A stretch of 64,000 nucleotides of DNA from Halanaeroarchaeum sulfurireducens (GTDB taxonomy: Archaea; Halobacteriota; Halobacteria; Halobacteriales; Halobacteriaceae), in contig NZ_CP008874.1 of assembly GCF_001011115.1 (NCBI RefSeq), positions 124,001 to 188,000 of the forward strand. Direction: 5' to 3'. A program made the translations under genes and the position numbers. How positions within the stretch are numbered: position 1 is the first letter of the stretch; each line of letters starts with the position of its first letter. This document shows positions 1 through 64,000 of this stretch, in pieces. Below the pieces are notes generated by a model. It had not been told where the DNA came from. It did no database searches and saw nothing but the letters and a program-made list of their open reading frames with translations.

Positions 1-3000
1 TTCGATCCGGACTTCGCGGACGACATCGTCAGCTACCCAGACCGCTTTCGCGACGCCGCTGAGGAGGCCCTCCGCCTCTACGACCTCCCGGTGGACGTCT
101 CGCTCGCGAACGCCCACGTCCGCATCGAGAACCTGGGCGAGATAACGGAGATCCGCGCGATCAGGTCCGACCACATCAACACTCTCGTGAGCCTGCGCGG
201 CATCGTCCGCAAGGCCACCGACGTCCGGCCGAAGATCCGCGAGGCGACGTTCATCTGCCAGCGCTGTGGCGCCGAGACCGTCGTCCCCCAGACCGACGCC
301 GGCTTTCAGGATCCCTACCAGTGCGAGTCCTGCGAGCGCCAGGGCCCGTTCCAGCTCGAGGCCGAGCAGTCGGAGTTCGTCGACGCCCAGAAACTCCGCG
401 TTCAGGAGAGCCCCGAGGGCCTCGGCGGCGGCGAGACGCCCCAGGCCGTCGACATGAACGTCGAGGACGACCTCACCGGCGAGGTCACGCCCGGCGATCA
501 CGTCGTCGCGACCGGCATTCTCCGGCTCGACGAGGGCAAAGAGCAGAGCGACTCGCCCATCTTCGACGTCTACCTCGAGGGGGTGTCCCTGGAGGTCGAG
601 GACGAGGAGTTCGAGGAGATGGACATCACCCAGGACGACAAACGCGAGATCATCGAACTCTCCGAGTCGGAGGATCTCTACGACCAGATCGTCGACTCCA
701 TCGCCCCCGCCATCTACGGCTACGAGCAGGCCAAACTCGCGATGGCCCTGCAACTGTTCTCGGGGGTCACCAAGCACCTCCCCGACGGCTCCCGGATTCG
801 CGGTGATCTGCACATGCTCTTGATCGGGGACCCTGGTACGGGGAAATGTGTTGCTGGGGACACGAACGTCACGCTCGCTGATGGAACCCGTCGACCGATT
901 CGCGATATCGTCGAGTCGTCCCTCACGGATCCGAAACCGGTCGACGATGGCGTCTATCAGGAGGTGGATATCCCGCTTCCGACGATGGACGATTCGGGCG
1001 ACATTACGACTGGTCGGGCCACGAAGGTCTGGAAACGGGAAGCACCGGACGAAATGTATCGCATCCACCTCGCCGACGGGACTTCGATGGAGGTCACCCC
1101 ATCACATCCGCTGTACGTCCAGGAAAACGGCTATCCGACGGCGGTCAAAGCAGAGGAATTGACAGATGGCACGTTCGTGGCCACCGTCGACGAAGTCTCC
1201 GCTGACGGTGGTGCGCGGATCCGCCGACCCAAACCGGCCGTCGCGGGTATTTCGACTGGAGCACAGTCATCCACGAACTCGTTCGACACGATTGAGGTAT
1301 CATCATCGATCGGCTGGACCCAAATTGAGGACATCGAGACTGTACAGCCGGGCGAGGAGTGGGTGTACGACCTCGAAGTCGCGGACACGCACAATTACCT
1401 CACAGAACACGTCGTCTCGCACAACTCCCAGCTGCTCCAGTACATCCGCAACATCGCCCCGCGCTCCGTGTACACCTCCGGGAAGGGAAGTTCGTCTGCA
1501 GGGCTTACCGCAGCGGCGGTGAGGGACGACTTCGGCGACGGCCAGCAGTGGACCCTCGAGGCCGGTGCGCTCGTGCTCGCCGACCAGGGCATCGCCGCAG
1601 TCGACGAACTCGATAAAATGAGATCGGAGGACAGGTCGGCAATGCACGAGGCGCTCGAACAGCAATCCTATCACCCGAATTCGAAGATATTGCTGGCCGA
1701 CGGTCGGCGCGAGAAAATCGGCGACCTGGTCGACGAACGGATGGCTGCAACACCGGATGATGTCGTCGACGGCGTTGATTGTGAGATTCTGCCCGTCGAC
1801 GATCTCCGGGTCCACTCCGTCGATATGAATGCGCAGGAGTTACAGACGCTTCCAGTGAACCGCGTTAGCCGTCACGAGGCCCCTGACGAATTCATTCGGG
1901 TGATGTTCTCGAATGGAAACGACGTTCTCGTCACTCCCGAGCACCCGATGTTCGTCTGGCAAGAGGACGATATTGGAACGATAGATGCGAGGCAGGTGGA
2001 CGTGGGGGCAACGGTCCCAGCACCACCGAGACCAGTTGGTCCGACCGCGGAAAACCCCCTCGCTCTCGATGGCGGACACCCTGATTCAGGAGAGGAAACT
2101 TCCTCACTACGACGACATCGCGTCACCGACGTCGAAACGGTACCGAACGAGGGCGAGTACGAGACGGATTGGGTGTACGACGTTACCGTCGAACCAAATA
2201 ACACGTTCGTCAGCCAGGGCGTCGTCTTGCACAACTCCATCAGCATATCCAAGGCCGGCATCAACGCCACCCTGAAAGCGCGGTGTTCGCTCCTTGGCGC
2301 GGCGAACCCCAAGTACGGCCGATTCGACCAGTACGAGTCCATCGGGGAGCAGATCGACCTCGAACCCGCGCTCATCTCGCGGTTCGATCTCATCTTCACC
2401 GTCACCGACCAGCCCGATGCCGAACGAGACGCGGAACTCGCCGATCACATCCTCCAGACCAACTACGCCGGCGAGCTGAACACCCACCGCACGAACGTGA
2501 CGACCTCGAACGTGACCGACGAGGAGGTCGACGGCGCCACCGAGACGGTCGAACCCGCCATCGACGCGGACCTGCTGCGCAAGTACGTGGCCTACTCCCG
2601 CCGGAACACCTTCCCGACGATGACTCCTGCGGCCCGGTCGGCCATCGAGGACTTCTACGTCGACCTGCGCTCGCAGGGGGAGGGCGAAGACGCCCCGGTG
2701 CCGGTGACCGCCCGCAAGCTGGAAGCGCTGGTGCGCCTGGCCGAGGCGAGCGCCCGCGTGCGGCTGTCGGATACCGTCGACGAGAGCGACGCCGAGCGGG
2801 TCATCGAGATCGTCCGCACCTCGCTGCAGGCCGTGGGCGTCGACCCGGAGACCGACCAGTACGACGCGGACGTGATCGAGACGGGCACCTCCAAATCCCA
2901 GCGCGACCGCATCAAGAACATCAAGGGCCTCATCGAGGAGATCGAAGCCGACTTCGATGAGGGGGCGCCGGTCGACGAGGTGCTAGCTCGTGCGGAGGAG

Positions 3001-3099
3001 GTCGGCATGGACCGGAGCAAGGCCGAACACGAGATCGAAAAGCTCAAACAGCGCGGCGAGGTCTACGAACCGAGCACCGAACACCTGCGGACGACGTGA
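1..3099 (+). CDS. mcm: MCM replicative DNA helicase with two inteins (5' end outside window)
   Basis: This is the hexameric ATP-driven helicase that unwinds DNA ahead of the replication fork. The reading frame is open from base 1, so roughly the first 50 residues lie outside; the GTG at position 91 is internal. Visible host-protein motifs are a C4 zinc finger (CQRC...CESC), Walker A GDPGTGK, Walker B DELDKM and the SRFDLIF arginine-finger segment, then a C-terminal winged-helix-like tail. The coding sequence is interrupted in frame by two inteins (847-1425 and 1666-2235). Joining the flanks restores an ordinary MCM core (GTGK-SQLLQY and HEALEQQ-SISISKAG). The family assignment is certain; that splicing is active is inferred from intact splice-junction residues. 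Confidence 0.97.
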   Translation, partial: FDPDFADDIVSYPDRFRDAAEEALRLYDLPVDVSLANAHVRIENLGEITEIRAIRSDHINTLVSLRGIVRKATDVRPKIREATFICQRCGAETVVPQTDAGFQDPYQCESCERQGPFQLEAEQSEFVDAQKLRVQESPEGLGGGETPQAVDMNVEDDLTGEVTPGDHVVATGILRLDEGKEQSDSPIFDVYLEGVSLEVEDEEFEEMDITQDDKREIIELSESEDLYDQIVDSIAPAIYGYEQAKLAMALQLFSGVTKHLPDGSRIRGDLHMLLIGDPGTGKCVAGDTNVTLADGTRRPIRDIVESSLTDPKPVDDGVYQEVDIPLPTMDDSGDITTGRATKVWKREAPDEMYRIHLADGTSMEVTPSHPLYVQENGYPTAVKAEELTDGTFVATVDEVSADGGARIRRPKPAVAGISTGAQSSTNSFDTIEVSSSIGWTQIEDIETVQPGEEWVYDLEVADTHNYLTEHVVSHNSQLLQYIRNIAPRSVYTSGKGSSSAGLTAAAVRDDFGDGQQWTLEAGALVLADQGIAAVDELDKMRSEDRSAMHEALEQQSYHPNSKILLADGRREKIGDLVDERMAATPDDVVDGVDCEILPVDDLRVHSVDMNAQELQTLPVNRVSRHEAPDEFIRVMFSNGNDVLVTPEHPMFVWQEDDIGTIDARQVDVGATVPAPPRPVGPTAENPLALDGGHPDSGEETSSLRRHRVTDVETVPNEGEYETDWVYDVTVEPNNTFVSQGVVLHNSISISKAGINATLKARCSLLGAANPKYGRFDQYESIGEQIDLEPALISRFDLIFTVTDQPDAERDAELADHILQTNYAGELNTHRTNVTTSNVTDEEVDGATETVEPAIDADLLRKYVAYSRRNTFPTMTPAARSAIEDFYVDLRSQGEGEDAPVPVTARKLEALVRLAEASARVRLSDTVDESDAERVIEIVRTSLQAVGVDPETDQYDADVIETGTSKSQRDRIKNIKGLIEEIEADFDEGAPVDEVLARAEEVGMDRSKAEHEIEKLKQRGEVYEPSTEHLRTT
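847..1425 (+). other. Mini-intein 1, inserted in the MCM P-loop
   Basis: This in-frame protein-splicing element is 193 residues long and sits directly after the Walker A lysine. It begins with Cys (CVAGDTNVTLADG, block A), has a block B VTPSHPLYV with the usual Thr and His, a block F VYDLEVADTHNY, and ends VVSHN before a Ser in the host protein. No LAGLIDADG or HNH motif is visible between blocks B and F, so it looks like a mini-intein without a homing endonuclease. Its codons use A and T more freely than the surrounding mcm sequence, as expected for an acquired element. Confidence 0.93.
1666..2235 (+). other. Mini-intein 2, inserted beyond the MCM Walker B motif
   Basis: This second in-frame splicing element is 190 residues long, placed after HEALEQQ and before SISISKAG. 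It starts with Ser rather than Cys (SYHPNSKILLADG). Block B is VTPEHPMFV and the end is VVLHN followed by host Ser, so both nucleophiles would be serine. Block F reads VYDVTVEPNNTF, with Asn where the first intein has His. No endonuclease motif is seen. It differs clearly in sequence from intein 1, so it is probably an independent insertion rather than a duplication. Confidence 0.92.
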
Positions 3100-3192
3100 T
3101 GGGTGTCGGAACGCTCTTGGGAGTGTCACTACAGGTGTTCGCCATCGGCAGTACCCCCGCGACCCTCACCGCGCCGATCGGGAGACTCCACC

Positions 3193-3468
3193 ATGGATCG
3201 TATCGCTGCCATCCGTAACGTCGAGGATGCCCTCGCCGCCTTCGAACGCGGCGAGATCGATCTCGAGACGATGGAAGAGCGCGTCCAGGGGATCCTCCGG
3301 ACCTACGCGACGGAGTACCCGGATGACGGTACGCGGGCCTATCGTGCAAGCGGCGACCCGCGGGCCGACGGGCTCGTGGTGCTCGCCTCGGACCGGTCGG
3401 AGGCCCGCGAGCGTTTGGGGGCGCTGCTCGACGGCGATCTCGATTTTGAGGTCGAACCTCTCACATAA
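3193..3468 (+). CDS. Small conserved-looking haloarchaeal protein, function unknown
   Basis: I do not recognise this 91-residue acidic protein beyond its place after mcm. The ATG at 3193 is preferred over an in-frame start at 3103, because the segment between is Ser/Pro/Arg-rich and unlike haloarchaeal coding sequence. The protein is mostly predicted helix at the start (MDRIAAIRNVEDALAAFERG) and ends in a short alpha/beta stretch (DGLVVLASDRSEARERLGAL). It has no membrane segment and no Cys. It is the first of four small same-strand genes between mcm and a ParA ATPase. A run of six T residues follows its stop codon. Confidence 0.75.
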   Translation: MDRIAAIRNVEDALAAFERGEIDLETMEERVQGILRTYATEYPDDGTRAYRASGDPRADGLVVLASDRSEARERLGALLDGDLDFEVEPLT

Positions 3469-3474
3469 TTTTTT
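3469..3474 (+). terminator. Possible U-tract transcription terminator
   Basis: Six consecutive T residues follow the TAA at 3466-3468. Archaeal terminators are U-rich tracts, and a fresh TATA box follows at 3487-3494, so mcm plus the 91-residue gene may form one unit that ends here. Confidence 0.45.
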
Positions 3475-3486
3475 CGAACACCGAAT

Positions 3487-3494
3487 TATTTTTA
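3487..3494 (+). promoter_or_regulatory. TATA box for the ParA-cluster genes
   Basis: An AT-rich TATTTTTA-like box in GC-rich DNA is centred about 30 nt before the GTG at 3520. This is the spacing expected for a leaderless haloarchaeal transcript. Confidence 0.6.
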
Positions 3495-3519
3495 CCGACG
3501 TCGCACGCGCATTGAAGCA

Positions 3520-3858
3520 GTGCTGCTCGTGGTCACCTACTCGACCGACGCCCGGGGCAGTCTCCGAAACACCTGTCGGGCACACCCGGAGGCTGTCGTC
3601 CGTCGTTTCGGCCGAGCGGCGCTCCTACAGGAGACGGAACTCGGGGCGCTACTGGCACTCCGGCTCCGGGGGAAACACGGGGAGGCGGTCCAGATCGAAC
3701 GGACGACGCCCCTGAACGAGTACGCGGACGTCCCCGACAGCGTTCGCGAGGCGGCGGAGGCGTTCGAGGAACGCGACCGTCCGAGCACGTCGTACGCGAA
3801 CTTCGTCGCGGGAACCGACCATCCGGCGGTCGAGGAACTTCGTGATGTCGACCTATGA
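3520..3858 (+). CDS. Small soluble protein of the mcm-ParA cluster, unknown
   Basis: I do not recognise this 112-residue protein. It starts with GTG at 3520, supported by the TATA box 30 nt upstream and by the lack of any leader. The N-terminus looks like a beta strand (MLLVVTYS), followed by an Arg-rich helical region with RNTCRAHPEAVVRRFGRAAL and an acidic tail ending EELRDVDL. The stop codon overlaps the next start (ATGA), so translation of the two is probably coupled. A nucleic-acid-related role is possible from the basic patch and the location, but this is a guess. Confidence 0.8.
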   Translation: MLLVVTYSTDARGSLRNTCRAHPEAVVRRFGRAALLQETELGALLALRLRGKHGEAVQIERTTPLNEYADVPDSVREAAEAFEERDRPSTSYANFVAGTDHPAVEELRDVDL

Positions 3859-4679
3859 AGGTGGCCCTGAACGGGACCGTCCGCCAGGGCCAGGCGGTTG
3901 ACCTTCGAGACGCACCGCTCGAAGCGGCCCGGATCGTGGCCGCCATCCGGGATCCCGACGGGCCGCTGGTTAGCTGTCCGCCTCCGGGACCGGTCCACTC
4001 GTTCGTCGGTCACGTGGAATCCGGGATGCACCTCTCGCTCCGGGCTGCCCTGGCCGCCGCGGCGCGCTCGCGAGCAATTCGATCGGAATACGACGACGCC
4101 ATCGACGAGCTCGACCGCAGGATCGAGGCCATCGCGGTCGAACAGGTCGATCTGGCCTCGGCCCGTCGGCGGGCGGCATCGGCGGGCGCAGACGTGGCGG
4201 CTCTCCGCGAACGTGTGGCGCGGCTGCGCGGTCGGTTGGAGGCAGATCGGGAGGCGGGCCGGGAGTCGGGCGAATCGGAGGCGGAGTTACGGGACGCGAT
4301 CGCAGCCCTTTCCGAGGCGGAGACCGACCGACTTGCGGCTGAACAGGCGCTCGTCGCCGCCGAACGGGACGCACGGGCGGCGCGTGACGCCCGCGACCGT
4401 CGGCTGTCGCTGGTCGACGATCGTGACAACCTGGCCAGACAGGCGCGGTCGGCGCTCGCGAACCGGGAGTATCCGCGGTTTCGTCGCGCGCTCGCGTCCC
4501 TGCCGGTCGAGGGCCGGGCGGGCGACGGCCCGGGTGAGTTCGACGGGGCGCCCGCGGCCGCCGCGCTGGCCGTGGCGCGCATCGCGCGGCTCCACGCGCC
4601 GGTCGTTCTCGCGGACGGCCCCTTCTCGAGCCCCGTCGTCGCTCGGGCCGCCCTTCACGCACCGGTCGTGCTCGTGTGA
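3855..4679 (+). CDS. Coiled-coil protein of the mcm-ParA cluster, unknown
   Basis: The protein has 274 residues. A short N-terminal beta-rich domain (about 1-60) is followed by a long charged helix from roughly residue 70 to 205. That helix has heptad-like Ala/Leu/Arg/Glu pattern (for example VAALRERVARLRGRLEADRE), typical of a coiled coil. A C-terminal Ala/Val-rich domain ends APVVLV. There is no ATPase motif, so it is not an SMC protein, but the shape suggests a structural or adaptor protein. Its ATG overlaps the preceding stop by ATGA. The neighbouring ParA ATPase would be a plausible partner; that is inference from position only. Confidence 0.8.
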   Translation: MKVALNGTVRQGQAVDLRDAPLEAARIVAAIRDPDGPLVSCPPPGPVHSFVGHVESGMHLSLRAALAAAARSRAIRSEYDDAIDELDRRIEAIAVEQVDLASARRRAASAGADVAALRERVARLRGRLEADREAGRESGESEAELRDAIAALSEAETDRLAAEQALVAAERDARAARDARDRRLSLVDDRDNLARQARSALANREYPRFRRALASLPVEGRAGDGPGEFDGAPAAAALAVARIARLHAPVVLADGPFSSPVVARAALHAPVVLV

Positions 4680-4682
4680 GCG

Positions 4683-4690
4683 TTTATAGC
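4683..4690 (+). promoter_or_regulatory. Internal TATA box
   Basis: TTTATAGC lies about 28 nt before the ATG at 4714, in the short gap after the coiled-coil gene. It would allow the last two genes of the block to be transcribed separately. Confidence 0.5.
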
Positions 4691-4713
4691 TCGAAACGGT
4701 CCCACCGGGAGGT

Positions 4714-5124
4714 ATGTACCTGCGAGCAACGGTTCACGAGGCGGATGGCGTGACGCTCGTCTCGCTCGTCGTCCGCAACGACGCGGACGAACCGCGACGG
4801 TTCCGCGTGGCCAACCGCCTGGACGGTCCGGTCTGGCCGCCGCGCCGCCACGGGACGGTCGCGGCGGGCTGGGACGAGGCGGGATACGAGGGCGTTCTGG
4901 CGGCCAGTGGCACGCGTCCGCTCGGCTACGCGACGCGCGGACCGCCCGCCGATCCGCCTGCCGAACTCGTGTGGTCGGAGCCGGCCGGAGCCTCCGAACC
5001 CGAGGCGACGAGCGCCGAGGCGATCATCCGGTCGTTCGGCGATCCCAGACCACCCGCGGCGGTCGCGATCCCGGCGTACCTTCGGCCATGGGACGAACGC
5101 GAATCGGGGGACGACCGACCGTGA
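4714..5124 (+). CDS. Small beta-rich protein preceding ParA, unknown
   Basis: I do not recognise this 136-residue protein. It opens with an amphipathic beta pattern (MYLRATVHEADGVTLVSLVV) followed by VRNDADEPRRFRVANRLDGP. This resembles an immunoglobulin-like fold in which Asn/Asp-rich turns join strands. A Pro-rich linker and an acidic tail come after. There is no signal peptide. The stop (TGA 5122-5124) overlaps the GTG start of the ParA gene, implying coupled translation and so a shared process. GGAGGT sits directly against the ATG, too close to act as a normal ribosome-binding site. Confidence 0.8.
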   Translation: MYLRATVHEADGVTLVSLVVRNDADEPRRFRVANRLDGPVWPPRRHGTVAAGWDEAGYEGVLAASGTRPLGYATRGPPADPPAELVWSEPAGASEPEATSAEAIIRSFGDPRPPAAVAIPAYLRPWDERESGDDRP

Positions 5125-5795
5125 TTCTCAGCGTGTGTGGGGGAAAGGGTGGCGTGGGCAAGTCCACCGTCTCGCTGGCCCTGGGCCACGTTCTGGATGC
5201 GGTGGTCGTCGACGCGGATTTGACCATGGCCGACCTCCCGGTCGACGCGGGCCCCACGCTCCAGGACGTGTTGGCGGACAGGGCCCGAGCCGTCCCGGCG
5301 GTCCGCGATGGCTGGGCGGTCGCCGTTCTCCCAGCCGCTCGCTCGCTTACCAGTGCGCATGCCAGCGATCCGGCATCGCTCGTGGACGTGCTGGCCCGTC
5401 TGGACGAGGCGTACGGGACGGTCGTCGTCGACGGACCGGCGGGGCTGGGTGCCGACGCGGCCCTCCCGATGACGGTGGCTGACGCCTGCGTGCTCGTGAC
5501 GACGCCGGCGACCGCCGCCGTCGCGGATGCGGTGCGCACGCGGGAGCTCGCCCGGGAACTCGAGGCCGGCATCGGCGCGGTCGTGCTCAACCGCGTCCGT
5601 GACCGCCGTCCCCCGATCGAGCGGCGGCTCGGGGGCCCCGTCGTGACGGTTCCGGAGTCTGGCGCGGTCGCGACCGCGACGACCCGTGGTGTCCCGGTCA
5701 CGCTACACGCACCGGACGCCACGGCGGCAGAACGGTTTCGGCAGTTGGCCGGGCGACTCAATCGCGTAACGCGACGCTCGCGCTTCGAACGGTGA
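5121..5795 (+). CDS. ParA/MinD-family ATPase
   Basis: This P-loop ATPase of 224 residues belongs to the ParA/MinD group, whose members dimerise with ATP on DNA or membrane to position cargo. The deviant Walker A CGGKGGVGKST is intact, with both signature and catalytic lysines. VVVDADLTMADLP and VVVDGPAGLG supply the Walker A' and B aspartates. The GTG at 5121 is chosen because the P-loop starts eight residues later, as in the family, and because it overlaps the previous stop (GTGA). No MinD-type amphipathic C-terminal helix is obvious. The 3' end overlaps the convergent TFB gene by 38 nt. Confidence 0.9.
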   Translation: MILSVCGGKGGVGKSTVSLALGHVLDAVVVDADLTMADLPVDAGPTLQDVLADRARAVPAVRDGWAVAVLPAARSLTSAHASDPASLVDVLARLDEAYGTVVVDGPAGLGADAALPMTVADACVLVTTPATAAVADAVRTRELARELEAGIGAVVLNRVRDRRPPIERRLGGPVVTVPESGAVATATTRGVPVTLHAPDATAAERFRQLAGRLNRVTRRSRFER

Positions 5796-6612
5796 CCACG
5801 CTGACATCGGCCACCTCGGCTGCGGCCGCCTGCGTTATTTGTTCGTCCGTCTCCTTCGCCGCGAGGTAGAGCCCCGCCGCAGCGACGCCGCCCGGATTTC
5901 GGCCGCCGACGGCCGCCCCAGTTTCCGCGACGAGCGCACGGGCGTCTCGTTCGACCGTCGCCGAGAGGCCGAGTTCGGTGGCGAACCGTGGCAGGTAGGT
6001 CCGTGGCGGGATGGGTCCGGTCGATAACCCGAGGTCGCGGTTCATCGCATCGTAGGCCACCTGCAGCTCGCGCTCCTCGGCACGGGCGACGTCCGCGATC
6101 TCGCCGATCGTCCGTGCCAGCCCGTTCGTCCGGCAAACCGCGTAGACGGTCGCCGCAGCGAATCCTTCGAGGGAGCGACCGCGCAACAGGTCCCCGTCCT
6201 GGGCGCTGTCGAAGAGGACGCAGGCCTGATCGCGGACGCTCCGGGGCAACGAGAGCGCGCCGGCCAGCCGGCGAATCTCGGTGAAGGCGTAGATCTGGTT
6301 TCGTTCCGCGGTCGAACCGACTCGGGCGCGGTCGTGTTGGGTTCGCATGCGAGCGACCTGCCGCCGCTTGCGGCCCTTGAGCCGGGTCGAGCGCCCGATC
6401 TCCGTCGAGAGGCCGCGGTCGTGGCGCGAGCGCGTCAGCGGCGCGCCGGTCCGCTCGCGGTTCGGTCCGTCCGAGAAGTTTCGCCACTCGGGGCCGTGGT
6501 CGATGGGGTCCTCCGCCACGACGAGTCCGCACTGCTGGCATACCGTCTCGGTTCCGTCGGTTCGCAACGCGCCGGCACACTCCGGACACGAGTTCGACTG
6601 GGTCGTGCTCAT
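5758..6612 (-). CDS. tfb: Transcription initiation factor TFB (TFIIB homologue), short form
   Basis: TFB bridges TBP-bound promoter DNA and RNA polymerase. The 284-residue protein has an N-terminal zinc ribbon (CPEC...CQQC), a B-reader segment (GPEWRNFSDG...RTGAPLT) and two cyclin repeats (about 100-190 and 195-284). The linker between the B-reader and the first cyclin repeat is shorter than I expect: the usual Asp/Lys-rich stretch before the KKR-like region is reduced. It may be one of several TFB paralogues, as haloarchaea carry many. The start at 6612 is preferred because a TATA box at 6641-6649 lies 33 nt upstream and would fall inside a longer reading frame. Confidence 0.92.
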   Translation of the reverse strand: MSTTQSNSCPECAGALRTDGTETVCQQCGLVVAEDPIDHGPEWRNFSDGPNRERTGAPLTRSRHDRGLSTEIGRSTRLKGRKRRQVARMRTQHDRARVGSTAERNQIYAFTEIRRLAGALSLPRSVRDQACVLFDSAQDGDLLRGRSLEGFAAATVYAVCRTNGLARTIGEIADVARAEERELQVAYDAMNRDLGLSTGPIPPRTYLPRFATELGLSATVERDARALVAETGAAVGGRNPGGVAAAGLYLAAKETDEQITQAAAAEVADVSVVTVRSASVALRD

Positions 6613-6640
6613 CACGATTCGAACTTCGTCCCGAACGCCC

Positions 6641-6649
6641 ATTTAATAG
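6641..6649 (-). promoter_or_regulatory. TATA box of tfb
   Basis: CTATTAAAT read on the minus strand is centred about 33 nt before the ATG at 6612. Confidence 0.6.
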
Positions 6650-6751
6650 CGAGCCGAATCGGCCCCATCGGCGACGATTGCCGCCGAAACGCCTACCGGT
6701 CACCGGTACCCGTGATCGATCCCGACGCACTCAGGGGATTTTCGGGTCCGA

Positions 6752-6760
6752 ACACTTATC
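6752..6760 (+). promoter_or_regulatory. TATA box of the 6787 gene
   Basis: ACACTTATC is centred about 30 nt before the ATG at 6787, consistent with a leaderless message. It also argues against starts further upstream. Confidence 0.55.
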
Positions 6761-6786
6761 GTCCGCGCGCCGCTTCGTCGAAGGGT

Positions 6787-7302
6787 ATGGGGCTGTCCGA
6801 CATCGCGGAGGGGCTCACGGTCACGGAGCGCCAGCGCGACCGCGGCGTCGCGACCGTCGACCGGACCGACCCCACGTTGAATGCGACCGTCGCCCGGTAC
6901 GCGGCCGGTCTCCCCTGCGAGGTAGAGCCCGCAGCGATCCTGGTGGACGAGTACGTGGGCGGTGCGAGTGTGGGAGATGCCGCCGCGAACGCGGGCCTGC
7001 CCGCGATCACCGGCGCGAAGGTGCTCTTCCGACTGGGGTTCGATGGCCTGTCGCCGCTCTCACCGCTCGGCCGCGAGGTCCTCCGCGACTGGCTCGACGG
7101 GGAGATCGGTCGCACGGACGCCCGGGCGCTCGCGGACGCGAGCGAGGCGGAATTCGCCCTTGCAACGTATATCGAGACCCACGAACCGCTTTCGGGCGCC
7201 CGCGAAGGCGTCGCCACCGCCCTCGGGTCCGACACCGACGCATCCGTCGCCAAGCGGGACGCCCTCGCAGACACGATGAGCGACGTGGGCGACCTCCGCT
7301 GA
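6787..7302 (+). CDS. Conserved-looking haloarchaeal protein, unknown
   Basis: I do not recognise this 171-residue acidic, mostly helical protein. A central segment (VGDAAANAGLPAITGAKVLFRLG) resembles a helix-turn-helix in rhythm, with small residues at the turn, so DNA binding is conceivable but not shown. No Cys or membrane segment is visible. The ATG at 6787 fits the TATA box 30 nt upstream; earlier in-frame starts would include promoter DNA. It lies between the TFB gene (divergent) and a MinD-like gene (convergent), an arrangement that may be conserved. Confidence 0.75.
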   Translation: MGLSDIAEGLTVTERQRDRGVATVDRTDPTLNATVARYAAGLPCEVEPAAILVDEYVGGASVGDAAANAGLPAITGAKVLFRLGFDGLSPLSPLGREVLRDWLDGEIGRTDARALADASEAEFALATYIETHEPLSGAREGVATALGSDTDASVAKRDALADTMSDVGDLR

Positions 7303-7337
7303 TCGTCGCGGGATCTCAAACGAGCCGTTCTGGAATT

Positions 7338-8093
7338 TTAGCCGAGTCGTCGACGCATCCGTTTCATTACCGTGTCCCCGCCGTGGTCGGACGCGACCGC
7401 GAGTTCGATCTCGAAGAGCCTCGCCGCCGTCTCCACGACCGCAGCAACGGCGTCACCGCTCCCGTCGACCGTTACCGGACGGTCCGGGGCCGGTTTCGCC
7501 GGGAGTGTGGGGATCGTGGCGTCGGCGTCGCCCGGGGCCGCCGACGGCGTGGTTCTCGTCGCGATGGTCACGTCGAGGTCCGCCCCGACGTCATCGAGTC
7601 GGCCTCGCGTCCGCTGGAGGGCGTCGACGCCCCGGTCGGTCGCCGGGAGGACTGCGGCGACCCGATCCGCCGCGTCCACTCCCGCGACAGCCTGGTTCGA
7701 GGCGATCGGCGGCACGTCGAGGAGGACGTGGTCGAAGGAGTCAGTCGCTTCGCGCAGGCGGTCGCCGACCCGCTCGGCGGCTGCCACCGTCTTCGCCTCG
7801 GCGACGTCGACGAAGGGGGCGAACGCCGGGAGGACGGACAGCCGTCCCTCGCCCGGCACGGCCCACGGTATCGTCGCGTCGGTGACGGCGATCTCCTCGT
7901 CGGTGAGCACCGACGTCACGTCGGGATCGATGCGGCCCCCGACCGACTGGGAGAGCCCTTGCGTGGCGAAATTCAGATCGAAGACCAGGACCGAACGGCC
8001 GGCCCGCGCCAGCGCGCCAGCCAGTTCGACTGCAGTCCGCGTGGTGCCGGCGCCACCCGTGACGCCGACCAGCGCGGCGGTGCGTACGTGCAT
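7338..8093 (-). CDS. MinD/ParA-like protein with degenerate P-loop
   Basis: The 251-residue protein keeps the MinD/ParA fold pattern: an N-terminal strand-loop-helix, VLVFDLNFATQGLSQ (position of Walker A') and FDHVLLDVPPIASNQA (Walker B). The P-loop reads GVTGGAGTTRT. Thr stands at both the signature-lysine and catalytic-lysine positions of the usual KGGxGKT, so ATP hydrolysis is doubtful. It may bind nucleotide without turnover or act as a partner of the intact ParA 2 kb away. The C-terminus is basic (MKRMRRRLG) and could touch membrane or nucleic acid. A TATA box at 8118-8126 supports the start. Confidence 0.85.
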   Translation of the reverse strand: MHVRTAALVGVTGGAGTTRTAVELAGALARAGRSVLVFDLNFATQGLSQSVGGRIDPDVTSVLTDEEIAVTDATIPWAVPGEGRLSVLPAFAPFVDVAEAKTVAAAERVGDRLREATDSFDHVLLDVPPIASNQAVAGVDAADRVAAVLPATDRGVDALQRTRGRLDDVGADLDVTIATRTTPSAAPGDADATIPTLPAKPAPDRPVTVDGSGDAVAAVVETAARLFEIELAVASDHGGDTVMKRMRRRLG

Positions 8094-8117
8094 CGACTCG
8101 ACCGATGCGAGAGGGGG

Positions 8118-8126
8118 TCAAAAATC
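8118..8126 (-). promoter_or_regulatory. TATA box of the MinD-like gene
   Basis: GATTTTTGA on the minus strand is centred about 29 nt before the ATG at 8093. Confidence 0.55.
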
Positions 8127-8139
8127 ACCCGACAGCGAG

Positions 8140-8565
8140 CTACTCGCCGACCGCGGCTGCGATGTGTGCGGCGATGTCGTCGAGATCGCCCTCGTCGAGG
8201 TCGGGGCGCGAACCCACCACGCCGTGAATCGGTCCGCCGCCGTCGCCAGCGAACCGGGGGATGACGTGGCCGTGAACGTGATCGACCTCCTGGCCGGCGG
8301 CGGCCCCGTTGTTGAATCCCACGGTCGAACCGTCCGCGTCGACGGCCGCCTCGATCGCGGGGACCAGCCGGTGGAGCAGCGAGAAGACGGCCCGCCCCTC
8401 CGCAGGCGGGAGGTCGTCGAGCGTCTCGTAGTGGTCTTTCGGGACGACGAGCGTGTGCCCCGGCGCGAGCGGGTTCGCGTCGAGGAACGCGAGTGCGCTC
8501 TCGGTCTCGGCGACGACTCTCGCGTCCGCAGCACCGTCGGCGATGGCACAGAAGATGCAGTCCAT
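8140..8565 (-). CDS. HIT-family nucleotide hydrolase/transferase
   Basis: Proteins of this family cleave nucleoside phosphoramidates or dinucleoside polyphosphates through a His nucleophile. The 141-residue protein shows the whole HIT fold: an N-terminal CIFCAIADG zinc-type motif, LAPGHTLVVPKDHYETL in the core, and the active-site triad HVHGHVIPR near residues 96-104. It is cytosolic, with no signal peptide. The start at 8565 gives the standard N-terminus; longer frames upstream run through the ileS promoter. A 15-bp palindrome at 8591-8605 overlaps its likely promoter. Confidence 0.93.
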   Translation of the reverse strand: MDCIFCAIADGAADARVVAETESALAFLDANPLAPGHTLVVPKDHYETLDDLPPAEGRAVFSLLHRLVPAIEAAVDADGSTVGFNNGAAAGQEVDHVHGHVIPRFAGDGGGPIHGVVGSRPDLDEGDLDDIAAHIAAAVGE

Positions 8566-8590
8566 GTCGTCCGGTAGTACCGACTCTTGG

Positions 8591-8605
8591 GTCAAGTAGC
8601 TTGAC
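8591..8605. promoter_or_regulatory. Operator-like palindrome between the HIT gene and ileS
   Basis: A perfect inverted repeat GTCAAG-TAG-CTTGAC has 6-bp arms and a 3-bp spacer. It lies 26-40 nt before the HIT start codon, where the TATA/BRE region should be, and 66 nt before ileS. The geometry suggests a dimeric regulator's binding site. Confidence 0.45.
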
Positions 8606-8640
8606 CGTTCGTCTGACCGTCGAACCGTAGGACCGATTAT

Positions 8641-8667
8641 CCTTTTAGCCGGGAGCATGACTCTCCC
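8641..8667 (+). promoter_or_regulatory. ileS TATA box and adjacent inverted repeat
   Basis: CCTTTTAG at 8641-8648 is centred about 26 nt before the ileS ATG. Immediately after it, GGGAG...CTCCC arms (8651-8667) form a short inverted repeat ending 3 nt before the start codon. Confidence 0.45.
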
Positions 8668-8670
8668 GGT

Positions 8671-11600
8671 ATGACCGATTTCGCCGGCGACGTTCCGGAC
8701 CAGTACGACCCCCACGCGGTCGAGGAGCGCGTGTTCGAGTACTGGGACGAGGTCGACGCCTACGAGAGGACGAAAGCTCACCGCGAGGACGGCGAGGACT
8801 TCTTCTTCGTGGACGGTCCGCCGTACACCTCCGGGGCGGCACACATGGGAACGACCTGGAACAAGGCCCTCAAGGACGCCTACATCCGGTATCTCCGGAT
8901 GTCGGGCTACAACGTGACCGACCGGCCGGGCTACGACATGCACGGCCTGCCCATCGAGACGAAAGTCGAGGAGCGCCTGGGCTTCGAGAACAAAAAGGAC
9001 ATCGAGGAGTTTGGCGAGGAGCAGTTCATCGAGGAGTGCAAGGCCTTCGCCGACGAGCAACTCGAAGGGCTACAGAGCGACTTCAAGTCCTTTGGCGTCT
9101 GGATGGACTGGGAGGACCCCTACAAGACGGTCGACCCGCAGTACATGGAGGCCGCCTGGTGGGGATTCCAGCGTGCCCACGACCGGGGTCTGGTCGAGCG
9201 GGGCAAACGCTCCATCAACCAGTGTCCCCGGTGTGAGACCGGCATCGCCAACAACGAAGTGGAGTACGAGGAGGTCTCGGACCCCTCGATCTACGTGAAG
9301 TTTCCCCTGCGCGAGCAAGCTGGTTATCTGGTTATCTGGACCACCACGCCCTGGACCATCCCGGGCAACACCTTCGTCGCGGTCGACGGCGAGGCGACGT
9401 ACGCAGCCGTCGAGGCGGAAAACGACGGGGAGACCGAGGTGCTCTACGTCGCGGAGGACCTGATCGAGGACGCTCTGACTGAGGGCCGCTACGACGACTA
9501 CGAGGTCCTGGAGACGGTCGACGGCGAGGAGATGGTCGGCTGGACCTACGACCACCCGCTCGCCACGGAGGTCCCCGACCACCCCGACGACGAGGGGACC
9601 AGACAGGTCTACACCGCCGACTACGTCGAGGCCGATCGCACCGGGCTCGTCCACTCCGCGCCCGGCCACGGGGAGGTCGACTTCGAGCGCGGCAAGGAAC
9701 TCGGGCTTGAGGTCTTCTGTCCCGTCGCGGGCGACGGCGTCTACACCGACGAGGCCGGGGAGTACGCCGGCGAATACGTCCGTGACGCCAACGAGCGCAT
9801 CATGGCCGATCTCGACGAGAAGGGGTTGTTGCTCGCTCGCGGAACGGTCGAACACTCCTACGGCCACTGCTGGCGCTGCGACACGCCGGTCATTCAGCTC
9901 GCCACTGATCAGTGGTTCATCACGATCACGGACATCAAAGACGAACTCCTCGAGAACATCGAGGACAGCGACTGGTACCCGGAGTGGGCCCGCGACAACC
10001 GTTTCCGCGACTTCGTAGAAGAGGCCCCGGACTGGAACGTCTCCCGGCAGCGCTACTGGGGCATCCCGATTCCCATCTGGATCCCCGAGGGAAGCGCGGA
10101 CTCGTCCGTGAACGGAGGCGGTGAAACCGCCGGAGGCTGGTCGGGCGACATGGACGAGGCCATCGTCGTGGGCACCCGCGAGGAACTCGCGGAGCTGGTC
10201 GATCAGGATATCGACCCCGAGACCGTCGATCTCCACAAGCCGACCGTCGACGACCTCACCATCACCCGCGACGGGACGACCTACACTCGCGTCGAGGACG
10301 TCTTCGACGTCTGGCTCGACTCCTCGGTCGCAAGCTGGGGTACCATCGGGTTCCCCGAGGAGGATGAGGACTTCGAGGAACTCTGGCCCGCGGACCTCAT
10401 CATGGAGGCCCACGACCAGACCCGCGGGTGGTTCTGGTCCCAACTCGGCATGGGCAGCGCAGCACTGGGCGAGGTACCCTACGAGCAGGTACTCATGCAC
10501 GGCTACGCCAACATGCCCGATGGACGCGGCATGTCGAAATCCAAGGGAATCCTCATCGATCCCCACGAGGTGATCGAAGAGCATGGTCGCGACCCGATGC
10601 GGATGTTCCTCCTCTCGGCGACCCCCCAGGGCGAGGACATGCGCTTTTCCTGGGACGGGACGGAGACGATGCAACGCGACCTGAACATCCTCTGGAACGC
10701 GTTTCGCTTCCCGCTGCCATACATGGAGATGGACGGCGTCGAGCCCGACGCACTCGACATCGAGGACGGCACCGCGACCTGGACCCAACCCGACGGCCAG
10801 GTCCGCGAGACCCCGCTCGAACGCGTCGACCGCTGGCTCCTCTCGCGCCTCCAGGCGGTCGTCCACGACGCGAACGAGGGCTGGGAGGATTTCGAACAGC
10901 ACCGCGCCCTCGAATCCGTCCGCGAGTTCCTCGTCGAGGACGTCTCGCGATACTACATCCAGGTCGTCCGCGAACGCATGTGGGACGAGACGGCGACCGA
11001 CTCGAAACTCGCCGCCTACGCCACGCTCGTCCACGCGCTCCGCGAGGCGGTCGTCCTGCTCGCGCCCTACGCGCCGTTCGCCACCGAGGAGATCTATCAG
11101 CGACTGACCGGCGGGGAGGGTCACCCGACCGTTCACATGTGCGACTGGCCGGAGCCCCGGGAGACCCTTCGCGACACCGCCCTCGAACAGGACGTCGCGA
11201 TCCTCCGCGACATCGAGGAGGCCGGCTCGCACGCACGCCAGCAGGCCGGCCGCAAGCTCCGCTGGCCGGTCACGCGCGTGGTCGTCGACACGGAGGACGA
11301 CCGGGTCGTCACGGCCTTAGAACGCCACGGCGATCTGCTGGCCGAGCGGCTGAACGCCCGGCGGGTCGAACTCATCGACCCCGCGGGGACCTGGGGCGAC
11401 CTCCGGTACACCGCCACCGCGGACATGGGCGTCCTCGGTCCGGAGTTCGGTGAGGACGCACAGGACATCATGAACGCCATTAACGCGGCCAAGGTCGACG
11501 AACGGAACCTCGCGCTCTTCCGGGAGGCAGTCGAGGAGGAACTCGGCGAACCCGTCGAACTCACCTACGACATGATCGAGTTCGAGGAGATCACCCCGGA

Positions 11601-11925
11601 GGACGTCGCGGGTTCGGACTTCGAGGGCGGCACCATCTACGTCGACGCCACCCTGACCGACGTGGTCGAGAGCGAGGGGTACGCCCGGGAGGTCATCCGC
11701 CGCGTGCAGGAGCTGCGCAAGGACCTCGACCTTGATCTCGACGCCGAGATCGCTCTGGAGATCGTCGTCTACGACGAACGCGTGGGCGAACTGATCGCCG
11801 AGCGCGAGGACCTCATCGCCTCGGAGGTCCGGGCTCGCGAACTCCGCGACGTCGAGGACGGTCTGCGCGAGCAGTACGAGATCGAGGGCGTCGACGTCGA
11901 ACTCACCATCGCGCCGGCCGAGTAA
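8671..11925 (+). CDS. ileS: Isoleucyl-tRNA synthetase
   Basis: This class I synthetase charges tRNA-Ile. At 1084 residues it has the usual archaeal length. The HIGH signature appears as HMGT (58-61) in PPYTSGAAHMGTTWN. The KMSKS loop is GMSKSK (about 620-625), with Gly replacing the first Lys. A CP1 editing domain with WTTTPWTIPGNT lies near residue 225, and an anticodon-binding domain with a zinc-site-like tail follows. It starts at the ATG 3 nt after a short inverted repeat and is probably leaderless. It stands alone; the downstream prs gene is convergent with an 8-nt gap. Confidence 0.97.
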   Translation: MTDFAGDVPDQYDPHAVEERVFEYWDEVDAYERTKAHREDGEDFFFVDGPPYTSGAAHMGTTWNKALKDAYIRYLRMSGYNVTDRPGYDMHGLPIETKVEERLGFENKKDIEEFGEEQFIEECKAFADEQLEGLQSDFKSFGVWMDWEDPYKTVDPQYMEAAWWGFQRAHDRGLVERGKRSINQCPRCETGIANNEVEYEEVSDPSIYVKFPLREQAGYLVIWTTTPWTIPGNTFVAVDGEATYAAVEAENDGETEVLYVAEDLIEDALTEGRYDDYEVLETVDGEEMVGWTYDHPLATEVPDHPDDEGTRQVYTADYVEADRTGLVHSAPGHGEVDFERGKELGLEVFCPVAGDGVYTDEAGEYAGEYVRDANERIMADLDEKGLLLARGTVEHSYGHCWRCDTPVIQLATDQWFITITDIKDELLENIEDSDWYPEWARDNRFRDFVEEAPDWNVSRQRYWGIPIPIWIPEGSADSSVNGGGETAGGWSGDMDEAIVVGTREELAELVDQDIDPETVDLHKPTVDDLTITRDGTTYTRVEDVFDVWLDSSVASWGTIGFPEEDEDFEELWPADLIMEAHDQTRGWFWSQLGMGSAALGEVPYEQVLMHGYANMPDGRGMSKSKGILIDPHEVIEEHGRDPMRMFLLSATPQGEDMRFSWDGTETMQRDLNILWNAFRFPLPYMEMDGVEPDALDIEDGTATWTQPDGQVRETPLERVDRWLLSRLQAVVHDANEGWEDFEQHRALESVREFLVEDVSRYYIQVVRERMWDETATDSKLAAYATLVHALREAVVLLAPYAPFATEEIYQRLTGGEGHPTVHMCDWPEPRETLRDTALEQDVAILRDIEEAGSHARQQAGRKLRWPVTRVVVDTEDDRVVTALERHGDLLAERLNARRVELIDPAGTWGDLRYTATADMGVLGPEFGEDAQDIMNAINAAKVDERNLALFREAVEEELGEPVELTYDMIEFEEITPEDVAGSDFEGGTIYVDATLTDVVESEGYAREVIRRVQELRKDLDLDLDAEIALEIVVYDERVGELIAEREDLIASEVRARELRDVEDGLREQYEIEGVDVELTIAPAE

Positions 11926-11933
11926 CTGCTCTC

Positions 11934-12782
11934 TCAGAGGGTTGCCGCGACGACCGGGGCCACCGAGGTGGCCGAGACGGCCCGCTCGATGGTGTCGGTC
12001 CCGAAGACGGCCGCCACGCCGGCGTTCGCAAGCTTACTCCGGGCGTTGCCGACGAACAGCGGATGGACGGTGGCGACGAACACGCGATTCGGATCGCGAT
12101 CCTGCAAGATCGCGATGGCCTCGCTCATTGTCGATCCGGTGGCGACGATGTCGTCGACGACGACCACGTCGCGGTCGGCCACCTCGATCTCGCTCGGGGT
12201 AACGGTCACCGCGCCGCTGTCGTAATCACGCTCTTTCTCGAAGTAGTCGACGGCACCCGTCCCGTTTGCGTCACGGACCGTCTCCGCGAGACCGATGGCG
12301 CCCTCGTCGGGCGAGAGGAAGACGGGCGAGTCGAGGTCGGCCGGAAGGGGATCCGCGAGCACGCCGGCGGCGTCGACGTGGTCGACCGGGACGTCGAAGA
12401 AGTCCGCGACGGCCGCTTCGTGGAGGTTCACCGCGACGACGCGGTCGGTCCCAGTCGAGATGGCCTGGGCGACTGCCCGGGCGGAGACGGGTTGTCCCTC
12501 AGTGAAGGCCTCGTCCTGGCGGGCATAGCCCATGTACGGGATGACGGTGACGACCGCTGTGGCCCCCGCCTCCCTGACGGCGTCCTGCAGGAGCAGGAGT
12601 TCGAGGTGAGCCTCGCTGGAAACGGTCGAGCCGACGACGACGGCTCGTCCCTCGATGGGTGGTACTTCGACGAGCAGTTCGCCGTCCGGGAATTGCTCGT
12701 AGTCGGTCTCGGCCAGTGTATCGCCGGTTTCCTCGGCAATCGCGGCGGCGACGGTCTGGGAGTCCCTCGTGCTGACGATCAT
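11934..12782 (-). CDS. prs: Ribose-phosphate pyrophosphokinase (PRPP synthetase)
   Basis: The enzyme makes phosphoribosyl pyrophosphate from ribose 5-phosphate and ATP for nucleotide, histidine and tryptophan synthesis. Its 282 residues match archaeal class enzymes. Family landmarks are FPDGELLVEVPP near the N-terminus, PYMGYARQDEAF, the VNLHE metal-site segment, and the PRPP loop DRDVVVVDDIVATGSTM around 205-221. No partner gene is adjacent on the same strand. The phosphohexomutase gene is divergent from it. Confidence 0.95.
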   Translation of the reverse strand: MIVSTRDSQTVAAAIAEETGDTLAETDYEQFPDGELLVEVPPIEGRAVVVGSTVSSEAHLELLLLQDAVREAGATAVVTVIPYMGYARQDEAFTEGQPVSARAVAQAISTGTDRVVAVNLHEAAVADFFDVPVDHVDAAGVLADPLPADLDSPVFLSPDEGAIGLAETVRDANGTGAVDYFEKERDYDSGAVTVTPSEIEVADRDVVVVDDIVATGSTMSEAIAILQDRDPNRVFVATVHPLFVGNARSKLANAGVAAVFGTDTIERAVSATSVAPVVAATL

Positions 12783-12858
12783 GGCGGAACATCGCCTGCC
12801 GTCGGCTTACACGTTTCCTTCGGAACCCCTTTGCCAGTTGCCGTCCCACGAACAGCCG

Positions 12859-14226
12859 ATGGACGTATTCGGGTCGAGCGGCGTTCGTGGCGTGGCGAAC
12901 GAGGAGCTGACCCCCTCGTTCGCCCTGCGCGTGGCACTGGCGGCGGGGACCGTCTGGGACGCGGAGCGGGTCGCCGTCGCCCGTGACACCAGGACGACCG
13001 GGCGTATGCTGGCGAACGCCGCGACGAGCGGGCTGCAGAGCGCCGGCGTGGACGTCGACCGGTTGGGCGTCGTCCCGACCCCTGCCCTCCAGTCCTACTG
13101 CGAGGCAGCGGGGGTGCCGGGCGTGATGATCACGGCGTCGCACAACCCGCCCGAGTACAATGGCGTCAAACTCGTAGGGGCGGACGGGATCGAACTCCCG
13201 GTCACGGAACTGGAGCGCATCGAGGAGGTCCTCGTTGCCGAGTCCTTCGAGACCACGCGCTGGGACGGGACTGGCTCCGACGACGCCGTCGATGGTGCCC
13301 GCCGTCGCTACCTCACAGAACTGCTGGCCGCGGTGGACCGTGACCGCATCGCCGACGCGGAACTGACGGTCGCCATCGATCCGGGCAACGGAGCGGGCGC
13401 GTTCACCAGCCCGGAGTTCTTCCGCCGCCTGGGCTGTGACGTCGTGACCGTCAACGCCCAGGGCGACGGCCACTTTCCGGGGCGCGACCCAGAGCCGGTA
13501 GTCGAGACCCTGGACGACCTCGGCGCGCTCGTTCGGGCGGCCGACGCGGACGTGGGCATCGCCCACGACGGCGACGCCGACCGGGCCGTTTTCTTCGACG
13601 AGACCGGCGCCTTCGTCGAGGGCGACACCACGCTGGCGGCGCTTGCCGCGGCCGAACTCGAGCCCGGCGACACCACCGTCTCGGCCGTCACCGTTTCCCA
13701 GCGGCTGGTCGACGTCGTGGATCGCAAAGGTGCAGAACTCGAACTGACATCGATCGGCAGCACCCATATCATGACCCGTATCCGCGAGTTGCGCGAGGCC
13801 GGCGAGACCGTCCCGGTCGCCGGCGAGGGGAACGGCGGCGTCATCTTCCCATCGTATCGCGTGAACCGTGACGGTGCGTACACGGCGGCACGGTTCCTCG
13901 AACTGCTCGCCGACGCGCCCGCGAGCGAGGTCCTCGCGCCGTACGACGGCTACGAGAACGTTCGAGTGAACGTTCCCTACGAGACGGACGCCGAGCGCGA
14001 TCGCCTCGTGGACGCGATCGCGGACTACGCCGAAGCCGCCGAAGGCGCCGAGTACACCACCATCGACGGCTATCGCCTCGATTACGGTGACGCCTGGGTG
14101 CTCGCCCGACCGAGCGGCACCGAACCGGTGGTTCGCATTTACGCGGAGGCCCGAGAGCGGTCCCGGGCGGCCACGCTCGTCGAGGACGTAAAAGAGCGGC
14201 TTCGCGACGCGCTCGACGGGTCGTGA
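12859..14226 (+). CDS. Phosphoglucomutase/phosphomannomutase family enzyme (GlmM-like)
   Basis: This 455-residue alpha-D-phosphohexomutase moves phosphate between C1 and C6 of a hexose phosphate through a phosphoserine. The active-site loop is TASHNPPEYNG with the serine at about residue 94. The metal loop is DGDADR and the sugar loop GEGNGG. The phosphate-binding C-terminal motif is RPSGTEP. It starts at the ATG giving MDVFGSSGVRG, the canonical N-terminus, rather than at earlier in-frame codons. The fold alone does not separate glucose, mannose and glucosamine substrates; short GlmM-type length favours a role in nucleotide-sugar synthesis for glycoproteins. Confidence 0.92.
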   Translation: MDVFGSSGVRGVANEELTPSFALRVALAAGTVWDAERVAVARDTRTTGRMLANAATSGLQSAGVDVDRLGVVPTPALQSYCEAAGVPGVMITASHNPPEYNGVKLVGADGIELPVTELERIEEVLVAESFETTRWDGTGSDDAVDGARRRYLTELLAAVDRDRIADAELTVAIDPGNGAGAFTSPEFFRRLGCDVVTVNAQGDGHFPGRDPEPVVETLDDLGALVRAADADVGIAHDGDADRAVFFDETGAFVEGDTTLAALAAAELEPGDTTVSAVTVSQRLVDVVDRKGAELELTSIGSTHIMTRIRELREAGETVPVAGEGNGGVIFPSYRVNRDGAYTAARFLELLADAPASEVLAPYDGYENVRVNVPYETDAERDRLVDAIADYAEAAEGAEYTTIDGYRLDYGDAWVLARPSGTEPVVRIYAEARERSRAATLVEDVKERLRDALDGS

Positions 14227-14233
14227 CGACCCG

Positions 14234-14944
14234 TCAGTCGCGACGCCGCCAGACGACGAACGCTGCGCCGGCGACTGCCACGAGCGCGGCTATCGGGCCG
14301 AACCCGGGCGTCTGAGTCCCGGTGGCGTCGCTGGAGGACGCGAGGACGAGTTCGAAGCCGTCGAAGCTGGTATTCGACTCCCAGGTCAGCGTCTCGTCAG
14401 TCTCGTCGGGCGCGGGAGTCACGTTCTCGACCTCGTACTCAGCAGGGTACGTGACGACGACCGGCCGGTCGGTCGCGAACCCGCTCGCGAACGGTTCGGT
14501 GATGACGATTTGGCCGTCCTCGACGGCGGCGAGATTCTCCAGTGTGACCGAGAGCCGGACGACGCCGGTGTCGTCGACGATCGCGAGGTCGACGGTCACG
14601 TCGCTCGCGATGACCTCACGATCGACCCGGTTCGTCGTCGCCGTGGCGATGCGGTCCATCCGGTCCGTGAACCGGGACTCGAGGTCGGCGAGGGCCTCGT
14701 CGTCGTTTTGGAGCGTCTCGAAGGCGTCGCGGTCGCGTTCGTCTGTCAGGTCGTAGGCCATCACGACCGTGATGGCCGTGTCCCCGCTCTCGGCCACGTC
14801 CACGACGACGGCGGGGCTATCCTGCTGGGACTGCGCGCTCGCCGACCCGACGCCGGCGACCAGCAGCGAGGCGATCAGCGTGGTCGCGAGTGCGACGCTA
14901 CCGAGTCGGTGCAATCGTGTCGGCTGCGAGGGGCGTTCGCTCAT
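14234..14944 (-). CDS. Secreted PGF-CTERM surface protein
   Basis: The protein has 236 residues, with a signal peptide (about 14-37, ending GVGSASAQ), a beta-rich extracellular domain with N-glycosylation sites, and a C-terminal TPGFGPIAALVAVAG segment followed by RRRD. That tail is the PGF-CTERM signal which archaeosortase A processes in haloarchaea, with replacement by a lipid anchor. The domain (AVVVDVAESGDTAITVVMAYDL) is of unknown function. It is the second gene of a pair, beginning 6 nt after the upstream stop, so the two are probably co-expressed at the cell surface. Confidence 0.87.
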   Translation of the reverse strand: MSERPSQPTRLHRLGSVALATTLIASLLVAGVGSASAQSQQDSPAVVVDVAESGDTAITVVMAYDLTDERDRDAFETLQNDDEALADLESRFTDRMDRIATATTNRVDREVIASDVTVDLAIVDDTGVVRLSVTLENLAAVEDGQIVITEPFASGFATDRPVVVTYPAEYEVENVTPAPDETDETLTWESNTSFDGFELVLASSSDATGTQTPGFGPIAALVAVAGAAFVVWRRRD

Positions 14945-14950
14945 ACCGCA

Positions 14951-15781
14951 TCACGCACCGGGTCCGCTAGCGATTCTCGCGAGTTCTTCGGTCGGTTCCG
15001 TCTCGTTCGTTTCGTTCGTCGTCATCTCGCCCTGTCCGTTGCCGGCAGCGGGGCCGTCACCACCAGCGGAGGTGGCATTCATGCCGCTTTGCTGGCCAGG
15101 CCCGGCGGAGGCGTTATCCATGCCGCCATGCTGTCCAGCCTGGTGCCCGGGGATGTTCTCGGGCGGACCCATCGGAGTGCCGACGTTATTGCCGGCGATC
15201 TGGCGGGCCATTTCGGCGACTTCAGGCCCTCGCATCGAGTGCGCTCGTTCGCGAACCTGCTGGATCGCGGTGACGTTGACGTCGTTCGCCTCGAGCGTCT
15301 CGGCCGGGAGTCCCTCGGCATTGCGCTCGGTCTCGTTGGCCATCGTCTCGATCTGTACCGACTCCGCGGCAACGACGCTCATCTGCGCGCGGTACCGCGA
15401 CTCGGTGATGGTATCGTTCTCACGGCCATCCTCGAGGCGATCTTTGCGTTCCTCGAGGGCCCTTTGCCGGTCCTGGAGACGGTCCTGGGTCCGGTTGAGC
15501 ACCTGGGCCATCGAGTCGTTCGTGCCGGCGTCCCTGATTTGGAGGTTGAACGAGCGCTGCTCGATCGCGCCGTTCATTTCGGCCTCGTGAACGCCGATGC
15601 TCCCGGCGAGCATCGCGCCCGGAGGCGTTTCATTCGCGACGGTCGCGTTACCAGTGGTCGTCGCCTGGGCGGCGAAGACGTCGTCGGTCGCCTGCGAAGC
15701 GTCGGATGCCAGGGCCACCGCGGGCGCGGTCATTCCGACGAGCATCCCGACTGCCAGGAGGACGGTTAGCATTCGTTTCAT
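14951..15781 (-). CDS. Secreted Asn/Gln-rich protein, unknown
   Basis: This exported protein has 276 residues. A signal peptide (MKRMLTVLLAVGMLVGMTAPAV) is followed by a helical, Gln/Arg/Glu-rich middle region (VLNRTQDRLQDRQRALEERK) that looks like a coiled coil. A low-complexity tail rich in Gly, Met, Asn and Gln comes next, then a Thr/Glu-rich end. Several NxT sequons are present. The start at 15781 is chosen because a TATA box at 15809-15817 lies 32 nt upstream; a longer frame would span that box. It is the first gene of a pair with the PGF-CTERM protein. Confidence 0.82.
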   Translation of the reverse strand: MKRMLTVLLAVGMLVGMTAPAVALASDASQATDDVFAAQATTTGNATVANETPPGAMLAGSIGVHEAEMNGAIEQRSFNLQIRDAGTNDSMAQVLNRTQDRLQDRQRALEERKDRLEDGRENDTITESRYRAQMSVVAAESVQIETMANETERNAEGLPAETLEANDVNVTAIQQVRERAHSMRGPEVAEMARQIAGNNVGTPMGPPENIPGHQAGQHGGMDNASAGPGQQSGMNATSAGGDGPAAGNGQGEMTTNETNETEPTEELARIASGPGA

Positions 15782-15808
15782 CGTGTTCTTTCCTTCGCCG
15801 CTCACGGA

Positions 15809-15817
15809 CTTATACAT
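15809..15817 (-). promoter_or_regulatory. TATA box of the surface-protein pair
   Basis: ATGTATAAG on the minus strand is centred about 32 nt before the ATG at 15781. Confidence 0.6.
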
Positions 15818-16105
15818 GCCCGACGCTGGCCGTTGATACCGCCGAATTCAGCCGAATTAAGTCCGATATTGGGCAATTGTCGATGGCGGTGGCGGCACCT
15901 CGAACGACGCCGTCGCGAAGCTGGCATCCATGAGTGGTGGCGCGGGGAGGGGGGAGAAAGCGATCCCAACCCCACGTGACGGGATGCATTCGCGATGGGG
16001 GGATGGCCCGGATGGCACATTTTCGTCCCCGCGGGACACGTGGAGCGTACCGAACTCGAGGGTTGCAACGTGAACGTCAAGTATGCTGGCACCGTTTCTT
16101 CGCGC
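15818..16105. other. Intergenic stretch without a recognisable gene
   Basis: About 290 nt separate divergent genes. The left part is AT-richer, with GAATTCAG/GAATTAAG and a CAATTGTCG segment that may hold promoter or regulator sites. The right part is GC-rich and I see nothing in it. No reading frame here has haloarchaeal codon character. Confidence 0.5.
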
Positions 16106-16330
16106 ATGTCGGGTGACTCCGAAGACGCGCCGCCGACCGTCACCATCGAATGCCCCGAGTGTGGGACGGAGTCGAAGGTACCGCTCCCGGACGCCGCCGA
16201 GCGTCTCGACACTCACAACGAACGCGTCCACGACGGTGAGGCGGTGGCGCAGTTGGATCCGGTGGTTGCCGATCGGTTGGCGGACATTCTGGCGGAGGAG
16301 ATGGGGATCTGGGAGGAAACCGAGACGTGA
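16106..16330 (+). CDS. Small zinc-ribbon-like protein
   Basis: The 74-residue acidic protein has CPECGTESKVPLPDAAERLDTHNERVH near its N-terminus. The two Cys of CPEC and the two later His could form a C2H2 zinc site, but no second CxxC is present. The rest is helical and acidic (VVADRLADILAEEMG). The ATG at 16106 is preferred to an upstream in-frame start at 15995, whose extra residues look non-coding. I do not recognise a named family; many haloarchaea carry small proteins of this style. Confidence 0.72.
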   Translation: MSGDSEDAPPTVTIECPECGTESKVPLPDAAERLDTHNERVHDGEAVAQLDPVVADRLADILAEEMGIWEETET

Positions 16331-16332
16331 AC

Positions 16333-16409
16333 GCGAGCGAACTTCACGACACGGCGAGCAGGTGAGCCATCCCATCGAAACTGCGAGCGAACATCACGAC
16401 GCGGCGAGC
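16333..16409. repeat. 27-bp direct repeat, two copies 50 bp apart
   Basis: GCGAGCGAAC-T/A-TCACGAC-A/G-CGGCGAGC occurs at 16333-16359 and 16383-16409, with two mismatches in 27. It lies just after a stop codon, between two small genes. Confidence 0.8.
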
Positions 16410-16483
16410 GCCAACCCGGGCCACGACTCCACCAGCGATTCTCGGGCATTTCGGCCCAGGCCATCCGGGCGGAGCCGTCGGGG

Positions 16484-16492
16484 TAATTTTTT
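16484..16492 (+). promoter_or_regulatory. TATA box of the 16518 gene
   Basis: TAATTTTTT is centred about 30 nt before the ATG at 16518. Confidence 0.55.
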
Positions 16493-16517
16493 GCCGCTCG
16501 CCGGTCAAGCGGGAACA

Positions 16518-16724
16518 ATGGACACCACACGACTCATCGAATTGCTGGCACATTACATCGTGATGCTGACGCTGGTCTTCGGTGTGCTCGCGCTGATACG
16601 ACAGACGATGGGTAATCTGGGGTTCTGGATCGAACTCGCCGTGGCTATCGTCATCGCGTTCGCCTACCGCCCGATCGTCATTCAGCTCGGGGTCGCGCCG
16701 CGAGCCTGGACGGAAGAACCGTGA
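16518..16724 (+). CDS. Small membrane protein with two transmembrane helices
   Basis: The 68-residue protein has two hydrophobic segments, about residues 9-27 (LAHYIVMLTLVFGVLALI) and 34-54 (LGFWIELAVAIVIAFAYRPI), joined by a short RQTMGN turn. A soluble tail ends in WTEEP. I recognise no function. The ATG is well placed behind a TATA box. It is convergent with the pilin-like gene. Confidence 0.75.
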   Translation: MDTTRLIELLAHYIVMLTLVFGVLALIRQTMGNLGFWIELAVAIVIAFAYRPIVIQLGVAPRAWTEEP

Positions 16725-16787
16725 TACCGGCCCCACCGACAGCGGGACTTGTCGGCTGATCGTGGTGGATACCGACGTCCGACTCGA

Positions 16788-17216
16788 TTAGCTATTGTCA
16801 CCGACCGTGACGGTTCCCCGGGCGATGATGGAATTACTCGGGTCGTGACGGAGCTGGATCTCTGTTTTAGATCCGTTAAATCCGCCCTCCGTGATCGTGA
16901 TGACGCCACCTTCTCCCGCTTCCAGCTCGCCGGGGGTCGTGGCGGTCACTGTGGATCCGTCGGCGATGACGCTGACGTCATCGAACGAGATGGCGTCGCC
17001 ACTTTGGTGGCTGACGTTGACTTCGCCCGCGTCACCGCCGTCCGAGAGGCTGATCTGCGCGGTCGGAGCGGGTTCGTTCAGGTTCTCTCCAAATCCGAAG
17101 ACGAACGACCCGAGGACGGCCGCCAAAATGACGGTGAGGGCGACCAAGAGAACGATACCGACGACTGGGGTGGTGGCGCGTTCGTCTCGGTTATCGTCGG
17201 ATAATTCACTGGGCAT
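16788..17216 (-). CDS. Archaeal type IV pilin-like protein
   Basis: The 142-residue protein has a short charged leader (MPSELSDDNRDER) followed by ATTPVVGIVLLVALTVILAA, the conserved hydrophobic N-terminus of haloarchaeal pilins that a PibD-type prepilin peptidase trims near residue 13. A beta-rich, Thr/Gly-rich head domain with an NGSKT sequon follows. It should be exported and built into an adhesion pilus or remain membrane-anchored as a minor pilin. The start at 17216 gives the standard leader length. No pilus assembly genes are in the window, so it is a stand-alone pilin. Confidence 0.88.
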   Translation of the reverse strand: MPSELSDDNRDERATTPVVGIVLLVALTVILAAVLGSFVFGFGENLNEPAPTAQISLSDGGDAGEVNVSHQSGDAISFDDVSVIADGSTVTATTPGELEAGEGGVITITEGGFNGSKTEIQLRHDPSNSIIARGTVTVGDNS

Positions 17217-17420
17217 GGTACGGCTGCGTTGGAATGGCGATGGACACCCGTTTCCGAACACCAGCCTCTTTTTCCGGTGTCGGGCTCTCCGTCCGTCCCT
17301 GACGCGTGCGCATTCGCATTGCAGCCCCGCAGTTAAAATTCTTGGAGATCCGGCCCCGTTCCCATATTCTCGCCCACGCTTGTGCCGTTACGCGACGCTG
17401 TGTTGTGGAGGTTCGAAAAG

Positions 17421-17493
17421 TGGGACCGCCCAGATTTGAACTGGGGTCACGAGCACCCAAAGCTCGAAGGATACCAAGCTACCCTACGGTCCC
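17421..17493 (-). tRNA. tRNA-Pro (anticodon UGG)
   Basis: The minus strand folds as a full cloverleaf: acceptor GGGACCG/CGGTCCC, D arm GGGTAGCTTGGTATCC, anticodon stem CGAGC/GCTCG enclosing TTTGGGT (anticodon TGG), and T arm CCCAG-TTCAAAT-CTGGG with discriminator A. There is no intron and no encoded CCA. An AT-rich GATAAGTATG lies just upstream. Confidence 0.96.
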
Positions 17494-17579
17494 GCACTCA
17501 TACTTATCGGGCCCACACGTAAAGCGTTTCGTTCGGGGGTGGGAGAAGACATTTGCCGTTTACGCGCGAATCGTTTTCC

Positions 17580-17855
17580 ATGGTCACTCCACCAGAACTG
17601 GCTGTCCTGGCAGTCATCGTCCTCGCCCTTCTGATCGCGTACACCCTCGTCAAGGCCGTCAAACCGTTCATCGTCAACGCGGTCGTGGGATTGGTGGTCC
17701 TCCTCCTTGCCGGACTCGTCGGCTACGGGGTGCAGATCACCTGGATCGTCGTCCTGGTCGTCGCGATCGGTGGCATTCCAGGCGCGCTGCTCGTGCTCAT
17801 ACTCGGAAACCTGAACGTCGTCTTCGAGCCGGCCCTCCTGATCCCGCTGCTCTAG
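17580..17855 (+). CDS. BofA-like small membrane protein
   Basis: This 91-residue, very hydrophobic protein has about three membrane segments (ELAVLAVIVLALLIAYTLV, IVNAVVGLVVLLLAGLVGYG, WIVVLVVAIGGIPGALLVLI). The pattern of KAVKPFIVNAVVGLVV and GGIPGALLVLILG matches the family annotated as pro-sigma-K processing inhibitor BofA. Archaea have no sigma-K, so the bacterial function cannot apply; a role in restraining a membrane protease is only a guess. The ATG at 17580 removes a non-hydrophobic extension. Its stop shares CTAG with the convergent helicase gene. Confidence 0.8.
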   Translation: MVTPPELAVLAVIVLALLIAYTLVKAVKPFIVNAVVGLVVLLLAGLVGYGVQITWIVVLVVAIGGIPGALLVLILGNLNVVFEPALLIPLL

Positions 17856-19906
17856 TCCTGCTCGTCGAGGAGTTCGACATCGGCGACGATATCGAAGGGG
17901 TCGTCGCCCCGGTGGACGCCCTCGATGATGGTGAACGCCGATTCGGGGTCGAGGAAGTGTCGGGTGACGGCCCGTCCCCGCGGGGTTGGTTCGAGCCCGT
18001 CGATGAAGTCGTACTCGATCAACCGCCCGAGTGCCTGCTTCGTGGGGATCTCCCCGAGCATCCGGTCGTTGAGCCGCTTGACCGCCGTTCCGCCGACGGT
18101 GACGTTAGCGAGGGTTTCCTCGACCGTGGCGTCCTCGTCGTAGTGAGCGACGACGTCCTCCATCTCACCCTTGAGGAGTTTGAACGCGATCTCGTCTTCG
18201 GTCGCCTCCATGCTCCCGTGATAGCTCGCGTCTGGTTCGATCAGGAGGTAGACCTTCCCGCGATCGTGGTAGTCCGGACGACCGGCACGGCCGAGCATCT
18301 GTTCGAACTCCTGGACGGAGAGCCATTCGATACCCATCGCGAGGGTGTCGAAGACGACCTGCGAGGCGGGGAAGTCGACGCCTGCGGCGAGTGCCGCGGT
18401 CGTGACGACCGCCGCGATGTCCTGGTCGGCAAACTGGCGTTCGACCTGCTTTCGCTTGCCGTAGTCCAGCCCCGCGTGGTAGGCAGCAGAGGGGTATTCG
18501 AGTTTTCGGCTGATCTCGTGACACCGTCGCCGCGAGTTCGTGAAGACGATCGTCTGGCCCTGATACCCCAGCGAGGACTCCTGGTCGAACTCTCGGCGGA
18601 CGAGTTTGTCCTCGATGCGGGCCTTTTCGCCCTCGTCGGCGAAGGTGACGTGTCGCTCGATGGGGACGGGGCGCTCCTCGAACTCGACGAGGTTTGCCTC
18701 CAGGTGCTCAGCGAGGTGGCTGGGATTGCCGACGGTCGCCGAGAGGTAGACCCACTGGGCGCCCCCGTATCCCTCGCGGTCCTCCGACCGGCCTTCGGTG
18801 TAGTGCTTGAGCCGGGTGATGAGCCCATCGAGGCGGTGGCCGCGGTCGTCGTCCTGGAGGTTGTGGACCTCGTCGATGACCACCGTGCCGATGTCGCCGA
18901 GGTTCCGTCCGGTCCGGAGGGCGTGGTCGACCCCCTCGTACGTGCCGACGATGACGTCGGCGTCGGGGTCGAAGCGGCCGCCGTCGTCGCGGAGCCGACT
19001 CGCGCCCACGCGGATGGTGACGTCCGCGAGGTGTCCGTACTCATCGCGGAAGTCCTCGTGTTTCTGGTTGGCGAGCGCGACGAGCGGGACGAGAAAGAGC
19101 ATCTTCCCCTTCCCCGAGAGGTGACGGTGGAGGCCCGCAATCTCGCCGACGAGTGTCTTGCCGGTGGCGGTCGCGCTCACGACGAGCTGGTCATCACCGT
19201 CGAGGAGGCCGTTTTCGACGGCCAGACTCTGGACCGGGAGCAGACTGTCGAATCTGTCCTCGAGGAGGCCCTGGACGCCAGGGTGGAGATCCAGGTCGCT
19301 GACGGGGACGGTGTCGATCTCGTCCGTCGTCGCCGAGATCTCGTCGAACTTCGTCAGGTCCGAGTCGAGGTTCCCCTCGAGGAGATTCGTGATCCGATCG
19401 AGATCCTGGACCTCGAGGAGCAGGTCTTCGAGCCGGTCCTGGGCGGCGCCGGTGAGCTGTCCGGTAAAGGAGAGTTCCCGTTCGAGTTCACGGATCGCGC
19501 AGTCCTGACAGATGTACTCGTGGTCGCGTTTGATCGCCGTCTCCTCCGTGATCGGCGCGTACCGCCCGCGGTTCGCACAGAGCCGGCAGGTGCGAACGAC
19601 CGTCGCCTCCAGTTGATACCCGGAAAGCATCTCTTTGAACTCCGAGCGGGCCGCTTTCGCGGTCTGCTGTGAGAGCCGGATCCGGCGCGATCGTCTGGCG
19701 ATCTCGACGAACTCGTCGGGCGGGCGTGGCTCTTCGCTGCTGCCGTCCTGGATGCGGAACTTCGCCGGGCGCGGACCGGCGGTCGTCTCGGACAGTTCCA
19801 GGCGAGACCGAAAGAGTCGGTCGCCGTCCCGTATCGGGGCGACGAGATATTCGTCTCCCAGACCGTGGACGAATAGCGTATCCACCCGCTGGACCTGCTG
19901 TGACAC
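17852..19906 (-). CDS. DEAD/DEAH-box (Ski2-like) helicase with N-terminal zinc domain
   Basis: This superfamily 2 helicase has 684 residues. An N-terminal domain of about 200 residues holds two CxxC pairs (CRLCANR and CQDC), likely one zinc site; I recall this N-terminal module as haloarchaea-specific (DUF5814). The helicase core shows motif I SATATGKT, motif II DEVH, motif III YLSATVG, and C-terminal motifs ending QMLGRAGRPDYHD as in Ski2/Hel308 proteins. It could act on RNA or on stalled forks. It starts with GTG. Its stop overlaps the BofA-like gene by CTAG. Confidence 0.9.
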   Translation of the reverse strand: MSQQVQRVDTLFVHGLGDEYLVAPIRDGDRLFRSRLELSETTAGPRPAKFRIQDGSSEEPRPPDEFVEIARRSRRIRLSQQTAKAARSEFKEMLSGYQLEATVVRTCRLCANRGRYAPITEETAIKRDHEYICQDCAIRELERELSFTGQLTGAAQDRLEDLLLEVQDLDRITNLLEGNLDSDLTKFDEISATTDEIDTVPVSDLDLHPGVQGLLEDRFDSLLPVQSLAVENGLLDGDDQLVVSATATGKTLVGEIAGLHRHLSGKGKMLFLVPLVALANQKHEDFRDEYGHLADVTIRVGASRLRDDGGRFDPDADVIVGTYEGVDHALRTGRNLGDIGTVVIDEVHNLQDDDRGHRLDGLITRLKHYTEGRSEDREGYGGAQWVYLSATVGNPSHLAEHLEANLVEFEERPVPIERHVTFADEGEKARIEDKLVRREFDQESSLGYQGQTIVFTNSRRRCHEISRKLEYPSAAYHAGLDYGKRKQVERQFADQDIAAVVTTAALAAGVDFPASQVVFDTLAMGIEWLSVQEFEQMLGRAGRPDYHDRGKVYLLIEPDASYHGSMEATEDEIAFKLLKGEMEDVVAHYDEDATVEETLANVTVGGTAVKRLNDRMLGEIPTKQALGRLIEYDFIDGLEPTPRGRAVTRHFLDPESAFTIIEGVHRGDDPFDIVADVELLDEQD

Positions 19907-19948
19907 GATGCCTGCTACGGAATCACGGTATTTCAGCCAATCGCTGTG

Positions 19949-20314
19949 CTACTCCACCAGCTCGATGTCGTCCTCCGCGTTCGGGACGACGCAGATGAAC
20001 GACACTGGCTCCTCACTTTCGTTGCGATACCAGTGGACGGTGCCACCCGGGATGAACAGCGAGTCGCCCGGATCGACGACGTACTCCTCGTCCTCGATTC
20101 CGACCACGTAAGTCCCCGAGAGCACGTACTGTTCGTGTTCGACCCGATTCGTATGCCGGGGGACCTCTGTCCCGGGGTCGAGGCGGAATCGGCGCATCGC
20201 GTAGTTCTCCGCGCCATCGTCCGGGCCCACGAGGACGCCCCTGTACATGCCGTCGGCGGCGTCCTGTTCTTGGTACTCCACGTCCTCGGCACGCTTGAGC
20301 AACGGTTCTGGCAT
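19949..20314 (-). CDS. Cupin-domain protein
   Basis: The protein has 121 residues and a single cupin barrel. Motif 1 is PRHTNRVEHEQYVLSG, with candidate metal ligands His, His and Glu. Motif 2 is PGDSLFIPGGTVHWYRN, with the last His. It ends in an acidic tail (NAEDDIELVE). Cupins of this kind bind small molecules or are sugar-processing enzymes; nothing here shows the substrate. The ATG at 20314 gives the compact domain, while earlier in-frame codons add an unlikely Arg-rich extension. AT-rich boxes lie near 20341 and 20361. Confidence 0.87.
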   Translation of the reverse strand: MPEPLLKRAEDVEYQEQDAADGMYRGVLVGPDDGAENYAMRRFRLDPGTEVPRHTNRVEHEQYVLSGTYVVGIEDEEYVVDPGDSLFIPGGTVHWYRNESEEPVSFICVVPNAEDDIELVE

Positions 20315-20669
20315 ACGCGTCCGTCTCGGCCCGGACACCCTAATCCTGTCGCCACGGTCTTTATATCGCCCCGTTCGGTACGACATGACACGGAGATATA
20401 CATGCTCTCCCGATATGCGGTCGAACGCGGGGTCTGCCACGCCGAGCGTGTGATGGCGACGGAGTTGTATACCCGTCCCCCCTATGGTGGCCCAATAATG
20501 CCCACGGACCGCGGTAGAACAGTCACGTCGGCCAATCGATCGTCGTCGACGGGACTGGGGCTGTCGTGGGTCGTCTCTCCCAAACCGAACACATGACCAT
20601 GTCCGACGTCGCTACATCGAGTGGCTGGTCCGCACCGGACATCGATGGCCGGGTCGGGGATGGAATCGG

Positions 20670-22406
20670 ATGATTCCCCAATCAGCATGGAACGGCCTCG
20701 ACGCCCTCGCCGATTCGTGGCCGTGGCTCCCGTTCACCGGCGTCCTGGGAGCGGCCACGCTGACGACGTTATCGGTGATGCAGAAACTCCAGCAGGGAGC
20801 GCCCGTGACGAATCCCGATGGATACGTGGTTCCGGTGCTGTTCGGTGCCGTGGCGGGGCTTGGATTCGGCTACGGGTACCGCAAACGCGCGCGCCATCTC
20901 GAATCCCTCCAGGAGGAGGTCGCCAGCCGTCGGGAGAAAGAGCGTCGGCTCCAGCGATACCGGCTGGCAGTCGAGGGTTCGACCAATCTACTCACGGCCC
21001 TGGACCGTGAGTACTCCATCCTGTTCGCGAACCCCGAGTATCGCGCGTTTCATGGCATTCCTCCCGAGGAGGACTGCAGCGACTGTACCCTGCCGGAGGT
21101 CATCGGCGATCGGGCGTTCGCGGAGGTCAAGCCGTACGTCGACCGGGCGTTCGAGGGCGATTCCTGCGAGTTCGAGGTCACACGCGAGGGCGTCGACGGC
21201 ACCGAACGGGAGTTCGTCATCCGCAATTTCCCGCTCGTCGACGACGGCGAGATAACCGGGATCGTCGCGGCGATGACCGACGTGACCGAGCGCAGGGAAC
21301 GCCGGCGGGAACTCATCACACAGAAACAGCGCTATCAATCCCTGTTCGAGAGCATTCGGGACGCGATCGTCGTCTCGGATACGGACGGACGCATTGTCAA
21401 CACGAACCCGGCGTTCACGGAACTGTTCGGGTACGAGTTCTCAGAGGTGGAGGGGGCCGGGACGGCGATCATCTACGACGATGACTCGGGATTCGACGCA
21501 GCTGAGGCTCTGAACGACCGCTCGTCTCCCGATATTCAGTCCAGAACGAACCGCTATCGAAAACGGTCGGGGCAGGTGTTCGAGGGCGAGGAGAGTCTGT
21601 ATCCCGTGCGCAATCCGGATGATCAGGTCACGGGCTACGTGGCAATCATCCGGGACGTCTCCAATCGAGAAACCCGTCTCCAGCAACTCCAGGTGCTCGA
21701 ACGTGTCCTTCGCCACAACATCAACAACGATATGAACGTCATCGCCGGATACGCCGAAACCATCCGTGATGACGCGTCCGGGCCAATGGCTGACTACGCG
21801 GAGACGATACTCACCAAAAGCGAGGCACTCGTCGACACGGCCGACAAAGAGCGGGAGATCACGTCTCACCTCTTGCGAACGCCGACGCCCGAGCGCAGAG
21901 ACCTTCGCTCGACGATTCTCCAGACCGTCGAATCGGCGCGAGAGCGTTACCCAGGCGCCGACATTACGACCGATCTCCCCGATCCGTGCGTCTCGACCGC
22001 GACCGACGCTATCGGGCAGGCCCTCGAGGAACTCATCGAAAATGCCATCGTCCACTCGGACCGGGACGCCCCTTCCGTTCGCGTTACAGTCGAACGCCGG
22101 GAGGACGTCCTCGAGATGATCATCGCCGACGACGGCCCCGGCATCCCCGAAATGGAGCGGTCGGTGTTGACCGGCGACGCCGACATCGAACCGCTGTATC
22201 ACGGGAGCGGATTGGGGCTGTGGCTCGTCAATCTGATCGTGCGTCAGTCGAACGGGGTCCTGCGATTCGAGGAAAACGATCCACGGGGCAGCATCGTGAC
22301 GATCTCGCTCCCGCGGACGCCCGCCGGATCGGCACAGCAACGCCCCCCTGACCCTGCCGACGATTCGCTCACGTCGGATTCTCGTACGCGTCCAGCCAGT
22401 CGCTGA
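20670..22406 (+). CDS. PAS-domain sensor histidine kinase
   Basis: The protein has 578 residues. Two N-terminal hydrophobic stretches (about 17-36 and 52-67) are followed by a short coiled coil, then two PAS domains (about 100-210 and 215-335). The phosphoacceptor helix carries the H-box LRHNINNDMNVI around residue 350. The HATPase domain shows the N-box ENAIVHS, G1 DDGPGIP and G2 GSGLGLWL. The signal is unknown. No response regulator is adjacent, which is common for haloarchaeal kinases. The C-terminal coding end overlaps the convergent aldolase gene by 38 nt. Confidence 0.92.
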   Translation: MIPQSAWNGLDALADSWPWLPFTGVLGAATLTTLSVMQKLQQGAPVTNPDGYVVPVLFGAVAGLGFGYGYRKRARHLESLQEEVASRREKERRLQRYRLAVEGSTNLLTALDREYSILFANPEYRAFHGIPPEEDCSDCTLPEVIGDRAFAEVKPYVDRAFEGDSCEFEVTREGVDGTEREFVIRNFPLVDDGEITGIVAAMTDVTERRERRRELITQKQRYQSLFESIRDAIVVSDTDGRIVNTNPAFTELFGYEFSEVEGAGTAIIYDDDSGFDAAEALNDRSSPDIQSRTNRYRKRSGQVFEGEESLYPVRNPDDQVTGYVAIIRDVSNRETRLQQLQVLERVLRHNINNDMNVIAGYAETIRDDASGPMADYAETILTKSEALVDTADKEREITSHLLRTPTPERRDLRSTILQTVESARERYPGADITTDLPDPCVSTATDAIGQALEELIENAIVHSDRDAPSVRVTVERREDVLEMIIADDGPGIPEMERSVLTGDADIEPLYHGSGLGLWLVNLIVRQSNGVLRFEENDPRGSIVTISLPRTPAGSAQQRPPDPADDSLTSDSRTRPASR

Positions 22407-23160
22407 TCGCTCCGCCAAGGGCCCCGGTCGTACTCCCGATGTTCAGGATGCGATACCCGGACGCGGCCTTCATGTTGACGTCGTCCATGCCGAAGCCCAG
22501 TCCCCCGACGGGGACGCCTGCGTCCACTGCCGCGGCACGAACCGTCTCCACGGCCTCCTGGACCTCGGGGTGGTCGAGTTCGTTCGGGTGTCCGAACGAC
22601 ACCGAGAGGTCGAGCGGTCCGATGAACACGAATCCCAGATCGGGAACGGCGAGGATGTCCTCGATGTTCTCGACGGCCGCCTCGGTCTCGATGGTGGTCC
22701 CGACCACAGTCTCCCGGTCCTCGGCCTCGACGTAGTCCGGTACCTGTCCCCACCGCCGCGCACGCGGCGCTCCCAGTCCGCGGTCCCCCGGTTCTCCATC
22801 GTACTGGAACCGTGCTGACCTGACGGCCGTTTCGACCTCAGCCGCCGTCTCGACTCGCGGGAGGAACACGTGTCTGACGCCCAGGTCCAGTGCCTTTCGA
22901 ACCAGCGTCGGGTCGGTATCGGGCAGCCGGACGAGCAATTCGATGTCGGCCAGTTCACCGGCACGGAGCAGATTTTCCATCGTGGGGGCGTCCCACGGAT
23001 CCGGGCCGCCGTGCTCGAGGTCGAGCCAGATGAAGTCGAGGCCGAGTTCCCCGTAGAACTCGACGAGCGTCGGACTGTAGGTATTGTCCAGCAGTCCGAG
23101 TGCGACACCCTCGTTGTCGAGGGCGGCTTCTAGGCCTTCCGTATCAGCAATCCTTGCCAT
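22369..23160 (-). CDS. HpcH/HpaI-family aldolase
   Basis: The protein has 263 residues and a TIM-barrel class II aldolase pattern (2-keto-3-deoxy-L-rhamnonate / 4-hydroxy-2-oxoheptanedioate aldolase family). Landmarks are LDFIWLDLEHGGPD near residue 42-55, LLVRLPDTDP, FLPRVETAAEVE and FIGPLDLSVSFGHP around 172-185. The Glu and Asp in the latter two are the usual metal ligands. Substrate cannot be told from sequence; sugar-acid catabolism is the common role. It is monocistronic and overlaps the histidine kinase gene end to end. Confidence 0.88.
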   Translation of the reverse strand: MARIADTEGLEAALDNEGVALGLLDNTYSPTLVEFYGELGLDFIWLDLEHGGPDPWDAPTMENLLRAGELADIELLVRLPDTDPTLVRKALDLGVRHVFLPRVETAAEVETAVRSARFQYDGEPGDRGLGAPRARRWGQVPDYVEAEDRETVVGTTIETEAAVENIEDILAVPDLGFVFIGPLDLSVSFGHPNELDHPEVQEAVETVRAAAVDAGVPVGGLGFGMDDVNMKAASGYRILNIGSTTGALGGAISDWLDAYENPT

Positions 23161-23516
23161 ACTCTAGTATCTCGGATGACAACAATAAACGTCCGGGTCA
23201 CTCCGTCCCGTTTGCTGCTCACGTCCCGTCGCGATCGCACAGCGATCGCTCCGTGAATGGTTCGCAGCAGAAGGTCCAGGGGCGAGAATCGAACCAGAGC
23301 CAGACGATCGGCCTCACTTCGCTCGGCCGCTGCGACTGGCAGGGTTCGATCTCTCCGTTCCGGCTTTTTTCGTCACTTCGCTCCTCAGAAGGTCCAGGGG
23401 CGAGAATCGAACCACGGTCGATCGCTTCCTTCCTCGCACCGCTCGGAAGACTGCGCTCTCCCTGATTCGATTCTCCCCCTTGCTTTTCCACTCCTCGTTA
23501 CGCTCGTCGTGAAAAA
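23161..23516. repeat. Tandem hairpin units downstream of tRNA-His
   Basis: The 22-bp tRNA-His 3' end (GTCCAGGGGCGAGAATCGAACC read on the plus strand, split here as GTCCAGGGGCG + AGAATCGAACC) is repeated at 23274-23295 and 23392-23413, in addition to the copy within the gene at 23517-23538; spacings are 118 and 125 bp. Each repeat is followed by a hairpin whose stem sequence differs between units (GGCC...GGCC at about 23311; CTTCC...GGAAG at about 23430). An inverted T-arm-like GGTTCGAT or GATTCGATTCTC comes next. Beyond the last unit, GCGATCGC-ACA-GCGATCGC (23231-23249) forms a perfect 8-bp hairpin. I see no protein gene here. Confidence 0.85.
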
Positions 23517-23590
23517 GTCCAGGGGCGAGAATCGAACCCGCGTCTCAGCCTCCACAAGGCTGAAGGATAGTCCACTACCCTACCCCGGAC
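23517..23590 (-). tRNA. tRNA-His (anticodon GUG)
   Basis: The minus strand gives a 74-nt cloverleaf: an 8-bp acceptor including the encoded G-1 typical of tRNA-His (GTCCGGGG/CCCTGGAC), anticodon stem CAGCC/GGCTG around TTGTGGA (anticodon GTG), and T arm GCGGG-TTCGATT-CTCGC. The 3' end is reused in two tandem units downstream. Confidence 0.96.
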
Positions 23591-23692
23591 ACGCAATAGA
23601 CACTCGGGCGCTCGAATTAAAATACGTTACGACATCGCACCTCCTCACCCTCGATACGCTTTTCCGCCCGAGACGGCTATCGCCTACCACGC

Positions 23693-24145
23693 GTGGCCAT
23701 CACGGATAAAATCTACGTCAAGAATCACCGCCAGTTGGCCTCCCAGCTCGAGGTGTCCTTCCCGAAGAGCGCCTTCAGCGGCGCGACCCTCGATATCCTC
23801 TTCCAGGGCGACCTCGAGAAACTCGACGACGCCTCCCGCGAGCGGGTCCTCGACTTCAACCAGGATTTCCTGGATTGCACCTGCGATTCGAACCCCTACT
23901 GCGGCCATCCGGAACGCAAGTTTATCGCCTATCTCCTCGATCTGCGCGCTCAGGGCCTCGACCCCGAATCGATGGTCGCCGTGATGACCGAGGACTACAT
24001 GCTCTATGCCTACCCCGGTGACCTGTACTCGTTCCTCGACGGTGGGGTCAGGACGCTCGAGGCGGTCGAGGAGCTGGCCGAGGTCGAAGGCGAAAAAGGG
24101 GCCGCACGGCGGGCCGGGGAACGTAAACGCGAGTTACTCCAGTAG
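23693..24145 (+). CDS. Haloarchaeal protein with a Cys/His cluster, unknown
   Basis: The 150-residue protein starts with GTG at 23693. It contains DCTCDSNPYCGHPERKF near residue 62-78, where three Cys and one His could hold a metal. The helical region FIAYLLDLRAQGLDPESMVAVM follows, and a charged tail rich in Glu, Arg and Lys closes the protein. The N-terminus AITDKIYVKNHRQLASQLE is strongly patterned and looks like a conserved family, but I cannot name a function. It is convergent with the ribbon-helix-helix gene with a 1-nt gap. Confidence 0.78.
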   Translation: MAITDKIYVKNHRQLASQLEVSFPKSAFSGATLDILFQGDLEKLDDASRERVLDFNQDFLDCTCDSNPYCGHPERKFIAYLLDLRAQGLDPESMVAVMTEDYMLYAYPGDLYSFLDGGVRTLEAVEELAEVEGEKGAARRAGERKRELLQ

Positions 24146-24146
24146 C

Positions 24147-24563
24147 TCACCCGATCGTGAACTGTTCGTCGAGCGGGTCCTCGGTGTCCAGTTCGTCGTC
24201 GAGATCGTCGAGATGGACGACGTCATCGACGTTCTCCTCGTCATCGATGCGTTCCCGAAGGGCGTTGACGTACGCCTTGTATTCGTCGAGCTGATCGCGC
24301 AGGTGTTTGGCCTCGAGTTCGAGGCGTTCGTGCTCGCGGACGAAGCTCTTCGGGACCGTGACTTTCGGTGGGAACTCGTTCTCGATCTGCTCGGCCTGAT
24401 TTTCCGGCACGACCCGGACCTTTCCGTCGTGGGCCACCAGCGAGTCGACGTAGTCCCGGAACACGGCGGACAGCGAAATGTCGCGCTCCTCCGCGATGTC
24501 GCGGAGCGCCTCGAAGGCGTCCTCGCTCACCCGGAAGGAGATGGTCTTGTTCTTGTTCCCCAT
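24147..24563 (-). CDS. Ribbon-helix-helix regulator with coiled-coil tail
   Basis: The 138-residue protein has an N-terminal ribbon-helix-helix (KTISFRVSEDAFEALRDIAE, then ERDISLSAVFRDYVDSL). A coiled coil follows (about 72-105, FVREHERLELEAKHLRDQLD) and then a very acidic tail ending EDPLDEQFTIG. CopG/MetJ-type folds bind DNA as dimers through the N-terminal strand. It lies 47 nt after the rpap gene on the same strand, so it may be read from the rpa promoter and could regulate that operon. Targets are unknown. Confidence 0.85.
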   Translation of the reverse strand: MGNKNKTISFRVSEDAFEALRDIAEERDISLSAVFRDYVDSLVAHDGKVRVVPENQAEQIENEFPPKVTVPKSFVREHERLELEAKHLRDQLDEYKAYVNALRERIDDEENVDDVVHLDDLDDELDTEDPLDEQFTIG

Positions 24564-24610
24564 GATACTCTCTAGTGGTCTCCAGAGGGACTTAAGGGTT
24601 CGTCAGACGC

Positions 24611-25219
24611 TCACGGCGCGGTCTCCGAGGACTCGCGTTCGCTCGGCTCCTCGTCGAGGCTCTCGAGGGCGTCGACGACGGCGTCGCGATAGGTGGTGAC
24701 GCCGCTTTCGTACTCGCGCCGTGCCATTTCGGCGTACTCGTTGCCCTCCTCGTCGAAGCGCTCGATCCGGTCGAGGGTGCGTTCGGCTGTCTCGACGACC
24801 CACCGATTGCGGGTTTCCTCGTCCACGGCGGTGATGGACTCCGGGCGCACGGAGACGTTGATCGACCCGTCGTCGGTCTCGTAGGTGCGAGGCTTCCCGA
24901 CGACCGCGACGTAGGTCGGCGTCTCGAGTTCGCGCAGGGCGGTGGCGGCCTCGGGCTGGTACTGGCCGGCGTACACGAAGAACGTGCCCGTCGGACCCAC
25001 GACCCGGCCGCGCCAGTACTCGTTTTCGTCGCCGATGTCCTCGGTCTCGGTGAGCGTGCCGACGAGGAACACGCGGTTGGCGCGCTCGCCGGTCGGCAAT
25101 AGCGCGTACAGCGGAGCGCGTTCGTCGTCGGATTCCTTGAACGTGTGCGTCGCGTCGTTGAACTCGGCGGCGAAGACGCGCCGTGCGACCTCGCGCGTGG
25201 GGGTCTGGCTCTCGCTCAT
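24611..25219 (-). CDS. rpap3: RPA-associated protein (RPAP)
   Basis: The 202-residue OB-fold protein belongs to the family found next to archaeal RPA genes (COG3390 group). Visible elements are the N-terminal helix PTREVARRVFAAEFNDAT, then the OB strands VFLVGTLTETEDIG and WRGRVVGPTGTFFVYAGQY. An acidic Ser/Glu tail ends the protein. It forms a complex with RPA in haloarchaea and shares in DNA repair. Its ATG abuts the rpa stop codon (TAG-ATG), so the two are one operon. The '3' designation follows from the partner's size and is less certain than the family. Confidence 0.87.
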   Translation of the reverse strand: MSESQTPTREVARRVFAAEFNDATHTFKESDDERAPLYALLPTGERANRVFLVGTLTETEDIGDENEYWRGRVVGPTGTFFVYAGQYQPEAATALRELETPTYVAVVGKPRTYETDDGSINVSVRPESITAVDEETRNRWVVETAERTLDRIERFDEEGNEYAEMARREYESGVTTYRDAVVDALESLDEEPSERESSETAP

Positions 25220-26149
25220 CTATATCGACCTCGCTTTGATCAGCACGGCCTCGGGATCGGCGTCGGCTCCAACCTTCTCGACGTCGTTCGCCAGGACGTA
25301 GCGCCCCATCGTGGGGCCCCGTATCCGGTAGTATCTGCCGAGGACCGTCTCGGCCATCTCGTCGACGACGACGGTCGTGTCCAGGGCGTCCTTGGCCATG
25401 TCCTTCGCCGATTCGAGTTCGATACCGGTCAGACCCTCGGTCGCCTCGCGGTCGAAGATGACTTCCTGGACGTCCGTTCCATCGTCGAGGACTGCCTTGA
25501 TGCGGAGGTCGAACTCGCCGTCGACCTCGCCGTGTTCGGAACAGCGCCCGTTCTGGAGGACCCGGGTGCATCCCTCGACCGGACAGCGCTTGATGAGACC
25601 GCTGCCGGACTGGATGTCGACGAGCGCGCCCTCGATCTCGGACTCGTCGTCACCGACCTCGATGTCCTCGTCGAGTTCGGTGATCGTCGTGGTGCTGTTG
25701 AGTTTGATGGAGTAGCGGCCCTGGTACTCGTCAGTGACGACGTTCTCGAGACGGTAGACCCTGCCGTCCTCGAGTGCTGGGAGGTCGGATTTCGCCCACG
25801 CGGTGAACTTGATGGTTCCCGTCTCGTCGCCCACGAGGCCGACCTGTCCGACCGCATCGCTGCGCGCGTCCCAGAGATCGACGACCTTGACGGTCACGTT
25901 GACCCACTGCTCCGGCTCGTCGATATCGGCGACTTCGACGTCGGTGTCGCTGCCGCGACCCAGGTCGTCCCGATCGAGGCCAGCCTCGTCGAGGTAGTGG
26001 TTTTCGACGCTGCGCCGCGCCTCCGAGAGCGGCACTTTGTAGTCGGAGACGAGACGGTCGAGGCGGCCCTCGATGTCGTCGACGGTGACGTCGAGGTGGT
26101 CTGAAAATTGCTCGTAAACGGATTCGGCGGTGTCGTGTACGTCGCTCAT
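25220..26149 (-). CDS. rpa3: Replication protein A (ssDNA-binding), RPA3 type
   Basis: This single-stranded DNA-binding protein of 309 residues acts in replication and repair. It has an N-terminal helical domain, an OB fold (WVNVTVKVVDLWDARSDAVG, GTIKFTAWAKSDLP), a zinc finger CPVEGCTRVLQNGRCSEHG at about 190-208 and a C-terminal OB-like domain (YYRIRGPTMGRYVLANDVEK). The length fits the short haloarchaeal paralogue that pairs with its own RPAP. The ATG at 26149 is preferred to an upstream Arg/Lys-rich extension; a TTTATAGG box near 26207-26217 would give a leader of about 30 nt. Confidence 0.9.
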   Translation of the reverse strand: MSDVHDTAESVYEQFSDHLDVTVDDIEGRLDRLVSDYKVPLSEARRSVENHYLDEAGLDRDDLGRGSDTDVEVADIDEPEQWVNVTVKVVDLWDARSDAVGQVGLVGDETGTIKFTAWAKSDLPALEDGRVYRLENVVTDEYQGRYSIKLNSTTTITELDEDIEVGDDESEIEGALVDIQSGSGLIKRCPVEGCTRVLQNGRCSEHGEVDGEFDLRIKAVLDDGTDVQEVIFDREATEGLTGIELESAKDMAKDALDTTVVVDEMAETVLGRYYRIRGPTMGRYVLANDVEKVGADADPEAVLIKARSI

Positions 26150-26277
26150 GGGTGTTCGTCTCCGCTTGTTTTCGGTGGGAGACACGCGAAGATTGGTCGC
26201 CTTCACCTATAAACTCTGGACCCTAAGGACACCGGTCCTGTGCAAGGCCTATATCGCTGGCACTCCTAGTCTGGTGC

Positions 26278-26550
26278 ATGCAGGATTCGGACGTCCTCGA
26301 CACGCTCCGCCGGGCCGCCAGGCGGGCGGGCCAGCAGGTCGCGAGCGCCCGACAGGAGTATCGCCGTGGCCGCATCGAGGGATCGCTGCCGACCGATCCC
26401 GAGGGACGGGCCCGTATCGTCTGCCGGCGCGCCGCTGAACAGCGAGCCGTTCGGATCGAGGACGGCCAGCCCGCGTGTTTCGAGGCGGGACATCCCGCCT
26501 GCGAAAGTTGCGCGGCCGACGTCGAGGAGGGCGTGATCGAGACGTGGTGA
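26278..26550 (+). CDS. Small Cys-containing haloarchaeal protein, unknown
   Basis: The 90-residue protein has a basic, Arg-rich N-terminal half (LRRAARRAGQQVASARQEYR) and a C-terminal half with CRRAAEQRAV and CFEAGHPACESCAADVEEG. The last segment has C-x6-H/C and CxxC spacing that could bind zinc. The protein resembles small haloarchaeal families seen near rpa, but I cannot give a function. It is divergent from rpa with a CCTATATCG box about 25 nt before the ATG, and convergent with the Tfx gene. Confidence 0.75.
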   Translation: MQDSDVLDTLRRAARRAGQQVASARQEYRRGRIEGSLPTDPEGRARIVCRRAAEQRAVRIEDGQPACFEAGHPACESCAADVEEGVIETW

Positions 26551-26598
26551 CGGCCGTCGCAACGCTTTCCGAGAGGGATGCTGCCCGCGCCGGCCCCT

Positions 26599-27069
26599 TC
26601 AATCCGGTCGCGCACGGACGCGCATGGTCCCGTCGCTGGTGACGCCGACGAGGATCTGGGATCGGACCTCCCGGCCCGTGACGGCGTCGCCGGCGTTGTC
26701 GCTGACGAGTTTCATCACCTCGGGTGCGGAATAGGGGACTTTCACCCCGTTGCGATCGCACGCCTCGTACACCAGATCCGGCACCTCGTAGAGGTCGGTT
26801 CCCGGTTCGATGTCCACCTGGACCGGGGCCTTGAGGGTCTCGGCGAAAGCGACGGTCTCTTTCGACTTGGCGACGTTGTCGCGGGCACTCGATTCCACCT
26901 TCGAGACGTTGGCTCGGGAGGTACCGAGCACGTCGGCGATGTCGGCCTGCGAGACGCCTCGCTCGCGGAGGGCCAGCACCTCCGCTTGCCGGCGGGTCAA
27001 CACGCTCTCGTCGGGATCGAACCCTGCCACGTCGAGTATCTCTTCGACGTCGGGGACGTCCGCAGTCAT
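26599..27069 (-). CDS. Tfx-family DNA-binding regulator
   Basis: The 156-residue regulator has an N-terminal helix-turn-helix (LTRRQAEVLALRERGVSQ, then ADIADVLGTSRANVSKVESSA) and a C-terminal ligand-binding-like domain (VDIEPGTDLYEVPDLVYEAC). Tfx proteins were first described as regulators of the molybdenum formylmethanofuran dehydrogenase operon in methanogens. Haloarchaeal members must have other targets, which are unknown here. A TTTTTTCAG box at 27091-27098 is 27 nt before the ATG, so the message is probably leaderless. Confidence 0.9.
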   Translation of the reverse strand: MTADVPDVEEILDVAGFDPDESVLTRRQAEVLALRERGVSQADIADVLGTSRANVSKVESSARDNVAKSKETVAFAETLKAPVQVDIEPGTDLYEVPDLVYEACDRNGVKVPYSAPEVMKLVSDNAGDAVTGREVRSQILVGVTSDGTMRVRARPD

Positions 27070-27090
27070 GCGTAGTCGTTCGCTCCCGAC

Positions 27091-27098
27091 CTGAAAAA
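27091..27098 (-). promoter_or_regulatory. TATA box of the Tfx gene
   Basis: A run of T residues (CTTTTTTCAG on the minus strand) is centred about 27 nt before the ATG at 27069. Confidence 0.5.
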
Positions 27099-27126
27099 AG
27101 GTGCTGCCGTTGGGCCGGCGGCCGGT

Positions 27127-27633
27127 CTAGCTACCCCAGAAGTTTTCTCGACTGCCCAGTCGGGGGTTGTCCTTCTGTGGGGGGCGACGCGTTTTTTCCT
27201 CTTCGTCTTCCTCGGACTCGTCCGATTCGTCGTCGCTTCCGTCCTCTTTTTCCTCGTCCTCTTCGTCCTCGTCTTCTTCTGTATCGTCCTCGGGTTCGTC
27301 CGGGAGCTTCTCGACGAGGTCTGCCTGGGCGTAGTTCGACTTGACCCTCGTAATCTTGACTCTGGCCCGGGAGACCGGTAGGACGCCGTCGACCATGATG
27401 ACGAAGCCGCTGTCCGCGTGATGGCCGACTCCAGCTCCGCTTTCGTGCATGTCGGTGACCTCGACGTCGACCTCCTCGCCGGGGACGACCGGTGCCGTCT
27501 TGAGGTCCTCGATGGGTTGACCGTAGTGGTTACACCAGTCCATACCACCACGGTCTCCGAAGTGCTGGCAGCCCATGCCAGAAACACGCTCCGAGAAGTT
27601 TGGGCAGTCGTCGGCGAGCGGACAGTCGGGCAT
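27127..27633 (-). CDS. TRAM-domain protein with acidic tail
   Basis: The 168-residue protein has an N-terminal Cys-rich segment (CPLADDCPNFSE, CQHFGD, WCNHYG) that probably binds zinc. A TRAM OB fold follows (VPGEEVDVEVTDMHESGAGV, VDGVLPVSRARVKITRVKSN), as in tRNA-binding TRAM proteins. A low-complexity Glu/Asp tail of about 45 residues and a short basic end (NPRLGSRENFW) complete it. The ATG at 27633 has GGAGGA just upstream and is preferred over a TTG at 27660. Single TRAM proteins act as RNA chaperones in some archaea; that role here is inference. Confidence 0.87.
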   Translation of the reverse strand: MPDCPLADDCPNFSERVSGMGCQHFGDRGGMDWCNHYGQPIEDLKTAPVVPGEEVDVEVTDMHESGAGVGHHADSGFVIMVDGVLPVSRARVKITRVKSNYAQADLVEKLPDEPEDDTEEDEDEEDEEKEDGSDDESDESEEDEEEKTRRPPQKDNPRLGSRENFWGS

Positions 27634-28063
27634 ATCCTCCGGTAGCGGCCCACGACTCAAATCCCTTACGAGAATTGGGCTCTCTGCTGGGACGACCCGA
27701 TTTCACCCGGTAGCGGGCTCGAACGGTCAATAGCGCGGCTGGTGGGGGTGGGAGGGGCCGCGGGTGACAACCGTCGGGCGCCGCCGTGCTGGTAAGGGCG
27801 AAGAGGGGGATTGCGAGCAGGTGGTCGGGATGGCGAACGCAAGATATCGCCGGGTCGCCGGAGCGGGTGACCACGCAACCGCCGCGTTCGCTCCGGGCCG
27901 AGCGTCACAGCATGGCCGCGGTTGGTTCGGTGTTGGTATTTGAACTATCGGGGGGGGAAGGCCGGGTCTTGGCGGATCGTTCGCCAGGGCCGCGAGGAAC
28001 GCGGCTCATAGCAAATGATCCTGCGTAAGCGTTTTTGCCCCACGTCGGTTACGTTTCTGCACC
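27634..28063. other. Intergenic region carrying copy A of a dispersed element
   Basis: This 430-nt gap between divergent genes has no convincing reading frame. It contains the 97-bp element at 27812-27908, flanked by GC-rich single-copy sequence. Near 28010-28050, CGTTTTTGCC lies about 30 nt before the PDCD5-like start and probably serves as its promoter. Confidence 0.7.
27812..27908 (-). repeat. 97-bp dispersed element, copy A
   Basis: Read on the minus strand, this segment matches 59628-59724 (plus strand) at 88 of 97 positions with no gap. Both copies can fold into nested arms, GTGGTC...GACCAC enclosing GGCGA...TCGCC. It ends in CTGCTCGCA, the point at which copy B runs into a tandem array. 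Confidence 0.9.
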
Positions 28064-28420
28064 ATGAGCAACAGTCCCGATGAGGATGACCGCCTCGAAC
28101 AGCTTCGCCAGGAGAAAATGGACAACCTCCAGCAACGACAGGAGGGGGGTGAGGCCCAGCAGGAGGCCATGCAGGCCCAGCAAGAACAGGCCGAAGCACA
28201 GAAGAACGCCCTGCTCAAACAGCACCTCACCGATGGCGCCCGCAAGCGGCTCAATACGGTGAAGATGAGCCGACCGGACTTCGGCGAGAAGGTCGAACAG
28301 CAGGTCGTCGCGCTCGCCCAGTCCGGGCGACTCCGTGATAAGATCGACGAAGAGAAGATGAAAGAGTTGCTGCGCGAACTCACCCCCGACTCGAAGAGCT
28401 TCAACATCGAGCGGCGCTGA
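28064..28420 (+). CDS. PDCD5/TFAR19-family DNA-binding protein
   Basis: The 118-residue helical protein belongs to the family of human PDCD5 and archaeal homologues. The N-terminal part is Gln/Glu-rich coiled coil ([20 protein letters not shown]). The core has [23 protein letters not shown] and [24 protein letters not shown], the three-helix domain typical of the family. Archaeal members are basic DNA-binding or chaperone-cofactor proteins of uncertain role. It lies 3 nt before the PP-loop gene, an arrangement suggesting an operon. Confidence 0.92.
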
Positions 28421-28423
28421 CGC

Positions 28424-29026
28424 ATGCGACTCGCCCTCCTGTATTCCGGTGGCAAGGACTCGACAATCGCGGCCCTGATTCTCGATCGATTCTACGACCT
28501 CACGCTGGTCACCGCCCACTTCGACGTCACTGACGACTGGCGACATGCCCGCGAAGCGGCGAACGCGGTTGGCTTCCCGTTCGAGACGGTGGAGATGGAC
28601 CGTGAGGTCGCCGAGGAGGCCATCGAGATTATGATCGCGGACGGGTATTCACGCAATGGCATCCAGCGGGTCCACGAGCACGCCCTCGAGACTCTCGCCG
28701 ACGTCTTTTCGTTCGAGGCCGTCGCCGACGGGACTCGCCGCGACGATCGGGTGCCAACCGTCTCGCGGGCGCAGGCTCAGCGCCTGGAGGACCGCTACGA
28801 TGTGGACTATCTCGCCCCGCTTTCCGGGTTTGGCCGTCAGGCCGTCGACCGGCTGGTGGACGCCGAACTCGACGTGACGGTGGGACCGAGCGAGGAGATC
28901 GGCAAAGCCGACTACGAGAGCGAACTGCGTGCGCTTCTGGCAGCGGAACATGGCGACGACGTCGTCCACGACGTCTTTCCCGAGCACACACAGACCGTCG
29001 TCAACGGGCTGAGCGAGTCGGGCTGA
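28424..29026 (+). CDS. PP-loop ATPase, predicted (COG1365-type)
   Basis: This 200-residue N-type ATP pyrophosphatase-like protein shows the PP-loop SGGKDSTIAAL at residues 8-18. A second conserved region is VADGTRRDDRVPTVS (about 104-118). Enzymes of this superfamily adenylate a substrate, often in tRNA thiolation or amide formation. No zinc ribbon or tRNA-binding domain is present, so the substrate is unknown. The start lies 3 nt after the PDCD5-like stop, so the two are likely co-translated. Confidence 0.88.
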   Translation: MRLALLYSGGKDSTIAALILDRFYDLTLVTAHFDVTDDWRHAREAANAVGFPFETVEMDREVAEEAIEIMIADGYSRNGIQRVHEHALETLADVFSFEAVADGTRRDDRVPTVSRAQAQRLEDRYDVDYLAPLSGFGRQAVDRLVDAELDVTVGPSEEIGKADYESELRALLAAEHGDDVVHDVFPEHTQTVVNGLSESG

Positions 29027-29079
29027 GGACGGTCGCTCCAACGGACAGATTCAAGCGCGGCCTCCCCGAAACGCGGCAC

Positions 29080-30378
29080 ATGTACGACCGGCTCAAGGGA
29101 TTTCGTGACTTCTACCCCGACGAGATGAGTGCCAGGCGCGCGCTCATCGACTCGCTCGAGGACACGGCCCGTCGGTACGGGTTCCGCGAGGTGGGCACCC
29201 CCGCACTCGAGCGGACGGAGATGTACGTGGACAAGAGCGGCGAGGAGATCGTCGAGGAACTGTACACCTTTACGGACAAGGGGGGCCGCGAGCTCGCGCT
29301 CGCGCCGGAGCTCACACCGACGGTTGCGCGGATGGTGGTCGCGAAACAGCAGGAACTCGCAAAGCCCATCAAGTGGTTCTCGACGCGTCCGTTCTGGCGC
29401 TACGAGGAGCCTCAGCAGGGTCGATTCCGGGAGTTCTACCAGACGAACGTGGACATCTTCGGATCGGCTGAACCCGAGGCGGACGCCGAGATTCTGGCGT
29501 ACGCCGCCGATGCGATGACTGACCTCGGCCTCTCGGCCGACGAGTTCGAGTTCCGCGTCTCCCATCGGGACATCCTGGGCGGCCTGCTCGAGGCCGTCGA
29601 TTCGGCGGTGGACGTGCGCGCGGCGATCCGTGCGGTCGACAAGAGCGCCAAGATCGAGACCGCTGAGTACCACGATCTGCTCCACGAGGCCGGGCTGACC
29701 TACGACGAGGCCGAGACGGTCGACGACCTCCTCGACACCGACGACCTCTCGGCGCTCACCGACTTCGCCGGCACCGACCGCGTGGCGAACGCCGTCGAGA
29801 ACCTCCAGGCCGTCCTGGCAGCGGCCGAGGATTACGGCGTTCGGGAGTACACGACGCTCTCGCTCGAGACCGCCCGCGGCCTCGATTACTACACCGGGGT
29901 CGTCTTCGAGTGCTTCGACTCGACCGGCGAGATCTCGCGGGCCGTCTTCGGCGGCGGTCGCTACGACGACCTCATCGAGAGTTTCGGCGGGCAGCCGACG
30001 CCCGCGGTCGGCGTCGCGCCCGGGCTGGCGCCCCTCTCGTTGCTCCTCCAGCGCGCAGACGTCTGGCCCGAGGAGTCCCTCTCGACGGACTACTACGTCC
30101 TCCAGGTCGGTGACACGCGCGACGTGGCAGCGGCGACCGCCCGCGACCTTCGCGCCCGTGGCCACGTCGTCGAGACGGACGTCTCCGACCGCTCGTTCGG
30201 CGCCCAGCTCGAGTACGCCGACGCCATCAACGCGGAGACGACGGTCATCGTCGGCGAACGCGACCTGGCGAACGGGGAGCTCACGATCAAGGACATGGTC
30301 TCCGGCGATCAGGTCGCCGTTCCGGTCGAGGACTTCCCCGGGGATCGGGAAGCACCCCGGTACGAGGACTTCGCGTAA
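29080..30378 (+). CDS. hisS: Histidyl-tRNA synthetase
   Basis: This class II synthetase charges tRNA-His, whose gene is also in this window at 23517-23590. At 432 residues it has normal length. Motif 2 is YEEPQQGRFREF, the histidine-specific motif is ARGLDYYTGVVFE, and motif 3 is FGGGRYDDLIESFGG. A C-terminal anticodon-binding domain is visible (YYVLQVGDTRDVAAATARDL...SFGAQLEYAD). Start ATG 29080 gives the standard MYDRLKGFRDFYPDEM opening. TruA follows 15 nt later, so both probably share a transcript. Confidence 0.97.
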   Translation: MYDRLKGFRDFYPDEMSARRALIDSLEDTARRYGFREVGTPALERTEMYVDKSGEEIVEELYTFTDKGGRELALAPELTPTVARMVVAKQQELAKPIKWFSTRPFWRYEEPQQGRFREFYQTNVDIFGSAEPEADAEILAYAADAMTDLGLSADEFEFRVSHRDILGGLLEAVDSAVDVRAAIRAVDKSAKIETAEYHDLLHEAGLTYDEAETVDDLLDTDDLSALTDFAGTDRVANAVENLQAVLAAAEDYGVREYTTLSLETARGLDYYTGVVFECFDSTGEISRAVFGGGRYDDLIESFGGQPTPAVGVAPGLAPLSLLLQRADVWPEESLSTDYYVLQVGDTRDVAAATARDLRARGHVVETDVSDRSFGAQLEYADAINAETTVIVGERDLANGELTIKDMVSGDQVAVPVEDFPGDREAPRYEDFA

Positions 30379-30393
30379 CCGAGCCCCATCTCG

Positions 30394-31206
30394 ATGCGTG
30401 CCTTCCGGATCGCCTACGACGGCCGGCCGTTCCACGGTTTCCAGCGCCAGCCCTCGGTCCCGACCGTCGAAGACGCCATTTTCGACGCCCTGCGCGCTCT
30501 CGACGTGTACGAGGGCGAAACACCGCCCGAGTACAGCGCGGCCGGCCGGACGGACGCCGGTGTCTCGGCGCTCGCCCAGACGGTCGCGTTTCGCGCCCCG
30601 GAGTGGCTCGTCCCGCGGGCGTTCAACGCCGAACTGCCGGAATCGATTCGGGCGTGGGCCTGGTCGGACGTCCCCGCGGACTTCCATGCGACCCACGACG
30701 CCGAGTGGCGGGAGTATCGCTACGTTCTGTTCGCCCCGGACCTGGACGACGACCGGGCCCGTGAGGCCCTCGACGTGCTCCGGGGCGAACACGACTTCTG
30801 GAATCTCACTCCCGACGACGAACGGACCGTCCGGCGGCTGCGCGGTGACCTCTCGCGGGACGGGCCGTATCTCGTCGTTACGCTCCGCTCGGCGGGCTTT
30901 GCCCGCGAACTGGTCAGGCGAATCGTCTCTCTGATTCGCGCTGTCGGCTCCGGGGCTGCCCAGCCGTCGAAGGTCGAGCGAGTATTGGGGCCGAACCGAA
31001 TCGAGGGGCCGGAGGGCGTCCCGCCCGCTCCGGCGTACCCGCTTTTCCTCCGGTCGGTATCCTACGATGTCGCATTCGAGGCGGGCGGGGATACCGAGAC
31101 GACCTCGTCGGCGTTCCGGGCGGTGGCCGTCGAAAACCGGACCCGCTTTCGGGTGGCCGACGCGATCGCGACGGGTATCGAGACGGCGATCGACGGATCC
31201 CGATAG
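30394..31206 (+). CDS. truA: tRNA pseudouridine(38-40) synthase
   Basis: TruA isomerises uridines 38-40 in the tRNA anticodon arm. The 270-residue protein opens MRAFRIAYDGRPFHGFQ and holds the catalytic loop AGRTDAGVSA with Asp at residue 54. The central FHATHDAEWREYRYVLF and later RSAGFARELVRRIVSLI segments are family-typical. It is encoded 15 nt after hisS, so tRNA charging and modification genes are linked. No unusual insertions are seen. Confidence 0.95.
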   Translation: MRAFRIAYDGRPFHGFQRQPSVPTVEDAIFDALRALDVYEGETPPEYSAAGRTDAGVSALAQTVAFRAPEWLVPRAFNAELPESIRAWAWSDVPADFHATHDAEWREYRYVLFAPDLDDDRAREALDVLRGEHDFWNLTPDDERTVRRLRGDLSRDGPYLVVTLRSAGFARELVRRIVSLIRAVGSGAAQPSKVERVLGPNRIEGPEGVPPAPAYPLFLRSVSYDVAFEAGGDTETTSSAFRAVAVENRTRFRVADAIATGIETAIDGSR

Positions 31207-31243
31207 CCAATTTCATACCACGCGGCGCTCGTACTCACGAGGC

Positions 31244-33058
31244 ATGTCAGGCGTCCCCGAGCGCGCTGAGATCGACGAGCAGTACACGTGGGATCTCGAG
31301 GCCATCTACGAGACGGAAGAGGAGTGGGAGGAGGATTTCGAGTTCGTACAGGATCACCTCCCGGATCTGGCGGACTACGAGGGACGGCTCACCTCGGATG
31401 GGGAGACGCTCCTCTCGGCCCTGGAATTGCGCGATTCGGTGATGCGGACCCTGGATACCGTCTCCGCGTACGCCCGGATGCGCTCGGACGAGGACACTCG
31501 GGATCAGCACTATCAGGCCCTCTCCGCCCGCGCCCAGACGCTGGCCTCCGAGGCGTCGAGTGCGGCCTCCTTTTTCGGCCCGGAAATCCAGGCCGAGGAC
31601 GAGGAGACGATCGAGGCCATGATCGAATCGACGCCCGGCCTCGAAACCTACGAGCACTACCTCGAGGACGTCTTGCGACGCAAATCACACACCCGCTCCG
31701 CGGAGGTGGAACAGGTCCTGTCCGAGATGGGCGAGGTGCTCGGGGCGCCCAGCGACATCTACAGCATGCTGACGAACGCCGACCTCACCTTCCCGACGGT
31801 CGAAAAACCGGACGGCACCGAGGTCGAACTCTCGCAGTCGAACGTCACGGTCCTCCTCAAGGAATCCGACCGAACCTTCCGCCGAACCGTCCACGAGACG
31901 TTCTTCGAGGAGCTCTCGACGGTCCGGAACACCATCGGATCCGCACTCAAATACCAGGTCAAAACCGACGTCAACCTGGCGCGCACCCGCAATTACGACA
32001 CCGCTCGCGAGGCCGCCCTCGACGGACCCAACATCCCCGTCGAGGTCTACGATGCCCTCGTGGAGACCGTCGAGGACAACATCGGGAAACTCCACCGGCA
32101 CGCCGACCTCAAACGCCGCGGCCTGGGCGTCGATGACCTCCAGATGTGGGACCTCTACGCCCCCGTCGCGCCGGGCGAGTCCCCGGAGTTCGAGTACGAG
32201 GAGGCCCGCGAGCACGTCGTCGAGGCGGTCGCTCCGCTGGGGGAGGAGTACCAGCACCGCGTTTCGGAGGGACTCGACTCCCGGTGGGCAGACGTCTACG
32301 AGAATCGCGGCAAACGCTCGGGCGCGTACTCGGGCGGAACCTACGACACCCAGCCGTACATTTTGCTCAACTACCAGGACGACATCTCCTCGATGTTCAC
32401 TCTCGCCCACGAACTGGGCCACTCGTTGCACTCCGAGCTCGCGAGCGAACACCAGCCCTACGTCGATGCGGACTACGAGATCTTCGTCGCCGAGGTCGCC
32501 TCGACGGTGAACGAGGCCCTTCTCACCGCCCACCTGCTCGACACCATCGAGGACCCCCACGTCCGAGAACACGTCCTCAACGAGTACCTCGAGCGGTTCC
32601 GATCGACGCTGTTCCGCCAGACCATGTTCGCCGACTTCGAACACCGCCTGCATGCCCTCGCGGAGGATGGCGAAGCGCTCACTCCAGACCGGATCGACGA
32701 GGTCTACGGGGATCGCAAGGCCACCTATTACGAACCCGCCGTCGTCGACGATCACATTCGCCGGGAATGGATGCGCGTGCCCCACTTCTTCTACGGGTAC
32801 TACGTCTTCCAGTACAGCACGGGTATGTCGGCGGCGATCGCCATCGCCGACCGCATCCTGTCGGAGGGAGAATCTGCCGCCGCCGACTATCTCGACGCAC
32901 TCAAACTCGGCGGGAGCGAGTACCCCCTCTCGGTGCTCGAGACTGCCGGCATCGACATGACGAGCCCCGATCCGATTCAGACGGCACTCGACGTCTACGA
33001 CGAGCGCCTGGACGAGATGGACGATCTCCTCGCGGCGGACGAGACGACCGAGGACTAG
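31244..33058 (+). CDS. pepF: Oligoendopeptidase F (M3 family)
   Basis: This cytosolic zinc metallopeptidase degrades short peptides. The 604-residue protein has the M3 active site LAHELGHSLHSE with zinc ligands His389 and His393 and catalytic Glu390. Downstream lie ASTVNEALL (the third ligand Glu) and the substrate-side HFFYGYYVFQYSTG motif that PepF proteins share. Start ATG 31244 is supported by an ATTTCATACC box about 30 nt upstream and removes a basic pseudo-extension. Its stop shares CTAG with the convergent radical SAM gene. It may degrade peptides released by the proteasome, as pan is nearby. Confidence 0.95.
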   Translation: MSGVPERAEIDEQYTWDLEAIYETEEEWEEDFEFVQDHLPDLADYEGRLTSDGETLLSALELRDSVMRTLDTVSAYARMRSDEDTRDQHYQALSARAQTLASEASSAASFFGPEIQAEDEETIEAMIESTPGLETYEHYLEDVLRRKSHTRSAEVEQVLSEMGEVLGAPSDIYSMLTNADLTFPTVEKPDGTEVELSQSNVTVLLKESDRTFRRTVHETFFEELSTVRNTIGSALKYQVKTDVNLARTRNYDTAREAALDGPNIPVEVYDALVETVEDNIGKLHRHADLKRRGLGVDDLQMWDLYAPVAPGESPEFEYEEAREHVVEAVAPLGEEYQHRVSEGLDSRWADVYENRGKRSGAYSGGTYDTQPYILLNYQDDISSMFTLAHELGHSLHSELASEHQPYVDADYEIFVAEVASTVNEALLTAHLLDTIEDPHVREHVLNEYLERFRSTLFRQTMFADFEHRLHALAEDGEALTPDRIDEVYGDRKATYYEPAVVDDHIRREWMRVPHFFYGYYVFQYSTGMSAAIAIADRILSEGESAAADYLDALKLGGSEYPLSVLETAGIDMTSPDPIQTALDVYDERLDEMDDLLAADETTED

Positions 33059-34155
33059 TCGTCGCTGGGTTCGACGCCCAGATCGTCGACCCAGGGACAG
33101 AGCGGGTCGCTGGCGAAGGGGCTGCCGGTGACCGCGTACGCCCGCGACCGCGACCCGCCACAGAGCTCCCGGTACTCGCAGGTCGCACACGATCCGAGGA
33201 GTTCCTCGTCGTCGCGGATGCGCTCGAAGAGGGTGCTGTTGCGGTAGATGTCGACGAGGTCCCGATCGGTGACGTTACCGCCAGACTGCGGGAGGAACCC
33301 GGAGGGGTAGACCTCGCCCTCGTAACTCACGAAGACGAATCCCTCGCCCGCTCTGGTGGAGCCGACACGGACGCCCCGCCCCGATGCGTCGCGCTCCACC
33401 CGGTCGGCCACGCGCCGGTAATGCGGGGCCTCGACCGTGATGACCCGGTGTGTCGCGTCCTTCTGACGCCGGTAGAGCCACTCCATGAGCTCGTGGGACC
33501 GCTCGGGCGTGATCTGGGCGAGCTCCTCCCCGCGACCGACGGGCACGAGGAAGAACACCTCCCACATGGCCGCCCCCAGCTCTTCGACCAGATCGGCGAT
33601 CCCCGGCATGTCGTCGACCGTGTTCGCGGTGACGGTGGTGTTGATCTGGATCCCGAGGCCGGCGTCGTTGGCCTGCCTGGCCGCTCGCATGATGGTGTCG
33701 AACGACCCCGATTCGCCCCGGAATTCGTCGTGAGCCTCGGGCGTGGCGCCGTCGAGGGAGAGCGCGATGCGTTTGACCCCCATGTCGGCGAATCGCTCGA
33801 TGACCTCCCTCGTCAGGTTCTCGGTCGGGGCCGGCGTCGCGGCCGTGGCGATCCCCTGGTCGGTCGCGTAATCGATGAGTTCGTCGAGGTCGGGTCGCTT
33901 GAGCGGGTCGCCGCCCGAGATGACGAAAACGGGTGCTGGATGGCCGAACTGTGCCACCGAATCGATGAGGGCCTTGCCCTGCTCGGTGGAGAGTTCCGCC
34001 GGGTCGCGATCCGGTTCGGCCGACGCGCGGCAGTGATCGCACTCGAGATCGCAGGCCTGCGTGACTTCCCAGGTGACGATGAGCGGCGTCTCGCTGTAAT
34101 CGCGACCGCCCGGGTGGCTTCCGGGATGGCCGCCAGGGTGATCCCCGTTGGGCAT
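33055..34155 (-). CDS. Radical SAM/SPASM-domain protein
   Basis: The 366-residue protein opens with a His/Gly-rich segment (GDHPGGHPGSHPGG), then WEVTQACDLECDHCRASAEP with the CxxxCxxC [4Fe-4S]/SAM motif. FVISGGDPLKRPD is the SAM-binding GGDP motif. The C-terminal SPASM domain carries CATCEYRELCGG and a later Cys in DPLCPW for auxiliary clusters. It resembles the group I recall as TIGR04053, related to heme-d1/peptide-modifying enzymes; substrate unknown. A strong TATA box at 34180-34187 fixes the ATG at 34155. The stop shares CTAG with pepF. Confidence 0.9.
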   Translation of the reverse strand: MPNGDHPGGHPGSHPGGRDYSETPLIVTWEVTQACDLECDHCRASAEPDRDPAELSTEQGKALIDSVAQFGHPAPVFVISGGDPLKRPDLDELIDYATDQGIATAATPAPTENLTREVIERFADMGVKRIALSLDGATPEAHDEFRGESGSFDTIMRAARQANDAGLGIQINTTVTANTVDDMPGIADLVEELGAAMWEVFFLVPVGRGEELAQITPERSHELMEWLYRRQKDATHRVITVEAPHYRRVADRVERDASGRGVRVGSTRAGEGFVFVSYEGEVYPSGFLPQSGGNVTDRDLVDIYRNSTLFERIRDDEELLGSCATCEYRELCGGSRSRAYAVTGSPFASDPLCPWVDDLGVEPSDD

Positions 34156-34179
34156 ACCTAGATCGTGGCGACCGCGGCG

Positions 34180-34187
34180 TATAAATG
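34180..34187 (-). promoter_or_regulatory. TATA box of the SPASM protein gene
   Basis: CATTTATA on the minus strand is centred 28 nt before the ATG at 34155, one of the clearest leaderless promoters in the window. Confidence 0.7.
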
Positions 34188-34310
34188 GCCGCAGTCGACG
34201 GCCACGCGGCGGGACCGTCTGACGGCTGGCTGCCGATCGCCCGATCGTGATCCGAACTGACGTTCCAACACCCAAAGGAACTTCTTTGTCGGGATCATAG
34301 ATTCGGACAG

Positions 34311-35540
34311 ATGTCCCGCAGTCCTATTCTGCCGGACCGGCCGACGCTCGATCTCGATCCAGAGCTGACGCCGGAAGAGCGCCTGGCCGCACTGACGTCG
34401 CACTATCGGGACATTGTGGATGTCCAGCGCGAACTCGAGACGCAACTCGACCACATCGAGGAGCAACGCGAGAACCTCCGCGAACAGGTCGACCGCCTCC
34501 AGCGAGAGAACGAGACCCTGAAGACGGCGTCGCTGTATCTCGCGACCGTCGAGGACCTCTTCGACGACGGGGAGGCCGTCATCAAACAGCACGGTAACAA
34601 CCAGGAAGTGCTTACCGAGGTCGGTCAGGAGATGTACGAGTCCCTCGGAATGGGCGACCGGGTCGCAATCAACGACTCCTTCGCCATTCAGGAGGTGCTC
34701 GACGACGAAACCGACGCCAGAGCCCAGGCGATGGAGGTCGATGCCTCGCCCGATATCACGTACGAAGACATCGGCGGCCTGGAGTCGGAGATGCGAGAGG
34801 TACAGGAAGCCGTCGAGGATCCCCTCAACCACCCCGAAAAGTTCGAGGCCGTGGGCGTCGATCCGCCGAGCGGCGTCCTCCTTCACGGGCCGCCGGGAAC
34901 TGGCAAGACCATGCTCGCGAAGGCAGTCGCGAACCACACCGACGCGACCTTCATCAAGATGGCCGGCTCCGAACTCGTTCGAAAGTTCATCGGCGAGGGA
35001 TCGCGACTCGTCCGGGATCTCTTCGAACTCGCCGAGCAGCGCGAACCGGCCATCATTTTCATCGACGAGATCGATGCGGTCGCCTCGAAGCGCACCGACT
35101 CGAAGACCTCGGGCGACGCCGAGGTCCAGCGCACGATGATGCAACTCCTCTCGGAGATGGACGGCTTCGACGAGCGCGGCGAGGTCCGGATCATGGCCGC
35201 GACGAACCGCTTCGACATGCTGGACCGGGCCATCCTCCGACCCGGCCGCTTCGATCGTCTCATCGAGGTCCCCGAACCCGACAACGAGGCCCGCGCCGAG
35301 ATCCTTCGGATCCACACCGAGGAGATGACTCTCGCGGAGGAAATCGACTACGAGGCGCTCGCCAGGGAGACGGAGGGGCTGAACGGCGCCCAACTACAGA
35401 GTCTCACCACTGAGGCCGGCATGTTCGCCATTCGCGACGACCGAGCGACGGTCACCATGGACGACTTCAGATCGGCCCGCGAGAAGCTCATCGAGGACGC
35501 GAACTCGGACACTCCGGCGTACACCACCTATATCCATTGA
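34311..35540 (+). CDS. pan: Proteasome-activating nucleotidase (PAN)
   Basis: PAN is the hexameric AAA+ ATPase that unfolds proteins and threads them into the 20S proteasome. The 409-residue protein has an N-terminal coiled coil (about 35-75, LETQLDHIEEQRENLREQVD), an OB ring (about 80-150), Walker A HGPPGTGKT near 192-200, Walker B IIFIDEID near 246, and arginine fingers in RPGRFDR. The extreme C-terminus reads TTYIH, so the penultimate residue is Ile, not the Tyr of a canonical HbYX gate-opening motif. Paralogues are usual in haloarchaea; this could be PanA or PanB. Confidence 0.95.
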   Translation: MSRSPILPDRPTLDLDPELTPEERLAALTSHYRDIVDVQRELETQLDHIEEQRENLREQVDRLQRENETLKTASLYLATVEDLFDDGEAVIKQHGNNQEVLTEVGQEMYESLGMGDRVAINDSFAIQEVLDDETDARAQAMEVDASPDITYEDIGGLESEMREVQEAVEDPLNHPEKFEAVGVDPPSGVLLHGPPGTGKTMLAKAVANHTDATFIKMAGSELVRKFIGEGSRLVRDLFELAEQREPAIIFIDEIDAVASKRTDSKTSGDAEVQRTMMQLLSEMDGFDERGEVRIMAATNRFDMLDRAILRPGRFDRLIEVPEPDNEARAEILRIHTEEMTLAEEIDYEALARETEGLNGAQLQSLTTEAGMFAIRDDRATVTMDDFRSAREKLIEDANSDTPAYTTYIH

Positions 35541-35600
35541 TTCCGCCGGGCGACCGTCGAACCGACACCGCTTTTCGCCGCTAGTCACTGTCAGCTAGCA

Positions 35601-36080
35601 ATGAGTACGATACGGGTCGTCTGGGGCGCCGGACGCGGCCCCACCGAGACCGCCGCGTACGACGCCGCCCTGGCCGACGCGAACGTTCACGATTACAACC
35701 TGATTACCGTCTCGTCCGTCATTCCGGATGACGCCGTCGTCGAGGCCGTCGGCACCGCGCCGGACCTCGGACCCGTGGGCGACCGCCTGACGGTCGTGCA
35801 GGCACACGCCAGCGCAGCGGGCCCGCAGACCGTCTCCGCCGCGCTCGGGTGGGCGACCGGTCCCGGCCCCGGTCTCTTCTACGAGGCCGCCGGCGAGACC
35901 GAGACCTCGGACGTCGAAACGCGGGTGCGGGAGGGGCTTGCTGCCGGGGCGGACCTCCGGCAGTGGACGCTTACCGACCGGCAGGTCCGGAGCGAGAGCG
36001 TCACCGCCGATACCGGCGAATACGCGGCGGCCGCGGTCCTGGGCGTCTACGGCGAGAGCGAATCGATCTTCCATGACTGA
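35601..36080 (+). CDS. Pyruvoyl-dependent arginine decarboxylase
   Basis: The 159-residue proenzyme self-cleaves to generate a pyruvoyl cofactor and decarboxylates arginine to agmatine. The cleavage site is NLITVSSVIPDD, between Ser38 and Ser39. GPGLFYEAAGE and an acidic substrate-side loop follow. In archaea agmatine is needed to make agmatidine in tRNA-Ile2, the most probable use in a haloarchaeon. Start ATG 35601 has a GCTTTTCGC box about 30 nt upstream. It is followed closely by a small haloarchaeal gene on the same strand. Confidence 0.93.
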   Translation: MSTIRVVWGAGRGPTETAAYDAALADANVHDYNLITVSSVIPDDAVVEAVGTAPDLGPVGDRLTVVQAHASAAGPQTVSAALGWATGPGPGLFYEAAGETETSDVETRVREGLAAGADLRQWTLTDRQVRSESVTADTGEYAAAAVLGVYGESESIFHD

Positions 36081-36115
36081 AAGCGTTTTCCGTGGTCGGC
36101 GACTATATCAAACGA

Positions 36116-36487
36116 ATGAACGCGAACACGCCCTACGTGGGACGACCCGACGAGGACACGACGGACGACGCCGTCGACCTGACGTCGGCCGAGCGCAGGA
36201 CGCTCGAGGCGCGCGTCTCGAGTGTCGCCGCCCGGACCAGGACGTTTCTCCCCAACGAGTACGTCGTCGGATCGCGCGTCGGGGCAGCGAACGGTGGCGT
36301 TCGGGTGAGCGTCTCCGTCCGGCCCCCGGTCGGCAACCCCGTCAGCGCCGGGTTCGACCCGGACCCCGACGCCGAGGAGCTCATCTCCGATGAGGACGTC
36401 GACGAGGTGGCCCGTGGACTCGCTGCGAGCGCGGCCCTCCAGGTGAAACGGGCCGTGGGCGACGACATCTCGCAGACGGCGCAGTAA
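36116..36487 (+). CDS. Conserved haloarchaeal protein (DUF5811-like)
   Basis: The 123-residue protein opens MNANTPYVGRPDED. A helical segment (LTSAERRTLEARVSSVAART) follows, then a two-strand region (EYVVGSRVGAANGGVRVSVS), and the helical end VARGLAASAALQVKRAVGDD. I recall this family as DUF5811; no function is known. ATG 36116 is preferred to GTG 36092, though a GACTATATC at 36101-36109 is too close to serve as TATA for either, so the start is not settled. It lies 36 nt after the decarboxylase and is probably in its operon. Confidence 0.78.
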   Translation: MNANTPYVGRPDEDTTDDAVDLTSAERRTLEARVSSVAARTRTFLPNEYVVGSRVGAANGGVRVSVSVRPPVGNPVSAGFDPDPDAEELISDEDVDEVARGLAASAALQVKRAVGDDISQTAQ

Positions 36488-36502
36488 CCGAAATCGGGAG
36501 TT

Positions 36503-36748
36503 TCACTGGATGCTACCGGACCTCGGCAGGTCCCCGGTGGGCGAGATGCCGAACAGCGCATACGCCGTCGGCACGACGGCGAGGACGGCGCCCAGCCGAA
36601 CGCCGAGACCGATGGCGTGACCGAGCACCGCCGCGCTCATCACGCCGACGAGGAAGGAAAGTGGGATGGCGAGCAGAACGAGATCGAATCGGGTGAGCGT
36701 CGGCAGTCTGGCAGCCGATGCGATCCGTGATGCGTCTCGCGAGACCAT
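36503..36748 (-). CDS. Small two-helix membrane protein
   Basis: This 81-residue protein has two hydrophobic segments, about 18-38 (FDLVLLAIPLSFLVGVMSAA) and 44-62 (GLGVRLGAVLAVVPTAYALF), and a soluble C-terminus. It has the look of a haloarchaeal small membrane protein of unknown role. The ATG at 36748 is preceded by GAGGTGAG about 6 nt upstream, a plausible ribosome-binding site, and an AATTGTATTAG box about 25 nt upstream. Confidence 0.7.
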   Translation of the reverse strand: MVSRDASRIASAARLPTLTRFDLVLLAIPLSFLVGVMSAAVLGHAIGLGVRLGAVLAVVPTAYALFGISPTGDLPRSGSIQ

Positions 36749-36856
36749 GTATCTCACCTCAGTTGTCTCTAATACAATTCGAGACACATAAACGTATTTT
36801 CAGAACCCCGATATGGGGGATGTCAAGGCATCTCAGCGCATTCGGTTGGTCCGCGA

Positions 36857-38161
36857 TCAGCGCGTCGCGGCGTCGATGGCCTGCGAGAGGTCCGCGACGA
36901 TGTCGGCGGGATCCTCGATGCCGACCGAGAGGCGGAGCAGGTCGTCGGTCACGCCGCCCTCTTGTCGCTCCTCCTCGGTGAGCTGCTGGTGGGTGGTCGA
37001 GGCGGGGTGGATGACCAGCGTCTTCGCGTCCCCGACGTTGGCGAGGAGACTCGCGAGTTCGACTTCCTCGACGAGCCGTCTGCCGGCCTCGTAGCCGGCC
37101 TCCAGTCCGAAGGTGATCATCCCTCCGTATCCGCCATCGAGATACCGGGTCGCCGCCTCGTGGGTCTCGTGGCTCTCGAGGCCGGGGTAGTTCACCCAGG
37201 CGACCGCCTCGTGGTCATCGAGGTACTCCGCAACCCGCTGGGCGTTCTCCGCGTGCTTTTCCACCCGGAGGGGGAGCGTCTCCAGTTTCTGGAGTGTGAC
37301 CCAGGCGTCGAACGGCGACTGGTGGTTGCCCAGGTCGCGAAGGCCCCGGGCGCGAGCGACCGTGGCGAACGCCGCGTCCCCGAACCGTTCCCGGAAGTCG
37401 ACGCCGTGATAGGCCGGGTTCGCGCCAGCCACTTCGGGGTAGTCCGCGTCCTCCCAGGGGAAGGTGCCACCGTCGACGATGACGCCGCCGATCGTCGATC
37501 CGCTCCCGGTGATCCACTTCGTCGTCGAGTGCCAGACGATGTCGGCACCGTGGTCGATCGGGTTCGCTAGCGCGGGCGTCGCGAAGGTGTTGTCGACGAC
37601 CAGCGGGACGTCGTGTTCGTGGGCCACGTCGGCGATGGCCTCGATGTCGGGAGTCACGAGCGCGGGGTTGCCGATGGTCTCCAGGTGGACGAAGGCGGTG
37701 TCCTCGTCGATGGCGTCGGCGTAGGCCTGTGGGTCCAGCGTGTCGACGAACCGCGCCTCGATCCCCCGCCTGCTGGCGGTGTGGGTGAGGTAGGTGTGGG
37801 TGCCCCCGTAGATGGAGGAGGCGGTGACCACGTTGTCGCCCGCCTCCGCGAGCACGAAGGTGATGGTGTCGAAGGCCGCCATGCCGCTGGCCGTCGCGAC
37901 CGCCGCCGTGCCGCCCTCCAAAGTCGTGATGCGATCTTCGAGCATCTCGGTGGTCGGGTTGCTCAGCCGACTGTAGATGTGCCCCTCCTCTTCGAGGGCG
38001 AACAGGCTGGCCGCGTGTTCGGCGTCGTCGAAGACGTACGAAGAGGTCTGGTAGATCGGCGGGGCGCGCGATTTCGTTGCCGGATCGACTGGCTGGCCGG
38101 CGTGGACGCTCTCGGTCGCGAGTCCCCGCCGGTCGGGGTCCTGGTCGTCGTCTTCGGGCAT
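36857..38161 (-). CDS. metY: O-acetylhomoserine sulfhydrylase family (Cys/Met PLP enzyme)
   Basis: This PLP enzyme of the Cys/Met gamma-family forms homocysteine from O-acetylhomoserine and sulfide, or cystathionine. The 434-residue protein has RLSNPTTEMLEDRITTLEGG, SGMAAFDTI, VDNTFATPAL with the cofactor Asp, and the PLP lysine in HSTTKWITGSG. A long loop DYPEVAGANPAYHGVDFRER is typical of the sulfhydrylase branch, which favours MetY over MetB. A TATA box at 38181-38190 is 26 nt upstream, and a 9-bp inverted repeat overlaps it, suggesting repression by an unknown regulator. Confidence 0.88.
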   Translation of the reverse strand: MPEDDDQDPDRRGLATESVHAGQPVDPATKSRAPPIYQTSSYVFDDAEHAASLFALEEEGHIYSRLSNPTTEMLEDRITTLEGGTAAVATASGMAAFDTITFVLAEAGDNVVTASSIYGGTHTYLTHTASRRGIEARFVDTLDPQAYADAIDEDTAFVHLETIGNPALVTPDIEAIADVAHEHDVPLVVDNTFATPALANPIDHGADIVWHSTTKWITGSGSTIGGVIVDGGTFPWEDADYPEVAGANPAYHGVDFRERFGDAAFATVARARGLRDLGNHQSPFDAWVTLQKLETLPLRVEKHAENAQRVAEYLDDHEAVAWVNYPGLESHETHEAATRYLDGGYGGMITFGLEAGYEAGRRLVEEVELASLLANVGDAKTLVIHPASTTHQQLTEEERQEGGVTDDLLRLSVGIEDPADIVADLSQAIDAATR

Positions 38162-38185
38162 GAACCGACAGTGTGGCTCCGAACA

Positions 38186-38233
38186 AATAACTATGACGGA
38201 TTTACTAATTTTAGATAATGTCTGATAGTTATT
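38186..38233. promoter_or_regulatory. metY promoter with 9-bp inverted repeat
   Basis: AATAACTAT (38186-38194) and ATAGTTATT (38225-38233) are perfect inverted arms with a 30-nt AT-rich spacer. The left arm overlaps the metY TATA box (TTATTTG on the minus strand). This is the layout of an operator for a dimer of regulators. Confidence 0.6.
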
Positions 38234-38298
38234 CCATTACTGTACAGGAATCACTCCACATCGATACTGCAGTCGGCGAAAATTTTCGATCGGCCGTG

Positions 38299-40101
38299 TC
38301 ACTTGCCCCAGAAGGGATCGCGCTTTCGCCGCGTTTCCAGATACTGCCCCAGCGCCTCGCGCTCGTCCGCCGGCAGATCCTCTTTAAGTTCCTGCTCGAG
38401 GACCTTGGCGTGTTTTTCGGGGAGATCCACCCACAGCACGTCCCCCTCGTCGATGTCTCGGCCGACCGTGGGTCCGTCGATGGAGGCCGCGAGTTGCTCG
38501 CCGGCGCGTGCCTCGTCCACGTCCTCGCCCTGGTCCTGAAGCCCCTTGAGTACGCCCACGCGCGTGAAATTATTGTCGTCGGTGAAGTACCCCACCGGGA
38601 CGTTGCGCCTGAGCGTTCCCGAGGAGATCTCGACCCCGACCACCGCGGGATCGCTCTGTCGGAAGGTGTGGTCTTTGAGGATCTGGAAGCGCGCGGGGCG
38701 GATGACGTTCTCGAAGACGGCTTCGCGCTGAGCCGTCTCGATGGCCTCGACGTGGGCCTCGTACTCCTCGATGAGCTGGTAGATGACATCGCTCCGGAAG
38801 ATCTCGACGTCGTTCTGTTCGGCGCGCTCGGCGGCGTCACCGAGCATCTCCACGTTGAATCCGAGGATGGCGCGGAAGGTCTCGTCGTCGACCGTGGTGG
38901 CGACGCTCACGTCCCTGGGGGCCACGTCGCCGACCTCGGCTCGCATGACGGGGATTTCGACCTCCTCGAGGGAGTTGACCAGCGCCTCCAGGCTGCCGAG
39001 GGTGTCGGCTTTGACGACCACGCCGTCCTCGTCGGTCTCGACGGCCACTTCGGCCATTTCGGCCGTGACCGCCTCGATGACGTCCTGGGTGTCGCGGTCC
39101 CGGACGACCTGCACCGGCGCGCCTGCCATGGCGTCCTCGAGATCGGGTGCTGCGATCTTGATCCCGGATGCGGCGGCGATGGAGTCGACCTGATCGAACC
39201 GTTTTTCCGTGCGGATCTCGCTGAGTTCCCGTGGCTTGAGCAGCGCCCTGACCGTGGTCACGATCGGCTCGTTTTTCGCGCCCACGACGATCGTGTCGTC
39301 CTCGGCGACGGTCCCGTCGTAGAGGATGACGTCGAGGGTAGTCCCGAAGCCCTGCTCCTCTTTGACCTCGAGGACCGTGCCGGCGCCCGGCCCGGTCACG
39401 TCGACTTCCATCTCCTCTTTCATGTACCGCTGGGAGAGGCCCATGAGCACCGTCAGGACGTCGGGGACGCCCTCGCCCGTTTCGGCTGAGACCGGGATGA
39501 CACCGATGTTGGCGCGGAAGTTCTGCACGCGCCAGTAGAGGTCCGAGGAAAAGCCCGCGTCGGAGAGTTCGCCGATGATTTCGTAGAGTTTGTCGTCCAG
39601 ATCGCCCCGTACCCGGTCGGATTGCTCTTCGTACGTCGGCCTGATCGGCGAGTCGGGGTTCGGGTTCCAGCCCGGGATGGTGTCGACCTTGTTCGCCGCC
39701 ACGACGAACGGCGTCTGGCTGTCCTGGAGGATGGAGACCGCCTCTTTGGTCTGGGGCTGGAAGCCGTCGTTGACGTCGACGACGAGGATGGCGATGTCCG
39801 CGAGCGCGCCACCGCGGGCGCGCAGCGTGGTGAAGGCGTGGTGGCCCGGGGTGTCGATGAACAGGAGGCCCGGCAGATCGAACTCCGTCGGGTCGATGAG
39901 ACTGCCGGCGACCTCGGAGACGACGTCAAGGGGAACGGCGGTCGCGCCGATGTGCTGGGTGATGGCGCCCGCCTCGCCCTCGATGACGGTCGAGCCGCGA
40001 ATCTTGTCGAGGAGACTCGTCTTGCCGTGGTCGACGTGACCGAGGACGGCCACGATCGGTGTCCGAAGGTCCGATTGGGTGGGAGATGAGGCGTCAGACA
40101 T
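38299..40101 (-). CDS. infB: Translation initiation factor aIF5B (IF-2 type)
   Basis: This GTPase joins ribosomal subunits at initiation. The 600-residue protein has G1 GHVDHGKTS, G3 DTPGH, G4 NKVD and G5 SAETGEG, then domain II, the alpha/beta/alpha domain III and the C-terminal domain IV (QILKDHTFRQSDPAVVGVEI...). The end KRDPFWGK is short, as in archaea, without the bacterial N-terminal domain. The ATG at 40101 gives the standard SPTQSDLRTPIVAVLGH opening. Two hairpin repeats lie about 70-170 nt upstream and could be in its leader. Confidence 0.96.
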   Translation of the reverse strand: MSDASSPTQSDLRTPIVAVLGHVDHGKTSLLDKIRGSTVIEGEAGAITQHIGATAVPLDVVSEVAGSLIDPTEFDLPGLLFIDTPGHHAFTTLRARGGALADIAILVVDVNDGFQPQTKEAVSILQDSQTPFVVAANKVDTIPGWNPNPDSPIRPTYEEQSDRVRGDLDDKLYEIIGELSDAGFSSDLYWRVQNFRANIGVIPVSAETGEGVPDVLTVLMGLSQRYMKEEMEVDVTGPGAGTVLEVKEEQGFGTTLDVILYDGTVAEDDTIVVGAKNEPIVTTVRALLKPRELSEIRTEKRFDQVDSIAAASGIKIAAPDLEDAMAGAPVQVVRDRDTQDVIEAVTAEMAEVAVETDEDGVVVKADTLGSLEALVNSLEEVEIPVMRAEVGDVAPRDVSVATTVDDETFRAILGFNVEMLGDAAERAEQNDVEIFRSDVIYQLIEEYEAHVEAIETAQREAVFENVIRPARFQILKDHTFRQSDPAVVGVEISSGTLRRNVPVGYFTDDNNFTRVGVLKGLQDQGEDVDEARAGEQLAASIDGPTVGRDIDEGDVLWVDLPEKHAKVLEQELKEDLPADEREALGQYLETRRKRDPFWGK

Positions 40102-40168
40102 GGTATGGCGGGAAGAACTGTGGGTATTCGAACACGCGGCGGCGGGGAATTTAGTTCCATCGCCATAC

Positions 40169-40269
40169 GCGAGGCCGACCGTAGGGAGGCCTCGGAAAGG
40201 CGAGCGGAGAGGGACGACCCGCGAGAAGCGAGGCCGACCGTAGGGAGGCCTCGGAAAGGCGAGCGGAGA
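40169..40269. repeat. Two direct copies of a 42-bp hairpin unit upstream of infB
   Basis: An identical 42-bp segment occurs at 40169-40210 and 40228-40269 (period 59). Each contains GAGGCC...GGCCTC arms 11 nt apart, so each can form a 6-bp stem. The units lie between the infB start (40101, minus) and the PRC-barrel promoter (40319, plus). Confidence 0.92.
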
Positions 40270-40318
40270 AGAATGAACCGCCAGCCCCGAACTAACCGAT
40301 CGCCGGCCGCCCGCGGAC

Positions 40319-40328
40319 TTTATGTATA
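40319..40328 (+). promoter_or_regulatory. TATA box of the PRC-barrel/nob1 operon
   Basis: TTTATGTATA is centred about 27 nt before the ATG at 40350. Confidence 0.7.
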
Positions 40329-40349
40329 TCGACCGCAACATCACACCAT

Positions 40350-40592
40350 ATGGCCGACATACTCGCCGAGAACCTCTCCGGAAAGGCCGTGATGGGCTCC
40401 GACGGCACGGAGCTCGGCCGACTGTACAACATCTCGATGGACATCAAGAGCGGTAAACTCCACGACCTTCTCGTCGAACCCTTAGAGGAGTCGGAGGTCC
40501 AACTCGACTTCCCGGTCGACGACGAGGGCCGGTTCCGCGTCCCTGTGGGCCGCGTTCAGGCGGTCAAAGACTACATCGTCGTCGAACGGTAA
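40350..40592 (+). CDS. PRC-barrel domain protein
   Basis: The 80-residue protein is one PRC-barrel: MADILAENLSGKAVMGSDGT, ELGRLYNISMDIKSGKLHDL, LVEPLEE and VPVGRVQAVKDYIVVER. The domain occurs in RimM (30S maturation) and in photosynthetic reaction-centre H subunits; free-standing archaeal versions often sit beside ribosome genes. Its stop codon abuts the nob1 ATG (TAA-ATG), so a role in small-subunit maturation is an attractive inference, not shown. The message is probably leaderless. Confidence 0.92.
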   Translation: MADILAENLSGKAVMGSDGTELGRLYNISMDIKSGKLHDLLVEPLEESEVQLDFPVDDEGRFRVPVGRVQAVKDYIVVER

Positions 40593-41051
40593 ATGTACGT
40601 CCTCGACACGTCGGCGTTCATTCACGAGTTCGAGACGGACGAACCCGTCGCGACGATACCGGCCGTCCGCGACGAACTCGACGACGCCCAGGCCTACCGC
40701 TACGACGCGATGGAAGGGGCGGGCATGCACATCCAGATCCCCGACGAGAACACCCTCCAGACCGTCCGCCAAGCCGCCAAACGGACCGGCGACGCAACGG
40801 TCCTCTCGGAAACCGACGTCAGGCTCCTCGCCGCGGCCGTCGAACTCGACGCCGTGCTCGTGACCGACGATTACGCGATGCAAAACGCCGCGGACGACCT
40901 CGACGTCGACGTGGAAGTCATCGCCCAGGAGGGAATCGACGAGCACCGCGACTGGCGGTACCAGTGTCAGGGGTGTGGCCGCGAGTTCGACGAACACCGC
41001 GAGCGCTGTCCCATCTGTGGCAGCCAACTCACCAGAAAGAACCCCAGCTAG
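40593..41051 (+). CDS. nob1: Nob1-family rRNA endonuclease
   Basis: Nob1 cleaves the 3' end of pre-16S rRNA during 30S maturation. The 152-residue protein has an N-terminal PIN domain (MYVLDTSAFIHEFE with Asp5; ETDVRLLAAA and LVTDDYAMQN carrying the other acidic ligands). A C-terminal zinc ribbon follows (CQGCGREFDEHRERCPICGS). The length is normal for archaea. It follows the PRC-barrel gene without a gap, and its TAG stop is part of a CTAG shared with the next, convergent gene. Confidence 0.93.
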   Translation: MYVLDTSAFIHEFETDEPVATIPAVRDELDDAQAYRYDAMEGAGMHIQIPDENTLQTVRQAAKRTGDATVLSETDVRLLAAAVELDAVLVTDDYAMQNAADDLDVDVEVIAQEGIDEHRDWRYQCQGCGREFDEHRERCPICGSQLTRKNPS

Positions 41052-41182
41052 TCCAGACACTCGATCCCGTACTCGATCAGCTGACGGACGATCTCCTCCT
41101 CGGTCGTGTCGTACTCACGCGCGAGCGCGACGACTTTTCGACCCAGGTCGTCGTCGCAGACGACCGTCACCTGTCGCTCCAT
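41048..41182 (-). CDS. Tiny ribbon-helix-helix-like protein (44 aa)
   Basis: This 44-codon gene encodes MERQVTVVCDDDLGRKVVAL, then AREYDTTEEEIVRQLIEYG and IECLD. A beta strand followed by two helices separated by a Thr-Thr turn is the pattern of a CopG-type ribbon-helix-helix, a size adequate for the whole fold. Codon use is haloarchaeal (GTC, GAC, CTC, CGT) and the frame ends exactly at the CTAG shared with nob1. Function unknown; DNA binding is inferred from the fold pattern. Confidence 0.7.
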   Translation of the reverse strand: MERQVTVVCDDDLGRKVVALAREYDTTEEEIVRQLIEYGIECLD

Positions 41183-41229
41183 GGCAGGCGATACGACCCC
41201 GGACACCGTAAACCTACGTCAGACGACTG

Positions 41230-42303
41230 TCATAACATCCCCGTCGTGATGGCCACGTAGGCGAGACCAAACTGGATCGCGTCGTAAGTGCCGTGAACCA
41301 GGGCCGCTACGACCACGTTGTCCGTCCGCTCGTAGACGATCCCCAGCACGAGTGAGATGGTGAACAGTTTTACGAGCGTCGCGAAGATCGCCGCCGACCC
41401 GCCGGTCGCGTACGCCGGCAGGTGGATGGCCGTGAATACGAGCGTCCCCACCATGACCGCCGACCGCCGTGAGAAACTGTCGTAGAGGTACTTCTGGACG
41501 ATGTTTCGCGAGAGTAACTCCTCGCCGGGACCGATGGCCAGCCACGAGAGCGGGATGAACCAGAGGAGGATGGCGGGGCGACCCTGGGCCGCCTCGATGA
41601 GTGCGTGTTCCGTCGAGGGGATGCCGAGCCACGAACTGAGATAGCCCACGACGGCGAGGATCGCAAACATGCCGATGACGCCGCCGACGACGAACACCCA
41701 CCCCCGACGGGTTGGCCAGCGGACGTCGAGGAATTCGAGGCCGAGCCCTCGCAGACGGAGAAACGCGACCGCGACCAGCCCCAGGCCCACGCTGAACAGG
41801 ACGGTGGTGAGGCCGTGTTCGATCACGATTCCGTCGGCCGGGACCACCGAGAGCCCGACGATGGCAACCAGGTACCCGACGAACAGGCCGGCCACGCCGA
41901 TACCGAGCGCGGCGAGGGAGCCGATCGCCTTTTGTACGAACGCCCGACGTCCGATCCCAAGCCAGTCTGCGTACGCGATGCCCACGCCGAGGACGCCGAG
42001 GAGGAACGCTGCCGGGAGACCCCCTCCGACGGAGACCGATTCGCCGGTGCCGACGGGGTACAGGAGTGCAGCCGACGCGGCGACGGCGAGCCCACCGCTC
42101 CCGAGGCCGGCCAGTGCAGCGAGTCGACGGTCATCGATGCCGTGGCGACGCGCCGCGAACGCGGCCATCGCGAGGAGTGCGACCACCAGTCCCGGCACGT
42201 TTCCCACGCTGGCGGCGGCGAAGGTGTCGGTCCACTCGGCGAACGTGGTCGCGACGCCGAGCCCCGCGACGACGAACCCCACGGTCGGAACGAAACGACC
42301 CAT
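41230..42303 (-). CDS. CPBP-family intramembrane metalloprotease
   Basis: This membrane protein has 357 residues and about ten hydrophobic segments. The C-terminal half carries the CPBP (Abi/CAAX) motifs: GPGEELLSRNIVQKYLYDSF (EE plus R), FTAIHLPAY (His) and AALVHGTYDAIQF (His). These residues form the metal site in Rce1-like glutamic proteases. In bacteria such proteins act in prenyl-protein processing or bacteriocin immunity; the haloarchaeal substrate is unknown. CCCTAAAAGC at 42324-42333 lies 26 nt before the start. Confidence 0.9.
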   Translation of the reverse strand: MGRFVPTVGFVVAGLGVATTFAEWTDTFAAASVGNVPGLVVALLAMAAFAARRHGIDDRRLAALAGLGSGGLAVAASAALLYPVGTGESVSVGGGLPAAFLLGVLGVGIAYADWLGIGRRAFVQKAIGSLAALGIGVAGLFVGYLVAIVGLSVVPADGIVIEHGLTTVLFSVGLGLVAVAFLRLRGLGLEFLDVRWPTRRGWVFVVGGVIGMFAILAVVGYLSSWLGIPSTEHALIEAAQGRPAILLWFIPLSWLAIGPGEELLSRNIVQKYLYDSFSRRSAVMVGTLVFTAIHLPAYATGGSAAIFATLVKLFTISLVLGIVYERTDNVVVAALVHGTYDAIQFGLAYVAITTGML

Positions 42304-42351
42304 GGATCGACGAACGGGAGCCGCCCTAAAAGCGTCTGGTTTTTCGGAATC

Positions 42352-43626
42352 TCACTCGACGACGAGTCGGTCCGACGCCTGGGCTGACTCGCCACGGAGC
42401 AGCTGCCGGGCCCGTTCTTTGCCCCATTCGACGGCTGGCTGTGTGAACGTCTCGACATCGTAGAGTTCCCCGGCAAGGATGCAGGCGGCCTCCATCTCGA
42501 AGAGCAGCGCCCCGAGGGATTCGCTATTCACGCGCTCGATTTCGACGGTGACGGTGGGCTGGCCCGACTTCGCCAGACTGGCTTCGGTCGCCTCGAACTC
42601 GGCGTCGAGCAGCTCCCGAAGCGAGTTGCCGCCGAGGTAGTCTAACCCGTCGAGGTCGGCGTTCGGAATCGGGTGGTCGGGACCGGTGGTCGGCCGGAGG
42701 AGGGTCACGACCTTGTCGAGTGGGCCCGCCCGGTACAGCTGTAACTGGGAGTGCTGGTCGGTCGCGCCGAGCGCGCGGACCGGCGTCTGTCCCAGGCCGT
42801 CCTTTCCGAGGCTCTCCGCCCAGAGTTGTGCGAACCACTCCGCGAACGGTTCGAGCGATTCGGCGTACGGCATCATCGCCGCCACCGACGCCTCCCGCCG
42901 GTCGAGTGCGAAAAGCGTCGCCCCGTAGGCGTACGCGGGCGTCTCGAACAGCGATCCGGTCATGTCGGCGGCGGCCGACCGTGCTCCCGCGAGCACGCCC
43001 TCGATGTCGACGCCGGCTATCGCTGGCACCGCGAGCCCGACGGTCGAGAGCGCCGAGAATCGGCCCGGGACGCCCGTTGGAACGTCGAGGGCCGGGAGAT
43101 CGTATTCCTCGGCGAGGTCGCGGAGATTGCCCGACGGTCCGGTCGTGACCAGCGTCCGCTCGGTCCAGTCGACGCCTGCCGCGGCCATCTCTTCTCGGAC
43201 GACGAGGAAATTGGCCAGGGTTTCCGCGGTGGTCCCCGACCGCGAGACGACGTTGACGGCGGTCTCGGCCAGCGGGAGTTCGTCGAGCAACGACCGGAGG
43301 TGGGCCGGGTCGACGTTGTCGAGGAAGTAGGTCTCCGTGTCGTCACCCAGCGCGGTTGCGAGCGTGGCCGCACCCAGTGCACTGCCGCCGATGCCGACGG
43401 TAAGAACTGCGGTCGCGTCGGCGAACGGTGCGACGGCAGCGCGGATGGCGTCCGGGTCGGTGGTCTCGGGGAGGTTCAGGGACGCGTAGCCGAACGCGTC
43501 CTCCTCGCGGCCGTTTTGGATGGTCTCGTGCGCTGTGGCGACCCGGTCGTCGAGGCGGTCGAGGGCCTCGCGCGGAACGCCGACGGGCGAGGTCTCGGCG
43601 AGTGCGTTTGCGATGTCGACGCGCAT
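42352..43626 (-). CDS. pgi: Glucose-6-phosphate isomerase
   Basis: The enzyme interconverts glucose 6-phosphate and fructose 6-phosphate; in haloarchaea it serves gluconeogenesis. The 424-residue protein has the PGI signature regions VLTVGIGGSALGAATLA (sugar-phosphate loop, about 75-91), VVSRSGTTAETLANFLV (about 126-142) and the catalytic Glu/His region GATDQHSQLQLYRAG near 288. The last 120 residues include the C-terminal Lys-helix region. A CTATAGG box at 43648-43654 is about 25 nt before the start. It ends 48 nt before the CPBP protease on the same strand. Confidence 0.93.
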   Translation of the reverse strand: MRVDIANALAETSPVGVPREALDRLDDRVATAHETIQNGREEDAFGYASLNLPETTDPDAIRAAVAPFADATAVLTVGIGGSALGAATLATALGDDTETYFLDNVDPAHLRSLLDELPLAETAVNVVSRSGTTAETLANFLVVREEMAAAGVDWTERTLVTTGPSGNLRDLAEEYDLPALDVPTGVPGRFSALSTVGLAVPAIAGVDIEGVLAGARSAAADMTGSLFETPAYAYGATLFALDRREASVAAMMPYAESLEPFAEWFAQLWAESLGKDGLGQTPVRALGATDQHSQLQLYRAGPLDKVVTLLRPTTGPDHPIPNADLDGLDYLGGNSLRELLDAEFEATEASLAKSGQPTVTVEIERVNSESLGALLFEMEAACILAGELYDVETFTQPAVEWGKERARQLLRGESAQASDRLVVE

Positions 43627-43647
43627 ACGGGTACCGGGGCCGCCCTG

Positions 43648-43654
43648 CTATAGG
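43648..43654 (-). promoter_or_regulatory. TATA box of pgi
   Basis: CCTATAG on the minus strand is centred about 25 nt before the ATG at 43626. Confidence 0.6.
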
Positions 43655-43712
43655 GTGTTCCGCTTCGTCGCGAACGTAACCCGGAAAACCCACAGCGGCC
43701 TATCCCGAGGCG

Positions 43713-44177
43713 ATGAGTGAAAAGACGGGGACGTTCCTCGTGACGGCCGCGGACGCGGACAGCGTCGTCCTCTCGGACGTGACGGACGGACAGGTTCACA
43801 CGCTCGCGGAGAATCCGGGGCTGGAACGAGAGCAGGTCGTCGAGGCGACGATCGCGGTCGTCCAGCCGATGGAGGCCGTCTGGACCGTCGAGGACCTCCG
43901 CGAGACCCGCGACGTCGAGGTGGCTGTGAGCGACGAACGCCCGACGAAGGCCAGCCGTGATCTGGCCGCGACAATGGAGGACGGTGACCTGGAGACACGC
44001 GAGCGGGCCGGATCCGGCGTCATCCACGTCATCGTCGTCCCCGAGAATCTCACCGAAACCGCGGTCGAAGACGTTCTCGACGACGAGGGCACTTTGCGAT
44101 TTGCTGCACGGCACGCGGCCAGGCGCGTGGAGATACGGTCTGAACCGGGGGTCGTAACGGTCAGATACCTCCCCTAG
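43713..44177 (+). CDS. Conserved haloarchaeal protein (DUF5812-like)
   Basis: The 154-residue acidic protein opens MSEKTGTFLVTAADADSVVL, a beta-rich start resembling the small family I recall as DUF5812. Two further regions are visible: VTDGQVHTLAENPGLEREQV and VVPENLTETAVEDVLDDEGT. It ends VVTVRYLP. It has no Cys and no membrane segment. No function is known. The stop shares CTAG with the convergent membrane protein, and the start is close to the divergent pgi promoter, so both may use one region. Confidence 0.8.
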   Translation: MSEKTGTFLVTAADADSVVLSDVTDGQVHTLAENPGLEREQVVEATIAVVQPMEAVWTVEDLRETRDVEVAVSDERPTKASRDLAATMEDGDLETRERAGSGVIHVIVVPENLTETAVEDVLDDEGTLRFAARHAARRVEIRSEPGVVTVRYLP

Positions 44178-44800
44178 GGTCGATCACGCGTCTCGAGTGC
44201 CGTCTCGATCGACTCGATCAGGTTCTGGACGCGCGGAACGCCAACGATTGCCGCGATGATCGCGCCAACCGCGTCGAAGAGGAGATCGAGGATCGTGTCC
44301 CTGACGCCGTACTGGATGAGTACCGCATCCTGGCCCGTTAGCCGCGCCAGTTCCCGGGCAAAGAATTCGAGCAATTCCCAGACGACGCCGGTGGCGAGCG
44401 TGAAGAGGCCGATGAACGCGTACATGAAATCCGGTGGGAGGTAGATGTCCTCGACGTGCTCGTCGAGCGCTTTCGTCGTCGCGTACCCGACGACGGCAAC
44501 GATGGCCGCGGAAAGCGTATGGGTGACGTTGTCCCACCACCAGACGCCCCGGTATGGGCCGGTGATGCCCACGGTGTGGGCCAGTATGGCGAACGTGAGA
44601 AGGAAGGTGAGCCACGGCCCCAATGTAATCTCGTAGTCACGGTCGAGAACTCCCGGGAGGAACGTGACGAGCAGTCCCACCGTGCCATTGACGACGATGC
44701 TCACGTTCGTCGTCCATAGCCCCCAGAGGAGGATGGCGGCGATGATGGCTTGCATACCGCGGACCGCGACACGTTGCAAACGATCGCCCTGTCGGGACAC
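44174..44800 (-). CDS. Integral membrane protein, unknown
   Basis: This membrane protein has 208 residues and about five hydrophobic segments: AIIAAILLWGLW, NGTVGLLVTFLPGVL, WLTFLLTFAILAHTVG, LSAAIVAVVGYATT and FIGLFTLATGVVWELLEFF. The motif WWWDNVTHTLSA with His and Asp in the bilayer, and WELLEFF with two Glu, resembles the DUF2238 group. A possible enzymatic role is not shown. GTG 44800 is chosen because GTTATTTTCT at 44821-44830 lies 26 nt upstream; the alternative ATG at 44755 is 15 codons later. Confidence 0.75.
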   Translation of the reverse strand: MSRQGDRLQRVAVRGMQAIIAAILLWGLWTTNVSIVVNGTVGLLVTFLPGVLDRDYEITLGPWLTFLLTFAILAHTVGITGPYRGVWWWDNVTHTLSAAIVAVVGYATTKALDEHVEDIYLPPDFMYAFIGLFTLATGVVWELLEFFARELARLTGQDAVLIQYGVRDTILDLLFDAVGAIIAAIVGVPRVQNLIESIETALETRDRP

Positions 44801-44820
44801 GGGTATCAGTTTGCACGCCC

Positions 44821-44877
44821 AGAAAATAACCCTCCGGGTCCTTTCCTTTCTGACCAGCGTTAGGCGACATATTTTTA
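44821..44877. promoter_or_regulatory. Divergent promoters between two membrane-protein genes
   Basis: AGAAAATAAC (44821-44830; TATA on the minus strand) serves the GTG at 44800. ATATTTTTAG (44869-44877, plus strand) is about 31 nt before the ATG at 44905. Both messages are predicted leaderless. Confidence 0.6.
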
Positions 44878-44904
44878 GTGATCTCCCGCCTACGGTCGAC
44901 AACC

Positions 44905-45516
44905 ATGATGGCGACGACACACGTATTGACGGGGGTCGCACTGGCCGCGGCCGCCGCGTCCGCCGTTCCGGAAGTCTCGGTCGTCGCCGTGGGAGCGGCG
45001 GCAGCGGGCGGGCTGTTTCCCGACCTGGACCTCTACGCCGGCCATCGAAAGACCCTCCACTATCCGATCTTCTTCGCCATTGCCTCGCTGATCGCCGTTG
45101 CCATCGCCACGGTCGAGCCCACCACACTCACCGTCGCGGGGGCCCTGTTCCTCGCCGCCGCGGCCCTTCACTCGATCATGGACGCCTTCGGCGGCGGCCT
45201 GGAACTCCGACCCTGGCTGGGCACGTCCGACCGGGCGGTCTACAGCCACTTCCACCGCCAGTGGATCCCACCTCGCCGCTGGATCCGGTACGACGGGGCG
45301 CCCGAGGACCTGGCGCTGGCGACGGTGATGGCCGTCCCCGCCCTGTCGACGTTCGACGGCCCGGTCGCGCTGGGCGTCGTGGCCTTGCTCCTCGTCTCGG
45401 CAGGGTACGTCCTCGTTCGCAAGCCGATGGTCCGCATCGCCGAATGGCTCGTCGCCCGCCTGCCGACATCCGTTCGCACGTACATTCCTGCCAGGTTCGT
45501 CGATGACCTTCAGTAG
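44905..45516 (+). CDS. Membrane metal-dependent hydrolase (DUF457/YdjM-like)
   Basis: The 203-residue protein has four or five hydrophobic segments. It opens with THVLTGVALAAAAA, contains GGLFPDLDLYAGHRKTLHYP (the His/Asp cluster of YdjM/LexA-regulated membrane hydrolases) and AALHSIMDAFGGGLELRPW. The conserved His and Asp pairs probably bind a metal near the membrane face; substrate unknown. The start at ATG 44905 follows the TATA box by about 31 nt; an ATG 3 nt later would be equivalent. Confidence 0.85.
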   Translation: MMATTHVLTGVALAAAAASAVPEVSVVAVGAAAAGGLFPDLDLYAGHRKTLHYPIFFAIASLIAVAIATVEPTTLTVAGALFLAAAALHSIMDAFGGGLELRPWLGTSDRAVYSHFHRQWIPPRRWIRYDGAPEDLALATVMAVPALSTFDGPVALGVVALLLVSAGYVLVRKPMVRIAEWLVARLPTSVRTYIPARFVDDLQ

Positions 45517-45557
45517 CCGAACCACGGAGCCGTGGCCCGAAACCGGGACATAAGAAG

Positions 45558-45565
45558 CCTTATCC
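45558..45565 (+). promoter_or_regulatory. TATA box of the secF-secD operon
   Basis: CCTTATCC is centred about 30 nt before the secF ATG at 45591. Confidence 0.55.
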
Positions 45566-45590
45566 TGCGGCGACCCACACGCGAAACTAT

Positions 45591-46454
45591 ATGTCGAAGC
45601 TCGAGGTCCCGGATTTCGACCAGAGCCGGTACTCGAACCGCCAGTTGGCGGGTCCGCCGGTCGCCGTCATCGTTCTCGCGCTCCTCGTCATCGGGGCGAC
45701 GTTCGCGATGACGGGGACTCCCGTCGCCCTGGACACGGAGTTTACCGGCGGGACGGAACTCCGGGTCGTCGCACCGGACGCCGGAACGGCCGTCGACGAG
45801 CCGTTCTCGGCCGAGATACAGTCCGTACAGCCGGTGCAGACTGAAGAGAACACGTACATCGTCACGTTCGACAACACCGTCGACCCCGAAACCCAGAAAC
45901 AACTCGCCGAGGACGCCGGCTTCGAGGTCCCCATGTCCTCGAGTACGTCTCCCACGTTCGGCCAGAGCACCCAGCGGATGGCCCTGATCGGCGTGGGCAT
46001 CGCGTTTCTCGGGATGAGTCTCGTGGTCTTCGGGCTGTTCCGGACGTTCGTGCCGAGCATCGCCGTCGTCGTCTCGGCGTTCGGAGACATCGTCGTCCCG
46101 GTCGCGTTGATGAACATCTTCGGCATCGAACTCTCGCTCGGGACGGTGGCCGCGCTGTTGATGCTGATCGGGTATAGCGTCGACTCGGACATCCTCCTCA
46201 ACAACCACGTCCTCCGCCGTACCGGCGAGTTCTACGAGAGCGTCCAGGTGGCCATGCGGACGGGTGTCACGATGACCCTGACGTCGATCGCTGCGATGAC
46301 GGTGATGGCCATCGTGGCGTACCTCTTTGGCATTCAGCTGATGAGTTCCATCGGCCTCATTCTCGTGTTCGGGCTCGCGACCGACCTGATGAACACGTAC
46401 ATGATGAACGTGACGCTGTTGCGCTGGTACAAATTCGAGGGGGTGGCCCGATGA
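45591..46454 (+). CDS. secF: Protein-export membrane protein SecF
   Basis: SecF works with SecD to drive Sec translocation from outside the membrane. The 287-residue protein has six membrane segments and the family motif DTEFTGGTELRV in the first periplasm-side loop. MLIGYSVDSDILLNNHVLR lies in the fourth segment, with the Asp implied in ion-driven export. As is usual in archaea the order is secF then secD. Its stop overlaps the secD start (ATGA at 46451-46454), so the two are translated together. Confidence 0.95.
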   Translation: MSKLEVPDFDQSRYSNRQLAGPPVAVIVLALLVIGATFAMTGTPVALDTEFTGGTELRVVAPDAGTAVDEPFSAEIQSVQPVQTEENTYIVTFDNTVDPETQKQLAEDAGFEVPMSSSTSPTFGQSTQRMALIGVGIAFLGMSLVVFGLFRTFVPSIAVVVSAFGDIVVPVALMNIFGIELSLGTVAALLMLIGYSVDSDILLNNHVLRRTGEFYESVQVAMRTGVTMTLTSIAAMTVMAIVAYLFGIQLMSSIGLILVFGLATDLMNTYMMNVTLLRWYKFEGVAR

Positions 46455-48001
46455 GCGCGATTCGTGAGTACTGGCGTGTCACCGCACTCGTCGTGTTATT
46501 GCTGTTGAGTTCGGTCGCGCTGTTCGCCCCTGGACTCGGCGATACGGCGCCCGAGGGCCAGGCAGTCGAGGCCTCGGGAGCGTCGAACCTCGCGTACGGC
46601 CTCGACCTGTCCGGCGGGGCCCGCGTCCGGGCAACCGTGGACGGCGTCACCGCGACGGGGGTGAACGTGACCGCCGAGAATCAAGCGACGATCACGCGGG
46701 ACGTCGCGGAGGAACTGGACCTCCGAATCGCCGACGTGCGGGCGCGGCCTGCCCGTGACGGCGGGACGGTCGAGGCTTTCGGTGATGTCACCGAATCCGA
46801 GCTCGCGACAGCCCTGGAGAGCGCGGGCTACCAATCCGAATCCGTTCGCAGCGGCGTCACCCAGACGACGCGGGACAACATCGTCGAAACCCTCCAGGCG
46901 AAGATCGACGCGAGCGGCTTTGCCGCCGCCAACGTCCAGGACGTCCAGGCGCAGACCGGCGAGGGGACCCATTACATCGTCGTCGAAGCCGCCAACCGGA
47001 ACGTCTCGGAGGTGAGTACCCTCATGACGAGCCGGGGGGTGGTCACCATCCTGGCCAACTATCCCAGCGACGGCGAGCAGGTCAACGAGACCGTACTCAC
47101 CCAGGAGCAGCTTCGTGATGGGCAGATCGGTGTGCCCACGACGACTCAGGACGGCCGGCCGGCCGTCCCAATCACGCTCTCCGATGATGTCGCCCAACAG
47201 TACGCCGAAGACATGGTCGAGTACGGCTTCGCGGACGGAGCGGCAGCGAGCAGTTGTGAGTACGAAAACGGCACGGCCGCAGACGGCAGCTACTGCCTGT
47301 TGACGGTCCGTGACGGCGAGGTGGTCTACTCCGCCGGCGTCCGGCATAGCCTCGGCCAGTCGTTCGCCAACGGCGAGTTCGTCAAGGATCCGAGTTTCAT
47401 CATCACCGCAACGAGCATGCAGGAGGCCCGTCAGCTCAGCGTCGATCTGAACGCTGGCTCGCTACCCGCACCGCTCACGGTCGAGGACACGTTCTTCATG
47501 GCGCCGAGCATGGGCTCGCAGTTCAAGATCTACTCGCTCATCACGGGGATTATGGCCGTATTCGCGGTCTCCGGTGCCGTGTTCTTCCGCTATCGTGAGC
47601 CGCGGATCGCCCTGCCGATGATCGTCACCGCGCTTTCGGAGGTGTACATCCTGCTGGGCTTCGCCGCGTCGGTCGGTCTGGCGCTCGACCTCTCGCACAT
47701 CGCGGGGTTGATTGCCGTCGTCGGGACGGGGGTGGACGACCTCGTCATCATTGCCGACGAGGTGATGGCCGAAGAGGTTTCCTCCAGACGGGTCTTCCAG
47801 AGCCGCTTCCGCAAGGCGTTCTGGGTCATCGGCGCGGCCGCCGTGACGACCATCATCGCGATGGGGCCGCTGGCCGTGCTCAGCCTCGGCGACCTCCGCG
47901 GGTTCGCCATCATCACCATCCTGGGTGTCCTCGTCGGGGTACTGGTCACTCGACCGGCGTACGGTGACATCCTCCGGCGGCTGCTCACCGTGGATCACTG
48001 A
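46451..48001 (+). CDS. secD: Protein-export membrane protein SecD
   Basis: This partner of SecF has 516 residues. An N-terminal membrane helix is followed by a large outside domain (about 40-360) carrying AYGLDLSGGARVRA, the D1 motif. The last five membrane segments include AGLIAVVGTGVDDLVIIADEV with conserved Asp residues. Archaea lack SecA, so SecDF here would use the membrane gradient alone. ATG overlaps the secF stop. The 168 nt up to the convergent rnhB hold no gene. Confidence 0.95.
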   Translation: MSAIREYWRVTALVVLLLLSSVALFAPGLGDTAPEGQAVEASGASNLAYGLDLSGGARVRATVDGVTATGVNVTAENQATITRDVAEELDLRIADVRARPARDGGTVEAFGDVTESELATALESAGYQSESVRSGVTQTTRDNIVETLQAKIDASGFAAANVQDVQAQTGEGTHYIVVEAANRNVSEVSTLMTSRGVVTILANYPSDGEQVNETVLTQEQLRDGQIGVPTTTQDGRPAVPITLSDDVAQQYAEDMVEYGFADGAAASSCEYENGTAADGSYCLLTVRDGEVVYSAGVRHSLGQSFANGEFVKDPSFIITATSMQEARQLSVDLNAGSLPAPLTVEDTFFMAPSMGSQFKIYSLITGIMAVFAVSGAVFFRYREPRIALPMIVTALSEVYILLGFAASVGLALDLSHIAGLIAVVGTGVDDLVIIADEVMAEEVSSRRVFQSRFRKAFWVIGAAAVTTIIAMGPLAVLSLGDLRGFAIITILGVLVGVLVTRPAYGDILRRLLTVDH

Positions 48002-48169
48002 TCCGGCCGCGGACGACTCTTTATCTACGAGGACCGGCCCAGCGCGGTGCGTGCTCTGACCGTTACCGCCGGGCCGGATCCGCGAGTGTGCGACCCACCG
48101 CCCGGCGTCGCCGTGCCGTCCGAGCCACGGCCCCGTGTGTCGCCTGTTCGCACTCCGGTACCGGTCCGC

Positions 48170-48811
48170 CTAGAACTGGTCGAGACCCGACTGCTCGGCC
48201 TCCGCGAGGAGTCGCTGGCTGGTCGACCAGGACGACCGCGCGCAGTCGGGGAGCTCCCCCTCCTCGGCGATGAAGTCAGTGAGAAAGCGGATCGTGGTCT
48301 CGTCGCTCGGATAGCCACTGCCGAGGTCGGCGCCGTACGACGCCGCGAGGGCCTCGACGTGTGCGTCGCGTTCGACCTTCGCGACGACGCTCGCCGCCGC
48401 GACGAGGTCGTCGCTGTCGTCCGCTCCGTGTTCGGCGTCCAGGTGAACGTCCGCGTCGATCCGCCGTCGAACGCGGGCGGCAAAGCGCGCTTCGTCCGTG
48501 TCGCCGGCATCGAGCAGCCCAGCGATCCCATCCGCCACAATCTGGGAGAGCGCCTCGGCGTGAGCGCGCACCGTCAGCGTGTTCATGTCCGTCTCGGGAT
48601 CGTCGATCATCTGGGGCGGAATCTCCGTGATCCCAACGCGCACGTCGGGATCCTCCCGAAGCGCCGCGGCCAGTTCCTCGCGGCGGGCGGCGGTGAGCCG
48701 CTTCGAGTCGGCGACGCCGCCGGGGATGGCTTCGGGGTCGGCGCTGACTGCCGCCGCGAACATCGATCCGAGAACTGGCCCCTTTCCCGCTTCGTCGACC
48801 CCAAATCGCAT
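48170..48811 (-). CDS. rnhB: Ribonuclease HII
   Basis: RNase HII cleaves RNA in RNA-DNA hybrids and at single ribonucleotides in DNA. The 213-residue protein opens [15 protein letters not shown] with catalytic Asp6 and Glu7. [20 protein letters not shown] lies in the middle and [17 protein letters not shown] carries the later conserved basic residues. The length is standard for archaea. It lies 57 nt after the pus10 gene on the same strand, an arrangement that suggests co-transcription. Confidence 0.95.
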
Positions 48812-48868
48812 GCTTGGGGACTCGACCGCCGCGGTGTTAGGCGTTGGGTCACGCTGCCGGAGCCCCGA

Positions 48869-50149
48869 TCAGTCTCGGAAGAAGTCTTCGGCCTCGAACG
48901 GTTCGGACTCACCCTCGACGACGAGTACGTCCAGGTGGGTGACTATGGTGTCGACACCGAGGAGGCCGGCGAGACTCGGCTCCGTCCGGCCGGCGTCGCT
49001 ACTGATCAGCTCCTTGATGTAGAGGCCGCCCTCCCCGTGGATCTCGACCGTCGCGTGGGTCTCGTCAGACAGCGTCGCGTCGGCCTCGTAGACAGTGCGC
49101 TCGCGGACTTTACTCGCGCGCCGGTGATCCACGCGCTCGGGCGTCGACTGTTCGATCGTTTCGCCCTCGAGTGCCGCCATCGCCTCGTCGAGGGCGGCCT
49201 GCTCGACAGGCGCATCGAACTCGACCTCGGCGCGGTATGTCTTCGACGCATCGTGGGACTTCACCCGTTCGACCATCTCGTAGGTCGCCAGGCGCACCCC
49301 TTCGACCTCGACGGTCCCATCGGCGAAATCGTTGATAGCTTCCTCCAGTGCAGCCACGTCCGGCCACCGCCGTCTGGGTGCTTCAACCTCGATGACGAAG
49401 GGGCGGCCCGTTCCCAGCATTCGGGCGTCGATATCCTCGCGACCTGCCCCGTGAAACGTCGCCGATTCGCCGTCCATCCCCTCGACGACGGGTGGGGTCG
49501 TCAACTGTTCGACGCTCTCGGGGTACTGGTATCCCGTCCCGTCGCAGTACAGACAGGGCTCGCCGGCGCGTTCGCCGGAACCGCCGCATTCCCGGCAGGG
49601 CCACTCCGTCTGAGGGATGCCCCGCTCGAGCTTTCGATACCGGCCGTAGACGAACGCCGAGTTGACGTGGACGTCGACCGCGTCGGCCTCGATATCGATG
49701 GTGGCCTGGACGTCCGGCCTGGTGAAATCGACTTCGGCGCCCGTCTCCCGGCCCACGCGCTTGCCGACCTCCCGGTTGAACTCCGATTTGAACGGTTCGC
49801 CGGCGTCCTCGGACAGCCCGGTCAGGTCACGGAGCATCGCTTCGTTCTCCTCGACGAGCGGTGGCGGGCGGGTGCCGACCTGGTAGGTCTCGAACTCGAC
49901 ATCTCCGATGGCTTTGACCACTCGGTCGGCCCAATCGTCGAACTCCTCGCAGAGCCCCTCGCAGACCCAGCACTGCTCCTCCGGTGGATCGTAGGGCTCG
50001 TCGTCGGCCATCGCGACCGCGACGCGAAGCGCACGACCACGCTCGCCGTTCGCCAGGCCGAAACTCCGGTCTGCGAAGGGCCGTCCCAGACAGGCGTCAC
50101 AGATCGGCCCCTCACTGATGACGGCGCGCGCATCGTCCAGCAGGTTCAT
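48869..50149 (-). CDS. pus10: tRNA pseudouridine synthase Pus10
   Basis: Pus10 makes pseudouridine 54 and 55 in archaeal tRNAs. The 426-residue protein has an N-terminal THUMP-like region with zinc pairs (CDAC near 18, CWVC near 55) and a second CREC...CLYC motif. The catalytic loop is GREDIDARMLGTGRPFVIEV with the essential Asp. The ATG at 50149 gives the usual MNLLDDARAVISEGPICDAC; longer frames run into the promoter. TrmY, which methylates pseudouridine 54, is encoded 1.1 kb away. Confidence 0.95.
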   Translation of the reverse strand: MNLLDDARAVISEGPICDACLGRPFADRSFGLANGERGRALRVAVAMADDEPYDPPEEQCWVCEGLCEEFDDWADRVVKAIGDVEFETYQVGTRPPPLVEENEAMLRDLTGLSEDAGEPFKSEFNREVGKRVGRETGAEVDFTRPDVQATIDIEADAVDVHVNSAFVYGRYRKLERGIPQTEWPCRECGGSGERAGEPCLYCDGTGYQYPESVEQLTTPPVVEGMDGESATFHGAGREDIDARMLGTGRPFVIEVEAPRRRWPDVAALEEAINDFADGTVEVEGVRLATYEMVERVKSHDASKTYRAEVEFDAPVEQAALDEAMAALEGETIEQSTPERVDHRRASKVRERTVYEADATLSDETHATVEIHGEGGLYIKELISSDAGRTEPSLAGLLGVDTIVTHLDVLVVEGESEPFEAEDFFRD

Positions 50150-50239
50150 GCCCCCGCGTAGCCGGCCAACGGGCACGTATCCTTCGGTCGAGTGCGTCCC
50201 GTCGCCACCACTATGTGGGCTGGAGGACAACTTGGCGGC

Positions 50240-51238
50240 ATGGCCCTCCACGCAGTCGACGATCTCACCGACGCGTTCGACGCGACCCGATCGTTCCTCT
50301 GGCCGTTCGAGTTCGGAAAGTGGGTCCGCCTTGCCGTCCTCTCGCTGTTCGTCGCCGGGGGGAGCGGTGGCGGCGGGATGTCCCCGGGCAACGCATCGCA
50401 GTACGCTCCCGCGGACGGTGGCGCTCCCGGCGCAATGCCGGGTCCGGGCATGGACATCGCTCAGTTCCTCGACGCGACCCTCTGGGCCGTCGTTGCGATC
50501 GCCGTGGTTCTCGTCGGTCTGGGACTGTTCTTCGCCTGGCTGGCGGCCGTCTTCGAGTTTGCCTTCCTCGAATCGATCCGGACCGATGCCGTTCAGCTTC
50601 GCAGGTACGTCCGACGGTTCCGTGGCGAAGGGACCCACCTCTTCGGCTTTCGCCTCCTCTTCGGTCTCGCCATCGCGCTGGTCGTTGGCGCCGTCGCCCT
50701 TCTGGTCATTGGCCCCACCCTCATGGGCCTGAGTCAGGCCCCACTCCTACTGGCCCTCCCGCTGATCCCCGTCGTCCTGATCGTCCTCGTCCTCGCTAGC
50801 GTCGCCTACCTGTTCACGACCGCCTTCGTCGCGCCGATCATGCTCTTCGAGAACCGGGGCGTGATTTCCGGATGGCGGCGATTCTGGGGCGTCCTCAGGG
50901 AGAACTGGCTGCAGTTCGGTGTGTTCGTCATCCTTGGGTTGCTCGTGATGGCCGCCATCGGCATCCTGGTCGGCATCGCCGTTGCCCTTCTCGGCATCGC
51001 GATCGCCATTCCCTTTGCCATCCTCTTCTTCGGGCTGGTGACGCTCGGACCCCCCTCGTTCACCGGGATTGCCCTCGTGGTCCTCGGAATCCCCTTTGCC
51101 CTCCTCATGCTCGGCGTGGTCGCGTTCGTCCAGGTGCCCGTCCAGACCTTCCTGCGCTACTGGGCCCTCCTCGTGCTGGGGGACGTCGAGCCCGACCTCG
51201 ACCTGATTCCCGACCAGCGCTCCGCCGTTCGCGAGTGA
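50240..51238 (+). CDS. Multi-pass membrane protein, unknown
   Basis: The 332-residue protein opens [20 protein letters not shown] and has six or so hydrophobic segments, among them [37 protein letters not shown] and [18 protein letters not shown] Gly/Pro/Met-rich loop (about 47-72) sits between the first segments. I recall haloarchaeal proteins of this type, with [19 protein letters not shown], only as a DUF family. ATG 50240 is preferred over earlier in-frame codons because the extra residues are not hydrophobic and the family begins here. Confidence 0.82.
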
Positions 51239-51276
51239 ATCGGTCGATCTTTTCCGCTGGCGCCCCTCCTGTCCGT

Positions 51277-51873
51277 ATGCGCCAGTTCATCGTCCTCGGG
51301 CACGACGCCCCGACCGAACCCGATTTCGCACTCGACGACCTCGCCGGCGGCGCGGGCCGTCTCGACGTCCTATGTCGCGCCGTCAACTCGGCGCTCTTTC
51401 TCTCACACGACATTCGCGAGGACGTCCGGATATTCCTGGTGCTCGACGACAGCGTCACGATCCGGATCGAGGGGAGCGACCTCCGCTACATGAACCCCGA
51501 CGAGCGCAACGTCGCTTCCCTGCTCCGCTCCGCCCTGGAGGCGAAAACCGAGGCCATCGGCCATCAGGAGGCAGAGAGCACTCCCGGCATCTACGTCTCG
51601 ACCCGTGGGCTCGAGGCGCTGTTGGAAACCGTCGCCCGGGACGCCACGATCATTCAGTTGCACGAGGACGGCGACCCGGTCGCCGACGTCGAACCGCCCG
51701 AGAACCCGGCTTTCGTGCTCTCGGATCACCAAAATTTCACCGACGAGGAGCGGGCGCTGCTGGAGGATGCCACAGACCACCGAGTCCGCCTCGGACCGGC
51801 GGTGCTGCACGCCGACCACGCGATCACGGTTGTTCACAACTGGCTCGACACTGCCGGCTATCAATCCTATTGA
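51277..51873 (+). CDS. trmY: tRNA pseudouridine(54)-N1-methyltransferase
   Basis: TrmY adds a methyl group to pseudouridine 54, giving m1-pseudouridine in place of bacterial ribothymidine. The 198-residue SPOUT protein opens [20 protein letters not shown]. It has [20 protein letters not shown] and the SAM-knot region [18 protein letters not shown] and [20 protein letters not shown]. The ATG 51277 is 38 nt after the previous stop. Its substrate is the product of Pus10, encoded nearby on the opposite strand. Confidence 0.95.
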
Positions 51874-52205
51874 CTGCCATTCGGTGCCGTTGGCGACTTT
51901 CTGTTCTCTCACCCTTGTCCTTCTGGAGGACGTGATGGCTTCCCCCGAGATCCCTGATACGGGATTCTCGTTCCTGCTCGCGTTCGAATTGCTGGTACCG
52001 TCGCGAAGTATCGAGGCAATGGCCCCGACATGCTCGACTGACTCCGACGTCGCCAACTTCTCTGTGGGGGGACGACGCAGCCGAACGGCGCTCCTAGTAT
52101 TGGGCCCGGCATCCGAGACGACCTGCCCTTTCGGCCGAATAGATTCAGCCGGTGATACCGGGTTTCGGAAGCGTTAAAGGCGCGCCAACTACTACAATCC
52201 ACTGC
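51874..52205. other. Intergenic stretch without a recognisable gene
   Basis: This 332-nt stretch lies between trmY and tRNA-Pro(CGG). Its reading frames are short and Ser/Thr/Arg-rich. An AT-rich GCGTTAAAGGCGCG near 52180 lies about 25 nt before the tRNA and could be its TATA region. I see nothing else. Confidence 0.5.
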
Positions 52206-52278
52206 GGGCCGGTGGGGTAGCTTGGTATCCTTCGGCCTTCGGGTGGCCGTAACCGCGATTCGAATTCGCGCCGGCCCA
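52206..52278 (+). tRNA. tRNA-Pro (anticodon CGG)
   Basis: The cloverleaf is complete: acceptor GGGCCGG/CCGGCCC, D arm GGGTAGCTTGGTATCC as in tRNA-Pro(UGG), anticodon stem CGGCC/GGCCG around TTCGGGT (anticodon CGG), and T arm CGCGA-TTCGAAT-TCGCG with discriminator A. There is no intron. Part of the anticodon arm is repeated 79 nt downstream. Confidence 0.96.
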
Positions 52279-52336
52279 CTTTTCCCGCACTCACGGACTA
52301 GAGCGACAGCAAGGCCTTCGGGTGGCCGTAACCGCG
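52234..52336 (+). repeat. 24-bp direct repeat of the tRNA-Pro anticodon arm
   Basis: GGCCTTCGGGTGGCCGTAAC followed by CGCG (24 bp) lies inside the tRNA gene at 52234-52257 and again, unchanged, at 52313-52336. The repeated part covers the anticodon loop and 3' stem, a known integration target in archaea. Confidence 0.92.
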
Positions 52337-52856
52337 TCTCCACGATCAGGGCGGGACCAACGGTCCCGCCGGTAGCCGGCGCCCATCCCCGGCGACGAAA
52401 CGAGCCCAGTTCGGGCAACGGTTGCAGGGCCCATTTTTCAGCCTGGTGTGGTGAGATACACCTACGTCATTAACGATCATTACCTTTATTTGGGAGGGGT
52501 CCTTTGGAGGAAATACGATGTTGCGCTTTGGGACACCGTTCGACGCGGCTCGCACCGAGACCCAGACCAGTGACTCCATGCCGACCCGGCGACGATCCAG
52601 GAGTCCGCGCCGATCCGACACACGCACATAGCGACAAACTCACACGATCCCCACACAACCATGATCGAGCGCACACACCACGCATCGCTCGCAAACCCAG
52701 TCTGGAGCCATCGGTGCGAGCCGGTACGCCTTCCGGTACGATAACTTTCAGACCCCCATCCCATTTTGTCGACCGTCCAAGCGCCTCGATAGCGGACAGT
52801 CTCCCCGTCGAATAACACATTTCATCGCCGGGCGGGCGAACGACTGACAACTGTCG

Positions 52857-52936
52857 GTACGATGAATCGTCGGTTCGGTGAATTATCGGCTCGATGAATT
52901 GTCGATTCAGTAAATTGTCGGTTCAGTGACCCTTAC
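52857..52936. repeat. 16-bp tandem array, about five units
   Basis: Units GTACGATGAATCGTCG, GTTCGGTGAATTATCG, GCTCGATGAATTGTCG and ATTCAGTAAATTGTCG occupy 52857-52920 without gaps, and a degenerate fifth unit begins GTTCAGTGA at 52921. The consensus core is GRTGAATTGTCG. It ends about 85 nt before the kinase TATA box. Confidence 0.88.
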
Positions 52937-53022
52937 CAAACGCTCTTGCAGGGTCGACCGGCTCCCGAAGACCCGTCCGCATGGTGGCCCCCCACTATCA
53001 CTGCTGATAATTGCCGGTGAGG

Positions 53023-53029
53023 ATTTATC
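53023..53029 (+). promoter_or_regulatory. TATA box of the second histidine kinase gene
   Basis: ATTTATC is centred about 30 nt before the ATG at 53057. Confidence 0.6.
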
Positions 53030-53056
53030 TGAAAGATCGAAAAGAAACTCTGTACC

Positions 53057-54166
53057 ATGGTATCGAAGGGGGATCTGGGGACTGCGTATTTCATTACCGT
53101 GGGCGCGGTGCTTTTCGCTACTATTGGGACCGGGGTGGCGGTACCACATGCTGCGAGCGGGTACTCGATGCACGTTCACTCGCCGTTGCCGATTGTCACA
53201 GAGTTGACGATTGCTATCGTCTTCACTGGAACCGGGCTGTGGATGCGCCAGAACGACCTCAACGATGGGATTGCCTGGCCCATCGCGATCTGGGCGTCGA
53301 TCGGGCTGGCCGTCCCCGTGCTCGTGCTGGTGGCGCTCTCGCTCTGGAATCCGCCGGCGCTCGGGGCGTTGGACTGGCAGGATATCGCCTCGTTGAACAT
53401 CGCGTTCGGCGGAATGGTGGGAATCCTGTCGGGAACGCTTCTGGGACTCCGTTCGGAGTACGAGCGCAAGGAGACGCTCTACCAGCGAAATACCGTGTTT
53501 CTCCGACTGTTCCGTCACGACATCCGCAATAGTATCAACGTCGTCCGCGGTCACGTCGACCTACTGGCGGACGGGGACGATCGGGAGACCCATTCAACCG
53601 ACATCATCGAGGAGGAACTCGACCATATCGTTCGCCTGGGCGAAGCGGCGCGCATCCTCGATCGGCTGGACTCGATGGAGACGACCGAGACGGTCGATCT
53701 CGCGGCCCTCGTCCGCGAACGGGTCGCGGAGGTCCGAGCGGATGCGCGGAACGTGACCGTCGAGACGGACCTCCAACCGGAGGCGTCCGTGATGGGAAGT
53801 GACCTGCTCACCATTGCCGTCGACAACCTGATCGCCAATACGGTCGATCACCTGAATAGGGGTGCGACGGTCAGAATCACCGTCGCGCGATCGTCGGGCC
53901 GATCACGGGCCGTGGAACTAACCGTCCGTGACGACGGTCCCGGATTTCCGGAGGACGAACTCCTCGTCCATTCCCAGGCGGACGAAACTCCGTTGCAACA
54001 CAGCGAGGGGATCGGTCTCTGGCTCACGCGGTGGATCGTGGAGGCTCACGACGGCGAATTCGAGATTGCGAACGATCCCCAGGGTGGTGCCATCGTGACG
54101 GTCAGGCTTCCAGCCGGGTCGACTGTCCGTGAGTCACCCACCGGTTCGGATCGATCGGCCAATTAG
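53057..54166 (+). CDS. Membrane sensor histidine kinase
   Basis: This kinase has 369 residues, with four membrane segments in the first 135 (about 10-30, 43-61, 73-95 and 108-128). The H-box is LFRHDIRNSINVVRGHVDLL near residue 156, and the HATPase domain has N-box DNLIANTVDHL, G1 DDGPGFP and GIGLWLTRWIV. The short loops suggest it senses something in the membrane. No PAS domain and no neighbouring response regulator are present. The upstream 16-bp array is a candidate control region. Confidence 0.92.
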   Translation: MVSKGDLGTAYFITVGAVLFATIGTGVAVPHAASGYSMHVHSPLPIVTELTIAIVFTGTGLWMRQNDLNDGIAWPIAIWASIGLAVPVLVLVALSLWNPPALGALDWQDIASLNIAFGGMVGILSGTLLGLRSEYERKETLYQRNTVFLRLFRHDIRNSINVVRGHVDLLADGDDRETHSTDIIEEELDHIVRLGEAARILDRLDSMETTETVDLAALVRERVAEVRADARNVTVETDLQPEASVMGSDLLTIAVDNLIANTVDHLNRGATVRITVARSSGRSRAVELTVRDDGPGFPEDELLVHSQADETPLQHSEGIGLWLTRWIVEAHDGEFEIANDPQGGAIVTVRLPAGSTVRESPTGSDRSAN

Positions 54167-54261
54167 GCCACACACGCTCTCCGTGTCGGCCCACGATCAT
54201 GTGACAGCACGCCGGTACTGGCGGTCAAACAATTCGCACCGGAGGCGGTCCACGTGGCCGA

Positions 54262-56859
<2,598 letters not shown>

Positions 56860-56906
56860 TCATCGATCACGCTTCGCTATGGCCCCCGCGGGACCGGGTC
56901 CGACGA

Positions 56907-56914
56907 GGGTTTAA
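56907..56914 (+). promoter_or_regulatory. TATA box of the site-2 protease gene
   Basis: GGGTTTAA is centred about 27 nt before the ATG at 56937. Confidence 0.55.
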
Positions 56915-56936
56915 CCGCGCCGAATCGTAACGTCGG

Positions 56937-58055
56937 ATGATGTCGGCCCCGTCGCCCGAGGACCGTCCCGCTCCCGAAACGCTCTCCTCGGTGTTTCACG
57001 TCTACGAGGTCCGCGAACGGGGGGAGCGCCTCCTGTACTTCGGCGAGCCGCTCGCGAACCAACAGCGCATCATGGAGGCCGTCTGGCCCGCGTTTCGCGA
57101 GGCCGGGTACGAGGTCCACCTCACCCGACAGACGGGGGAGTTCGTCCTCGTCGCCGAGCCACGGTCCGTGGGCGAGGACGCCATTCCATGGACGAACGTC
57201 GCCCTCTTCGTCGCGACCGTCCTCTCGACGCTCTTCGTCGGGGCCCAGTGGTACTACGTCCGCGACCCCCTTTCGACGGCCATCGTCTCGGCGATCCCCT
57301 TCACGCTGGCCGTGATGGGCGTCCTCGGCACGCACGAACTGGGCCACTACGTGATGAGTCGGTATCACGACGTGGACGCCTCCCTGCCCTATTTCATTCC
57401 GTTCCCCACAATCGTCGGCACCATGGGCGCGGTCATCCGGATGCGAGGACAGATCCCCGATCGGGAGGCCCTCTTCGATATCGGCGTCGCGGGTCCGATC
57501 GCGGGCCTGCTCGCCACCGTCGTGGTCTCGGCCGTGGGGCTGATGTTACCTCCGGTGGCGGTTCCGGAGTGGGTCCTCGCCGCACAGTCGACCGTCGAAG
57601 TCGAGTTCGGCTACCCGCCGTTGCTCCACGCCATCGCCTGGCAGCTCGACGCGCCCCTCGTGTACGACGACCCGACGAAGGTCATCAACCCGGTCGTCAT
57701 CGGCGGGTGGGTCGGGATGTTCATCACCTTCCTGAACCTGATCCCCGTGGGGCAACTGGACGGCGGACACATCCTCCGGGCCATGGTCGGACCGGCCCAG
57801 GAACGGATCGCGCCGCTGGTCCCGACCGCGCTGTTCGCGCTCGCCGGCTACCTCTTTTTCGTCCGGGACGTGGGCCAGGTCGTCGGTATCTGGGTTCTCT
57901 GGGGCATCATGGCCGCGATCGTGTCCGCCTTCGGGTCGGCCCGCCCCATCGACGATTCGCCGCTCGACGGCCGACGCGTCGCGATCGGGATCGTCACGTT
58001 CGTCATCGGTGCCCTCTGTTTCACGCCAGTCCCCATCCAGATCGTGGGCCCCTGA
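56937..58055 (+). CDS. Site-2 protease family membrane metalloprotease
   Basis: This 372-residue intramembrane zinc protease of the S2P (M50) family has about six membrane segments. GTHELGHYVMSR gives zinc ligands His133 and His137 and catalytic Glu134. NLIPVGQLDGGHILRAM supplies the Asp ligand. An N-terminal cytosolic domain of about 80 residues (VFHVYEVRERGERLLYFGEP) precedes the first helix. Targets may be membrane-bound regulators, not identified here. ATGATG allows two starts; the first is taken. It is probably leaderless. Confidence 0.92.
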   Translation: MMSAPSPEDRPAPETLSSVFHVYEVRERGERLLYFGEPLANQQRIMEAVWPAFREAGYEVHLTRQTGEFVLVAEPRSVGEDAIPWTNVALFVATVLSTLFVGAQWYYVRDPLSTAIVSAIPFTLAVMGVLGTHELGHYVMSRYHDVDASLPYFIPFPTIVGTMGAVIRMRGQIPDREALFDIGVAGPIAGLLATVVVSAVGLMLPPVAVPEWVLAAQSTVEVEFGYPPLLHAIAWQLDAPLVYDDPTKVINPVVIGGWVGMFITFLNLIPVGQLDGGHILRAMVGPAQERIAPLVPTALFALAGYLFFVRDVGQVVGIWVLWGIMAAIVSAFGSARPIDDSPLDGRRVAIGIVTFVIGALCFTPVPIQIVGP

Positions 58056-58058
58056 CGT

Positions 58059-58940
58059 TCACGGAGTCCTGCCGTGGGTCCATCCCTCGTCCCTGATCGG
58101 CTCCCCGTCGAGGTGGATCCCCGCGTCGGACTCGATGACGCGGCCGACCACGGAAAGGGGGATCGAGAGTGCCGACCGCACCGAGTCGATGACCCCCTCG
58201 GGCAGCGTACAGACCAGTTCGAAGTCCTCGCCGAAGGTCATCGCCTCGTGGACCACCTGGTCCCCGGCCACCTCGACGAGCGCCGGATCGACGGGGATCG
58301 CATCGCGGTCGACGGCGAAACCCACGTCGCTGGCCTCTGCGAGCTGGTGGAGCGACCGTGCGAGCCCGTCGCTGGAATCCATCATCGCCGTCGCCTTCGG
58401 AGCGAGGGCCCGGCCGGCCGCGACCCGTGGGGAAAACTGGAAGAGGTCGTTGGCTTGCTTCTGGTCATCCTGCTCGAAGTATCGGACGGCCGCGGCCGAG
58501 CGCCCGAGTGCGCCCGTGACACAGACGACCTCGCCCGGGGACGCGCCCTCGCGGAGAATAGGCGTCTCGGTCGTGCCGATGGCCGCGGTCGCGACGGTGA
58601 CCTCCTGGTGGCCGTCCAGGTCGCCACCTACGTACTCCGCACCGACCGAGCCCGAAACGTCGCTGGCCCCGGTCACGAAGGCCTCGAGGGGGCCGGCCTC
58701 GAAGGAGGGGGCACCGTACACTGCGACGGTGGCGGTCGCCTCCGCGCCCATTGCGGCGACGTCCGAGAGGGACGCCCCCACCGAGCGCCACCCCATCGTG
58801 TAGGGGGTCGTGCCCGCGGGAAAGTCGGTCTCGTCGTGGAGCATGTCGATGGTCAGCATCGTGTCGCCGATCACCGCGGTGTCGTCCCCGGCGGCGTCGA
58901 CCAGCCCGCCGACGACGTCGAGTGCCGCCCGTTCGTCCAT
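58059..58940 (-). CDS. thiL: Thiamine-monophosphate kinase
   Basis: ThiL phosphorylates thiamine monophosphate to the active diphosphate. The 293-residue protein has the PurM-like fold motifs DDTAVIGDTMLTIDMLHDETD (the metal-binding Asp cluster near the N-terminus), ASLSDVAAMGA, VGGDLDGHQEVTVATAAIG and AMMDSSDGLARSLHQLA. ATG 58940 is chosen because a CCTTTTGCC box at 58961-58972 lies about 28 nt upstream. It is divergent from rps19e and convergent with the S2P gene with a 3-nt gap. Confidence 0.93.
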   Translation of the reverse strand: MDERAALDVVGGLVDAAGDDTAVIGDTMLTIDMLHDETDFPAGTTPYTMGWRSVGASLSDVAAMGAEATATVAVYGAPSFEAGPLEAFVTGASDVSGSVGAEYVGGDLDGHQEVTVATAAIGTTETPILREGASPGEVVCVTGALGRSAAAVRYFEQDDQKQANDLFQFSPRVAAGRALAPKATAMMDSSDGLARSLHQLAEASDVGFAVDRDAIPVDPALVEVAGDQVVHEAMTFGEDFELVCTLPEGVIDSVRSALSIPLSVVGRVIESDAGIHLDGEPIRDEGWTHGRTP

Positions 58941-59030
58941 GTTCGCACCCTCGCCGCCGGTCGGCAAAAGGATACGGATCGGGGCGGCGCCGAGGGACCG
59001 GTCAGCGGGCCGCACGAGTCCCTAACGATG

Positions 59031-59038
59031 ACTTTAAA
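59031..59038 (+). promoter_or_regulatory. TATA box of rps19e
   Basis: ACTTTAAA is centred about 28 nt before the ATG at 59063. Confidence 0.6.
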
Positions 59039-59062
59039 CAGCGCCGCCGAGAATTCGCGAGC

Positions 59063-59518
59063 ATGGTAACCCTCTATGACGCCCCCGCGGACGAGCTGAT
59101 CGAGGAGCTCTCCGCGATCCTCGCGGAACGGCTCGAGGAGCCCGAGTGGGCTTCCTACACGAAGACCGGAACGGATCGTGAACTCCCGCCCGAACAGGAG
59201 GACTTCTGGTTCCGACGGGCGGCCAGCGTCCTGCGGAAAGTCGCCATGGACGGTCCGGTCGGCGTCGAGTCCCTCTCGTCGGCCTACGGCGACACCAAGC
59301 GCGGCAGCAACCGCTATCAGGTCGCGCCAGCCCACAAGACGGATGCGTCGAAGAAGATCATCCGGACGATTCTCCAGCAACTCGAGGAGGAAGGCCTCGT
59401 CTCCCAGGAGGGAAGCGCCGGTCGAATTGCCACGCCGGAGGGCCGCAGCCTGCTCGATGGGACTGCCGGCGACGTCATCGAGGACCTGGGCGACCCCGCC
59501 CTCGAACGCTACGTTTAA
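59063..59518 (+). CDS. rps19e: 30S ribosomal protein S19e
   Basis: This archaeal/eukaryotic small-subunit protein acts in late 30S maturation. The 151-residue protein opens MVTLYDAPADELIEELSAIL and holds the S19e signature region FWFRRAASVLRKVAMDGPVG and SSAYGDTKRGSNRYQVAPAH. A winged-helix core with KIIRTILQQLEEEGLVSQE follows. The acidic N-terminal half is a typical haloarchaeal adaptation. The 427-nt gap after it carries dispersed and tandem repeats. Confidence 0.95.
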   Translation: MVTLYDAPADELIEELSAILAERLEEPEWASYTKTGTDRELPPEQEDFWFRRAASVLRKVAMDGPVGVESLSSAYGDTKRGSNRYQVAPAHKTDASKKIIRTILQQLEEEGLVSQEGSAGRIATPEGRSLLDGTAGDVIEDLGDPALERYV

Positions 59519-59945
59519 GCGTTCGTTTACTTGTTTTCAGTCTTTTCCGACCCGCAGAGCCGGGCGTCGGTCACCGCTGTCCGTCCACACCTTCTTGTAC
59601 CGAGACGGGACCAGCGGTGTCCGTGACGTGACGATCGACCCGGAGCGAACCAGGCGGTTGCGTGGTCACCCGCTCCGGCGGCCCGGCGATATCCCGCGTT
59701 CGCCACCCCGACCACCTGCTCGCCAAACTCTCAACTGACGGCTATCTACTCGCCAAACTCTCAACTGACGGCTATCTACTCGCCAAACCCTCAACCGACA
59801 ACCATCTACTCGCCAAACCCTCAACCGACAACCATCTACTCGCCAAACCCTCAACCGACAACCATCTACTCGCCAAACCCCCCAACTGATGGCCACCTGT
59901 TCGGTAAAACCCCTCAGCTGACGCCCATCTGCTCGCCAAAACCCC
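59519..59945. other. Repeat-filled gap between rps19e and the radical SAM gene
   Basis: The gap holds a T-rich stretch after rps19e (GTTCGTTTACTTGTTTTCAG, a likely terminator), the dispersed element copy B and the 30-bp tandem array. No gene is accepted; the open frames through the array only translate the repeat. Confidence 0.8.
59628..59724 (+). repeat. 97-bp dispersed element, copy B
   Basis: It matches the reverse complement of 27812-27908 at 88 of 97 positions, gap-free. The arms GTGGTC/GACCAC are unchanged. In the inner arm GGCGA has become GGCGG, which would still pair with TCGCC by a G-U pair. Its 3' end (CTGCTCGCC) passes straight into the 30-bp tandem array. Confidence 0.9.
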
Positions 59946-59957
59946 TCAGCTGAGCGG
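59719..59957 (+). repeat. 30-bp tandem array, about eight units
   Basis: Units of 30 bp (CTCGCCAAAC then TCTCAACTGACGGCTATCTA, with CCTCAACCGACAACCATCTA in later copies) run from 59719. Units 1-2 are identical, units 3-5 are identical to each other, and units 6-8 drift. The last, partial unit enters the 3' end of the convergent radical SAM gene (stop at 59946). Confidence 0.92.
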
Positions 59958-60941
59958 CGTCCGCTCGACGACCTGCTCGTCGTAGGTGGGATATCGCTCC
60001 ACGATATCGCCCGAGGCGACGTCTCCCTCCTCGACCATCTCCTCGAGTAACCACCAGGCCACCTCCACGTGGTCGTCGACCGGCTCGTAGAACTCAGCCG
60101 GGACGCCCAGTTCCGCCAGTCGATCCTGGCTCGCTTCGGTGACTCCGTAGACGAGGAGCCCGTCGTCGCTCACCTCGTCGAAGGGCCGCTTTACGGTTTC
60201 GGCCATCCGCCGGAGCCGGTTGCGGTGCTGGGCGGCGTCCTTGAAGACGCTCGTGCAGAAGTAGACCTTCGGGTGTTTGCCCATCTCCTCCAGGATCTCT
60301 CCCCTGGAGCCGTCGACGGCGCTCATGTGTCCGTCCTCGAGTTCGTACCCCTCGGCCTGCATCCGCCGGTAGTTGCCGTGGCTCATCTCGAACTCGTTGA
60401 CGTTGACGAAGTCGGCAGCTCCCTCCTCGACGAACTCGACGAACTCGGGTTCGGCCTCGATGCCGGGGATCTCGAAGGCGGGGTCGAGGCCCTCCTCCCG
60501 CGCCACGTAGAGGATGTTCTCCCACTCGGTGCCGTGGAGGTCTCCCCACAGCTCGAGCGGTGGGTGAAACCGGATCTCGTCGAGGCCGGCCGCGGCGAGC
60601 GCCCGCATGTTCTCGCGCCCGCCCGTGATGCCGGTATAGAGGTGTACGTGGAAGTCCTCGCCGAACTCGTCTTTGAGCAGGGTGATGTAGTGGGTGGTCC
60701 GGTCCATCGCCTCCTGTGGCTCGCCGCCGGTGATCGACGCACCGAGGGCGTCCATCGTTCGCGCCTCTGCGAGGACGTCCTCGTCGCTCTCGACCGGCCG
60801 CTCGTTGGCGTAGACGCGGTCGACGTTCTTGCGGTTCTCCCCCAGGGGACAGTAAAAGCAATCGCGTTCGTCGCAGTAGCCGTAGACGAACAGCACCATC
60901 TTGCCGCCCTTCGCGCACTGCTCGCACCCCTGGGAGATCAT
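59946..60941 (-). CDS. Atypical radical SAM protein (COG2108-like)
   Basis: The 331-residue protein has an N-terminal cysteine pair (QGCEQCAKGGKMVLFVYG). A cluster motif CDERDCFYC follows, spaced C-x4-C-x2-C rather than the usual C-x3-C-x2-C. GASITGGEPQEAMDRT is the SAM-binding GGEP motif. The barrel pattern (FHVHLYTGITGG, EIRFHPP, AFEIPGIEAEPE) follows. I recall it as the archaeal group annotated as related to pyruvate formate-lyase activating enzyme; its substrate is unknown. TTTTGC at 60967-60974 is 29 nt before the ATG. Its last bases are part of the tandem array. Confidence 0.87.
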   Translation of the reverse strand: MISQGCEQCAKGGKMVLFVYGYCDERDCFYCPLGENRKNVDRVYANERPVESDEDVLAEARTMDALGASITGGEPQEAMDRTTHYITLLKDEFGEDFHVHLYTGITGGRENMRALAAAGLDEIRFHPPLELWGDLHGTEWENILYVAREEGLDPAFEIPGIEAEPEFVEFVEEGAADFVNVNEFEMSHGNYRRMQAEGYELEDGHMSAVDGSRGEILEEMGKHPKVYFCTSVFKDAAQHRNRLRRMAETVKRPFDEVSDDGLLVYGVTEASQDRLAELGVPAEFYEPVDDHVEVAWWLLEEMVEEGDVASGDIVERYPTYDEQVVERTPLS

Positions 60942-61003
60942 CTGCACGGGCCTAGCCGACCGGCGGGCAAAAGGACCCCGGCTCACCGTCCCGACGGTCC
61001 GAA

Positions 61004-61012
61004 CACATTTAG
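61004..61012 (+). promoter_or_regulatory. TATA box of the DUF373 gene
   Basis: ACACATTTA is centred about 29 nt before the ATG at 61037. Confidence 0.5.
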
Positions 61013-61036
61013 CGTTCAGTGCACAACTCAGAGTCG

Positions 61037-62110
61037 ATGCTGCTGGTCCTCTGCGTGGACCTGGACGACGACCTCGGCCGAAAGACCGGCGTGCCGACGC
61101 CGGTCATCGGCCGCAACGAGGTCGAACACGCCGCGGTCTCACTCGCGGAGGCCGACCCCGAGGACAGCGACGTGAACGTCCTCTTCGAGGGGGTTCGGCT
61201 CCACGACACCCTCTCAGAGGACGAACGGGTCGCGGTGGCTGCCGTCACCGGCGTCGATCGGGGTGACGTCGCGGCCAATCGGGCGGTCGGTCGGGAGGTC
61301 GACGAGGTGCTCGCGACCATCCAGTCGGACGACCAGGTGCGAATCGTCGTCGTCACCGACGGTGCGCAGGACGAGAGCGTCGTCCCCGTCATCCGCTCGC
61401 GGGCGCCGATCGACTCGGTGCGGCGGGTCGTCGTCCGCCAGGCTCAGGACCTCGAATCGATGTACTACACGCTGAAGCAGGTGATGAACGATCCCGAGAC
61501 GCGTGGAACCATCCTGGTGCCCCTGGGCGTGCTACTGCTCATCTATCCGCTCGCGGTGCTGGCCGAGTTTCTCGGGCTCCCGGGCGCCGTTCTCGGCATC
61601 TCCTCCGCGATCGTCGGACTGTACGCCCTCTTCCGTGGTCTCGGCCTCGAGGAGAGCGTCGACGACCTCGTCTCGCGTGTCCGGGCCAGCCTCTACACCG
61701 GTCGGGTCACACTCATCACCTACGTGGTCGCGGCGGCACTGCTGGTTGTGGGCGGGGTCGAGGGACTGTCACAACTGGAGGACGTCCGGGCGGCCGGCGG
61801 TCCGGGGCCGGGCAGCGTGGTCTCGGCGCTGTTCTACGGGTCCGTCCGATGGTTCGCGGCGGCCGCGCTCACCACGAGTCTGGGACAGATAACCGACGAG
61901 TACCTCGCGGGGCGGTTTCGCTGGCGCTACCTCAACGCCCCGTTCTACGTCGCTGCCATCGCCGCGGTGTTGCACACGGTATCGGCGTTCTTTCTCGGGT
62001 ACGTCACGCTCGCGGAACTGGCGGCGGTCCTCACGGCGGGCACGCTGGTGAGCGTCTTGAGCACGCTGACGTTCGCCGTGGTGGAGTCCCGCCGGGCCGA
62101 AGCGGCCTGA
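61037..62110 (+). CDS. DUF373-family membrane protein
   Basis: The 357-residue protein has an N-terminal soluble domain (about 1-150; MLLVLCVDLDDDLGRKTGVP, RNEVEHAAVSLAEADPEDSD, VTDGAQDESVVPVI) and a membrane domain of about six helices beginning ILVPLGVLLLIYPLAVLAEF. This matches the archaeal DUF373 family. The Asp-rich N-terminus may bind a metal. No function is established. The ATG at 61037 is preferred to GTG 61019 because of the TATA box spacing. It ends directly against the prenyl synthase stop (TGA-TCA). Confidence 0.88.
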   Translation: MLLVLCVDLDDDLGRKTGVPTPVIGRNEVEHAAVSLAEADPEDSDVNVLFEGVRLHDTLSEDERVAVAAVTGVDRGDVAANRAVGREVDEVLATIQSDDQVRIVVVTDGAQDESVVPVIRSRAPIDSVRRVVVRQAQDLESMYYTLKQVMNDPETRGTILVPLGVLLLIYPLAVLAEFLGLPGAVLGISSAIVGLYALFRGLGLEESVDDLVSRVRASLYTGRVTLITYVVAAALLVVGGVEGLSQLEDVRAAGGPGPGSVVSALFYGSVRWFAAAALTTSLGQITDEYLAGRFRWRYLNAPFYVAAIAAVLHTVSAFFLGYVTLAELAAVLTAGTLVSVLSTLTFAVVESRRAEAA

Positions 62111-63004
62111 TCAGCGCTCGCGCTCGACGACGAAGATGGCGAGGTCTTCGAGATAGGTCCGCGCCTGTCCGTCGTCCATGTCGATGCTGTCGAGGGCGGC
62201 GAGCGCCTTCCGTGATTCCTCGCGAGCCTGCTCGGTGAGCGTCTCCGGCGACTGGCCAGTCACCCGGACGATGGAGGGCCGTTCCATCTGGTCGTCGTGA
62301 CCGGCCGGTTTGCCGAGCGCCTCGGCGTCGCTGACGGCGTCGAGGACGTCGTCACGGATCTGGAAGGCGATTCCCACCCGCTCGGCGTATTCCCCGAACG
62401 CGTCGATGGTCGGGCCGTTCGCGTCGGCCGCGATGGCGCCGAGTTCAGCCGCCGTGCGGAACAGCGCCCCGGTCTTGCGCCGCGCCAGTTCCATGTACTC
62501 TGCCTCGGTTGCCGGCTGATCCACCAGCTCTGTCGCTTCTCCCTCGCCGAGTTCCACCAGCGCCCGAGACACCGATTCGAGGGCCCGCGGGTCGGCGGAG
62601 AACAGGTGAAATGCCTCCCCCAGGAGGCCGTCGCTGGCGACGATCGCGGGACCGTGACCGTACCGGGCCCACGCGCTCTCCGTGCCGCGCCGTAGCGTCG
62701 ACCGGTCGATGATATCGTCGACGACGAGCGAGGCGCTGTGGGCGAGTTCGACGCCCACGGCGAAATCGAGAGCCAGGTCCCCGTCGGCGCCGACCTGGAG
62801 TGGTTTCTTCGGTCCGGCATCCGTCGCCCACATGTCGCCGCCGCCCGCCTCACAGGCCAGAATCGTCAACGTCGGCCGAACGCGTTTGCCGCCGGCGAGG
62901 ACGACGTGCTCGAGCTCCTCCCGGAGCCGTGGCGTATCGACTCGCTCCACGACCTCCTGAAGGCGCTCTTCGACCGCGTCGCGGCGGGCCTCCACGTACT
63001 CCAT
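62111..63004 (-). CDS. Polyprenyl (geranylgeranyl) diphosphate synthase
   Basis: The enzyme condenses isopentenyl diphosphate with allylic diphosphates to make the C20 (or C25) chain of archaeal lipids. The 297-residue protein has GGKRVRP, the first Asp-rich motif VVDDIIDRSTLRRG, the RRKTGALFRTAAELGA helix and the second Asp motif IAFQIRDDVLDAV. Small residues before the first motif suggest a C20 or longer product. A strong AT-rich box (AAATACATAA) at 63031-63040 is 31 nt before the ATG. Confidence 0.93.
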   Translation of the reverse strand: MEYVEARRDAVEERLQEVVERVDTPRLREELEHVVLAGGKRVRPTLTILACEAGGGDMWATDAGPKKPLQVGADGDLALDFAVGVELAHSASLVVDDIIDRSTLRRGTESAWARYGHGPAIVASDGLLGEAFHLFSADPRALESVSRALVELGEGEATELVDQPATEAEYMELARRKTGALFRTAAELGAIAADANGPTIDAFGEYAERVGIAFQIRDDVLDAVSDAEALGKPAGHDDQMERPSIVRVTGQSPETLTEQAREESRKALAALDSIDMDDGQARTYLEDLAIFVVERER

Positions 63005-63030
63005 CGTGGACCACTAGGCGTCTGGCGCGG

Positions 63031-63040
63031 AAATACATAA
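63031..63040 (-). promoter_or_regulatory. TATA box of the prenyl synthase gene
   Basis: TTATGTATTT on the minus strand is centred about 31 nt before the ATG at 63004. Confidence 0.65.
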
Positions 63041-63059
63041 CGAAGCGGTACGCCCCCGC

Positions 63060-64000
63060 TCACCCGAATTGCTCGACGAGGCGCGGGACGACGTCGAAGA
63101 GGTCGCCCACGATGCCGTAGTCCGCGACGTCGAAGATCGGAGCGGAGGGGTCCTCGTTGACGGCGATGACCGTCTCGGCACCTCGCATTCCGGCCACGTG
63201 CTGGATCGCCCCCGATATCCCCAGCGCCAGGTACACCGTCGGTTTCACCGTCTTTCCGGACTGGCCGACCTGCCGGTTTTTCGGCAGCCAGCCGTTGTCG
63301 ACGACCGGTCGCGACGCCGCCACGGTCGCGCCCGTCGCCGCCGCCAGGTCCTCGACGAGCGCGAGGTTCTCTTCGTCTTCGATGCCCCGTCCGACCGCGA
63401 TGAGAAAGTCGGGCTCGGTGATGTCCACGTCTCCGTCGCTCGCTGCCTCGTACCCCCTGACCGAGGAGTCGAGCCCCTCCTCGTCGACGGTGACGTCGTG
63501 GGCCGTGATCTCGGGCTCAGCGAAGTCCTCGGCCGGCGGGAACGCACCCGCCCGAACCGTCACCACGAACGGGCCGTCGGCAACCTCGACGACGGTCTCG
63601 ATCTTCGAAGCGTACATCCTCCGGTTGACGACCAGCGTTTCGTCGTCGACATCGAGTGCGACGGCGTCGGTCACGACCGGTCGGTCGAGACGTTCGGCTA
63701 CCGCTGGTGCGTAATCCAGACCGTTCGCGCTGTGGGGGACCAGCAGGAACGCGGGCTCGAGGTCGTCCACGAGCGATGCGATGACGGTGACGTACCGGTC
63801 GTGGTTGAATTCCTCGCCCTGGGCGACTGTGTGGATCGTGTCCACACCCTCGCGGGATAGCGAGTCCGCGTACCGATCGACGGGCCCACTGACAACCGCG
63901 ACGTGGAGGTCGCCCTCGGCTGCGTCGGCCAGTCCCCGACCGGCTGTCAGAAGCTCGTAGCTCACCGCGCGGAGTTCGCCGCGGCGGGGCTCGGCAACGA
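63060..64000 (-). CDS. etfA: Electron transfer flavoprotein alpha subunit (5' end outside window)
   Basis: EtfA with EtfB carries electrons from acyl-CoA dehydrogenases to the quinone pool, holding FAD. The frame runs past base 64000 (VAEPRRGELRAVSYELLTAG at the edge), so the usual start lies beyond the window; GTG 63965 is internal. The C-terminal FAD domain shows IAVGRGIEDEENLALVEDLA, SRPVVDNGWLPKNRQVGQSG, KTVKPTVYLALGISGAIQH and NEDPSAPIFDVADYGIVGDL. EtfB is expected just outside on the same strand. Confidence 0.94.
   Translation of the reverse strand, partial: VAEPRRGELRAVSYELLTAGRGLADAAEGDLHVAVVSGPVDRYADSLSREGVDTIHTVAQGEEFNHDRYVTVIASLVDDLEPAFLLVPHSANGLDYAPAVAERLDRPVVTDAVALDVDDETLVVNRRMYASKIETVVEVADGPFVVTVRAGAFPPAEDFAEPEITAHDVTVDEEGLDSSVRGYEAASDGDVDITEPDFLIAVGRGIEDEENLALVEDLAAATGATVAASRPVVDNGWLPKNRQVGQSGKTVKPTVYLALGISGAIQHVAGMRGAETVIAVNEDPSAPIFDVADYGIVGDLFDVVPRLVEQFG

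Follow-up and report, generated by a model that had tools for sequence, protein, structure and literature searches.

A conserved haloarchaeal family of degenerate ParA/MinD-fold proteins without Walker A lysines, co-occurring with DUF7858 and DUF7856

The window analysed here, a stretch of 64,000 nucleotides from Halanaeroarchaeum sulfurireducens (contig NZ_CP008874.1), carries a block of genes in the order MCM, DUF7854, DUF7855, DUF7856, DUF7857, a ParA-like gene, TFB, DUF7858, a ParA/MinD-fold gene whose product has no lysine at either Walker A position (hereafter the lysine-less gene and protein), HIT, and then an ORF read as IleS-type. The MCM helicase gene (91-3099 of the window) contains two intein splicing stretches (Pfam Intein_splicing). 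The other features that concern us are, in window coordinates:

3855..4679, forward strand: DUF7856 protein, with a long charged stretch that looks coiled-coil-like when the sequence is read by eye
4714..5124, forward strand: DUF7857, often paired with MinD1
5121..5795, forward strand: intact MinD-like ATPase, probable MinD1 orthologue, P-loop GGKGGVGKST
5758..6642, reverse strand: TFB (TFIIB-like), between MinD1 and DUF7858
6787..7302, forward strand: DUF7858 protein, convergent neighbour of the lysine-less gene
7338..8093, reverse strand: lysine-less ParA/MinD-fold gene, 251 amino acids, identified by Pfam, an AlphaFold2 model and the homologue alignment
7704..7724, reverse strand: Walker B, LLDVPPI, containing D126
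7791..7793, reverse strand: K101, a lysine of a helix region
7953..7979, reverse strand: switch-I stretch DLNFATQGL (residues 39-47), with Asn at position 41
8037..8066, reverse strand: degenerate P-loop GVTGGAGTTR (residues 10-19, G10 to R19)
8120..8124, reverse strand: predicted T-rich TATA-like box, 27-31 bases before the ATG
8140..8565, reverse strand: HIT-family protein, upstream of the lysine-less gene

The sequence-only reading of this locus held that the P-loop of the protein has lost both lysines, that the rest of the MinD fold including the Walker B DVPP is kept, and that an intact ParA lies 2 kb away. All of this stands. The sequence itself and an HMM alignment with A. fulgidus MinD (1hyq) confirm the first point, positions 12 and 17 falling on the signature lysine and the P-loop lysine, respectively. 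As for the fold, the protein matches Pfam AAA_31 (E 8.6e-11, 42.5 bits against a gathering cut-off of 27), CbiA is also above its cut-off, and AAA_31 is matched at E≤0.01 by 30/30 members of the first family alignment (A1). The alignment-based AlphaFold2 model (pLDDT 92.2, pTM 0.89) finds P. furiosus MinD (1g3q) as its top structural match (Z 26.1, rmsd 2.8, 221 residues), followed within two Z units by another archaeal MinD and by Soj (2bek, Z 24.8), and FleN-FleQ entries are also among the matches; the Walker B motif reads LLDVPP. The ParA at 5121-5795 is real, with its GGKGGVGKST. A third change goes beyond that reading: position 41, which the alignment to A. fulgidus MinD pairs with the second Asp of DxD, is replaced by Asn. 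This second Asp of the switch-I DxD is a catalytic residue in MinD and Soj.

Thus, the protein shares with archaeal MinD and ParA-Soj, the deviant Walker A ATPases, the fold, the Walker B motif and the glycines and Thr of the P-loop, while it differs from them in having other residues in place of the two Walker A lysines and of the switch-I Asp, and in scoring far below the NCBIfam cut-offs of MinD and ParA. It reaches 30.7 bits with archaeal MinD TIGR01969 (cut-off 201.75), 20.9 bits with the KGGVGR-motif variant ATPase NF047398 (cut-off 90), and 27.6 bits with TIGR03815, the septum site-determining protein Ssd of the TadZ/CpaE/Ssd group (cut-off 154.45). A C-terminal amphipathic membrane-targeting helix gave no family-wide signal, the hydrophobic moment of the last 16 residues being about that of shuffled sequences (mean z 0.16, n=150; z > 1 in 29% of the 150 members).

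Is the loss of the lysines a peculiarity of one genome? In a sample of 292 Halobacteria genomes, searched at E≤1e-10, 178 have a homologue of the lysine-less gene, and when 196 genomes sampled from the phylum were searched at E≤1e-15, all 23 matches belonged to the order of the window's own genome. Residues were counted in 150 homologues gathered without using the motif (30 loci and 120 regions), and the P-loop was examined in these and three more, 153 of the 178; a further 80 named loci had been found by motif patterns and were excluded from the lysine counts. None of the 153 P-loops has a Lys at either Walker A position. A homologue with normal lysines, which would have made the window's protein a one-off, is therefore absent from these P-loops, and a one-off mutation or a sequencing error is ruled out. 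The Thr residues in place of the lysines are not invariant: Lys is absent from both positions throughout, but Thr itself varies (position 12 is Thr in 99, Ala in 30 and Val in 21; position 17 is Thr in 129, Ala in 20 and Ser in one). Around these two positions, G13, G14, G16, T18, D39, G46, D58, D126 and N133, the last only a few residues past Walker B, are found in 150/150, E23 in 149 and R19 in 148; position 41 is Asp in only seven. Two loci (L179 and L189) have the P-loop KATGGAGATR, whose Lys is at position 10, two before the signature-lysine position and not a Walker A lysine position.

Eight genomes without the lysine-less gene were searched again with the family alignment at E≤1e-4. Nine matches came out, six with a normal KGGVGK[ST] P-loop and one a remnant in genome G012, and in the remaining two (L308, L310) a script found no P-loop pattern. 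Between homologues of 80-97% identity, dN/dS has a median of 0.19 and a maximum of 0.45 (174 non-independent pairs), which is purifying selection. Together with the promoter-like box described below this rules out a pseudogene for the family, though a truncated remnant does exist in G012. The protein thus belongs to a conserved family of degenerate ParA/MinD-fold proteins in haloarchaea. A limited literature search found no description of it.

Upstream of the start codon, 73 regions could be compared, namely that of the window and those of 72 of the 80 named loci (the other eight had no clear start or motif and were set aside). A or T is found at -28 in all 73 and at -27 in 72, while -60 to -41 is only 30% A/T, and the placement of this TATA-like box supports the assigned start codon. 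HIT is found in 77 of the 80 named loci, within 100 bp in 44 of these 77. The conserved TATA-like box before the lysine-less gene weakens the idea that this gene is only a member of a HIT operon, even with HIT so close by, and suggests that it has its own promoter and is probably leaderless.

Can such a protein still be an ATPase? Judging from its residues, absence of hydrolysis is plausible, and only plausible because TadZ of Eubacterium rectale reportedly hydrolyses ATP without either lysine: excerpts of PMC10482377 describe its activity as kept, a lysine of the adjacent helix compensating for the loss, and describe ATPase activity also in lysine mutants of MSMEG_3743, a mycobacterial MinD. 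In the same manner, the lysine-less protein could bind ATP and hydrolyse it slowly, with R99 or K101 from another helix, or R19, replacing the P-loop lysine. Those two precedents favour such an active enzyme, as do the conserved R19 and the presence, in 147 of the 150 homologues, of a basic residue at position 99, 101 or 102, a candidate substitute for the P-loop lysine; but the catalytic Asp is lost as well in 143 of them, and K101 is not invariant. As the sole replacement lysine K101 was given up: it is invariant in the first 30 sequences, but present in 128 of 150 in the wider set. On balance, we think an active enzyme of the TadZ kind somewhat unlikely. For the haloarchaeal MinD2, excerpts of a paper (one of PMC11621097 and PMC11588486) describe motility as mildly affected by K16A and strongly affected by the Walker B mutation; according to the same paper, the functions of MinD1-3 were previously undescribed. 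The roles of lysine and Walker B are thus separable in a haloarchaeal MinD.

At the opposite extreme, nucleotide might no longer be bound at all, leaving the fold as a protein-binding platform only. The disappearance of both lysines together with the switch-I Asp would fit such a state, but 148-150 of the 150 homologues retain GGxG-T-R, D39 and D126, more constraint than a structural loop seems to need unless partners read that surface. We consider this unlikely.

Which protein, then, does the lysine-less one work with? The sequence-only reading had pointed to the ParA 2 kb away, with which it could pair, or which it could antagonise, as a relative that binds nucleotide but does not hydrolyse it. 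According to excerpts of the literature, MCM of Haloferax volcanii is HVO_0220 (PMC3972481) and its MinD1 is HVO_0225 (PMC11621097, PMC11588486). The five-gene spacing from MCM is the same in the window, and the ParA at 5121-5795 is therefore probably the orthologue of Haloferax MinD1; by the gene order from HVO_0220 to HVO_0225, the lysine-less gene would be about HVO_0228. DUF7856 and DUF7858 are both found in H. volcanii, a tractable model organism.

The next-best relative of the lysine-less protein in its own genome reaches only E 0.0126. In a 31-row tree, built from 12 members of the lysine-less family, nine other ParA-like proteins of the window's genome including MinD1, and ten further MinD1 copies, the lysine-less family forms one clade (100/99) and MinD1 another (100/99 against each other), and MinD1 clusters with four other MinD-like proteins of the window's genome (97/96), apart from the lysine-less family. 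The same genome encodes on contig 2 (29452-30153, L260) a ParA-like protein with SESGGTYKTT near its start, which has no signature lysine and has a Lys before TT.

MinD1 was called at E≤1e-38, a threshold picked by eye, and DUF7857-MinD1 cassettes in genomes that lack the lysine-less gene are counted as MinD1. At this threshold, a MinD1-like match occurs in 163 of the 178 genomes with the lysine-less gene, and a MinD1-like gene lies within 6 kb in 36 of the 80 named loci, some of which are cut by contig ends. These numbers favour pairing, but against them stand 43 genomes with MinD1 only and 15 with the lysine-less gene only (71 have neither; phi 0.576, a descriptive value that ignores kinship), as well as loci showing both separations and the grouping of MinD1 with the four other MinD-like proteins. 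Of the 15 genomes without a MinD1 match, 13 were inspected around the lysine-less gene, DUF7856 or both, and no MinD1 was seen there. The lysine-less gene, DUF7858 and DUF7856 are kept without MinD1 in G018, G276 and G182 (loci L292, L296 and L297), and at L295 and L300 these three and DUF7857 are kept while MinD1 is absent. Conversely, 36 f3 genomes have a MinD1 match without the lysine-less gene. Two genomes belonging to one f3 genus (L280, L286) have MCM-DUF7855-DUF7857-MinD1-TFB intact but are without DUF7854, DUF7856, DUF7858 and the lysine-less gene, a pattern that implies gain or loss in this genus at separate sites flanking the retained genes. MinD1 is therefore ruled out as an obligate partner, and a dead subunit pairing with or antagonising it appears to us quite improbable.

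At four loci (L281, L283, L284, L285), DUF7857 and MinD1 form a two-gene cassette in whose surroundings no further gene of the block was detected; one of these is a second copy in a genome that carries the full block as well. Four cassette copies, one of them this second copy of a full-block genome, fall inside the MinD1 clade of the tree.

Tight co-occurrence is instead seen with DUF7858 and DUF7856, which are present in 176 and 174 of the 292 genomes, respectively. The lysine-less gene and DUF7858 are found together in 174 genomes, the gene only in four, DUF7858 only in two and neither in 112 (phi 0.957); for DUF7856 the corresponding numbers are 172, six, two and 112 (phi 0.943). Both phi values are descriptive, since relatedness of species is ignored. 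Positions of the lysine-less gene and DUF7858 were compared in 26 of the 174 genomes, chosen by eye mostly because they looked unlinked. The two genes are apart in all 15 g11 genomes compared, 11 times at 103-129 kb, twice on different contigs and twice close to the opposite ends of the sequence as supplied; in eight further genomes the distance is between 23 kb and 633 kb, or the two genes lie on separate contigs. G036 carries TFB-DUF7858-lysine-less gene-HIT about 123 kb from its DUF7854-56 genes.

There are exceptions. The lysine-less gene is without a DUF7858 match in G056, where a DUF7858 remnant of 24 bits is found, in G123, whose only DUF7858 match is below the cut-off and elsewhere, and in G189 and G266. 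A DUF7856 match is also missing in G120, whose copy of the lysine-less gene is on an 11-kb contig, and in G239. In G186, DUF7858 is at a contig end, so that a gap in the assembly probably explains its missing partner. In G054, DUF7858 and DUF7856 are only partial or weak, and no member of the lysine-less family is present. It is to be noted that co-losses in genomes where the genes are linked are not independent, since one deletion removes several genes of the block, as in G012.

Two kinds of rearranged locus were observed. In G189 and G266 (L288 7158-8767, L287 6579-8190), two adjacent ORFs, which read like recombinases, replace the DUF7854-DUF7858/MinD1/TFB block, the lysine-less gene being intact. 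In G012 (L309, about 1450-1620), what is left of DUF7854 behind MCM continues directly into the first ~37 codons of the lysine-less gene in antisense, and this junction is a block-deletion scar.

The co-occurrence, together with separation from MinD1 in both directions, indicates that the lysine-less gene is tied in function to DUF7858 and DUF7856, and not to MinD1 alone. What could these two proteins contribute? The DUF7858 model is all-helical (pLDDT 81.6). At E≤1, HTH_28 matches 19 of the 48 members examined (best 7.8e-4, a weak match) and Bag6_BAGS, as weakly, 24; the structure search gave weak HTH-like rows, with a best Z of 5.3, below the reliability level of the tool, and Foldseek E values of about 1 or more. 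DUF7858 is thus helical in the model and possibly an HTH DNA-binding protein. A ParB-like fold is not claimed for it: the first Foldseek rows are ParB/Spo0J, but at E of about 1 and probability ≤0.16. In the DUF7858 protein of the window, T74, A76, K77 and L79 are invariant in one predicted helix, near G58 and G83 (n=48). DUF7856 appears coiled-coil-like.

The best explanation in our opinion, which we hold with moderate confidence, is that the lysine-less protein is a scaffold or regulator of ParA fold, non-cycling or weakly cycling and not a motor, acting with DUF7858 and DUF7856. It would serve as a platform of ParA type, either fixed or exchanging only slowly: with help from R19 and from a basic residue between 94 and 102, the conserved loop may still hold nucleotide or phosphate, and the protein would drive no fast ATPase cycle. 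The platform may recruit DUF7858, and DUF7856 may provide a coiled-coil tether. This mechanism is drawn from the features of DUF7858 and DUF7856 and from analogy with ParA-ParB and FleN-FleQ, in which ParA-fold proteins hold ParB or FleQ. More tentatively, we propose a three-component haloarchaeal system that resides in the MCM/MinD1 neighbourhood and is genetically separable from MinD1, in which the lysine-less protein would act with DUF7858 and DUF7856 as a permanent scaffold that runs no ATPase cycle.

How does such a protein compare with known systems? TadZ of E. rectale, likened here by description only, is likewise a member of the ParA superfamily that has lost both lysines, as excerpts of PMC10482377 describe; no Tad pilus gene is among the neighbours identified at lysine-less loci. 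McdA, which positions carboxysomes, belongs to the ParA family, and excerpts of PMC8262871 describe beta-McdA type 1 as without the signature lysine; McdA chains are among the best PDB sequence matches of the lysine-less protein, but those chains retain the P-loop lysine (GGQGKT). MinD1-4 of H. volcanii are of the same superfamily, and the gene at about HVO_0228 would be none of these four named MinDs. Loss of both lysines has a reported precedent in TadZ; the assignment of DUF7858 and DUF7856 as putative partners is new.

ParA/MinD proteins are textbook examples of positioning switches driven by ATP. A family in which selection preserves the fold and most of the P-loop, while the lysines and the Asp are gone, would show the fold working without the usual cycle, and the co-occurrence gives three uncharacterised haloarchaeal families, the lysine-less one, DUF7856 and DUF7858, a shared and testable role.

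Follow-up and report, generated by a model that had tools for sequence, protein, structure and literature searches.

The window analysed here is a 64,000-nucleotide stretch of DNA (C1:124001-188000) from a 2.2 Mb haloarchaeal genome that also has a second replicon of 124 kb. A preliminary description reported a 97-bp element in two intergenic places and considered a structured small RNA, a MITE-like element or a protein-binding locus. The two copies are real and both are intergenic: positions 27812-27908 on the plus strand (copy A) and 59628-59724 on the minus strand (copy B) are identical at 88 of 97 bases, ungapped and on opposite strands (92% over 96 bases without gaps in the copy alignment, E 6e-34). 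The element is not confined to two copies, as a covariance model yielded 21 in the genome, with a third inside the window at about 48014-48152 on the plus strand. Nor is the 97-mer the natural unit, since it spans the predicted RNA of copy A minus its first 5 nt and excludes the promoter. A whole-genome DNA search detected additional, incomplete copies both here and in the other genome of the genus; on one side, the core that they share reaches beyond the 97-mer. The gene of copy A lies on the minus strand, from a TATA box at 27944 down to about 27812. The features of the three window copies are as follows.

27937..27944, minus strand: copy A TATA box TTCAAATA, starting 31 nt before the start codon; the box is conserved at a set distance in every copy
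27923..27930, minus strand: copy A promoter motif CCGAACCA (family consensus CGGGACCA, from column frequencies of 127 copies)
27812..27913, minus strand: copy A predicted RNA, start codon to tail end, 102 nt (model R2 match C1:151812-151950, minus strand)
27905..27913, minus strand: copy A start-stop reading frame ATG CTG TGA, at the predicted RNA 5' end
27889..27896, minus strand: copy A helix P1, 5' strand CCGGAGCG, from covariation
27869..27874, minus strand: copy A helix P2, 5' strand GTGGTC, within the P1 loop, from covariation and the P2 partner test
27858..27865, minus strand: copy A helix P1, 3' strand CGCTCCGG, from covariation
27821..27826, minus strand: copy A helix P2, 3' strand GACCAC, from covariation and the P2 partner test
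27812..27820, minus strand: copy A conserved tail CTGCTCGCA (family consensus CTGTTCGCC)
48020 onward, plus strand: third copy TATA box TTTATCTA
48051..48152, plus strand: third copy predicted RNA, from model matches, sequence and helices
48051-48059, plus strand: third copy start-stop reading frame GTG CTC TGA
48067-48074 with 48100-48107, plus strand: third copy helix P1
48090-48094 with 48139-48143, plus strand: third copy helix P2
48144-48152, plus strand: third copy tail CTGTTCGCA
59592..59599, plus strand: copy B TATA-like box TTCTTGTA
59623..59724, plus strand: copy B predicted RNA (model R2 match C1:183586-183704, plus strand)
59623..59631, plus strand: copy B start-stop reading frame GTG ACG TGA
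59640-59647 with 59671-59678, plus strand: copy B helix P1
59662-59667 with 59710-59715, plus strand: copy B helix P2
59716-59724, plus strand: copy B tail

On the sense strand (minus in copy A, plus in copy B), these elements follow a constant order. First comes a BRE/TATA element (CGAANGTTCAAATAC or TTTATA), and then the CGGGACCA motif, a start codon, one further codon and a stop ([A/G]TG-NNN-stop), a spacer of 6-8 nt and the 5' strand of helix P1. The P1 loop consists of GCGGGAGYG and then the 5' strand of P2, after which come the 3' strand of P1, a spacer whose length ranges from a few to about 100 nt, the 3' strand of P2 and the tail CTGTTCGCC, where conservation ends. Across the family, the distance from start codon to tail is mostly 75-140 nt. 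The TATA box begins 30-31 nt upstream of the start codon with fixed spacing, a distance that matches leaderless starts in haloarchaea. Palindromic symmetry about the promoter motif was considered and does not exceed chance (mean 2.02 versus 1.76±0.16). In the window, a 30-bp tandem array of about 6-8 copies (59711-59958) begins within the tail of copy B, and its unit CTACTCGCC resembles the RNA tail CTGCTCGCC.

Several leaderless protein genes share a similar TATA-CCGGRCCANCC-ATG promoter. They encode T2SSE ATPases, a Pilin_N protein, DUF7283, DUF7382, a PLD-like protein and NucS-like proteins, and they lie in this genome (L350, L354, L357, L360, L363, L238 and L242) and elsewhere (L343 in G003, L344 in G079 and L197 in G057); at the T2SSE gene, other genera retain part of the motif. 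The protein genes and the RNA genes possibly form a shared regulon, with the 10 non-RNA matches standing near the control count of 8.

The extent of the family was assessed with two covariance models. Model R1, built from 11 copies, gave about 20 copies in this genome and matches in 233 of 392 genomes of Halobacteriales. Model R2, built from 73 diverse sequences, gave 21 copies in this genome at E <= 3e-6, with the next match only at E 0.003; all 21 are on the main chromosome, three of them within the window. At E <= 1e-6, R2 detected the family in 224 of the 392 genomes and 54 of 95 genera, and found no copies in some Halobacteriales genera. Weak model matches that correspond to protein genes with a similar promoter (L084/L242, L197 and L238-L244) were excluded. 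In a sample of the phylum (295 genomes), the positives among the matches listed by the covariance model all came from Halobacteriales, and a scan of 84,980 species genomes for a specific pattern returned 20 matches, in haloarchaea only, with genera including Halobacterium, Haloglomus, Halosimplex, Natronomonas, Halomarina, Halobaculum, Halolamina, Halegenticoccus and Halobellus. Copy number varies: Halolamina pelagica has 20 matches, Halegenticoccus soli has 26, and genus g52 has 2-3. BLAST of the consensus against plasmids and phages gave no convincing match, and a search of viral contigs found no family copies. The repeat is almost certainly a member of a dispersed small RNA gene family of Halobacteriales.

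The conserved structure of this family is a pseudoknot, on the minus strand for copy A, and not the nested pairing arms to which the preliminary description drew attention. Those arms carry no weight, because neither strand stands out when folded as a single sequence (z -0.99 to +0.83). In an alignment of 73 sequences (A3), which favours P2 because sequences were admitted only if P2 was found, the 16 pairs of the two interleaved helices are paired in 92.5% of cells, compared to 70.5% with partners shuffled and at most 46% with partners slid. Changes on both sides are present in 15 of the 16 pairs of this alignment, and the covariation score, with kinship ignored, is 0.562 versus 0.171±0.011. 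Under a fixed rule that involved no selection for P2, 107 of 123 copies had the P2 partner immediately before CTG, compared to 13% with partners swapped between copies. As P2 joins the P1 loop to sequence downstream of P1, the fold is an H-type pseudoknot. One copy in Halolamina pelagica (L103, at about 7032) has an extra stem-loop between the GCGGGAG loop and the tail. Two single-stranded segments that flank P2, GCGGGAGYG and CUGUUCGCC, are among the most conserved positions of the family, and pairing does not explain them. Judged by its compensatory changes, the family is a structured noncoding RNA gene with a predicted transcript. Covariation together with the P2 partner test thus strongly supports the structured small RNA among the options originally listed, and a purely protein-binding DNA locus is unsupported because compensatory changes maintain two helices.

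The second conserved feature is the short reading frame at the predicted RNA start. In an automatic count that ignored kinship, ATG or GTG followed by one codon and a stop is present in 192 of 209 distinct copies, and three further copies are one base off, so that about 93% of the 209 have a start-stop frame, with a slight bias in its favour among copies found through R2, because that model includes the start-stop columns. The start is GTG in 151 frames versus ATG in 41, and the stop is TGA in 163, TAA in 20 and TAG in 9. A G as the third base of the stop occurs almost exclusively together with an A as the second (Fisher 1e-7, kinship ignored). The single copy with TGG has TGA next in frame (L162), and other length variants gain whole codons (L098, L100). 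At least five copies retain the stop but carry ATC, ATA, GTC or GTT as the start, and start and stop are both missing in a few copies (L072, L083, L086). The spacer from stop to P1 is 6-8 nt in 107 of 116 copies. This pattern of stops fits codon selection better than a fixed RNA motif, and the frame is quite probably under selection as codons.

Comparison with a sister species clarifies how copies A and B came to resemble each other. The orthologue of copy A lies between the same TRAM and PF01984 genes, and that of copy B follows the same S19e gene. In the promoter, A and B are 59% identical to each other but 81% and 84% identical to their own orthologues; over the 3' part, the two copies are 89% identical to each other but only 59% and 39% identical to their orthologues. 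As the promoters are orthologue-like and the 3' parts are like each other, the 97-base match is, on these identities, a gene-conversion tract between two long-established paralogues.

The gene downstream of the RNA is convergent in 90 of 127 loci and co-directional in 37, including copy A, according to simple codon-usage gene calls that are fallible in single cases. The tail often lies 0-30 nt from the stop codon of the convergent gene; for the third window copy, a convergent RNase HII ends 18 nt away. A cis-regulatory leader or riboswitch was rejected, a co-directional gene being downstream in only the 37 loci. Downstream neighbours in this genome include TRAM, TsaD, a GCD14-like tRNA methyltransferase, a TruB-family enzyme, eRF1, an Elp3-looking radical SAM protein, a UPF0004 (MiaB-like) protein, a MetRS-looking class I tRNA ligase and an FtsY-looking SRP54-type GTPase. 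About 8 of the 21 downstream genes look related to translation or RNA modification, a post hoc observation with no genome-wide baseline. Neighbour genes differ between genera, and recurrent neighbours were rejected as a clue to function; for these reasons nothing was built on the apparent enrichment.

Neither Rfam nor the literature searched seems to contain the family. With Rfam 15, the window gave only a tRNA at the gathering score, and six family loci gave nothing at E <= 1. Literature searches found no description of the family, with most subscription papers outside their scope and an earlier description therefore possible. The nearest lead is a group of Haloferax volcanii intergenic RNAs that measure 72-97 nt and are in part ribosome-associated; among them, rancRNA_s194 (97 nt) and Hts4 (72 nt) are both found with ribosomes or polysomes (PMC6104027). 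The likeness is that of intergenic haloarchaeal RNAs of 70-100 nt; unlike the present family, and compared by description only, s194 and Hts4 are presented as single genes in the text consulted, which mentions no family, pseudoknot or start-stop frame (PMC6104027). Omega RNAs or sotRNAs of IS200/IS605 tnpB in Halobacteria (RF02656, RF02657; PMC12558985) are likewise multicopy, structured and haloarchaeal, but they overlap tnpB, whereas the family RNAs are intergenic, have their own promoter-like sequence and match no Rfam model. An IS200/IS605 omega RNA was rejected, as the tnpB family is absent among the downstream neighbours of 20 copies in this genome. Box C/D- and H/ACA-type RNAs were set aside on two grounds: the position of the stop shows codon-like variation, and there is no Rfam match.

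Two further systems resemble parts of the RNA. Pseudoknots of the readthrough or frameshift type (retroviral gag-pol type) lie 5-9 nt past the decoding site, and the pseudoknot here starts 7±1 nt after the stop; unlike them, the family has a two-codon reading frame with no conserved frame onward. A readthrough signal was set aside because no conserved frame follows the stop, and the spacer after P1 differs among copies in both length and sequence. By analogy, the family pseudoknot may work at the ribosome as the readthrough or frameshift type does, though it is not a member of that type. Bacterial minigenes, or start-stop ORFs, consist of AUG-NNN-stop, as in phage lambda bar. The family RNA shares the two-codon reading frame, but here the frame stands at the 5' end of a predicted leaderless, structured, multicopy archaeal RNA, and no homology is claimed.

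The best overall explanation, to which we assign a probability of roughly 0.5, is a leaderless ribosome-loading pseudoknot RNA produced from a multicopy gene family. Transcription would begin at or beside the purine of the RTG, so that the RNA would be leaderless, and the ribosome, as with other leaderless RNAs, would assemble right at its 5' end. It would decode two codons, giving a dipeptide, and reach the stop, at which point the start of the pseudoknot, 7±1 nt further on, would lie near the mRNA entry site at the leading edge of the terminating ribosome and could therefore hold the ribosome or report the speed of termination or recycling. The RNA ends would be shielded by ribosome and pseudoknot, and the many copies with one promoter type would act in trans, titrating or sensing ribosomes or translation factors. 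The excess of GTG over ATG starts (151 to 41) argues against strong initiation as the aim. That the RNA engages ribosomes at all is suggested by the start-stop frame and the spacing of the pseudoknot, and we put it forward tentatively. The more specific proposal, a new kind of regulatory RNA in which a standalone leaderless dipeptide start-stop ORF precedes a pseudoknot and some 20 paralogues capture, count or gate ribosomes in trans, is more speculative still.

The chief competitor is a pseudoknotted RNA that binds a putative protein, as a sponge, scaffold or RNP core, with the start-stop frame keeping loaded ribosomes off the structure. Such an RNA would account for the conservation of GCGGGAGYG and CUGUUCGCC that pairing leaves unexplained, and the joint loss of start and stop in L072, L083 and L086 is as expected if the stop matters only with a start. 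Translation could be avoided more simply by dropping the RTG, yet the RTG is retained, and we consider protein binding of this kind rather unlikely. A cis-acting antisense or 3'-end element directed at the convergent gene near the tail, which the prevalence of convergent neighbours and the short distances to their stop codons would suggest, is improbable: the neighbours change between genera, the 37 co-directional loci include copy A itself, and the position may simply spare promoters from disturbance.

Explanations that deny the repeat a function as a gene fare worse. Transposition of a MITE or other mobile repeat could be read from the roughly 20 dispersed copies per genome amid gene content that differs between genera. 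It is already largely refuted and very improbable, as A and B occupy the same sites beside the same genes in the sister species, the aligned copies have no visible terminal repeats or target duplications, viral contigs contain none, all 21 copies are chromosomal, and helices and reading frame are kept under selection. A functionless chance or one-off duplication, the reading that the preliminary description would have been left with had no further copies existed anywhere, draws nothing in its favour beyond the initial two-copy view and is refuted by the many copies that the whole-genome and other haloarchaeal searches returned (21 in the genome, 224 of 392 genomes of the order) and by the strong covariation.

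A ribosome-loading pseudoknot RNA would belong to a strongly covarying family present in over half of the sampled haloarchaeal genera, with up to 20 or more copies per genome, and its covariance model annotates otherwise blank intergenic DNA. As haloarchaea are leading models of leaderless translation, an RNA that places a start, a stop and a pseudoknot in direct succession offers a direct route to the study of initiation, termination and recycling in these organisms.
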